Below are positions 1-34,493 of a DNA stretch of 34,493 bases, piece after piece. The DNA comes from Candidatus Acidiferrales bacterium (GTDB taxonomy: Bacteria; Acidobacteriota; Terriglobia; Acidiferrales; UBA7541): contig JASHRC010000255.1 in assembly GCA_030037525.1 (NCBI GenBank), forward strand, positions 1-34,493, given 5' to 3'. Each line of letters begins with the position of its first letter. The stretch's first letter is position 1. The notes under the pieces were generated by a model. The model ran no database searches. It was given only the letters and a program-made list of their open reading frames with translations, and was not told the origin of the DNA. Position numbers and translations under genes: made by a program.

Positions 1-1
1 G

Positions 2-520
2 GCCGACATCATTGAAGAGATGAATCCGGACGAGGCCGCCGACCTGATCCAGAATCTGGAGCCGGAAACCTCCCAAGAGGTTCTGGAAGAGATGGACCGT
101 CAGGAAGCGAATGAAGTGAAGCAGTTGCTGCGCTTTGAGGAAAACACGGCGGGCGGGATGATGAACACGCAATTTGTCATGGTGGGCGATGATGCGACCC
201 GCGGCGAGGTCGTCGATTACATCCGCTTCCACGAAATCTCGCTCGATCAGCTCGACAACATCGTGCTGATCAATAAGGACGCGCAGCTGGCCGGCACGGT
301 GCCCGTCGCGCGCCTGGTTCTGGCCGGCTCAGACCAACGCATGACCGAGCTCGCCTTTGAACCGCTGCTGTCGGTTCCGCCTGACGCGAGCGACCGGGAC
401 GTATTCGAGCTTTTCGACAAATATAATCTGCGGAGCTTGACGGTCGTCGACGAAAACAAGGCCCCAATCGGGACCATCACCGTGGACGACGTGGTCAGCA
501 GACTATGCGCCAAGCTCTAG
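2..520 (+). CDS. MgtE N-terminal/CBS domain protein (5' end outside window)
   Basis: The reading frame is open from the first base, so the start lies upstream. The visible 172 residues match the soluble part of MgtE magnesium channels: helical MgtE-N repeats ('MNPDEAADLIQNLEP', 'LEEMDRQEANEV'), the linker 'ENTAGGMMN' typical of the MgtE-N/CBS junction, then a CBS pair ending 'VVDENKAPIGTITVDDVV'. It stops right after the CBS pair, so the five-helix MgtE membrane channel is absent. In MgtE this cytosolic part senses Mg2+ and gates the pore. Here it is probably a stand-alone sensor or regulator. The next gene, 24 nt downstream on the same strand, is an NRAMP-related transporter, and the two are probably co-transcribed. 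The domain calls are strong; the regulatory partnership is inference. Confidence 0.85.
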   Translation, partial: ADIIEEMNPDEAADLIQNLEPETSQEVLEEMDRQEANEVKQLLRFEENTAGGMMNTQFVMVGDDATRGEVVDYIRFHEISLDQLDNIVLINKDAQLAGTVPVARLVLAGSDQRMTELAFEPLLSVPPDASDRDVFELFDKYNLRSLTVVDENKAPIGTITVDDVVSRLCAKL

Positions 521-544
521 CGGAATGCGGAAAGAGGTCCGGCT

Positions 545-1969
545 TTGGCTGGCCGGGGGTCGAGCTCCCGATACCAGGTGACGAGTAACGACGCTCGGCC
601 CACCAGCGATTCGATCGCGATGAACACTTGGGTCACATTGACCGATACGGTCTCGCGGCTGACCAAGCGCAGATTCAATGCGCGCACGCGCTCGCTCCGC
701 AGGCGCCTGGCCGTTTTTCTCGCCGTGGTGGGCCCGGGTTTGATCACCTCGAATGTCGATAACGACGCCGGCGGAATCAGCACTTATTCGGCGGCGGGCG
801 CGCAATTCGGCTATGCGCTGCTGTGGTCGCTCATTCCCATGACCATCGCCCTTTACGTCAGCGAAGAAATGTGCGCGCGTATGGGCGTTGTGACCGGCAA
901 AGGCCTTTCCGACCTGATCCGTGAGGAATTCGGCTTCCGCTCCACGTTTTTCGTGATGATTGCCGCGCTCGCCGTCGATCTGTTTAATACCGTGGCGGAG
1001 TTTTCCGGTATCGCCGAAGGTGGGGAAGTGCTGCATGTCAGCCGCTATGTCTCGGTGCCCATCGCCGCGATTCTGGTATGGCTGCTGGTGATGTATGGTA
1101 GCTACCGAATTGTGGAGAAGATCTTTTTGGTGGCCTGCGCATTCTATCTCTCCTACGTCGGTTCGGCATTTCTGGCCAAGCCCGCGTGGCTCTTTGCGGC
1201 GAAGCAAACGATCGTTCCGTCGGTTCAAATGAATGCGCCCTACGTGTTGATGTTGATTGGACTGGTGGGGACGACCATCGCCCCTTGGCAGTTCTTCTAC
1301 TTGCAGGCGGGATTTGTCGAAAAACGCGTCGGACCCAGACAGTACAAACACGCCCGTCTGGATGTACTGGTCGGCAGCATTTCCTGTATGGTGATCGTTT
1401 TCTTCATCATCATCGCCTGCGCCGCCACGCTCAACGTCCACGGCCTGACCAGCATCTCCAGCGCCAAGGAGGCGGCCCTGGCCTTGGAGCCGCTGGCAGG
1501 AAAGTTCGCCGGCGTGCTGTTTGCCTTTGGTTTGCTGAACGCTTCTCTATTCGCGGCCTCCATTCTGCCGCTTTCCACCGCTCACGTGATCTGCGAAGGG
1601 CTGGGCTTCGAGGCCGGTCTGGACCGCAAGTTTACCGAGGCGCCGACGTTTTATTCACTCTACACGCTGCTGATCATGGTGGGTGCGGGAATCGTGCTCA
1701 TTCCGCGCGCGCCACTGTGGAAGATCCTGCTCTATTCGCAGGTAGGCAACGGAATTTGGCTCCCCGTCGTGTTGATTTTCATCCTCTTGCTGATCAATCG
1801 CCGCGACTTGATGGGCGATTACACCAACAGCTGGGGTTTTAACGTCATCGCTTGGGCCTCGAGCATCATTATGATCGTGCTCACCCTGATCCTGATGTAC
1901 ACGGCGATCTTCCAGCCTGTTTCGACGGGCCTGTCCGGATTTTTGCTCAAGCTTTTCCGCTGGAGCTAG
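545..1969 (+). CDS. NRAMP-related divalent metal (probably Mg2+) transporter
   Basis: Integral membrane protein of 474 aa with about 11 hydrophobic segments and the NRAMP/SLC11 fold signature 'VVGPGLITSN' followed by 'AAGAQFGYALLW'. Both metal-site motifs are altered. The TM1 'DPGN' reads DAGG (Asp74, Ala75, Gly76, Gly77), and the TM6 'MPHN' reads APWQ (residues 246-249), so the metal-coordinating Met and the conserved His are gone. Loss of that Met is a known feature of NRAMP-related Mg2+ transporters (NRMTs), which favour hard Mg2+ over Mn2+/Fe2+. The MgtE-type sensor gene just upstream supports Mg2+. TTG at 545 has AGAGG about 7 nt upstream. ATG at 620 is an alternative giving a shorter N-terminus closer to the family norm. 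Family assignment is strong; Mg2+ specificity is inferred. Confidence 0.88.
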   Translation: MAGRGSSSRYQVTSNDARPTSDSIAMNTWVTLTDTVSRLTKRRFNARTRSLRRRLAVFLAVVGPGLITSNVDNDAGGISTYSAAGAQFGYALLWSLIPMTIALYVSEEMCARMGVVTGKGLSDLIREEFGFRSTFFVMIAALAVDLFNTVAEFSGIAEGGEVLHVSRYVSVPIAAILVWLLVMYGSYRIVEKIFLVACAFYLSYVGSAFLAKPAWLFAAKQTIVPSVQMNAPYVLMLIGLVGTTIAPWQFFYLQAGFVEKRVGPRQYKHARLDVLVGSISCMVIVFFIIIACAATLNVHGLTSISSAKEAALALEPLAGKFAGVLFAFGLLNASLFAASILPLSTAHVICEGLGFEAGLDRKFTEAPTFYSLYTLLIMVGAGIVLIPRAPLWKILLYSQVGNGIWLPVVLIFILLLINRRDLMGDYTNSWGFNVIAWASSIIMIVLTLILMYTAIFQPVSTGLSGFLLKLFRWS

Positions 1970-2149
1970 CGCGGGCCTGGCGGTACGGGAGAAGCCGGTT
2001 TTCTCACCTTCGCTCTGGCCGACCAAAGGGGCAGAGATGGCCGCGGTTGCGGATCCGGGGTGCGTGTGCTACTTTCGGGCTCGGGCGTTTCCTGCGCACT
2101 CGAGACGGCCGGGGCCGCCGGCACGACCACTTTCCTTGAGCATTTTCCC

Positions 2150-3004
2150 GTGAAAGCTGCGGAGACTTTCAAGCCCGCCGACCGTGAGGAAGCGGAGCTT
2201 CTCGCAAAACTCGATCCCGAGCGCCTGCCGAGTCATGTGGCCATCATCATGGATGGCAACGGGCGCTGGGCCGAGCGGCGCCATTTGCCGCGCATCGCCG
2301 GCCATCGCGCCGGCATGAAAAGAGTGCGCGACGTGATCGAAACGTGCGCCGAGTTGCACGTTGCGTGCCTCACGCTCTACGCCTTCTCCCTTGAGAACTG
2401 GCGCAGGCCGGAGGCGGAAGTGGATTTTCTGATGCGTCTGTTGCGCGAGTATCTCAAGCGCGAGCTGCCCGAGATTCACAAGAACAATATCCGGCTGCTC
2501 ATCATCGGGCGTGCCGAACAGCTGCCCGCAAACGTCCAGAACGACATTGCCGAGGCGATGCGGCAGACGGCGCACAACACGGGGATGAAGCTGGTCGTCG
2601 CGCTCAATTACGGAGGACGCGCCGAATTGGCCGATGCTTTCAACAGGATGCTCGATTCGGTTCGTGAAAACCGGCTGGCCTCTTTTCGCGCGGATGAGCA
2701 GACCATATCCAACCACCTCTACACGGCAGGCCTGCCCGATCCCGACCTGCTGATTCGCACCAGCGGCGAAATGCGAGTGAGCAATTTTCTTCTCTGGCAG
2801 ATCGCTTACGCCGAAATCTATGTGACCGAGACGCTCTGGCCCGATTTCTCCCGAGCCAGACTCCTCGAAGCGTTGCTCGAGTACCAAAAGCGTGAACGGC
2901 GCTACGGCGGCCTCGGTGCCGGGCCTGCCGGCACGGCGCCGGCGGAGGGCAACCGAAAGCGCGCCCGCTCGCACATACCGTCGGGCCATTCGGTGCGAGG
3001 CTGA
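2150..3004 (+). CDS. uppS: Isoprenyl transferase (undecaprenyl diphosphate synthase)
   Basis: Cis-prenyltransferase that condenses isopentenyl diphosphate onto farnesyl diphosphate to make the C55 lipid carrier of cell-wall synthesis; cytosolic, membrane-associated. The active-site block 'HVAIIMDGNGRWA' (catalytic Asp at about residue 35), 'YAFSLENWRRP', 'RTSGEMRVSNFLLWQ' and 'YAEIYVTETLWPDF' are all present. The GTG at 2150 gives 284 aa with a normal-length lead into the MDGNGRW motif. A GTG at 2060 would add 30 residues that do not resemble the family. Neither has a strong Shine-Dalgarno, so the start is uncertain. The C-terminal 30 residues after 'RRYGG' are a Gly/Pro/Arg-rich extension. 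cdsA follows 7 nt downstream, the classic uppS-cdsA pair. Confidence 0.93.
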   Translation: MKAAETFKPADREEAELLAKLDPERLPSHVAIIMDGNGRWAERRHLPRIAGHRAGMKRVRDVIETCAELHVACLTLYAFSLENWRRPEAEVDFLMRLLREYLKRELPEIHKNNIRLLIIGRAEQLPANVQNDIAEAMRQTAHNTGMKLVVALNYGGRAELADAFNRMLDSVRENRLASFRADEQTISNHLYTAGLPDPDLLIRTSGEMRVSNFLLWQIAYAEIYVTETLWPDFSRARLLEALLEYQKRERRYGGLGAGPAGTAPAEGNRKRARSHIPSGHSVRG

Positions 3005-3011
3005 CCGGCGA

Positions 3012-3863
3012 ATGCTCGCCCGAGTTTTGACCGCCGCCGTCTTGGTTCCCCTGGTTGTTGCGCTGGTGTGGTGGGGCCCGCCGGCGCTGCTGACGGCGGG
3101 CGCAGCGGTTGTCTCGCTCCTGGCTCTCGTCGAATTTTTCGGTCTTGCCGAGCGCGTGGGGCTGCGCGCCTTTCGTTACTGGACGCTCGGGTGTGCGGCC
3201 GCCGTGTTCTACGCGCAATACTCGGCCGGATTGGTCGAGAGGCATTCCTTCTCCGGGTGGTCGATTATCCGCGAGACCACCGGTGCGGTGCCGCTCGAAG
3301 CCGTGCTTCTCCTGTTCATCCTAGGCATGGCGGCCATCGGGATTGGCACACGGCGGCCCCGGTACGAGGTGTTGCCGGGAATGGCTGCCGGCGCGGCGGG
3401 GCTCCTGTTTGTGGCGCTGCCTTTCAGCTATCTGGTGCGACTCGATGAGATCGAGCCGAGCGGCCGCCGTTTGGTCCTGTTCACTCTCCTTCTGGTGTGG
3501 GCGGGAGACACGCTGGCCTATTTTGTGGGTAAGGCGCTGGGGCACCTGCCCATGGCGCCCGAACTCAGCCCCAAGAAAACCTGGGAAGGGGCGTGTGCGA
3601 ATCTCATTGGGTCGCTTGTCGTCGGCTTCGCCTTCGCGCGCTGGATGGAGGTGGATCCGGTCGAGATGCTCACGGTCGCCGGGCTCGGCAACCTGGCCGG
3701 CCAGCTGGGCGATCTGGTTGAATCGGCCTACAAGCGAGGGGCGGCGACGAAAGACTCAGGTTCCTTGCTGCCTGGCCACGGCGGAATTCTCGACCGAATC
3801 GACAGCCTGATCTTGGCAAGTCCGGTCGTGTGGGCGACTTGGCAATGGTTCACCGCGCGGTAG
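3012..3863 (+). CDS. cdsA: Phosphatidate cytidylyltransferase
   Basis: CTP-dependent synthesis of CDP-diacylglycerol, the precursor of bacterial phospholipids, at the inner membrane. The 283-aa protein is almost entirely hydrophobic helices. The CdsA family signature lies in the C-terminal third: 'SAYKRGAATKDSG' followed by 'LPGHGGILDRIDS', with the conserved K-D, H-G-G and D-R-x-D residues. 'SPKKTWEG' is another family block. ATG at 3012 follows the uppS stop closely, so translation is probably coupled. It ends 6 nt from the convergent glsB-like gene. Length and motifs are normal for the family. Confidence 0.93.
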   Translation: MLARVLTAAVLVPLVVALVWWGPPALLTAGAAVVSLLALVEFFGLAERVGLRAFRYWTLGCAAAVFYAQYSAGLVERHSFSGWSIIRETTGAVPLEAVLLLFILGMAAIGIGTRRPRYEVLPGMAAGAAGLLFVALPFSYLVRLDEIEPSGRRLVLFTLLLVWAGDTLAYFVGKALGHLPMAPELSPKKTWEGACANLIGSLVVGFAFARWMEVDPVEMLTVAGLGNLAGQLGDLVESAYKRGAATKDSGSLLPGHGGILDRIDSLILASPVVWATWQWFTAR

Positions 3864-3869
3864 AACCGG

Positions 3870-4175
3870 CTACTCGCGGCTGCCCGCAAACAGTCGCGCA
3901 ATCGCAACCAGCGCCACAGCACCCACAATCGCCGCCGCGAGGCTGCCCCAAAAACCTCCGGCTGAAATTCCCAGTTTGGTGAAGATCCAGCCGCCAATCA
4001 CTGCGCCGACCAGTCCCAGAATGATATCGACAATGCACCCAAACCCGCGGCCGCGTGTGACCGTTCCCGCAACCCAGCCGGCAATCAGTCCGACCACCAG
4101 CCAGGCGATCAGGCTGTCGGTACGTATTCCGATAAAGTAGACATGGGAGCGCTCGACGAGGGCGAGGGTGGTCAC
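3870..4175 (-). CDS. GlsB/YeaQ/YmgE family stress-response membrane protein
   Basis: Small integral membrane protein (101 aa) with three hydrophobic helices and glycine-zipper-like blocks ('WLVVGLIAGWVAG', 'GFGCIVDIILGLVGAVIGGW', 'GFWGSLAAAIVGAV'). This matches the family once called transglycosylase-associated proteins. Members are often stress-induced, but their molecular function is unknown. The start is GTG at 4175, chosen because GGGAGG lies 7 nt upstream. It is the last gene of a minus-strand run after the agmatinase-like gene, whose stop is 15 nt upstream, so it is probably co-transcribed with it. Confidence 0.8.
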   Translation of the reverse strand: MTTLALVERSHVYFIGIRTDSLIAWLVVGLIAGWVAGTVTRGRGFGCIVDIILGLVGAVIGGWIFTKLGISAGGFWGSLAAAIVGAVALVAIARLFAGSRE

Positions 4176-4190
4176 GAAGTGCCTCCCAAT

Positions 4191-5105
4191 TTATCCCTGG
4201 CAGAAGGCGTAAGCGAGGCACTTATAGACGAGCTTCGCAGCCAGGGCGTCTGAGGCGTGGTGTCCTGCCTGGGGAACCAGATCGACCACGTCCAGGCCCA
4301 CAATCTTCTTATGTCCGGCGACCGCGCGCAAGAGGGAGGTCACTTGATGCCAATCCAGTCCACCGGGCTCGGGCCGGCTGGTAGCCGGCACGATGGAGGG
4401 ATCAAACCCGTCCATGCTGACCGTTAGATATACGCTCGAGCTGATGTCCGCCAGGACCTGAGCGATCCAGCTCTTGAGCGGCAGGCGGGCGATGTCGCAC
4501 GCCCAGTAAATTTTGGTGGGGAGACCGGCGAGATCGTGCGCTTCTTCAGAGGAAATCGAGCGGATGCCCACTTGGACGGCGTGGCACACGTCGGTGACGC
4601 GCCGCATGGCCGAGCCGCTGGTTCGAATGCTCCCCTGGTCCCGGCGCAACGCGGCGTGGGCTCCGATGTGCAGCACGCTCAGATTCCTATACTTCTTGGA
4701 GAGCGCCGAGACCAGCGGCGGCGTGAGCAATTGCTCGCCCCCGAGAGCGACCGGGAATTTTCCGTCTTCGACCAGGGCGCAACCGGCGGTGAAAAGCTCG
4801 GTGACCACTTCGTCGAGCGAGCCGTCCATCGTGTCGATGGCAGCGAGCGTATGGATGCCGATTTCTTTATATGGATCGACCTCGAACTCTTCATCGTAGA
4901 GTTCGAGGTTGCGGCTGGCCGCCAGAATCGCTGCGGGGCCGTTGCGCGTGCCGGGGTGAGAGGTCGCCGAGCACTCCAGCGGAACCGGAAAAATGACCGC
5001 GCGCGAGGACTCGTAACTTGAATGCTCTTCAGGGATGCCGCCGAAGTTTTCGGGCCGTGTGGCCGTGTAGCGGCCCATGCTCAGGTGCGAAGGCTCAAAA
5101 ATCAT
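4191..5105 (-). CDS. Degenerate ureohydrolase (agmatinase/arginase-like) pseudoenzyme
   Basis: 304 aa with the ureohydrolase fold (arginase, agmatinase and formimidoylglutamase family, dinuclear Mn2+ enzymes). The architecture is intact ('GPAAILAASRNLELYDEE', 'RPEPGGLDW', 'IVGLDVVDLVP'), but metal ligands are replaced. 'GGEH' is GGEQ (Gln125). 'DAHxD' is GAHAA (Gly148 and Ala152; His150 kept). The first Asp of 'SxDxDxxDP' is Ser230 (Asp232 kept). The late conserved Glu is Asp275. Four of six expected ligands are gone, so Mn2+-dependent hydrolysis looks impossible by the known mechanism. The frame has no stop or frameshift, so it is probably a maintained non-catalytic protein. ATG 5105 was chosen because the upstream in-frame stretch does not resemble the family; ATG 5078 is possible. 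It lies downstream of inositol-phosphate synthase. Confidence 0.82.
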   Translation of the reverse strand: MIFEPSHLSMGRYTATRPENFGGIPEEHSSYESSRAVIFPVPLECSATSHPGTRNGPAAILAASRNLELYDEEFEVDPYKEIGIHTLAAIDTMDGSLDEVVTELFTAGCALVEDGKFPVALGGEQLLTPPLVSALSKKYRNLSVLHIGAHAALRRDQGSIRTSGSAMRRVTDVCHAVQVGIRSISSEEAHDLAGLPTKIYWACDIARLPLKSWIAQVLADISSSVYLTVSMDGFDPSIVPATSRPEPGGLDWHQVTSLLRAVAGHKKIVGLDVVDLVPQAGHHASDALAAKLVYKCLAYAFCQG

Positions 5106-5265
5106 GGTCGATGGGTCCGGGCCGCGCGGCGCAGCCAGCACCGCTTTGCCAGCCACCGATGGCGTTCGTTTCACCTTACCCAGTGGGAAGGCTCTTGGCA
5201 AACGAATAACCGGCCAGTCGTTCCGAGATTGCAAGAGGGTCGCACCTGATACGGCGAGAAGAGGT

Positions 5266-6579
5266 CTAGTCGTAGTATTCAGCGCCAAGATGGGTGATCA
5301 GCTCTTCGCCGACCATCCAGCGCAGCGTGTTTTTGAGTTTCATGAGCTGGATGAAAAGGTCGTGCTCGGGGTAGAGCTCGCGCGCGCACATGGGCGACTT
5401 GAAATAGAAGCTGAGCCATTCCTGAATGCCGCGCATCCCGGAGCGATGTGCGAGGTCCAGGAAGAGTGCCAGGTCGAGAACGATCGGAGCGGCGAGAATG
5501 GAATCGCGGCACAGGAAATCCACTTTGATCTGCATCGGATAGCCGAGCCATCCGAAGATGTCGATGTTGTCCCAGCCTTCTTTGTTGTCGCCGCGCGGCG
5601 GATAATAGTTGATGCGGACCTTGTGATAGAACTTGTCGTAGAGAGCCGGATAGATTTGCGGCTGCAAGATGTATTCGAGCGCGCCGAGTTTGGATTCCTC
5701 CTTGGTTTTGAACGAGCCGGGATCGTCGAGCACTTCGCCGTCGCGATTGCCCAGAATGTTCGTCGAAAACCAGCCGTGAAGCCCCAGCATGCGCGCCTTG
5801 AACGCGGGCGCCAGCACAGTTTTCATCAGCGTCTGGCCGGTCTTGAAGTCCTTGCCCCCGACCGGGACATGCTTCGATTTCGCATAATTTTCGAGCGCCG
5901 GAATATCGACCGTGAGATTGGGGGCGCCATTTGCGAAAGGCACGCCCTCGCTGATCGCGGCATAGGCATAAAGCATCGACGGCGCGATCGCCGGATGGTT
6001 CGACTGCATCGCCTTTTCAAAGGAGGCCATATCCTGGTGCACCGCCTCGGCCTTCAGGAACACTTCTGTCGAGGCACACCAGATCATCACCAGTCGGTCG
6101 AGCTTGTTTTTCTTTTTGAAATTGCGAATGTCTTCGCGAATCTGCTCGGCGAGATCGAATTTGGTTTTACCCTCTTTTACGTGGGTTCCTTGCAAATTCT
6201 TCACGTAGTTCTGATCGAAGGCGGCCTTCATCGGCCGGATACCTTTCAAAAACTTCTGCACTTTGGCCAGGTCTTTCCCGTCGAGGACGCCCGCCTTGAC
6301 GGCTGCCTGGTTGGCATCGTCGGGGTAGACGTCCCAGCCGCCAAAAACGAGATCGCCCAGCCCGGCTAGCGGCACCAAGTCCTTGATTTTCGGGATGCGG
6401 GCTTCGGTACGCTTGCCCAGCCGGATGGTGCCCATCTGGGTGAGCGAGCCCACCGGACACGCGGCGCCCTGGCGGATCAGCTCGACACCGGCCATCAGCG
6501 TGGTGCTCACCGCCCCCATTCCCGGCGTCAAAATGCCCAGCTTTCCTTGGGGCGGCGCAATCGTTGCGGGCCTGCGCAT
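5266..6579 (-). CDS. ino1: Inositol-3-phosphate synthase (myo-inositol-1-phosphate synthase)
   Basis: NAD-dependent isomerisation of glucose-6-phosphate to 1L-myo-inositol-1-phosphate, the committed step of inositol synthesis; cytosolic. The 437-aa protein starts with a Rossmann glycine block ('GILTPGMGAVSTTLMAG') and continues with MIPS blocks such as 'DLVFGGWDVYPDD', 'NGAPNLTVDIPALE', 'GKDFKTGQT' and 'NILGNRDGEVL'. The last carries the Asn-Arg-Asp segment of the nucleotide/metal site. ATG 6579 has an AAGGGA-type ribosome site 10 nt upstream. It is first in a minus-strand run (MIPS, agmatinase-like, GlsB). The inositol could serve phosphatidylinositol or a compatible solute; no inositol monophosphatase or PI synthase is in this window. 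Confidence 0.88.
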   Translation of the reverse strand: MRRPATIAPPQGKLGILTPGMGAVSTTLMAGVELIRQGAACPVGSLTQMGTIRLGKRTEARIPKIKDLVPLAGLGDLVFGGWDVYPDDANQAAVKAGVLDGKDLAKVQKFLKGIRPMKAAFDQNYVKNLQGTHVKEGKTKFDLAEQIREDIRNFKKKNKLDRLVMIWCASTEVFLKAEAVHQDMASFEKAMQSNHPAIAPSMLYAYAAISEGVPFANGAPNLTVDIPALENYAKSKHVPVGGKDFKTGQTLMKTVLAPAFKARMLGLHGWFSTNILGNRDGEVLDDPGSFKTKEESKLGALEYILQPQIYPALYDKFYHKVRINYYPPRGDNKEGWDNIDIFGWLGYPMQIKVDFLCRDSILAAPIVLDLALFLDLAHRSGMRGIQEWLSFYFKSPMCARELYPEHDLFIQLMKLKNTLRWMVGEELITHLGAEYYD

Positions 6580-6762
6580 GCGATTTCATCCCTTTCGTTC
6601 GTAGAAGAATTCGGCGCCAAAGCCAGAGGACTTGCGCCTGGCCGACCGTCTAGCGCTTCGTTTTTCCGGACCAAAGCAAAGCATGATGCGGTATCGCGCA
6701 CCGTTTTGCAATTGATTCGCGACAGATGCCAAGCACGCCGGGCGGCCGTGCTCGAATCGGTG

Positions 6763-6768
6763 TAAAAT
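6763..6768 (+). promoter_or_regulatory. -10 element for leaderless ecsC-like gene
   Basis: TAAAAT ends 6 nt before the ATG of the EcsC-family gene. Initiation at the usual 7 nt downstream would begin the mRNA on the A of the start codon. No Shine-Dalgarno is visible and no good -35 was found. Confidence 0.4.
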
Positions 6769-6774
6769 CAAGCG

Positions 6775-7482
6775 ATGAACGGCCAGCGACGAAAGGGGGC
6801 GCTTGCGCAGCTGCTGGGGCGGGCCGCGCAGGCCGGTTTCCAGCGCGCCTACCAGCAGATTCGAATCGACGAGCTCCGCTACTTCGAGCGGGTGAAGCGC
6901 GCGCATCGACTGCCGATCGAAACCTGGCCGGACATGTTCCTGCTCGGCCCGGAAGTGATCAACCCGATCGCCGAGCGGACCATCGGCGCCGCCGCCAAGA
7001 TAGCCGCGCTCGAGGGTATGGGACTCGGACTGGGCGGGTTTTTGACCGTGGTGCCGGATATGGGCATCCTCGCCGCGATCACACTGCGCATGCTGCAGAA
7101 GCTCAGCCTGCTGTACGGCTTCCAGTACCGCACCGAGGAAGAGAACATTTCGCTGTGGGTGGCGGCGGCCACTGCGGCGGGCGTTGACATCGGCCGGGAT
7201 TTCCTGGAAAAACAAGCGGTCGAGAAGCTGGTGCCGCGGATCATCGACAGTATGGCCGCGAAAGTCGGCGCCGAAGTCGCAGAGAAGTGGGCCGGGCGTA
7301 TCGTCCCGGTATTGAGCGCGGGCGCTGCCGGTGCGATCAACTATTATTTCGTGCGCGGTTGGGGACGCCGCGCCCAGAAGCATTTTCTCGCTCGCCACTT
7401 GGCCGTAATCGATCGTCACGGCTTTCGGCGCGTCATCCATCCTTCCCAGGCGCGCCTCCTCGCCTCTGGCTCTACGACCTGA
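6775..7482 (+). CDS. EcsC family protein
   Basis: 235 aa resembling the EcsC family, named after the third gene of the Bacillus ecs ABC-transporter operon; biochemical role unknown. Visible family features are the amphipathic/hydrophobic core 'AALEGMGLGLGGFLTVVPDMG', 'LRMLQKLSLLYGF', and the late glycine-rich helix 'SAGAAGAINYYFVRGW' followed by 'AQKHFLARH'. There are two or three hydrophobic segments but no signal peptide, suggesting a membrane-associated cytoplasmic protein. It stands alone between divergent MIPS and convergent DUF5996, so it is probably monocistronic. Its start has no ribosome site but has a -10-like box 6 nt upstream. Confidence 0.8.
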   Translation: MNGQRRKGALAQLLGRAAQAGFQRAYQQIRIDELRYFERVKRAHRLPIETWPDMFLLGPEVINPIAERTIGAAAKIAALEGMGLGLGGFLTVVPDMGILAAITLRMLQKLSLLYGFQYRTEEENISLWVAAATAAGVDIGRDFLEKQAVEKLVPRIIDSMAAKVGAEVAEKWAGRIVPVLSAGAAGAINYYFVRGWGRRAQKHFLARHLAVIDRHGFRRVIHPSQARLLASGSTT

Positions 7483-7493
7483 GTGTTTTGCGT

Positions 7494-8414
7494 TTAACTG
7501 GCTGGGTCGGACTGTTCGAGCGAGCCACGGTCCCAATGGCCGAGATTCGCTGCTGCTTCGTAGGTGCTATGGAAAAATTCCATCAGCAGCGAACGCGGTT
7601 CGGCTGCCGTGCGCACGTCATCGTAGGCGAGCAGGAATTCGCCGAGCGGCGCGTGATAGAAGGCCTTTGCGGGTCCAACCCGAGCGTTCGGGAACCCGGG
7701 AGGCTCCGGCGCGGCGTAGGCGTAAAACATCGGCGTGGTAATCTCGCCTCCCCCCGGCCACCATCCAGCGCTCGACACTTCGTGTGAGTAGGCCTCGCGC
7801 ATGATGCGGTCGGCCTGGGGGCGTTCGGGCGCCCGGCGGCCGGAGAAGCGCGTCGCCGCCAAATCGAAACTGCCCCAAAAGAAATGTACCGGACTGGCTT
7901 TTCCGATGAACCGTGCGCGAAATTCCTTAAGAATCGTGTCGACCGACACCAGGATTTGCCAGAAGCGCTGCGCGTACTCCGGGTCATACGACGCATGCTG
8001 CCTGTCGCGATCGAAGCGAACCGCACCGGGAATTTCGACTGGCACGGGCCAGAGCTTCGCATCGATCGCAAGCGAGGCGACGGTGGCCAGAAATTCGGCG
8101 TAGAAATCGGCAACGCTGCGGGGAGCGAGCGCAATCGTTTTCGTTTCACCCGTGCTGGTCCTGAATCGCAGTACGTGGGCCGAGAAATCGAACTCCACCT
8201 CGAAAATTCCCGCGGAGTAGGGAATTGCGGAGGTAGTAAGTCCGCGCGCGCTGACGTAGAGCGGGACTTGCCACCAATGGTTCAGTCGCGGCGAGAGCGC
8301 CAACCGCAGTTTGCCCACCATCTGCGTCCACAAGTGAAGCGTTTCACGCGTAGGAGCCCATTCCGCAAGCGGCAGCTCCGGCCACGCCTGCCGAGCCCCG
8401 GAGATGGCCGCCAT
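7494..8414 (-). CDS. DUF5996 family protein
   Basis: 306 aa matching the uncharacterised DUF5996 family: 'WPELPLAEWAPTRETLHLW', 'VGKLRLALSPRLNHWWQVP', 'YVSARGLTTSAIPY' and the late 'STGETKTIALAPRSVADFY'. No membrane segment, signal peptide or known catalytic motif is recognisable. The many Trp/His/Tyr residues near the N-terminus are typical of the family. ATG 8414 was chosen because GGAGG lies 4 nt upstream; a GTG at 8441 would add 9 residues. It is co-directional with the UBP zinc-finger gene, whose stop is 33 nt upstream, so the two may form an operon. It ends 11 nt from the convergent ecsC-like gene. Function unknown. Confidence 0.85.
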   Translation of the reverse strand: MAAISGARQAWPELPLAEWAPTRETLHLWTQMVGKLRLALSPRLNHWWQVPLYVSARGLTTSAIPYSAGIFEVEFDFSAHVLRFRTSTGETKTIALAPRSVADFYAEFLATVASLAIDAKLWPVPVEIPGAVRFDRDRQHASYDPEYAQRFWQILVSVDTILKEFRARFIGKASPVHFFWGSFDLAATRFSGRRAPERPQADRIMREAYSHEVSSAGWWPGGGEITTPMFYAYAAPEPPGFPNARVGPAKAFYHAPLGEFLLAYDDVRTAAEPRSLLMEFFHSTYEAAANLGHWDRGSLEQSDPAS

Positions 8415-8447
8415 ACCGCCTCCGTCTGCGCAAAAGCGCACCGCGCG

Positions 8448-8705
8448 CTAGACTTCCATCTGATCGATGTAGCACCAGCGCCAGTCTTCGCCCGGCTCGA
8501 ACGACCGCACGATCGGGTGATGGGCGGCGCGAAAGTGTTTGGTGGCGTGCCTGTTTTTCGAGCTATCACAGCAGCCCACGTGGCCGCAAATGAGGCACAG
8601 ACGCAGATGCACCCAACTGTCGCCCATTTTTTCGCACTCTTCGCAACCTCGTGTGCGCGGCGCGACGTCTTGGATTTCTTTCAAATGAGGGCAGGATGAG
8701 ACCAT
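8448..8705 (-). CDS. UBP-type zinc finger protein
   Basis: 85-aa single-domain protein carrying the UBP/BUZ zinc-finger pattern: Cys5-x-His7, Cys21-x2-Cys24, Cys37-x2-Cys40-x4-Cys45, then His53, His57 and His62/63. In eukaryotes this finger binds the free Gly-Gly tail of ubiquitin (USP5, HDAC6). Bacterial copies are common in some phyla, but their ligand is unknown. 'CLICGHVGC' plus the downstream 'RWCYID' match the canonical core well, so all zinc sites look occupied. ATG 8705 has GGGAG 7 nt upstream. It is probably co-transcribed with the DUF5996 gene. The domain call is firm; the role is unknown. Confidence 0.88.
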   Translation of the reverse strand: MVSSCPHLKEIQDVAPRTRGCEECEKMGDSWVHLRLCLICGHVGCCDSSKNRHATKHFRAAHHPIVRSFEPGEDWRWCYIDQMEV

Positions 8706-8768
8706 GGTCGCTACTCCCGCGAAGTGTGGTAGAACAAGCCGCTCCACTCTAACCTGGTCTGTCGAGCA

Positions 8769-9437
8769 ATGCCAGAAAAGGTCGTGACCCTCCGCCGCCC
8801 ACCCCTTGAGAACGCTCGAGCGTCTGCCCAGCCGCCTAAGCGGATCCGGCAGCTGCGGCGATCAGAATTGCCTGCGGGCACCGTCGAGCTGGCACGGTAC
8901 CTGATTGGCAAAACGGTAGTCCACGATTCGCCCGACGGACGGCTGGCCGGGCGCATCGTCGAAACCGAGGCGTATCCGGTCGGCGATCGCGCGGGCCACG
9001 CCTTTGGTGGGTTGAAGGTGGCCAATCGCTCGCTGTTTTTGGAGCGCGGGCATGCCTACGTGCGCTTCACCTACGGGTCGTGCTGGATTTTCAATGTGGC
9101 CAGCGAAACCCGCGGAATCGGCGCGGGCGTCCTGATTCGGGCCATCGAACCGCTGGAAGGCATCCAGCAAATGATGCGTCGTCGCGGCGTCGCGAGACAG
9201 GTGGATATCGCGCGGGGTCCCGGACGCCTTACCGCGGCGTTCGGCATCGACAAGCGCTTCGACGGTGTGGACTTGTGCGATCCGGCAAGCCGGGTGTGGC
9301 TGGGCAGCCCTGTGCGGCCCGCCGGACCGATTGGCGTGAGCGCGCGGATCGGACTCTCCACGGCAATGGATCGCCGGCTGCGTTTTTACGAGCGCGGCAG
9401 CGCGTGCGTCAGCGGTCCGGCCCGCCTGCGAGTGTAG
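8769..9437 (+). CDS. DNA-3-methyladenine glycosylase (AAG/MPG type)
   Basis: Monofunctional base-excision glycosylase that flips out and removes 3-methyladenine, hypoxanthine and related damaged purines. 222 aa. Family blocks: 'LARYLIGKTV', 'GRIVETEAYP' (containing the catalytic Glu), 'RAGHAFGG', 'ERGHAYVRFTYG', 'NVASETRGIGAGVLIRAIEP', 'RGPGRLTAAFGID' and the late 'GPIGVSARIG'. This is the AAG fold, unrelated to TagI or AlkA. About 30 N-terminal residues precede the conserved domain and are Arg/Pro-rich. It is divergent from the UBP zinc-finger gene with a 63-nt spacer and is likely monocistronic. Confidence 0.92.
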   Translation: MPEKVVTLRRPPLENARASAQPPKRIRQLRRSELPAGTVELARYLIGKTVVHDSPDGRLAGRIVETEAYPVGDRAGHAFGGLKVANRSLFLERGHAYVRFTYGSCWIFNVASETRGIGAGVLIRAIEPLEGIQQMMRRRGVARQVDIARGPGRLTAAFGIDKRFDGVDLCDPASRVWLGSPVRPAGPIGVSARIGLSTAMDRRLRFYERGSACVSGPARLRV

Positions 9438-9455
9438 GGCGAGGGCCTGAGATCG

Positions 9456-9773
9456 TTACTTCTTTTTCTGGCCGGAGCCTTTGTCGGCTTTTGGGACGGG
9501 CGGGGTTTTTTCTTTGGCCTCAGACTTTTCCGCGGTTTTTTCGGGCTTTGCGGCACCGTCCCCTCCGCCCTCCGCCGCAGCCGAGCCCGAGCTCTTCGGG
9601 GCGTAATCGGTGACGTACCAGCCCGATCCCTTGAACTGGATCGCGGGCGCGGCCAGTTGGCGCTCGGCCTTGCCGCCGCATTTTGGGCACTTCTTGGTTG
9701 CTGAGGCTGAAACGCTTTCAATTTTCTCGAAGCGATGTCCGCATTTCACGCACTCATATTCGTAAAGCGGCAA
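9456..9773 (-). CDS. FmdB-family zinc ribbon protein
   Basis: 105 aa. The N-terminal 45 residues are the FmdB/CxxC zinc ribbon ('MPLYEYECVKCGHRFE', then 'KKCPKCGGKAER'), with two CxxC knuckles. 'FKGSGWYVTDY' is the usual continuation in longer members. The C-terminal half is low-complexity, rich in Lys, Ala, Glu and Pro and ending in a Lys run; it is likely disordered. The family is named for a putative regulator of formamidase genes, but the molecular role is not established. The start is TTG at 9773, preceded by AAGGGG 7 nt upstream. It is convergent with the glycosylase gene. Confidence 0.88.
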   Translation of the reverse strand: MPLYEYECVKCGHRFEKIESVSASATKKCPKCGGKAERQLAAPAIQFKGSGWYVTDYAPKSSGSAAAEGGGDGAAKPEKTAEKSEAKEKTPPVPKADKGSGQKKK

Positions 9774-9804
9774 TGCAAAACCCCTTATCTTGCGGACGCG
9801 GCAA

Positions 9805-10032
9805 TCAGTTTGGCTCGACCCGCCGCAGAACTGGAATTCGTGCTTCCCTCAAAACGTGTTCGATCACAGTTTCGCGCAGGCGCGACGCATCGTAATCGAA
9901 ATGCAGCCGGTTGAGTTTCTCATCGAACCGAAATCGCTGCAGGCCATAGGTATTGGCGAAACGGCCCAGCGCCTGGAACTGTTCCGGCTTGAGTTTGTCC
10001 TGCAACTCATACGTTACGGTCATGAATGTCAT
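9805..10032 (-). CDS. Small HMA-like protein lacking the CxxC metal site
   Basis: 75 aa with a predicted beta-alpha-beta-beta-alpha-beta order: strand 'MTVTYELQ', helix 'KPEQFQALGRFANTYG', strand 'QRFRFD', strand 'RLHFDYDASR', helix 'RETVIEHVLREAR', strand 'IPVLRRVE'. This order and the 'FDYDAS' turn resemble heavy-metal-associated (HMA) domains, yet there is no cysteine, so Cu+ cannot bind in the usual way. The fold is inferred from pattern, not proven. It follows a copper-type ATPase gene on the same strand with a 103-nt gap but has its own promoter. ATG 10032 was chosen because an extended -10 sits 6 nt upstream; ATG 10023 is also in frame. Function unknown. Confidence 0.65.
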   Translation of the reverse strand: MTFMTVTYELQDKLKPEQFQALGRFANTYGLQRFRFDEKLNRLHFDYDASRLRETVIEHVLREARIPVLRRVEPN

Positions 10033-10038
10033 ACGGTG

Positions 10039-10047
10039 AGTATAACA
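10039..10047 (-). promoter_or_regulatory. Extended -10 promoter for the 75-aa HMA-like gene
   Basis: Read on the minus strand the sequence is TGT-TATACT, an extended -10 (TGn plus hexamer). It ends 6 nt before ATG 10032, which would place the transcript start on the A of the start codon (leaderless). No Shine-Dalgarno precedes the gene. Confidence 0.55.
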
Positions 10048-10135
10048 TCGCCGTCCTGTTATCCGATTCACACCGGGGAGCCGCTCAAAACAGAGTCGGG
10101 GTTCGAAAAATGGTGACCGCGTCGGCTTGGCCCGG

Positions 10136-12604
10136 CTACCAATCTGTGTGAGCGAGTCGCAGGGCATTGCCGATCACCGACACTGAACTGATGCTCATGG
10201 CCGCTGCGGCCATCATGGGGCTCAGAAGCAGGCCGAAAAACGGATACAGCACGCCCGCGGCGATCGGAATCCCCAGCGAATTGTAAGCGAATGCAAAGAA
10301 CAGATTTTGCCGGATGTTACTCATCGTGGCACGGCTCAGCAGGCGCGCACGGACGATGCCTCGAAGATCGCCCTTTACCAGGGTCACTCCCGCGCTTTCC
10401 ATGGCCACATCGGTGCCGGTTCCCATGGCAATTCCGACGTGAGCTTCGGCCAGCGCCGGCGCGTCGTTGATTCCGTCTCCGGCCATGGCCACCCATCGGC
10501 CCTCCGCCTGAAGGTTCTTGACGATGCTCGCCTTTTCCTGTGGTCGAACGTCCGCAAAAACGGAGTCGATGCCCAACGTTCGAGCAACCGCATTTGCGGT
10601 GGTGTGGCTGTCGCCGGTGAGCATGACGATGCGCATGCCGGTTTGGTGAAGGTTGCGGATCGCTTCGGGGGTCGTCGGCTTGATCGGATCGGCGACTCCG
10701 AGCAGACCAACGACGCAATCGCCGGCGACCACGAACATCACCGTCTGGCCCTCGGCGCGCATCGATTCGGCTTGTGGCGCCAACTCGCGCCAGTCCAGGC
10801 CGAGTGTTTCGACGAGCGCCCGATTGCCGACCGCACCGCGAAGATCATCGACGCGCCCGCGAACACCGCGACCCGTCAATGACTGGAATTCCGCGGCGGG
10901 CGCTACGGCAATGCCTCGCTCTTGCGCCCCTTTCACAATGGCGGCAGCCAGCGGATGCTCGCTGGCGCATTCAAGCGAGGCCGCTAGTCGCAGCAACTTT
11001 TTCGGGTCGTAGCCTTTGAGCGGCTCGATCCAGACCAGTTTTGGTTTGCCTTCTGTAAGTGTCCCTGTTTTGTCGATGACAAGCGTATCGACTTTTCCGA
11101 GCAGCTCGATCGCTTCGGCATTCTTGAACAGCACCCCGACCGACGCGCCTCTTCCTGTTGCGACCATAATGGACATCGGCGTCGCGAGGCCCAGGGCGCA
11201 AGGACAGGCGATGATCAGGACGGCCACAGCGTTGACCAGCGCATGCGCCATCCGCGGGGGCGGTCCCCAGAGCGCCCAGACGATGAATGTAACCACTGCA
11301 ATTGCAACTACGATAGGGACGAAGTAGCTCGCGGCGCGATCGGCCAGCCTTTGAACAGGGGCCCGGCTGCGCTGCGCTTGGCTGGCCATGCGTACGATTT
11401 GCGCCAGCAGCGTGTCCGATCCGACGTGCTCGGCACCGAGGACCAGCGTGCCCGTGCCATTCACAGTTGCCGCGCTGACGCGCGCACCAGGCTGCTTTTC
11501 GACCGGCAGCGGCTCGCCGGTAATCATGGACTCGTCCACGCTGCTCGACCCGTCGAGAACTACTCCATCGACCGGAATTTTTTCGCCCGGACGCACGCGC
11601 AGGCGGTCGCCGACGGAAACCTGGTCGAGCAGGATGTCCATTTCCGTGCCGTCGGCGCGAACCAGGCGCGCCGTTTTGGGAGCGAGTCCCAGAAGGGCCC
11701 GGATGGCAGCCCCAGTGGCACTGCGGGCCTTGAGTTCGAGCACTTGGCCAAGCAGAACCAGCGTGGTGATTACCGCAGCCGCTTCGAAGTAGGGAGCGAC
11801 CCGACCGCCCTCGGTTCGAAACGAATCGGGAAATGTGTTTGGCGCAAGCGTGGCGAATACGCTGTAGGCATAGGTGACACCTGTGCCGAGCCCGATCAGG
11901 GTGAACATGTTTGGGCTGCGATGGATGATCGATTGCCACCCGCGCACAAAGAACGGCCAGCCTCCCCAGAGAACGGTCGGGGTGGCCAGAAGCATTTCCC
12001 CAATGCCGATCGGCACCCAATTTTCTGGGGAGCGTCCGGGAACCAGATTCCACATGGCCATGGCGAAAACGGGAAGACTCAGAGCCAGACTGGCCCAGAA
12101 TCTGCGCCGCATATCGCGCAATTCGGGATTTTCCGCTTCGGCAGGAACCGTGCGCGCCTCGAGGGCCATGCCGCAGATGGGGCAAGCGCCGGGCGCCGGT
12201 CGCACGATCTCGGGATCCATTGGACAGATATATTCCGTTTTGGCCGAGGGCCTCGCCGGCCATGCGGATTCGAGCGCCATGCCGCACTTCGGACACGGGC
12301 CGGGATGATCCTCGCGAACCTCTAGGTCCATGGGGCAGACATAGCAGGATCGATCATCGGCCGGACCAGGCGAGGGCGCTCGAGGTGGTGTCCCAGGGGC
12401 CCGAGCAGAGCGTGCGCCGCCCTCAACCAAAGGAAGCACCTCGCGGTGACCAGCGGGCTTGGCCACCAGGTATTTCTCAGGTGACGCGCGAAACCTGTCC
12501 GCGCAAGCAGGGCAGCAAAAGTAATAGCTCCTTCCCGCGTGGTCGACCCAGGCGCCGGCCTTCGCCGGGTCGACCTGCATGCCGCAAACCGGATCTCGCT
12601 CCAT
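10136..12604 (-). CDS. copA: Cu+-type P1B ATPase with YHS and two heavy-metal-binding domains
   Basis: 822-aa metal-exporting P-type ATPase of the inner membrane. Domain order: YHS domain (residues 3-47, 'DPVCGMQV', 'CCPACADRF'); two short heavy-metal-binding domains (about 88-112 and 125-150, 'YVCPMDLE', 'YICPMDPE', each with 'CPxCGMALE'); then the P1B core. The core has '[12 protein letters not shown]' (CPC membrane metal site), '[12 protein letters not shown]' (actuator), 'DKTGTLTEG' (phosphorylated Asp), 'SEHPLA' (HP motif) and '[11 protein letters not shown]'. The late 'YNSLG' and '[15 protein letters not shown]' fit subclass 1B-1 (Cu+/Ag+). The usual His of the 'YxCPMHP' domains is Asp in both copies. 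There is no N-terminal CxxC HMA domain. No Shine-Dalgarno is visible; a -10-like box lies 8 nt upstream of the ATG. Confidence 0.93.
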
Positions 12605-12612
12605 GGGGAACC

Positions 12613-12618
12613 ATTATC
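12613..12618 (-). promoter_or_regulatory. -10-like element upstream of copA
   Basis: The minus strand reads GATAAT, 8 nt before the copA ATG, implying a leader of about 0-2 nt if used. No copper-regulator operator was recognised in the 179-nt divergent spacer. Confidence 0.3.
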
Positions 12619-12783
12619 CACGTAGAGAGCGGCAAAAAGGGCGCCAAAACGTGGTCTCGAGGGGCGTTGCGGCAGTGGTGAGCGATCCCTGGTTCGAAGC
12701 CTCGGCAAACGGCGAGGAACTTTTGAGCAAGGGCGTGCGTACCTAGCTTACGTAACCGCGAAAGGGCGGCAGGTGGCCTGCAC

Positions 12784-14001
12784 TTGACTACGAGCAGCGG
12801 CAAAGCACGAAGCAAGAAACGAAGGAGACTGATCTTCTTGGGCGGCAGCGCGGCGGCACTCGTGCTGGTCGTGGTGGGAGCGACCGCCGCCCTGCGACCC
12901 AATCGCACGGTCGATCCCGACAAGCTCTCGACCGTTGAGCGAGGCGACATCGCGCGGTCGGTCGTCGCTACCGGCAAAATTGAGCCACTCACCAAAGTGG
13001 AAGTGAAGTCAAAGGCCAGCGGGATCGTCGAAAAAATTCTGATCGATGAAGGCCAGCGCGTCGAGGCCGGGCAGGTGCTCGTAGAGCTCGACAAAGAGCA
13101 GTTGCGCTCGGCCGTCGCCGAATCCATGGCCAACTTGGAAGCCGCCCGGTCGGCGCTCGAGGCGGCGGAAGCTGCGTACCAAAAGAATCTGGTCGATGCG
13201 CAAGGGCCGGACCTGCCCTTTCTCGGAAAGGACATGGAGCGCGCGCATGACCTCTACAAACAAGGCCTGATTGCGCTCAACGTGATGCAGGACGCGGAGA
13301 AAAACTATCAGCTGGCGCTCAACCACCAGGTTTCCGCCGAGCGCAACGCGGACATGGCCAAAGCGCAAGTGTCGGAGGCCAAAGCACAGATCGCGCAATC
13401 GAAAGCGGCGCTCGATAACGCAGAAGAGAATCTTCGCTACGCGACCATCACCAGCCCAATCGACGGGGAAGTGCTTTCCAAGGATGTGGAGGTCGGAGAC
13501 GCGGTCAGCTCGATTCTAGTTTTGGGCTCGCAGGCGACGCTCGTGATGACTTTGGGCGACACGAGCGAAGTCTACGTGAAGGGACGAGTGGATGAGTCGG
13601 ATATTGGCAAAGTCTACTTGGGCCAGACGGCGCGCATCGTGGTCGAGTCGTTCCAGGGCAAAACGTTTCAAGGCCGGGTCACTAAGATTTCCCCGCTGGG
13701 AGTGGAGAAGGACAACGTGACCACGTTCGAGGTGCGCGTCTCGATCGAGAATCCCGCGGGGGAACTGCGCGCCAATATGAGCGCCAACGCCGAGATTCTG
13801 CTCGAGGAAGACAAGCACGTGCTCGTTGTGCCTGAGGGCGCGCCGATATTTGACAAGGACCACAACGTCTGGGTCGAGGTGCCTGACCGGAAAGCGGACA
13901 CGGGGCGACGACGAGTTCAAGTGAAGGTGGGCATCACCAACGGCGTAAAAGCGGAAATCCTGGCCGGTGTGGAGGAAGGGCAGCGGGTCGTTCTGCCGTA
14001 G
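12784..14001 (+). CDS. MacA/HlyD-type efflux periplasmic adaptor subunit
   Basis: 405-aa membrane-fusion protein. A basic N-terminus and a single membrane anchor (about residues 18-37) are followed by lipoyl half-motifs 'VEVKSKASGIVEKILIDEG' and 'ATITSPIDGEVLSKDVEVG'. These flank a long alpha-hairpin of heptad-like Ala/Glu/Lys repeats (about residues 105-210). A beta-barrel and a membrane-proximal domain ending 'GVEEGQRVVLP' come next. Such adaptors link an inner-membrane pump to an outer-membrane channel, and the MacA type works with MacB-like ABC permeases, two of which follow. TTG 12784 was chosen for the AGGTGG about 7 nt upstream. Substrate unknown (macrolide, peptide or lipid are the usual possibilities). 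Confidence 0.87.
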   Translation: MTTSSGKARSKKRRRLIFLGGSAAALVLVVVGATAALRPNRTVDPDKLSTVERGDIARSVVATGKIEPLTKVEVKSKASGIVEKILIDEGQRVEAGQVLVELDKEQLRSAVAESMANLEAARSALEAAEAAYQKNLVDAQGPDLPFLGKDMERAHDLYKQGLIALNVMQDAEKNYQLALNHQVSAERNADMAKAQVSEAKAQIAQSKAALDNAEENLRYATITSPIDGEVLSKDVEVGDAVSSILVLGSQATLVMTLGDTSEVYVKGRVDESDIGKVYLGQTARIVVESFQGKTFQGRVTKISPLGVEKDNVTTFEVRVSIENPAGELRANMSANAEILLEEDKHVLVVPEGAPIFDKDHNVWVEVPDRKADTGRRRVQVKVGITNGVKAEILAGVEEGQRVVLP

Positions 14002-14071
14002 AGGCTTTCGTGTCGTCGGGAACAGAAAAACGCGGGCGCAGCCTGGCGAGACAGGATGGCGTTTGGGCGGG

Positions 14072-15328
14072 ATGAATTTGGGTGATCTGCTCAAAGATAC
14101 GATCGGCACCTTGTGGGCGCACAAGCTGCGCACGTCTCTGACCATGTTCGGTATCGTCTGGGGAATTATCTCCATCACCCTGATGGTTGCGGCGACCGAA
14201 GGACTGCGCGTCGGGCTCAAGCGGAACCAGGAGACCTTCGGCAAGGACATCATGATCATTTTCAACGGCCGCACCAGCATGCAAGCAGGGGGCCTGCGCG
14301 CCGGCCGAGAGATCTATTGGAATGAGGACGACTACCTCCCGGTCGTCGACCAATCGCCTTCCTGTCGATACGTCCTGCCGGAAATCGGCAATCAAGTTCC
14401 TCTCCGCAGCCGGTACAACAACGCAACTCTCTTGGTGGTCGGATCGCTTCCGCCATTTGCCGACGAGCGCAGCATCGATGTCGCCGAGGGCCGGTTTTAC
14501 AACGATCGGGACCAGGCGAACGCCAGCCGGGTGGCCTTCCTCGGGAGCGACGCGAAAAAGCAGCTCTACGGCGCCCGCCCCGCGATCGGCGAGACCCTCT
14601 GGCTCGAGGATATTCCCTACGCCGTGATCGGCGTGATGCGGGCGAAGAATCAGAATTCGGATTACGACGGAGAGGACGTCCGAAAAATTTTCGTTCCGTA
14701 CGGCGCGATTCGCCGAGATTTTCCGAGCAGGCCGCCCCTGCCAGCGCATACCATCGAGCACATGATCGTGGTTCCGAAATCACTTGCCAAGCATATGGAT
14801 TGCAAGCGCGAGGCTCTTCGGGCGCTGGGCGTGATTCATGGTTTCAATCCCCAAGATGAAGAAGCTGCCTTCGTGTGGGACACGATCAAAAATGCCCAGG
14901 CCAACGCGCTGGTGATGGACGGAATGGAATATTTCATGGGTGCGGTCGGGGTGATCACCTTGGGTCTGGGCGGTCTGGGGGTCATGAACGTGATGCTGGT
15001 TGCGGTCCGCGAGCGCACCCGGGAAATTGGCGTGCGCAAGGCGCTGGGAGCAACCCACCGCGCGATCCTCGGCCAGTTTTTCATCGAAACGTTGATCGTT
15101 GCTTCGATCGCCGGTGCCTTGGGGTTGGGAGTGTCCTACGGGGTGTGCGCCCTGGTGGATTTGCTGCCGATGCCGCCGGTATTCGCGGGGCTTTTGCCGA
15201 CCTGGGAGTCCGCGCTGCTGTCGCTCGCCCTGCTCGCGGCGATTGCGCTGGGATCGGCACTCTATCCCGCCAGCCGGGCCGCGGCGGTCGATCCCATTGA
15301 GGCGCTGCGGTATGAGGCCGGTGGGTAA
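14072..15328 (+). CDS. MacB/FtsX-type ABC transporter permease (first copy)
   Basis: 418 aa. One N-terminal membrane helix ('TSLTMFGIVWGIISITLMV') precedes a periplasmic MacB_PCD domain of about 220 residues. Three C-terminal helices follow with the FtsX signature 'LGGLGVMNVMLVAVRERTREIGVRKALGA'. No Walker A/B or ABC signature is present, so the ATPase must be a separate protein. The final 'YPASRAAAVDPIEALRYE' is the usual end of this family. ATG 14072 is set by the start of homology; the upstream in-frame codons overlap the spacer after the adaptor gene. It lies 13 nt before the second permease gene. Confidence 0.87.
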   Translation: MNLGDLLKDTIGTLWAHKLRTSLTMFGIVWGIISITLMVAATEGLRVGLKRNQETFGKDIMIIFNGRTSMQAGGLRAGREIYWNEDDYLPVVDQSPSCRYVLPEIGNQVPLRSRYNNATLLVVGSLPPFADERSIDVAEGRFYNDRDQANASRVAFLGSDAKKQLYGARPAIGETLWLEDIPYAVIGVMRAKNQNSDYDGEDVRKIFVPYGAIRRDFPSRPPLPAHTIEHMIVVPKSLAKHMDCKREALRALGVIHGFNPQDEEAAFVWDTIKNAQANALVMDGMEYFMGAVGVITLGLGGLGVMNVMLVAVRERTREIGVRKALGATHRAILGQFFIETLIVASIAGALGLGVSYGVCALVDLLPMPPVFAGLLPTWESALLSLALLAAIALGSALYPASRAAAVDPIEALRYEAGG

Positions 15329-15341
15329 AGGGTGATCGAGC

Positions 15342-16595
15342 ATGTTGGAAGAGATTCTCGCCGAGGCTTGGATGTCACTCCGAAGGCAGCCGCTGCGCAG
15401 CGGTTTGACCGTGGCGGGAATCGTTTGGGGAATCGTGGCGGTGGCCATGCTGCTGGCCTATGGAGCGGGCTTTCGCCGTGTGCTCATTCATACCTTCGAG
15501 GCGTTTGGGCATGACGTGATCGTGTGCTGGCCGGGCACCACAAGCGAGCAGGCCGGTGGCGAGAGGGCGGGCCAGAACGTCCAGTTCGAGAGGGAGGACG
15601 TCGAAAATATTCGCCGCAGCGCGAGTCTCGTGAAGCAGGTTTGCCCGGAAACGGTGAAGTTCTTGCCCCTGTCGTACCAGGAGCGCTTTGCGACCACCGC
15701 GGTGCGTGGCGTTTGTCCTGAATATGGCCAGATGAGGAAGGAAATTGCGAGCGAGGGGCGCTGGATCAGTCCGGACGACGAAATCAATCGGCGTCGCGTC
15801 ATTTTTCTAGGCGCCATGATCAAGCGGAAGCTCTTCGCCGGCACCTCTGCGGTTGGCGAGCGGGTGCGCATCGACGGTACCCCTTTCACCGTGATCGGCA
15901 CGATGGATCGCAAGTTTCAAGACAGCAGCTATTTCCAGGACGATGACCACTCGGTGTGGATTCCGTACGGGGCGGCGGGTGATCTGTGGGACACGCGGTC
16001 GGCCAGCGCTCTGGTGGTGACGCCGGTTGCGCCGGAGTTCGACCAGAAGGCGCAGCAGCAGGTATTGGCCCTGCTTGCCGAGCGGCAGCACTTTTCACCG
16101 ACCGACCAGCGCGCTGTGCGCATGATCAGCATGGCCGCCTTTCGTCCGATTTACAACGCGATCACCTATGGTCTGGAGTTTCTGCTGCTGTTTGTGGGGT
16201 TGCTGACGCTCGGGATCGGCGGAATCGGGGTGATGAACATCATGCTGGTGACCGTGAATGAGCGCACCCGGGAAATTGGACTGCGGCGGGCGCTGGGAGC
16301 GCGGCGGCGTCATATTCGGATTCAGTTTTTGAGCGAGACACTGGTCGTGACACTCGCAGGGGGATTGATGGGCGTGCTGCTGTCGGTGGCCATCGGGGCG
16401 GTGATTGGGACGCTGCCGTTTTTGGGACCTGCCTATGAGGACACCTCAGGCGCGGTCGACATTTCTATGCACGTATCGGGGGAGATTCTGGCGGCATCGG
16501 TCGGAGTGCTGGTGATCGTAGGGGTCCTGAGCGGGTTGATACCGGCGATGCGGGCAGCGAGATTGGATCCGGTCGAGGCGCTGCGATACGAATAG
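15342..16595 (+). CDS. MacB/FtsX-type ABC transporter permease (second copy)
   Basis: 417 aa and a diverged tandem paralogue of the preceding gene: same topology, with 'SGLTVAGIVWGIVAVAMLL' near the N-terminus, a periplasmic domain, then 'IGVMNIMLVTVNERTREIGL' and 'MRAARLDPVEALRYE'. The pair probably forms a heterodimeric pump with the MacA-like adaptor. No nucleotide-binding domain is fused to either copy and none is encoded between or next to them. The gene ends 49 nt before the convergent thioredoxin-like gene. Confidence 0.87.
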   Translation: MLEEILAEAWMSLRRQPLRSGLTVAGIVWGIVAVAMLLAYGAGFRRVLIHTFEAFGHDVIVCWPGTTSEQAGGERAGQNVQFEREDVENIRRSASLVKQVCPETVKFLPLSYQERFATTAVRGVCPEYGQMRKEIASEGRWISPDDEINRRRVIFLGAMIKRKLFAGTSAVGERVRIDGTPFTVIGTMDRKFQDSSYFQDDDHSVWIPYGAAGDLWDTRSASALVVTPVAPEFDQKAQQQVLALLAERQHFSPTDQRAVRMISMAAFRPIYNAITYGLEFLLLFVGLLTLGIGGIGVMNIMLVTVNERTREIGLRRALGARRRHIRIQFLSETLVVTLAGGLMGVLLSVAIGAVIGTLPFLGPAYEDTSGAVDISMHVSGEILAASVGVLVIVGVLSGLIPAMRAARLDPVEALRYE

Positions 16596-16644
16596 CACTT
16601 ACCAAAACGGCTGAACGGTCGACTGCGGGAGGCGAAGCAGACGA

Positions 16645-17178
16645 CTACTTCTCGCTCAGGACTGAGTCGAGGTAGGCGAGCATCGGCGGAGACGTCCAAT
16701 CCTGTGGGCCGACGATCTTGCGGTCGATACGGCCGTTGCGATCGATGACATAGGTTTCCGGAAGCATGACCGTGCCGTAGCCCGCCGAAATCCGACGCGA
16801 GGGATCGCGAAAGGTGGGGAAGTCCACGTTGTACCTGTGCAGAAAGTCTTCATAGGCAGTTGGATCTTCATCAATACTCACGCCCACGATCGTGCCGCCG
16901 TGGGCGGAAAGACGTTGTTGCAACTGGTCGAGGGCGGGCGCTTCGTCCACACAGGGCGGGCACCAAGACGCCCAGAAATTCAGCAGCACAACCGTGCCGC
17001 GAAGATCGGAAAGATGGGCGGCCTTGCCGTCGAGCGTGAGCGGAAAGTCCTGGGCGGCGCGCCCACGAAGACTTGCCTCGCCCTGACGGTAAGCGGGCCG
17101 CGCGAACAGGTAGAGCAGCGCGACCAGAAAGGCCAGAACGACGCCGGTTTTCAGATTCCGTTTTAGTCCGTTGTCCAA
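16645..17178 (-). CDS. TlpA/ResA-like membrane-anchored thiol-disulfide oxidoreductase
   Basis: 177 aa. An N-terminal signal anchor (about residues 10-27) holds a thioredoxin-fold domain on the outer face of the inner membrane. The active site is 'FWASWCPPCVDE' (Cys73, Cys76), the ResA/TlpA type used in cytochrome c maturation and disulfide reduction. 'LNFWASW', 'VGVSIDED', and 'LPETYVIDRNGRI' with its cis-Pro are typical. TTG 17178 is preferred over a GTG at 17289, because the longer form would overlap the divergent glycosyltransferase start and bury the anchor. No cytochrome-maturation gene is nearby. Confidence 0.86.
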   Translation of the reverse strand: MDNGLKRNLKTGVVLAFLVALLYLFARPAYRQGEASLRGRAAQDFPLTLDGKAAHLSDLRGTVVLLNFWASWCPPCVDEAPALDQLQQRLSAHGGTIVGVSIDEDPTAYEDFLHRYNVDFPTFRDPSRRISAGYGTVMLPETYVIDRNGRIDRKIVGPQDWTSPPMLAYLDSVLSEK

Positions 17179-17185
17179 TGGAACT

Positions 17186-17191
17186 ATAATA
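17186..17191 (-). promoter_or_regulatory. -10-like element upstream of the TlpA-like gene
   Basis: The minus strand reads TATTAT, 7 nt before the TTG start, predicting a transcript with almost no leader. A register shifted by two bases (TATAGT) is also possible. No -35 box is obvious. Confidence 0.3.
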
Positions 17192-17250
17192 AGGCGATTC
17201 TCGAGCCGAGAAAACAGTTTAGCAGCCCCCCGGATCGGACCGAAAAAACC

Positions 17251-18270
17251 TTGGTTTCCGTGATCATTGCCGCGAGAAATGAAGAGCACGCCATTGCCCG
17301 CGCCGTGAAGTCAGTGGCCATGCAACCGGAGGTGGGTGAACTGATTGTAGTCAACGATCAGTCCACCGATCGAACCGGCGAAATCCTGGAGGGCCTCCAG
17401 GAAACGATTCCCAAGCTCCAGGTGCTTACGACGGGCGAATTGCCCCCCGGATGGGTGGGAAAAAACAATGCGGCCTGGCTCGGAGCTCGGGCGGCGAGCG
17501 GCGACTGGCTGCTGTTCACTGACGCGGACACCTATCATGTGCTGGGATCGGTACGGAGAGCGCTCGCCGACGCCGTCGACCATGACGCCGTGTGGATTTC
17601 CTATTCTCCCGAGCAGGAAATGGAGACGTTTTGGGAGAAAGCGGTCCTTCCGTTCATCTACTGCAGGCTCGCCTCGAAATTCGCGTATGCCCGGGTCAAC
17701 GACCCGAGGCAGCCGGATGCGGCTGCCAACGGGCAGTTCATTTTGGTTCTGCGAGACGCCTACCAAGCAGTCGGGGGGCACGCCGCGGTGGCCGGCGAGA
17801 TCTTGGAGGACGTGGCCCTGGCGCGGCGTGTTAAGCAGGCCGGCTACGGGATCTATTTCACGGCGCCGATTGGAGTGGTACGGACCAGGATGTATCGGTC
17901 GTTCCGGGCCATGTGGCAGGGCTGGACCAAGAATCTCTATCCGCTGGTGGGAAAATCGGCGCCGGCGGAATTCCTCGGAGCGTCGCCCGTGCTGGAGCTT
18001 GCTCTGCTTCTGGCCCTGGTGCTTCTCTATCACGCGGGGGCAGCGACGACCGTGCTGGCTTCCTTGGGAGGTGCCCTGGCGGGAGTGGCGCTGGCGCGCC
18101 TGATTTTCTACGCCGGCGCGCTCGACCGAAACCTCTACCCGGTTGCCTACATCGAATACTGCTACCTGGGCGCGGCCCTGTATGGCCTGGCGCTCGCCGC
18201 TTCCTGGTGGAAGAACACGCACGGCGTAGTCCTGTGGAAGGGCAGAACGTACCCGGCGAGAACGAGATGA
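17251..18270 (+). CDS. GT2-family membrane glycosyltransferase (HpnB/CrtQ-like)
   Basis: 339 aa. An N-terminal GT-A domain has 'SVIIAARNEE', 'VVNDQSTDRTG', 'LFTDADTYH' (DxD metal site) and 'EDVALARRVKQAGY' (ED plus RxxxxG acceptor region). Three C-terminal hydrophobic helices follow (about residues 245-320). The 'PPGWVGKNNA' segment is shared with hopanoid-associated HpnB-type and carotenoid-type enzymes, so the acceptor is probably a lipid; this is inference. The TTG at 17251 is the first start in frame; a GTG at 17260 would cut into the first strand. Its stop overlaps the start of the first PTPS gene (ATGA), so translation is coupled to the pterin genes. Confidence 0.85.
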   Translation: MVSVIIAARNEEHAIARAVKSVAMQPEVGELIVVNDQSTDRTGEILEGLQETIPKLQVLTTGELPPGWVGKNNAAWLGARAASGDWLLFTDADTYHVLGSVRRALADAVDHDAVWISYSPEQEMETFWEKAVLPFIYCRLASKFAYARVNDPRQPDAAANGQFILVLRDAYQAVGGHAAVAGEILEDVALARRVKQAGYGIYFTAPIGVVRTRMYRSFRAMWQGWTKNLYPLVGKSAPAEFLGASPVLELALLLALVLLYHAGAATTVLASLGGALAGVALARLIFYAGALDRNLYPVAYIEYCYLGAALYGLALAASWWKNTHGVVLWKGRTYPARTR

Positions 18271-18707
18271 TTCGAGTGACTCGCAGACTGGAATTTTCGG
18301 CGGCGCATTTCTATCACAACCCGAATCTTTCGGCAGAGGAGAATCGCCGCATCTTTGGCAAATGCAATAACCTGCACGGGCATGGCCACAATTACGTCCT
18401 GGAAGTGACCGTGGCGGGCGAGCCGGATCCGGCCACCGGCATGGTGCTGGATCTCAAGGAGCTGAAGGACATTTTGCAGCGCGAAGTGGCCGAACGGCTG
18501 GACCACCGCCATTTGAATTACGAAGTGCCGGAGCTGGCCGGTCAGATTCCCACGTGCGAGAACGTGGCTCGGCTGATCTGGCAGTTACTGGAGCCGAAGA
18601 TCAACCAGGGGCGGCTCGACCGCGTACGGGTATACGAATCTCCGGACCTGTTTGCCGATTGCACGGCGGAAGCCGATGGTCAACCGGTAGGAGCCGTGGG
18701 TGAGTAG
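18267..18707 (+). CDS. 6-pyruvoyl/6-carboxytetrahydropterin synthase family protein, copy 1
   Basis: 146-aa T-fold enzyme acting on 7,8-dihydroneopterin triphosphate, the product of FolE. Zinc ligands His14 ('FSAAHF'), His39 and His41 ('HGHGHNY') and the catalytic Cys33 ('FGKCNN') are present, as is the late acidic 'VYESPD' pterin anchor. It could make 6-carboxytetrahydropterin (queuosine, QueD) or 6-pyruvoyltetrahydropterin (biopterin-type cofactors). No queC or queE is in the window. The ATG overlaps the glycosyltransferase stop by 4 nt, and its own end overlaps copy 2 by 8 nt. Confidence 0.88.
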   Translation: MIRVTRRLEFSAAHFYHNPNLSAEENRRIFGKCNNLHGHGHNYVLEVTVAGEPDPATGMVLDLKELKDILQREVAERLDHRHLNYEVPELAGQIPTCENVARLIWQLLEPKINQGRLDRVRVYESPDLFADCTAEADGQPVGAVGE

Positions 18708-19116
18708 GCTTCTGAAGCTGTCGCTCACGCGTCGCTACCGCTTTGCCGCGTCGCACCGGCTGTATAGCCCGGCGTTCAGCGAGCAAGAAAACCAGCGGCT
18801 GTACGGAAAATGCGGCAACCCCTACGGCCATGGGCACAATTACATTTTGGAAGTGACCCTGAGCGCGCCGGTGGATCCCCAGACGGGGATGGTCGCAAAT
18901 CTGGGCGAGCTCGATCCATTTGTGGAACGCGAGATCCTCGAGCCGTTCGACCAGAAGTATTTGAACGAGCAGGTCGATGAATTTCGCGCGAGCGTGCCCA
19001 CCGCGGAGAACTTGTGCCGCGAGATTTACAGGCGCCTGGAGAAGTTCCCGGCGGCGCGGCTGGAGAGAGTGCGGATTGAGGAAACCAGCAACAACAGTTT
19101 TGAATACGCGGGGTAG
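18700..19116 (+). CDS. 6-pyruvoyl-tetrahydropterin synthase family protein, copy 2
   Basis: 138 aa, a tandem paralogue of the preceding gene. Zinc ligands His19 ('AASHR'), His44 and His46 and Cys38 ('YGKCGNPYGHGHNY') are intact. This motif is closer to the animal PTPS form (NPNGHGHNY) than to E. coli QueD. The C-terminal 'RIEETSNNSFEY' carries the conserved pterin-binding Glu. The GTG start overlaps copy 1 by 8 nt, indicating translational coupling; folE begins 6 nt downstream. Two divergent copies in one operon suggest two different reactions on the same substrate. Confidence 0.87.
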   Translation: MSRLLKLSLTRRYRFAASHRLYSPAFSEQENQRLYGKCGNPYGHGHNYILEVTLSAPVDPQTGMVANLGELDPFVEREILEPFDQKYLNEQVDEFRASVPTAENLCREIYRRLEKFPAARLERVRIEETSNNSFEYAG

Positions 19117-19122
19117 GGTTCG

Positions 19123-19752
19123 ATGAGGAGCAAATCCACCATGCCAAATGCGGATACGAACACGACGACCGTGGAACTGGCCGAGTCGGGAAACATCGCG
19201 GACCTGGTTCGCAGGATTTTGAGGCAGCTGGGCGAGGATGCCGAGCGCGAGGGGCTGCGGCGCACGCCCGAGCGTTTCGAGCGGGCGCTGCGATTTTTGA
19301 CCAGCGGGTACCGGCAAGACCCGGGGAAGTTGCTGAATGGCGCGATCTTCAGCGTCTGTTACGACGAGATGGTGGTGGTCAAGGACATCGAGCTTTACAG
19401 TCTGTGCGAGCACCATTTGCTGCCTTTTCTTGGCAAGTGCCACGTGGCCTATATCCCCAACAAGAAGGTGGTGGGGCTGAGCAAGATCGCGCGGCTGGTG
19501 AACATGTACGCGCGGCGGCTGCAGATTCAGGAGCGGCTGACGAGCCAGATCGCGCAAACGATCAACGAGCATCTCCGGCCGCAGGGCGTGGGCGTGATCA
19601 TCGAGGCGCGGCATCTGTGCATGGTGATGCGGGGAGTGGAAAAGCAGCATTCTGCGGCTGTCACCAGCGCGATGCTGGGCGTATTTCGCGACAACCAGCA
19701 GACCCGCGACGAATTTTTGTCGCTGGTAAGGGGCAACGGGGCGAAGACCTAG
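19123..19752 (+). CDS. folE: GTP cyclohydrolase I
   Basis: Opens GTP to 7,8-dihydroneopterin triphosphate, the entry point to folate, queuosine and biopterin. 209 aa. Zinc ligands Cys95 and His98 ('[10 protein letters not shown]') and Cys166 ('[14 protein letters not shown]') are present. Other blocks: 'GLRRTPERF', '[20 protein letters not shown]' and the late 'AMLGVFRDN'. An internal ATG at 19141 preceded by GAGGAG is an equally credible start, giving 203 aa. Last gene of the glycosyltransferase-PTPS-PTPS-folE run; its product feeds both PTPS paralogues. Confidence 0.93.
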
Positions 19753-19797
19753 TCCGGTTCGATCGAAAAATGTTTGTAGCTTGCAATCCGCCGTGTG

Positions 19798-19806
19798 TGC
19801 TACGAT
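19798..19806 (+). promoter_or_regulatory. Extended -10 promoter candidate for rpsO
   Basis: TGC-TACGAT, an extended -10 (TGn plus hexamer), lies in the 120-nt spacer after folE. A start about 7 nt downstream gives a leader near 60 nt before rpsO. No -35 is correctly spaced, as expected for extended -10 promoters. Confidence 0.4.
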
Positions 19807-19872
19807 TTTGAGGTCCAAGAAAAAACCCAACAAAGCAGAACAGGGCACGTCGTTTCAAGGGGGGACGGGTTG

Positions 19873-20130
19873 ATGGAAGCCAAGGCCGGCGTAATCGAAC
19901 AGTACCGGATCCACACCAAGGACACCGGTTCGCCGGAAGTTCAGATCGCGTTGCTAAGTGAGCGCATCAACTACGTTACGACCCACCTCCAGTCTCACGC
20001 AAAGGACCACGCATCACGGCGCGGGTTGATCATGATGGTCAACAAGCGGCGGCGTCTGCTGGATTATCTGAACCGGCGCGACCCGGATCGGTATCGCGAG
20101 ATTGTGGCAAGACTCAGCTTGCGCAAGTAG
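19873..20130 (+). CDS. rpsO: 30S ribosomal protein S15
   Basis: 85-aa primary 16S rRNA-binding protein of the small subunit. The S15 signature is clear: '[16 protein letters not shown]', '[15 protein letters not shown]', '[11 protein letters not shown]'. ATG 19873 was chosen for the AAGGGGGG just upstream and the normal S15 length; the longer in-frame form would add 26 residues foreign to S15. pnp follows, the conserved rpsO-pnp order known from many bacteria. Confidence 0.95.
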
Positions 20131-20145
20131 CGTGGAATTTCCTCG

Positions 20146-20162
20146 GCGGCCTCTCCGGCCGC
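20146..20162 (+). other. rpsO-pnp intergenic stem-loop
   Basis: GCGGCC and GGCCGC form a perfect 6-bp G/C stem around a 5-nt loop, 15 nt after the rpsO stop. No U-run follows, so it looks more like a processing or attenuation hairpin than a terminator. In E. coli the same intergenic region carries an RNase III site that controls pnp; similarity here is by position only. Confidence 0.4.
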
Positions 20163-20322
20163 AATTTCCCACCATCGCCGAGACTCGAGCTCTCCGCCGC
20201 CGTGTGTTCTCTGGGCCGCAGGTGGGGCACGAAGCGGTCGAACGTTTTCGGTTTCTTCTTCGAGGCAGTTGGTTCGTATCGGACGGTCGTTCCCGAAGGG
20301 TCGGGACAGAAGGGTGTGTGGG

Positions 20323-22440
20323 ATGTTTGAACAAGTGAGTGTGGAAATTGGCGGAAGAACGCTGACGCTCGAAACGGGCAAAATGGCGCGGCAGGCGCAC
20401 GGCGCGGTCGTGGCGCGCTACGGCGAATCGATGGTGCTGGCCACGGCCTGCATGGACAGCAAGGCAACGGAAAAGGATTTTCTTCCTCTTACCGTGGATT
20501 ATCGGGAATACACCTACGCAGCCGGCAAAATTCCGGGCGGGTTTTTCAAACGCGAAGGTCGCCCCACCGAACGCGAGATCCTGACCTCGCGGCTGATCGA
20601 CCGGCCGCTGCGGCCCCTGTTCGATGAGGGTTGGTCCACGGAAACGCAGGTGATCGCGGCGGTGCTTTCGGCCGACAGCGAAAATGATCCGGACGTAATT
20701 GCGGTAACGGCTTCTTCGGCAGCGCTCTACATTTCCAAAATCCCTTTCCGTAATCCCATCGCCTGCGTACGCGTGGGCCTGGTCGGCGGCAAGTTGGTCG
20801 CCAACCCGACCGTTGCGGAGCAAAAGACCAGCCTGCTGAACATCATCATTGCGGGGACCCGGGACGCCATCGTGATGGTGGAATCCGGTTCGCTTGAGGT
20901 CTCCGAGGATACGGTGGCCGACGCGCTCGAGTTCGGTCACGCGGAGATCAAAAAGATCCTAGCCGCGGTCAGCGAACTGGGTAGGCGAGTGAATCCGAGC
21001 AAGCTGCAGGTGGCCGCACCGGCATTCGACCAGGCGCTCTATCAGCAGATCGGCGAGAAATATACCGAGCGGCTGCGCGATGCGCTCGATACGGCGAAGC
21101 ACCCCAAGCTGGAAAGCTACGAGCTGGTCGACGAGATTCACAACGAGATTCTGGCTGGCATTCCCGAGGACGAGGAGGAAAAGCGCCTGCTGGCCGATCG
21201 CGCCTTCGAGCGGCTGCGCGAGCGAACCTTTCGAGACGACATGCTGATTCGTCGCCGGCGTCCCGACGCGCGCGCCTTCGACGAGATCCGCCCGATCCGT
21301 TGCGAAATCAGCGCGCTGCCCCGGGTGCACGGTTCGGCTCTTTTCACGCGGGGCGAGACACAGGCGCTGGCGACCACGACCCTAGGCACCAAGGAAGACA
21401 AGCAGCGCCTGGATCTGCTTTTTGAAGAAGAGGCCTTCAAGCGGTTCATGCTCCATTACAACTTCCCACCATTTTCCGTGGGCGAAGTGAAATTTCTGCG
21501 CGGGCCGGGGCGGCGCGAAATTGGTCACGGCGCGCTGGCAGAGCGTGCCCTCGCCAGTCTTCTTCCGTCGGAAGAGGAGTTTCCGTACGCCATGCGGGTT
21601 GTTTCCGACATTTTGGAATCGAACGGATCGTCCTCGATGGCGTCGGTCTGTGGCGGCTCGCTTTCCCTGATGGATGCGGGTGTGCCGCTGAAGGCTCCCT
21701 GCGCGGGAATCGCGATGGGCTTGGTGATCGAGGGAAACAAGTACGCGATCCTCACCGATATTGCCGGCGCCGAAGACCACTACGGCGACATGGACTTCAA
21801 AGTCGCCGGAACACGACAGGGCATTACCGCCTTGCAGATGGACATCAAGGTGAGCGGCGTGAGCATTGCCATGATGCGCGAGGCACTCGCCCAAGCGCGC
21901 AAGGCGCGCCTGGAAATTCTCGACATCATGGACAAGACGATCTCCACGGCCAAAAAGGAGATCTCCATCTATGCGCCACACCTGCATGTGCTGACGATTC
22001 CGACCGACAAGATTCGCGATCTGATCGGCCCCGGGGGCAAGAAAATCCGGTCCATTGTGGAAGCGACCGGCGTCAAGATCGACGTGATGGACGATGGCAA
22101 AGTCCATGTGTTCGCCAGTAATGGAAAAGCGGCGGAGGATGCCCTGAAGCTGATTCGCGAGGTGACGGCGACAGCCGAGATCGGCAAGACCTACCTAGGG
22201 ACAGTGGTGCGCATCGCCGAGTTTGGCGCGTTCGTTGAAATTTTCCCTGGCACCGACGGCTTGCTGCACATCAGTGAGATTGCCGAACAGCGGATTCGCT
22301 CGGTGCGCGACGCACTCAAGGAAGGCGATCAGGTGCTGGTCAAAGTGCTGGCCATCGAAGGCAATAAGATCCGGCTCAGCCGCAAGGCCGTCCTTCGCGA
22401 TCAGCGAGAAAAACAGCAGAAGGCTGAAGCGGCCGGCTAG
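20323..22440 (+). CDS. pnp: Polyribonucleotide nucleotidyltransferase (PNPase)
   Basis: Phosphorolytic 3'-5' exoribonuclease of the RNA degradosome, trimeric and cytosolic. 705 aa with the full order: first RNase PH domain ('LPLTVDYREYTYAAGKIPGG', 'DRPLRPLF'), helical linker, second RNase PH domain ('RRRRPDARAFDEIRPI', 'LFTRGETQAL', 'GDMDFKVAGT'), KH domain ('KIRDLIGPGGKKIRSI'; about residues 555-610) and S1 domain ('GAFVEIFPGTDGLLHISEI'; about 620-690). ATG 20323 begins the family homology; an upstream in-frame start at 20269 would add 18 unrelated residues. The 192-nt leader after rpsO suggests its own control. Confidence 0.96.
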   Translation: MFEQVSVEIGGRTLTLETGKMARQAHGAVVARYGESMVLATACMDSKATEKDFLPLTVDYREYTYAAGKIPGGFFKREGRPTEREILTSRLIDRPLRPLFDEGWSTETQVIAAVLSADSENDPDVIAVTASSAALYISKIPFRNPIACVRVGLVGGKLVANPTVAEQKTSLLNIIIAGTRDAIVMVESGSLEVSEDTVADALEFGHAEIKKILAAVSELGRRVNPSKLQVAAPAFDQALYQQIGEKYTERLRDALDTAKHPKLESYELVDEIHNEILAGIPEDEEEKRLLADRAFERLRERTFRDDMLIRRRRPDARAFDEIRPIRCEISALPRVHGSALFTRGETQALATTTLGTKEDKQRLDLLFEEEAFKRFMLHYNFPPFSVGEVKFLRGPGRREIGHGALAERALASLLPSEEEFPYAMRVVSDILESNGSSSMASVCGGSLSLMDAGVPLKAPCAGIAMGLVIEGNKYAILTDIAGAEDHYGDMDFKVAGTRQGITALQMDIKVSGVSIAMMREALAQARKARLEILDIMDKTISTAKKEISIYAPHLHVLTIPTDKIRDLIGPGGKKIRSIVEATGVKIDVMDDGKVHVFASNGKAAEDALKLIREVTATAEIGKTYLGTVVRIAEFGAFVEIFPGTDGLLHISEIAEQRIRSVRDALKEGDQVLVKVLAIEGNKIRLSRKAVLRDQREKQQKAEAAG

Positions 22441-22449
22441 CCCGGTCCT

Positions 22450-22471
22450 GGGAAAGCGCTTTCCCTTTCTT
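22450..22471 (+). terminator. Putative intrinsic terminator after pnp
   Basis: A perfect 16-bp inverted repeat (GGGAAAGC and GCTTTCCC) is followed by TTTCTT, 9 nt after the pnp stop. It forms a six-pair stem with a GCGC tetraloop and a short T-rich tail. Its symmetry and its position between convergent pnp and murA could also stop transcription coming from murA, though the T-run favours the plus strand. Confidence 0.55.
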
Positions 22472-22481
22472 GGGGGGGGAC

Positions 22482-23756
22482 CTACTCGGGGCGGCCGGTG
22501 ACGCGCTCGATGCGCGCACCCACGGCGCGAAGTTTCCGCTCGATCTGCTCGTAGCCGCGGTCGATGTGATAGACGCGGTCGATCCAGGTCGTGTTGCTGG
22601 CAACCAGAGCCGCCAGAACCAGGCCGGCACTGGCTCGCAGATCGGAGGCGGTGACGGGCGCACCGCTGAGCGGGGTGGGGCCAGTCACGACCGCGAGATT
22701 GCCCGCAAGCGCGATACAGGCGCCCATGCGCATCATTTCCACGGCATGCAAGTAGCGGTTCTCGAAGATCGTTTCGCGGATCCGGGAAACGCCCTGGGCC
22801 TGGGTGGCCAACGCCATGAACTGTGCCTGCATGTCAGTAGGGAAGCCGGGGTATTCGGCGGTGGTGACGTCGGCGGATGTGAGTCTTTTTGCGCCGCGAA
22901 GGTGCACCGTCCCGCTCGGCTCACAGGTGATTTCAACGCCGCACTGCCTGAGGGTGGACACGAGCGCGCCCAGGTGTGCGGGTTGGCATGCGGTGAGCGC
23001 GAGCTCGCCTCCGGTGATCGCTCCGGCGAGCAGAAAGGTGCCGGCTTCGATGCGGTCCGGAATGATCCGGTGCGTTGCGCCATGGAGTTCCGAGACGCCC
23101 TGAACGCGGATGGTCGGCCCTCCCGCGCCTTCGATTTTTGCGCCCATTTTGACCAGCAGCTCGGCCAGATCGGCAATTTCCGGCTCGAGCGCACAATTTT
23201 CTAAAATCGTCTCGCCCTCGGCGAGCACCGCTGCCATCAGAACATTCTCTGTTCCCGTGACGGTAATCTTCGGAAATCGAAAGGTTCGGCCGCGCAGGCC
23301 TTCCGCGCGCGCCTCCACATACCCGTGATCGACCGAGATGCTCGCACCCAGCGCTTCGAGAGCCTGAACATGGAGATCGATCGGACGGGCACCGATGGCG
23401 CAGCCGCCCGGCAGGGAAACGCGCGCATGGCCGAATCGTGCGACCAGCGGGCCGAGCGTCAGGATCGACGCGCGCATCGTCCTCACCAGGTCGTAGGGCG
23501 CTTCGGCGTGGGAGACGTTCTCCGCTTGCATGGTGAATTCGCTGGGCGGAATATCTGGGCTTTCCACATGGCAGCGCATGTGGGCGAGAAGCTTCGCCAT
23601 GGTGATGATGTCCCGCACGTGGGGAATGTTTTGAAGATGCACCGGCTCTCGCGTGAGCAGCGACGCGGCCATGGCCGGCAAGGCGGCATTTTTGGCTCCG
23701 CTGATTTTCACGGTGCCTTCCAGCCTCCGCCCGCCTTCGATTTTGAACTTATCCAT
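22482..23756 (-). CDS. murA: UDP-N-acetylglucosamine 1-carboxyvinyltransferase
   Basis: First committed step of peptidoglycan synthesis: transfers enolpyruvate from PEP to UDP-GlcNAc; cytosolic, the fosfomycin target. 424 aa. Lys22-Asn23 ('SGAKNAAL'), 'VRTMRASILTLGPLV', catalytic Cys119 ('SLPGGCAIGARPIDLH'), 'DRIEAGTFLLA' and 'PGFPTDMQAQ' are all present. The Cys form is fosfomycin-sensitive in known enzymes. ATG 23756 has AAGGGAG 7 nt upstream and overlaps the end of murQ by 8 nt, so the two are translationally coupled. It ends 41 nt from convergent pnp. Confidence 0.95.
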   Translation of the reverse strand: MDKFKIEGGRRLEGTVKISGAKNAALPAMAASLLTREPVHLQNIPHVRDIITMAKLLAHMRCHVESPDIPPSEFTMQAENVSHAEAPYDLVRTMRASILTLGPLVARFGHARVSLPGGCAIGARPIDLHVQALEALGASISVDHGYVEARAEGLRGRTFRFPKITVTGTENVLMAAVLAEGETILENCALEPEIADLAELLVKMGAKIEGAGGPTIRVQGVSELHGATHRIIPDRIEAGTFLLAGAITGGELALTACQPAHLGALVSTLRQCGVEITCEPSGTVHLRGAKRLTSADVTTAEYPGFPTDMQAQFMALATQAQGVSRIRETIFENRYLHAVEMMRMGACIALAGNLAVVTGPTPLSGAPVTASDLRASAGLVLAALVASNTTWIDRVYHIDRGYEQIERKLRAVGARIERVTGRPE

Positions 23757-24705
23757 CCCGTGCTCCCTTGCTTTGAGGCGTCCGGCTATTTTTGGCCATC
23801 TCAACCGCCCGGCGCACGTGGCCGCCGCTGGTCTCAAGCGACCTGAGAGCTTCGCGCGCAGTCGCTCCGGTCTTCAGCATCACCAGCGCCGCCGGCAAAT
23901 TGTAGCCCGCCTGACGCAGGGCGTGTTCGGTGGCACTCGGTCCGGCGCCGGCCGCTTGTTCCAAAATGCGTGCCCCGCGTTGCCGTAACTTCCGATTGGT
24001 CAGCGCCACGTAGATCATCCAGTTCTCGTAAACTCTGCCGAGCCGCACCATCGACGCGGTGGAAAGCAAATTGAGCACCAACTTTTGCGCCGTTCCCGCT
24101 TTGAGACGCGTCGAACCGGCAATGGCCTCGGGTCCGGTATTGGGCACGATAGCGATCTGGGCACGCCGGGCCAGCCGAGAGCCCGGGTTCGATGTCACGC
24201 CAATCGTCCGTGCGCCCCTGCGCCGCGCGAAATCGAGAGCGCCCAGGACATACGGAGTTGTGCCGCTGGCCGAAAGCCCTACCACCACGTCCCGTTTCGA
24301 GACGCCTGCGCGCCGAAGATCTCGCTGGCCGCGAGACGCCGAATCCTCGGCGCCTTCGAGCGCGTGTCGCAAAGCCCTGGTTCCTCCGGCGATGACGGCT
24401 TGAACTTTCTTCGGGCCGAGGCCAAAGGTGGGCGGGCATTCGGCGGCGTCAACAACCGCAAGGCGCCCGCTCGTCCCGGCTCCCACATAGTAGAGGTTTC
24501 CCCCTTCGGCGAGCGATGTCACGACGGCATCGACGGCGCGGGCGATCTTGGGCAGCTCGCGCCGCACAGCCATGGCCACGCGCTGGTCTTCACGGTTTAG
24601 CGCCCGCAAGATTTCGATCGTAGATTTCACATCCAGACCGCGCGATCGCAAATTGCGCTGTTCGGTTTTGGCCGTTTTCAATGGGAGCCCCGCGCCAAGT
24701 CCCAT
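23749..24705 (-). CDS. murQ: N-acetylmuramic acid 6-phosphate etherase
   Basis: Cleaves the lactyl ether of MurNAc-6-P to give GlcNAc-6-P and lactate, the key step of MurNAc recycling; cytosolic SIS-domain enzyme. 318 aa with 'KTEQRN' at the start, 'VGAGTSGRLAVVDAAECPPTFG' (Glu89 aligns with the catalytic Glu), 'GLSASGTTPYVLGAL', 'GPEAIAGSTRLKAGTAQK' and a C-terminal UBA-like helical region. TATAAT overlaps the ATG at 24705. If that is the true -10, the real start is probably the TTG at 24681, preceded by GGGG. Overlaps murA by 8 nt. Confidence 0.94.
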   Translation of the reverse strand: MGLGAGLPLKTAKTEQRNLRSRGLDVKSTIEILRALNREDQRVAMAVRRELPKIARAVDAVVTSLAEGGNLYYVGAGTSGRLAVVDAAECPPTFGLGPKKVQAVIAGGTRALRHALEGAEDSASRGQRDLRRAGVSKRDVVVGLSASGTTPYVLGALDFARRRGARTIGVTSNPGSRLARRAQIAIVPNTGPEAIAGSTRLKAGTAQKLVLNLLSTASMVRLGRVYENWMIYVALTNRKLRQRGARILEQAAGAGPSATEHALRQAGYNLPAALVMLKTGATAREALRSLETSGGHVRRAVEMAKNSRTPQSKGARDG

Positions 24706-24709
24706 TATA
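24704..24709 (-). promoter_or_regulatory. -10 element overlapping the annotated murQ start
   Basis: A consensus TATAAT on the minus strand overlaps the first two bases of ATG 24705. Initiation near 24697 would leave that ATG out of the mRNA and point to TTG 24681. Spacing to a poor -35-like GACGGC is 17 nt. It could give murQ-murA a promoter independent of the upstream GH3 gene. Confidence 0.4.
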
Positions 24710-24748
24710 GCGGCGGTCCACCGACGGCCGTCCCGGAGAGAAGATCGG

Positions 24749-24772
24749 AACGCCCCATGTGCTGAGGGCGTT
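24749..24772 (-). other. Stem-loop between the GH3 fusion gene and murQ
   Basis: AACGCCC and GGGCGTT form a perfect 7-bp stem around a 10-nt loop, overlapping the stop codon of the GH3 fusion gene. No U-run follows. It may act as a 3'-end stabiliser, attenuator or weak terminator separating the large exoenzyme gene from murQ-murA. Confidence 0.4.
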
Positions 24773-27695
24773 ACCGGGCGGCTGTTTGGCGGGTGGCCAG
24801 CCCCAACGCTTCGAAGATGGCATCGTGCAGCGCTGGGCGCACCTCCCGAATCTTTTCATTCGTGCGCGTGGGGTGAACGCGATTCGTAAGCAGGATGACG
24901 AAAAGACGCCGCTCGGGATCGATCCAAAGCGATGTGCCCGTAAAACCGGTGTGGCCGAAGCTTTGGTCGGAAAAATAGCGACCGGAAGAGGAAGGCTCCG
25001 AAGGCACGTCCCAACCCAGCGTGCGGGCGACGCCGCCGATGGTGACGCGCTTGGTGAACTGCTCGACCAAGGCACGAGAGAGCAAACGATCGTGGCCATA
25101 GATGCCGCCGTTTAGAATCATCTGGGCAAATGCGGCGATGTCGGGCGCAGTCGAAAACAGGCCGGCATGGCCGGCCACGCCGCCCATGGCCCAGGCATTT
25201 TCGTCGTGAACTTCGCCCCAGATAAGTCGCTTGCGATAGCTGGCATCCTGCTCGGTGGGGGCAATATCCTGGCGCAGCCGGCGGGGCGGGCGGAAGATCG
25301 AGCGGTCCATTCCCAGAACCGAGAAGATCGACTGCTTCGCAAAGCCGTCGAGCTTTTGGCCCGTGAGACGCTCGATGATTTCGCCCAGCAGGATGAACCC
25401 GAGGTCGGAATACTCGATGTGCGTGCCGGGTTCGGAGACCAGGGGCTCGGCAAAAACACGCGCAAGGATGGCGTCATGACCTTTGGCCTCCCGGTAGAAG
25501 TCGCGATGATCGGGCAGGCCGGAGTCGTGCAGGAGCAGCATGCGGACCGTCACACGCGCGCGCCAATCCGGGTCGGGGTCGGATTTGGCGGCGCGAGCAA
25601 ATTCGGGGAGGTATCGTTCAACGAGTAGGTCGAGATCGAGACGGCCCTGCTCGACCAGCAGCATGGCGGCGGTCGCCGTAACGATGGGCTTGGTAAGCGA
25701 AGCGACATCGTAGATGGAATCTTCGTCGACATCATAGGCTTCGCCTTCGTTTTCCAGTTTGCCGAAGGGATGCACGGCGAACCGATTCTTCCAGCCGACG
25801 GCCAGGACGCCGCCCGGAAAGGCACCGTCCGCGACGGCCCGGTCGAGCAGCCTGTAAACCGGTTGCAAGCGGTCAACCATCTCGCCGGTCGCGGATTCAA
25901 GTGTCATCGGGCGTTTGGCCACCAGGAGGCCGTCACCCGAGCGGGCAATGCCAGGGACACTCACCGGAATCCTGCCGCTGATCGTGATCTCGCCGAACAG
26001 AGCGCGTGCGACGGCGCGCTGCGAAACGTCGTTTGAAGAGAACTCCGCGATCCAAGTTTTGGCGCTTGGAAAACGCTCGATCAGGTAAGGGCTGCCGAAG
26101 CAGGCGACCACGGTCGGCTTCTCTTGAGCGATCAGCCGATCCACCAAGGCACGTGAGTCTTCCGGAAAGCCGATGTCACCCTTGCGGTCGGAAACACGAA
26201 CGAACAGCGCCGCCACGGCCACATCGTAGGTGTCGGGCGGAGGAAGCCTCAGGCTGCTGACCGGCGCGTATTGCGTGTCCGCGCGCAGAACCTTGAGCGA
26301 GTCTACGCGCGGGCGAATCTCTGGCTCGATGGCTTCGCCAGGGTTCGGATCGGGATCTGCCGAGAGGGCGACCAGAAGCAAGCGCAACGGGCGGCGCGTT
26401 GGGTCCAACGGGAGGATGTGCGGACCGTCGCGCAGCAGGGTTACGCCGCGGTCGGCGATCGCTTGCGCCCGGTCTTGATATTCCGCTAGCCCGAATCTTT
26501 CATTGAGGCGGCTGATGTCGACCAAGCGATGGCGATCCAGGCCCACTCTAGCTTTGGCCGCGAGGATTCGGCGCACCGATTGAACGATGCGCTGTTCTGG
26601 AATTTGGCCCGAGCGAACCGCTTCCTCCAGAGCCACCAGTGCGGCGTCCGGGTCTGGGGACATCAGCAGCACATCCGCACCGGCTTTGACGGCGGCGACG
26701 GCCGCCTGGCCGGGTGTATAGAGGGAGGTCACGCCACCCATATCGAGCGCGTCGGTTATGATCAGCCCGCGAAATTTCATCTCGTCGCGCAATACACTGG
26801 TCAGGATTCTGGAAGAGACGGTTGCCGGAATCTCCCGATCCGGTTCCAGGGCGGGCACGGACAAGTGTCCGGGCATGATCGCACCGACTTGAGCGGCGAT
26901 TGCCGCGCGAAAGGGAACCAGTTCGGTCGTTTCGAGTTCTTGCCGATCGCCGGGAACACTGGCCAGGGCGAGGTGCGAATCGACGCCGACGTCGCCATGG
27001 CCGGGGAAATGTTTGGCGGTTGCCAGTGCCCCGTTGGCCTGGACGCCCCGCACGAACTGGCGAACATAAGCGGACACCTCCTCGGGATTTTCACCAAAGG
27101 ATCGAACGTTGATGATCGGATTCTGGGGATTGTTATTGACGTCGGCGTCGGGTGCGAAAATCCACTGCACACCGGCAGCGCGAGCCTCGAGCGCCGTATA
27201 TTTGCCGGCGGCATACGCCAGCTTCGGGTCGCCTGTGGCAGCAATGGCCATGGCGGAGGGGAATGAGGTGCCCTCGTCGAGGCGCATTCCGGCACCGGAC
27301 TCGAAATCGGCGCCGACCAGCAGCGGGACTCGGGCGCGGCGCTGCAGCTCGTTGGTCACGACCGCGGTCGGATAGACTTGGCTGCGCTCCAGGCCCAGCG
27401 GGCCGCGATCGGTGACGATGATCAGGCCGCCTACCTGGTTTTCTTCCACCTGATGCAGGATCTCCTTGTACTCCGGGCTGTCGGCTGGTTCGAACACCGC
27501 GAAATAGGGAACCATCAGCATCTGGCCGAGCTTTTCCCGCAGGGTCATCTTCCGGAGCGTTTGCTCGACCCAGGGCGAGACTTCGGGCGTCTGGGCCTGA
27601 GCGCGAGGCTGCTTTTGGGCGCGAACGGAAAGGGTCATGAGCGAGAATGCCGCGAGAAGCGCCGGCGCCACCCTGAGCAGCCCGCAGTTACGCAC
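24771..27695 (-). CDS. Exported GH3 (NagZ-type) beta-N-acetylglucosaminidase / serine hydrolase fusion
   Basis: 974 aa. A signal peptide (about 1-27, 'APALLAAFSLMTLSVRAQ') is followed by a GH3 domain with the NagZ-type loop 'KHFPGHGDVGVDSH' (about 228-241; His-Asp acid/base dyad) and nucleophile Asp315 in 'IITDALDMGG'. A GH3 C-terminal alpha/beta domain (about 415-580) and a class C beta-lactamase/esterase-fold domain (about 605-974) follow. The latter has the triad 'SLTK' (Ser666, Lys669), 'YSD' and 'HTG'. It probably removes terminal GlcNAc from peptidoglycan fragments in the periplasm or outside; the second domain may act on peptides, amides or esters. GTG 27695 was chosen because it follows GAGGTGG and lies after the promoter; a start at 27752 would overlap the -10 box. 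Confidence 0.9.
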   Translation of the reverse strand: MRNCGLLRVAPALLAAFSLMTLSVRAQKQPRAQAQTPEVSPWVEQTLRKMTLREKLGQMLMVPYFAVFEPADSPEYKEILHQVEENQVGGLIIVTDRGPLGLERSQVYPTAVVTNELQRRARVPLLVGADFESGAGMRLDEGTSFPSAMAIAATGDPKLAYAAGKYTALEARAAGVQWIFAPDADVNNNPQNPIINVRSFGENPEEVSAYVRQFVRGVQANGALATAKHFPGHGDVGVDSHLALASVPGDRQELETTELVPFRAAIAAQVGAIMPGHLSVPALEPDREIPATVSSRILTSVLRDEMKFRGLIITDALDMGGVTSLYTPGQAAVAAVKAGADVLLMSPDPDAALVALEEAVRSGQIPEQRIVQSVRRILAAKARVGLDRHRLVDISRLNERFGLAEYQDRAQAIADRGVTLLRDGPHILPLDPTRRPLRLLLVALSADPDPNPGEAIEPEIRPRVDSLKVLRADTQYAPVSSLRLPPPDTYDVAVAALFVRVSDRKGDIGFPEDSRALVDRLIAQEKPTVVACFGSPYLIERFPSAKTWIAEFSSNDVSQRAVARALFGEITISGRIPVSVPGIARSGDGLLVAKRPMTLESATGEMVDRLQPVYRLLDRAVADGAFPGGVLAVGWKNRFAVHPFGKLENEGEAYDVDEDSIYDVASLTKPIVTATAAMLLVEQGRLDLDLLVERYLPEFARAAKSDPDPDWRARVTVRMLLLHDSGLPDHRDFYREAKGHDAILARVFAEPLVSEPGTHIEYSDLGFILLGEIIERLTGQKLDGFAKQSIFSVLGMDRSIFRPPRRLRQDIAPTEQDASYRKRLIWGEVHDENAWAMGGVAGHAGLFSTAPDIAAFAQMILNGGIYGHDRLLSRALVEQFTKRVTIGGVARTLGWDVPSEPSSSGRYFSDQSFGHTGFTGTSLWIDPERRLFVILLTNRVHPTRTNEKIREVRPALHDAIFEALGLATRQTAAR

Positions 27696-27719
27696 AACTC
27701 CCACCTCGGGCTTTCGTGG

Positions 27720-27748
27720 TTGACGCCAACATCCCGCAGCTGTATATA
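27720..27748 (+). promoter_or_regulatory. Sigma70-type promoter for the DUF1343 (NamZ) gene
   Basis: TTGACG (27720-27725), a 17-bp spacer and TATATA (27743-27748) make a near-consensus promoter. The predicted start near 27755 leaves about 33 nt of leader before GTG 27788. The -10 hexamer is a perfect palindrome shared with the opposite-strand promoter. Confidence 0.65.
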
Positions 27749-27771
27749 GCACGCGTCTTCGGGCCGTACAA
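27743..27771 (-). promoter_or_regulatory. Divergent promoter for the GH3 fusion gene sharing the same -10
   Basis: On the minus strand TTGTAC (27771-27766), a 17-bp spacer and the same palindromic TATATA are followed about 7 nt later by a possible start near 27736. That leaves about 41 nt before GTG 27695. The -35 is weaker than on the plus side. Confidence 0.5.
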
Positions 27772-27787
27772 TCGAGCGTCTCGACTC

Positions 27788-29011
27788 GTGTTTCGTTTCC
27801 GTTCTCGGCTGGTCATTCTCATTCTGATGCTGGGGGCGGACTGGCACCGACTGCCCGCCCCCAAGGCTACGCTTCGCGCGCCCGTTCAAGCGGGAATCGA
27901 CGTGTACGAGTCCATCCCGCCGGCGGCGTTCCGGGGCAAGCGACTGGGCCTCATCACCAATCAAACGGGGCTCGATTCCCAGGGGCGCCGCACGATTGAT
28001 GTGCTGGCTCAGGCCCAGGGCGTCGAGCTCGTCGCGCTCTTCAGCCCTGAGCACGGCATTGCCGGCGAGTCGGTGGGGGCAAAGATCCCGGACAGCACCG
28101 ACAGAGCCACCGAGCTTCCTATCTACAGCCTATACGGAGAAACGCGTCGCCCCACCGATCGAATGTTGCAGGGCATCGATGTGCTGGTCTTTGATCTTCA
28201 AGATGCCGGCGTCCGTTTCTACACCTTTGTCACGACCCTGGGGTATTGCATGGAAGCAGCGGCCAAGCACCATATCAGATTTGTGGTCATGGACCGCCCC
28301 GACCCATTGGGCGGAGAGGTGATCGAGGGGCCGATGCTTGATTCCAACCGAACTTCCTTTACCAGCTATTTCCCCATGCCGGTCCGATATGCCATGACCA
28401 TCGGCGAGCTGGCAGGATTGTTGAATGTCGAAAACCATATCGACGCAGACCTGGAAATTTTCCCCTTGAGCCATTGGAATCGTGACCAGACGTACGACCA
28501 GACCGGTTTGCCTTGGATCGCGCCATCACCGAACTTGCGCACCGTAAAGGAAGCGTTCCTGTATCCGGGCCTGGAAATCCTCCAGGCGGGAGGGGTCTCG
28601 GTCGGTCGCGGAACCCCTACGCCGTTTGAAATTCTGGGCGCGCCTTGGATTGAGGCCCATCGCTTCGCTCGAGAGCTCAATCGCCGAAAGGTTCCGGGGG
28701 TTCGATTCGAGCCTGCTCAATTCACGCCGAACGAGGACCCCTATGCGGGGAAGCTGTGCGGAGGCGTGAGGATTCGCCTGAGCGATCCCGATTCGTTTCG
28801 CTCCATGCGCCTGGGGCTTGAAATTGCAGACGTGCTCGACAGGATGTACCCGAGCCGGTTCAAGCTCGACAGGATCGTGGCCCTGGCGGGATCACAGGCG
28901 ACGGTTGACCGGTTGAGGCGTGGCGATCGGCCGGAAGACATCATCGCGGGCTGGTCGGCCGATCTCGACAAATTCCGCCGGGTGCGCGAAAAATATCTGC
29001 TGTATCCCTAG
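27788..29011 (+). CDS. DUF1343 (NamZ-type) exo-beta-N-acetylmuramidase
   Basis: 407 aa. A basic N-terminus and hydrophobic stretch ('SRLVILILMLG') form a signal peptide or anchor. The DUF1343 domain follows, with 'GKRLGLITNQTGLDSQGR', 'LVALFSPEHGIAG', 'SLYGETRRPT', 'VFDLQDAGVRFYTF', 'MDRPDPLGG' and 'GRGTPTPFE'. The founding characterised member, Bacillus NamZ (GH171), releases MurNAc from the non-reducing end of peptidoglycan fragments. With a GlcNAc-releasing GH3 enzyme opposite, alternate trimming of glycan chains to monosaccharides is expected. GTG 27788 lies after the promoter; the earlier in-frame start at 27716 lies upstream of the predicted transcript start. A DUF71 gene follows 8 nt downstream. 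Confidence 0.9.
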   Translation: MFRFRSRLVILILMLGADWHRLPAPKATLRAPVQAGIDVYESIPPAAFRGKRLGLITNQTGLDSQGRRTIDVLAQAQGVELVALFSPEHGIAGESVGAKIPDSTDRATELPIYSLYGETRRPTDRMLQGIDVLVFDLQDAGVRFYTFVTTLGYCMEAAAKHHIRFVVMDRPDPLGGEVIEGPMLDSNRTSFTSYFPMPVRYAMTIGELAGLLNVENHIDADLEIFPLSHWNRDQTYDQTGLPWIAPSPNLRTVKEAFLYPGLEILQAGGVSVGRGTPTPFEILGAPWIEAHRFARELNRRKVPGVRFEPAQFTPNEDPYAGKLCGGVRIRLSDPDSFRSMRLGLEIADVLDRMYPSRFKLDRIVALAGSQATVDRLRRGDRPEDIIAGWSADLDKFRRVREKYLLYP

Positions 29012-29019
29012 AGGGGACC

Positions 29020-29724
29020 ATGACGATTTCCGATTCGCCCAAGGCTTGGCTGGCCTGGAGCAGCGGGAAAGACAGCGCCTGGGCGCTTCACACCGTTCGT
29101 CGTTCGGGCGTGGTTCGTGTGGTGGCGTTGCTCACGACGGTGAATCGCACCTACCAGCGCGTGGCCATGCATGCCGTGCGCGAAGGGCTGCTCGAGATGC
29201 AGGCTCGGCAGACGGGTTTGCCGCTTGTCAAGGTGCCGATTCCGTCTCCTTGCCCCAATGCCGTCTACGAGCAGGCCATCGGTGAGGCGATGGAACGCGC
29301 CCGCGGGGAAGGCGTGCGGCATATGGTCTTTGGAGACCTCTTTCTCGAGGACATTCGCGCCTATCGTGAGAAGCAGCTGGCCGCCTGCGGAATGACGCCG
29401 GTTTTCCCGTTGTGGGGACGCGAAACGCGCCAGTTGGCCGAGCAGATGATTGCGGCAGGGCTTTCCGCACATCTGGTCTCAGTCGATCCGCGCAAGCTCG
29501 ACCGCAGCTTTGTGGCGCGGCGCTTTGACCGGGACCTGCTCGACGCGCTTCCGCCCGGTGTCGATCCGTGCGGCGAAAACGGAGAGTTCCACACGTTTGC
29601 GAGCGCGGGCCCGATGTTCTCGAACCCGATTCCGGTCGAGCCTGGGGAAATCGTCGAAAGGGACGGATTTGTGTTCGCGGATCTTCGGGCGGCGCCACAG
29701 CCATCGGAGTCACCTGAAATCTGA
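29020..29724 (+). CDS. DUF71/Dph6-like ATP pyrophosphatase (putative B12 salvage type)
   Basis: 234 aa. The adenine-nucleotide alpha-hydrolase PP-loop reads 'WSSGKDSAWAL' (canonical SGGKDS with Ser for the first Gly). Other DUF71/COG2102 blocks are 'HMVFGDLFLEDIRAYRE', 'PLWGRETRQLAEQM', 'GENGEFHTF'. In eukaryotes and archaea the family makes the diphthine amide (Dph6). Bacteria lack diphthamide, and a bacterial subgroup has been predicted from gene neighbourhood to act in cobalamin salvage. The next gene encodes a BtuF-like protein, matching that prediction. ATG 29020 has GAGGGG upstream. Probably co-transcribed with the DUF1343 gene. Confidence 0.82.
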   Translation: MTISDSPKAWLAWSSGKDSAWALHTVRRSGVVRVVALLTTVNRTYQRVAMHAVREGLLEMQARQTGLPLVKVPIPSPCPNAVYEQAIGEAMERARGEGVRHMVFGDLFLEDIRAYREKQLAACGMTPVFPLWGRETRQLAEQMIAAGLSAHLVSVDPRKLDRSFVARRFDRDLLDALPPGVDPCGENGEFHTFASAGPMFSNPIPVEPGEIVERDGFVFADLRAAPQPSESPEI

Positions 29725-29731
29725 CGACTCG

Positions 29732-30640
29732 ATGCGCATCTGCTCGCTCCTGCCGTCCGCAACCGAAATCGCCTACGCGATCGGACTGGGCGATTGGGTC
29801 CTGGGCGTCAGCCATGAGTGCGACTTTCCTGCCGAGGCGGCGACCAAGCCGCGCTTGTTGCGGTCTCTTGTGGATCCGGCGGGAGCGCCTGCGGAAGTCG
29901 ACCGGCGGGTGAGCGAGATCATCGCGCGAGGCGAAAGCATCTATGCCGTTGACGCGGAACTGCTCCATGCACTTGCCCCGGACCTGATCCTGACTCAGGA
30001 TCTGTGCCAGGTCTGCGCGGCTTCACCGGATGATCTGGCGACTGCGCTCACACGGTTTGAAAAGCCGCCGAGGGTTTTGTCGCTGGGGCCGCGGTCGCTT
30101 GGGGAGGTATGGGATGACCTGCGTCGAGTGGGGGAGGCCACCGGTCACGAGCGCGAGGCCGAAGCCGTGGCTGCGTCGCTCGCCAGACGCCTGGCCGCAA
30201 TTGAGCAGATGACCGCTCGGGCGCGATCCCGTCCGCGGGTCCTCTGCTTAGAATGGCTTGATCCGTACTATGTGGGAGGCCATTGGGTGCCAGAGATGGT
30301 TTCTCTCGCTGGCGGAGAGGATGTGCTCGGGCGGCTCGGCCAGCCATCCTATCGCGCGACCCGCGACGAGATCATCAGTTCGCGGCCGGATATAATCGTC
30401 ATCATGCCGTGCGGCTATAGCTTGGAACGCGCGGCCCGACAGTTTCGACTCGATTTTTTGCCGGCAGGCGCCCAGGGACTTGCCGCCGTGCGGGAGGGCC
30501 GAGTTTTCGCTGTCAACGCAAATGCCTACTTCTCGCGCCCCGGCCCGCGTCTTGCCGACGGCGTGGCGCTTCTTGCTCACCTCGTTCACCCCGAGCTTTT
30601 CCCTTCGGGCTTTCCCGCCGATTCAATTCGTTGCCTGTAG
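29732..30640 (+). CDS. BtuF-like cobalamin-binding protein without signal peptide
   Basis: 302 aa of the class III periplasmic-binding fold (BtuF/FecB type): 'RICSLLPSATEIAYAIGLGD', 'VSHECDFP', 'LHALAPDLILTQDLCQVCA', 'RPRVLCLEWLDPYYVGGHW', 'SLAGGEDVLG' and 'RPDIIVIMPCGYS'. The conserved domain begins at residue 2, and no signal peptide or lipobox precedes it in frame, so the protein is predicted to stay in the cytoplasm. This fits an intracellular corrinoid-handling role with the DUF71 ATPase just upstream (7-nt gap) rather than ABC import. No btuC/btuD is nearby. The 3' end overlaps the convergent symporter gene by 18 nt. Confidence 0.83.
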   Translation: MRICSLLPSATEIAYAIGLGDWVLGVSHECDFPAEAATKPRLLRSLVDPAGAPAEVDRRVSEIIARGESIYAVDAELLHALAPDLILTQDLCQVCAASPDDLATALTRFEKPPRVLSLGPRSLGEVWDDLRRVGEATGHEREAEAVAASLARRLAAIEQMTARARSRPRVLCLEWLDPYYVGGHWVPEMVSLAGGEDVLGRLGQPSYRATRDEIISSRPDIIVIMPCGYSLERAARQFRLDFLPAGAQGLAAVREGRVFAVNANAYFSRPGPRLADGVALLAHLVHPELFPSGFPADSIRCL

Positions 30641-32047
30641 CGCCTGGTGGCTTGCAATCGACCCGACGGCGAGCGTGACGATCGTCCCAAGCAAGACGTA
30701 CCAGGTAAAGGCGATGTGCGTAGCGAGTCGCACGGCCACGATTGAGGCAATGCCGGCCGTGAAACCGATGAGCGCTCCCGTCTGGTTGGCGCGACGGTTC
30801 CACGTGCCAAGCAGAAACACCCCGAGCAGTCCGCCATAGGTGATCGACGCGATCGTGAGGCCCGCTTCGAGCACGTGGCCCCACCGAACCAGTCCGAGAG
30901 CGCCCAACACCACACCCCAGGCGGTGGTTGCTAAGCGCGATCGCTTCAGTTGCTGGGCGGGCGTTTCTCCCTTCCCCGCTCCCCAATCGAATGTGCTCGA
31001 AGATGCCAGAGAATTAAGCGAGCCGCTGGCGTTCGACATGGCCACCGCGAAAATCGAAGCTAGGATCAAGCCCGTTAGGCCCGCTGGCGCCTCGCGCACA
31101 ATAAATTCGGGGAAAATGCGGTCGGTGTCCCCGCCGGGCACAACCAGGAAAGCATGTTGCGCGTATGCATAGAGCATGACGCCGAGAAGGAGAAACAGGG
31201 CGAACTGCACGAAGACGATGACGCCGCTGGCAACAAGCGCCTTCTTGCTATCGCCTTCGCTCCGGGCGGCGAGCAGGCGCTGGACCATGGTTTGATCGGT
31301 TCCGTGGCTCGCCATGGTCAGGAATGTGCCGCCGATCGTCCCGGACCAGAACGTGTAACTGCGCGTCAAGCTGAAGGTGAAATCGAAGACGTGGAACTTT
31401 CCTGCCGCGGCCGCGATGTAGCTGGCCTCCGGCCAGCCGCCGGGAATTTTGTGCAGCAGGAGAAAGAACGCCGCAAAGGAACCTGTCAAGTAAAGGGTCA
31501 ACTGCACCAGATCGGTCCAGATCACCGCGCGCATACCGCCCGCGAAGGTGTAGAGCAGTGTGAGGGCCGCGACCAAAGCGATCGAGGCTCGCTCGCCGGT
31601 GCCAAATGCAACGCTGACCACTTTTCCGACCGCCGCGATGCGCACTCCTTCGGCCAGTGCGCGCGTCAGGAGGAACACCAGAGCGGCGGCGCGCTTCATG
31701 CGCAGCCCAAAGCGCTTTTCGAGCAGCTGGTAGGCCGTGTAGAATTCCCCTTGGAAATACTGAGGAACCAGAACCACACATAGAATCACCCGCGCGACCA
31801 GATAGCCCAAGACGAGCTGTAAAAAGCCCAGATTGCCCTCGTAGGCAATTGCGGGCGTACCGATCATTGTGAGCGTGGATGTTTCGGTGGCGACGATGGA
31901 GCAAGCGATCGCCCACCAGGGCGCCGAACGTCCGCCGAGAAAATAGTCGCGAAGGCTTTGTGAGTTGCGGTAAAAGCGGACACCGAAAAGCGTAATTCCG
32001 ACAAGATAGAGCAGGACGATGGAGAAATCGATCGGGCCGATTCGCAT
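30623..32047 (-). CDS. Sodium:solute symporter (SSS family), candidate MurNAc/amino-sugar importer
   Basis: 474-aa inner-membrane protein with about 13 helices. SSS/LeuT-fold blocks are visible: 'FLGGRSAPWWAIACSIVATETSTLTMIG' near the N-terminus (sodium/substrate site region), 'LYTFAGGMRAVIWTDLVQ', 'HGTDQTMVQRLLAARS' and 'ASIFAVAMSNASGSLNSLASS'. The family carries sugars, amino acids or sialic acid with Na+. The substrate is inferred from context: it is divergent from a BadF-type sugar kinase and lies in a block with murQ, NamZ and GH3 genes, so MurNAc, GlcNAc or a muropeptide sugar is likely. A promoter lies about 20 nt upstream. Confidence 0.87.
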   Translation of the reverse strand: MRIGPIDFSIVLLYLVGITLFGVRFYRNSQSLRDYFLGGRSAPWWAIACSIVATETSTLTMIGTPAIAYEGNLGFLQLVLGYLVARVILCVVLVPQYFQGEFYTAYQLLEKRFGLRMKRAAALVFLLTRALAEGVRIAAVGKVVSVAFGTGERASIALVAALTLLYTFAGGMRAVIWTDLVQLTLYLTGSFAAFFLLLHKIPGGWPEASYIAAAAGKFHVFDFTFSLTRSYTFWSGTIGGTFLTMASHGTDQTMVQRLLAARSEGDSKKALVASGVIVFVQFALFLLLGVMLYAYAQHAFLVVPGGDTDRIFPEFIVREAPAGLTGLILASIFAVAMSNASGSLNSLASSSTFDWGAGKGETPAQQLKRSRLATTAWGVVLGALGLVRWGHVLEAGLTIASITYGGLLGVFLLGTWNRRANQTGALIGFTAGIASIVAVRLATHIAFTWYVLLGTIVTLAVGSIASHQALQATN

Positions 32048-32065
32048 GATGCGGCGGGAGGGGCG

Positions 32066-32095
32066 ATGCTAACTGCCGGCTTTAAGAACTGTCAA
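32066..32095 (-). promoter_or_regulatory. Sigma70-type promoter for the SSS symporter
   Basis: On the minus strand a consensus -35 TTGACA (32095-32090), an 18-bp spacer and TAGCAT (32071-32066) precede the symporter ATG. The predicted leader is about 12 nt, with no Shine-Dalgarno in it. The divergent kinase gene starts 17 nt on the other side of the -35. Confidence 0.5.
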
Positions 32096-32112
32096 GCGCG
32101 CTGAGGGAATGG

Positions 32113-33063
32113 ATGGGACCAACGGTAGCCGCCTCCTATTTTCTCGGTTTCGACGGGGGCGGAACTAAAACCGAGTGTGTCCTAGCCGATCGGGATGGGC
32201 GCGCGGTCGCGCGGGCCCAGGCGGGCCCGTCGAACCCGCTGCGAGCCGGCTATGCGCGAGCGTGGTTTGCGCTCGCCGAAGCCGGCGATCTTGTTCTGGC
32301 ACGGGCGAAAATCCATGCCCAACACGTGCGGGCGGTTTGCGCAGGGTTAGGAGGAGCGGGCCGTCCGGGAGTCGTGCGGCGCGTGGCCACCTTCTTCCGA
32401 GGCAGCTACCCAAGCGCCACAGTTCATGTGACCACGGATCTTGAAACGGCGCTCGAGGCTGCGTTTGGCACAGGTGAAGGAATGATCCTCTTGGCCGGCA
32501 CCGGCTCGGCAGCCTTCGGCCGGGACGCCGCCGGACGCACCGCCCGAGCCGGGGGCCGCGGGCCTTGGACCAGCGACGAGGGCAGCGCTTTCGACATCGG
32601 GCGGCAAGCCGTGCGGGCGGTTGTACTCGCCCTAGAGCGCCGCGGGCCTGCCACGGCTCTTTCTGGCCGTCTCTTCCAGCTCTACCATTGCCCCGGTTGG
32701 GAGGATCTCGCCGAGCAGATTGCGAAAAATGCCGATGCTGTCTTCCCCAGGGCGTTTCCTCTGGTGGCCGAATTGGCCGACCGGGGAGATGCGGTCAGCT
32801 GTGAAATTATGTTGCGCGCTGCCTCGTCCCTGGCGGATTTAGCCGTTGGTGTGGTTGGCGGCCTCGACTGGCAGGAACGCGACTTTCTGCTTGCCAGGAT
32901 GGGCGGCGTCCACGGGCGGTCGGAATTCCTCGATTCGGCCCTAGAGGATGAGCTCAAAAAAAGACTACCCCGGGCCTGTCTGGTTCGCGCCGAGATGACA
33001 CCGGCGGAAGCCGCGGTTCGGATGGCGGAACGGCTTGTCCGTGCGAAGGGAAATGACGCCTGA
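32113..33063 (+). CDS. BadF/BadG/BcrA/BcrD-type ATPase, probable MurNAc/GlcNAc kinase
   Basis: 316-aa ASKHA-fold kinase. Phosphate-1 motif 'FLGFDGGGTKTECVLAD' (residues 10-26), 'AGLGGAGRPG', phosphate-2 'LLAGTGSAAFG', 'GGRGPWTSDEGSAFDIGRQA' and late adenosine region 'LARMGGVHGRSEF' are typical of N-acetylglucosamine kinases and of MurK, which phosphorylates MurNAc. It would supply MurNAc-6-P for MurQ; the choice of MurNAc over GlcNAc is inferred from murQ, NamZ and the symporter in the same block. ATG 32113 has GAGGGA 5 nt upstream. Its end overlaps the next gene by 11 nt. Confidence 0.86.
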   Translation: MGPTVAASYFLGFDGGGTKTECVLADRDGRAVARAQAGPSNPLRAGYARAWFALAEAGDLVLARAKIHAQHVRAVCAGLGGAGRPGVVRRVATFFRGSYPSATVHVTTDLETALEAAFGTGEGMILLAGTGSAAFGRDAAGRTARAGGRGPWTSDEGSAFDIGRQAVRAVVLALERRGPATALSGRLFQLYHCPGWEDLAEQIAKNADAVFPRAFPLVAELADRGDAVSCEIMLRAASSLADLAVGVVGGLDWQERDFLLARMGGVHGRSEFLDSALEDELKKRLPRACLVRAEMTPAEAAVRMAERLVRAKGNDA

Positions 33064-33850
33064 AGGGGACGACGAGATCGCCCGAGCGCGCGCAGCACCG
33101 CGCGAAGAGGTGAAGTCTCTGGTGAGCGAGGCCACCGGAGACCTGCTCCTGGCATTGCTGGACAATCCGAATCTGGAGGAACCGGAAGTAGTCTTGTTAC
33201 TCGAGCGCCTCGATTTGCCCGTGACGGTGCTCAGCGCAGTTGCTGGGGCCAAGAGGTGGACATCGAGCGAAGCGGTTCGTCTTCGCCTGGCAAAACATCC
33301 GCGCACGCCCAAACGCGTTGCGCTGGCCGCCTTGCGGCAATTGTATCTATTCAATCTCGTGCGTTTAAGCCTGCTGCCGTCGGTCGCGGCGGATATCCGC
33401 CGTGCGGCCGAAGAAGTGATTTTGACGCGAGTGCCCCATTTGCCGGTGGGAGAAAAACTGGCCCTGGCGCGGCGCGGTCCCGCCCATGTTGCGGGAGCGA
33501 TTCTCGCCGAAGGTCATCATCGGGCCATCCAGCTGGCGCTGGGGAATCGGTTTCTAACCGAGAGCCAGGTCCTGAAGGTGCTGGCCAAGACCGGCGTGCC
33601 CGAGCGCGTGGTGGAGGCCGTTGCCGAGCATCCCAAGTGGTCTTGTCAATCGAACGTGCGCGCAGCGCTGGCGCGCAATCCGCACACACCGGTGGCTTCG
33701 GTGCGCGCGTTTTTGCCCCATCTTACGCTTCGCGAACTCGAGGACATTGCCGGACTCGAAGGGTTGGCGGCGCATCTAAGAAAAGAACTTCGCGAGGAAT
33801 TAGAGCGGAGGGCCGAAGCGGCGGGACGGTCCGCCAAGCCAACTCCGTGA
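33053..33850 (+). CDS. Leucine-rich-repeat-variant (LRV/HEAT-like) helical repeat protein
   Basis: 265 aa, all-helical by pattern, with repeats of the LRV type: 'LLALLDNPNLEEPEVVLLL', 'RLRLAKHPRTPKRVALAAL', 'VVEAVAEHPKWS', 'VRAALARNPHTPVASVRAFL'. The recurring Asn/His-Pro then Thr-Pro turn between helices is typical of LRV repeats. No signal peptide, membrane span or catalytic motif. Such proteins are usually binding scaffolds; no partner can be named. ATG 33053 with GAAGGG just upstream overlaps the kinase gene by 11 nt, so translation is coupled to it. The C-terminus is a charged helix rich in Glu/Arg. Confidence 0.75.
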   Translation: MTPEGDDEIARARAAPREEVKSLVSEATGDLLLALLDNPNLEEPEVVLLLERLDLPVTVLSAVAGAKRWTSSEAVRLRLAKHPRTPKRVALAALRQLYLFNLVRLSLLPSVAADIRRAAEEVILTRVPHLPVGEKLALARRGPAHVAGAILAEGHHRAIQLALGNRFLTESQVLKVLAKTGVPERVVEAVAEHPKWSCQSNVRAALARNPHTPVASVRAFLPHLTLRELEDIAGLEGLAAHLRKELREELERRAEAAGRSAKPTP

Positions 33851-33869
33851 GCCGGCAACCGATCGCACC

Positions 33870-34148
33870 ATGGCGCAGAAATCGCATCGAGTTCAGTGGA
33901 TCATCCTGGTGGGCGCAGTTGTTCTCATCTTTGTCCTTGCCTATTCCTCCTACCAGCAGATGCGCGAGCGCTACGAGGTCTGCGTGACCTTCCAGGGCGC
34001 CACGCATTGCGCCACGGCAGCCGGATCCACCTACAACCAGGCCGTGCGCAGCGCCCAGGAGATCGACTGCCAGCTCCTTGCCCGTGGCCGCGATGAGAAC
34101 ATGGTTTGCCTGGCGAGCTCCCCAACGAGCATTCGACCTGTGAAATGA
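33870..34148 (+). CDS. Small single-span membrane protein with four cysteines
   Basis: 92 aa, not assigned to a known family. One hydrophobic helix near the N-terminus (about residues 9-25, 'VQWIILVGAVVLIFVLAY') is preceded by basic residues, so the remaining 65 residues are predicted outside the cytoplasm. That part has Cys38, Cys47, Cys67 and Cys80, possibly two disulfides, and 'TYNQAVRSAQEIDCQLLARG', which looks helical. It follows the repeat-protein gene by 19 nt and overlaps the next gene (ATGA), so the three are likely one transcript. Confidence 0.7.
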   Translation: MAQKSHRVQWIILVGAVVLIFVLAYSSYQQMRERYEVCVTFQGATHCATAAGSTYNQAVRSAQEIDCQLLARGRDENMVCLASSPTSIRPVK

Positions 34149-34493
34149 CGCGCTGCCTGAATTGCGGAGCCGATCGGAATGCCGAGGTCTGCGCGGCCTG
34201 CGGCCTCAACTCGGCCGGCGCAGAACTGCTTCTGCGCAAAAAGCTGCTGAATCGCACGGCTATCTTTGTGCTCGGGGCTTTGGCCTTTGTGGCCGCCAGT
34301 GTCCGCTATCCTCCCGTGGAAGTTGACGGCGTCCTGATTTTCATCGGAGCACTTTTCTTTCCAACGCTGGGCCTGGCGATCTGGGTCGAGCGAAGGGCAC
34401 TGCGCCATGCGGAAGTCGAGGCGCTCAAACGCGTCTACTATGGGCTGGTTCCCATCCCCTGGCTGTTGGCTGCTTTGCTGATCACCAATGGAT
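34145..34493 (+). CDS. Zinc-ribbon membrane protein (3' end outside window)
   Basis: The frame is open to the window end; 116 residues are visible. An N-terminal zinc ribbon has Cys4, Cys7, Cys16 and Cys19 ('MTRCLNCGADRNAEVCAACG'). At least three hydrophobic helices follow (about residues 38-54, 62-80 and 98-114). The architecture resembles small bacterial 'zinc ribbon plus transmembrane' proteins of unknown role. ATG 34145 overlaps the previous stop by 4 nt (ATGA), implying translational coupling. Confidence 0.72.
   Translation, partial: MTRCLNCGADRNAEVCAACGLNSAGAELLLRKKLLNRTAIFVLGALAFVAASVRYPPVEVDGVLIFIGALFFPTLGLAIWVERRALRHAEVEALKRVYYGLVPIPWLLAALLITNG

Follow-up and report, generated by a model that had tools for sequence, protein, structure and literature searches.

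The probable pseudo-agmatinase gene and its surroundings

We analyzed a gene for a SpeB-like ureohydrolase in a metagenome-assembled genome (MAG) of a Candidatus Acidiferrales bacterium. This genome (G000) is 4.2 Mb in 286 contigs and 93% complete; the window, that is, the whole stretch of DNA that was analyzed, lies on its contig C64 and has 34,493 nucleotides. The gene, which we call a pseudo-agmatinase (4191-5105, minus strand), is a frame of 304 amino acids uninterrupted by stops. The real start is probably the ATG at 5078 (M10), which would give a protein of 295 amino acids; this start is favored because MSRYT opens nearly all of the orthologues in the genus. In a profile search, the product matched the Arginase family PF00491 (E 1.4e-55). 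By sequence comparison, the gene is a direct orthologue of an intact acidobacterial ureohydrolase.

The ureohydrolase fold is predicted to be intact, as the earlier note had supposed. The AlphaFold2 model of the protein had a pLDDT of 90.3 and a pTM of 0.89, and the top PDB matches to the predicted fold were agmatinases (Z 36-37), among them Escherichia coli SpeB (7lol and 7lba) and the agmatine ureohydrolase of Thermoplasma volcanium (3pzl). The protein resembles these agmatinases over the whole length of the fold and scored 179.4 bits on the curated agmatinase model TIGR01230, above the cut-off of 174.3. Unlike them, it lacks the binuclear metal site, the proton shuttle and the Glu that binds the guanidinium; that is, it has the score and the predicted fold of an agmatinase without the full set of six metal ligands, proton-shuttle His and guanidinium Glu.

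There are two further PF00491 genes in G000, on contigs C148 and C129, and both kinds are found in genomes with and without the pseudo-agmatinase. The gene on C148 encodes an arginase by TIGR01229 (300.6 bits). The paralogue on C129 (L003, G000:C129:8335-9192; orthologues L192-L209) is atypical throughout the order, with GGDH changed to SGDC or GGDC and DAHxD mostly DRDAD, and the G000 copy has lost one more ligand (DVD to AVD). Paralogues of this type may form an old subfamily of arginase-like proteins that is non-canonical. We searched G000 for an intact second agmatinase and found none besides the C148 arginase and the atypical C129 paralogue.

On one side of the pseudo-agmatinase is a gene for a GlsB/YeaQ-like small protein (3870-4175, minus strand), a co-directional neighbor in most related loci that persists where the agmatinase has been deleted. 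On the other side is a gene for inositol-3-phosphate synthase (PF07994/PF01658; 5266-6579, minus strand; 437 amino acids, a Pfam match that falls far short of the mycothiol-type NCBIfam model, 23 vs 638 bits). In relatives, the locus consists of a gene for a pyruvoyl-type arginine decarboxylase (PvlArgDC), a gene for a homologue of deoxyhypusine synthase (DHS) on the opposite strand (missing in some), the agmatinase gene and, in most, the glsB-like gene. The synthase gene occupies the place of the decarboxylase and DHS genes in G000 only, and was absent from all 20 related loci that we examined. The suggestion in the earlier note that this neighbor hints at a role is thus unsupported, and we rejected a functional link to inositol-phosphate synthase because the neighbor is unique to G000 among the genomes examined. 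The arginine decarboxylase gene of G000 is separated from the agmatinase gene: it is on contig C12, and its counterpart in G017 is 98% identical. Elsewhere in the window (18371-19752), the translations show two adjacent, differing frames like 6-pyruvoyl-tetrahydropterin synthase, followed by one like GTP cyclohydrolase I.

The catalytic site in G000 and in the genus

We placed the residues of the catalytic site by alignment with orthologues (for Q125, by alignment and sequence) and used the numbering of rat arginase I. Four of the six metal ligands are replaced in the G000 protein (H125Q, D148G, D152A and D230S): Q125 (4731-4733) is at the position of H101, G148 (4662-4664) at that of D124, A152 (4650-4652) at that of D128, and S230 (4416-4418) at that of D232. 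Only the equivalents of H126 and D234 remain, as H150 (4656-4658), which is invariant in a 32-sequence alignment, and D232 (4410-4412). Two more catalytic residues are changed: the general acid H141, the proton-shuttle His, is Ser163 (4617-4619), and the guanidinium-binding E277 is Asp275 (4281-4283). All of these codons are on the minus strand. In addition, a single residue is deleted immediately following the DAHxD segment. The alignment bears out the claim of the earlier note that four ligands are replaced. The late Glu-to-Asp change that it listed is also real, although this Glu binds the guanidinium and is no metal ligand, and the change at the proton-shuttle His had been left out.

It is conceivable that the protein is still a working ureohydrolase that draws an unusual metal set from other residues; it has a high-confidence predicted fold and passes the TIGR01230 cut-off. 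But that cut-off gauges resemblance, not activity, and the site has other residues in place of four ligands, the proton-shuttle His and the guanidinium Glu. Single first-shell ligand changes strongly impair arginase. We consider this alternative very improbable, and we infer from the residues of the site that the G000 protein is enzymatically inactive.

In the genus, which consists of uncultured soil acidobacteria, 16 of the 20 genomes have an orthologue (63-71% identity). In the order we found one in 28 of 95 genomes, and in a sample of 396 genomes from the phylum, in 128. The nearest relative of the G000 gene is 71% identical, and there is no close sister. Outside the genus, all eight catalytic residues were present in each of the 20 orthologues examined, so the replacements in G000 are not due to chance. 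Within the genus, only G012 and G017 have a complete site and the other 14 orthologues are altered. The extent of alteration differs. The G008 and G005 proteins have D128E only and D128N only, respectively, and the G007 protein has H101R, D128N and E277G. D124G, D128E, H141P, D234G and E277G are common to G001, G009 and G018. The seven species of a clade that we call Y have D124G, D128E and D232N in common and retain H101, H126, H141, D234 and E277; together with G124, E128 and N232, these residues are identical in all seven. Of the four residues that the earlier note proposed to check for conservation, only G148 recurs; Q125, A152 and S230 do not, and relatives have other sets of replacements.

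An assembly or sequencing artefact merits practically no weight. G000 is a single MAG of 286 contigs, but the frame of 304 codons is intact, the replacements fall exactly at catalytic positions, and 13 other genomes of the genus are altered at the same positions, by related or different replacements.

Four genomes of the genus have lost the gene. In G003, G006 and G014, which form one clade, and in G010 (loci L130, L131, L132 and L133), it is cleanly deleted between the DHS and arginine decarboxylase genes and glsB, probably by two events; G010 also lacks the DHS homologue. A search between the DHS gene and glsB for remnants of the deleted agmatinase gave chance-level matches only. Given these clean deletions, the old catalytic step is dispensable, and so is any new role of the protein where the gene was lost outright, in probably two lineages.

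Tree comparisons indicate that the site was altered in at least two independent lineages of the genus, one that includes G000 (lineage X) and clade Y. A gene tree calculated without the ligand columns rejected a single clade of Y plus G000, G018, G009 and G001 (AU p 0.0002), and a four-gene species tree rejected X plus Y to the exclusion of the intact G012 and G017 (AU p 0.009). By the gene tree alone, a single clade of all altered members was not rejected (p 0.18). D124G is common to clade Y and to G000, G018, G009 and G001. Since the single-clade trees were rejected, D124G, with the adjacent change of QID to HIG and D128 to E, would have arisen twice or been transferred by recombination. The whole change from QIDAHAD to HIGAHAE is present in two lineages, and the synonymous sites are too few to judge recombination.

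Selection on the retained protein

We compared selection on the intact and altered genes with codon models written for this purpose, both for the whole gene and with the catalytic site split from the rest, on the gene-tree and species-tree topologies. Whole-gene omega was 0.077 for the background and 0.093 for G000; the crowns of Y and of G018/G009/G001 had values of 0.050 and 0.081, respectively. Omega = 1 was rejected for G000 (2dlnL 85), the Y crown (2dlnL 1135) and the G018/G009/G001 crown (2dlnL 296), and the G000 branch was indistinguishable from its intact relatives (2dlnL 0.6). Close pairs agreed (dN/dS 0.027 for G019-G004 and 0.096 for G018-G009); the longer branches come close to saturation at synonymous sites.

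The site and the remainder of the gene behaved differently. For the eight catalytic codons, omega was ~0.001 in the background and in the Y crown, 0.089 in X, and 0.43 in G000, the last not distinguishable from 1. For the 255 codons off the site, omega was 0.0875 in the background, 0.053 in the Y crown, 0.084 (0.0836) in X and 0.080 (0.0803) in G000. The pattern was similar on both topologies. That is, the site was released and constraint on the remainder stayed at its former level, as one would expect of a pseudoenzyme that still has a role. The stem of clade Y had an excess of amino-acid changes relative to the background (2dlnL 20), with an omega not significantly greater than 1.

These results bear on the possibility that the gene is a redundant agmatinase on its way out after the arrival of another route for agmatine. 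Ordinary decay of this kind fits the clean deletions in four genomes, probably two events, and the graded series that begins with one altered ligand in G008 and in G005 and reaches six changed catalytic positions in G000. It does not fit an off-site omega that holds at 0.08 across long neutral distances, the rejection of omega = 1 for G000 and for both crowns, or the lack of any internal stop in the 16 orthologues of the genus when read from their start codons. The codon models rejected relaxed decay of the whole gene, and we regard ordinary decay as distinctly improbable. Purifying selection continued after loss of the site, although the G000 tip (a MAG whose nearest relative is 71% identical) could by omega alone also hold a very recent change. 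The claim in the earlier note that the gene is a maintained pseudoenzyme and not a decaying gene is supported by the dN/dS analysis that it had proposed: omega on the G000 branch was 0.093, omega = 1 was rejected, and release was limited to the catalytic codons. Close orthologues that retain all of the ligands, which the note would have taken as a sign of recent decay, do exist (G012 and G017), but they come with no decay signature.

It is also possible that the protein was re-engineered, with an altered pocket that is still catalytic, uses one metal or none and acts on a different substrate. In clade Y, the replacements and the remaining residues are identical in all seven species, catalytic-codon omega is ~0.001, and the excess of amino-acid changes on the stem precedes this freeze; QIDAHAD became HIGAHAE in two lineages. 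Against this, the catalytic codons of X are still drifting, with several replacement sets, and G000 has only the equivalents of H126 and D234. Such re-engineering is unlikely overall; it may apply to clade Y and is unlikely for the G000 protein.

AguAB and the probable displacement of the agmatinase

The state of the site coincided with a second route from agmatine to putrescine. All 11 genomes whose agmatinase is intact are without the gene for agmatine deiminase (aguA, PF04371); of the 14 whose agmatinase is altered, 12 have it. The gene for N-carbamoylputrescine amidase, aguB, adjoins aguA wherever contigs allow. In G000 the two genes, for a candidate AguAB pathway, are adjacent on contig C210. 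AguA and AguB scored below the NCBIfam equivalog cut-offs and, by eye, retain their catalytic motifs. The X-type and Y-type aguB genes are ~61-68% alike and have no neighbors in common, and parsimony gave two changes for the gains of aguAB. Two forms at different loci fit two acquisitions. In a search of plasmid records for a donor of aguAB, nothing was nearer than 38%.

Counted by genome, the association is strong (0/11 vs 14/18 with an altered or deleted agmatinase; Fisher's test, ~4e-5). An analysis of phylogenetically independent pairs yielded one or two pairs only and was not significant, so the link between aguAB and the altered site is a strong coincidence and not a proven correlation. 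There are exceptions, possibly due to incompleteness: the site of G009 (92% complete) is altered and no aguAB was found in this genome, and G006 and G010 have neither gene.

We considered other triggers. Loss of arginine decarboxylase was rejected, the gene being present in all 29 genomes. G000 and four other genomes of lineage X have lost the DHS homologue of the locus and have a different one elsewhere, which is nearest the "homospermidine biosynthesis protein" model and below its cut-off. Loss of the adjacent DHS homologue was rejected as a general trigger: clade Y keeps the form found at the arginine decarboxylase locus (DHS-A), and G033 and G096 are without DHS-A yet have an intact agmatinase. 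DHS-A and the form found elsewhere (DHS-B) replace each other in the family (loci G000:C272:1388-2302, L135, and L092:6459-7538), although both are present in G014, G095 and G097. At the G001 locus, which is without DHS-A (L086, about 8075-8138), an ORF beside the agmatinase gene ends in ...MAKKKGRGASHVAPPG and resembles a remnant of the start of DHS-A.

The most probable explanation, in our judgment, is that AguAB took over the conversion of agmatine to putrescine and that the old agmatinase was retained as a pseudoenzyme in a non-catalytic role. The ancestor would have had an agmatinase-type ureohydrolase in a polyamine cluster with arginine decarboxylase and a DHS homologue. Lineages of the genus would then have gained the route from agmatine through N-carbamoylputrescine to putrescine (AguA and AguB), after which the old enzyme would no longer have been needed to hydrolyze agmatine or a guanidopolyamine derived from it. 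It is this arrival of AguAB that presumably released the site. In lineage X, the binuclear metal site would have been dismantled under undiminished purifying selection on the rest, and the protein would have been kept, most probably as part of an oligomer in which it is a partner with a structural or regulatory function. In clade Y, a sister lineage, D124G, D128E and D232N would have arisen on one stem branch and then been frozen, and the frozen site suggests that the pocket has gained a new use that is fixed. A more far-reaching version, which we hold only tentatively and think somewhat doubtful, is that a non-orthologous pathway displaced the enzyme at least twice in the genus and that the enzyme was converted each time, to a metal-free scaffold or sensor in one lineage and, in the other, to a protein whose pocket (G124/E128/N232) is new and fixed and would bind a polyamine or do new chemistry.

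Ureohydrolases without a metal site have precedents. The arginase-like protein of Trypanosoma brucei, TbARG, was reportedly the subject of a study by Hai et al. in 2015. It has an arginase fold without the binuclear Mn cluster, and its role is given as unknown in passages of PMC11271267 and PMC8503589. Unlike the G000 protein, it belongs to a eukaryotic arginase lineage, and those passages mention neither replicate losses in one genus nor a link to a pathway takeover. MetCb is the metal-free subunit of a Ni-dependent metformin hydrolase; five of its six ligands are mutated and its active partner needs it (PMC11271267). As in MetCb and TbARG, the predicted fold of the G000 protein is retained and metal-site residues are gone. 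A partner or scaffold role is plausible by analogy with MetCb, which likewise keeps the fold with most ligands mutated. In contrast, the MetCb gene adjoins that of the active MetCa and probably came from duplication, whereas G000 has just one orthologue of the displaced enzyme, with neither a partner gene adjacent to it nor a second PF00491 gene nearby. Candidate partners in G000 are the C148 arginase, the C129 paralogue and polyamine enzymes. In some species of Fusobacterium, a fusion of ornithine decarboxylase (ODC) and arginase/agmatinase has Mn-ligand Asp residues changed to Ser and Asn, according to passages of PMC8503589 and of PMC11271267 (for Mothersole 2022). That domain is part of a fusion that keeps its decarboxylase; the G000 gene stands alone and its loss of the site is associated with aguAB.

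The ancestral locus also resembles the caldomycin route to homospermidine in Thermus thermophilus, which uses CdmS, a DHS homologue, and TtSpeBap (PMC10981699). The kinds of parts are the same (an agmatine source, a DHS homologue and a ureohydrolase), although the acidobacterial DHS-A is below the cut-offs of both the caldomycin synthase and DHS models. By this analogy, caldomycin, and not agmatine, may have been what the ancestral enzyme acted on.

Metal-free ureohydrolases were thus already known (TbARG, MetCb and Fusobacterium). What is new here is replicated loss in one genus, tied to takeover of the pathway, and none of the papers that our literature search covered describes an agmatinase pseudoenzyme from Acidobacteria. 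The G000 protein also serves as a warning for annotation, as a protein deficient in four ligands still passes a curated agmatinase model. Comparisons of pseudoenzymes usually involve catalytic relatives from which they diverged long ago. In this genus all stages are present, from an intact site through one altered ligand, several, and six altered catalytic positions to clean deletion, and in at least two parallel lineages. The genus offers a natural experiment, with replication, on the retention of an enzyme after its displacement. With a plausible trigger in the arrival of AguAB, one could test directly what releases an enzyme from catalysis and why the protein is then kept.
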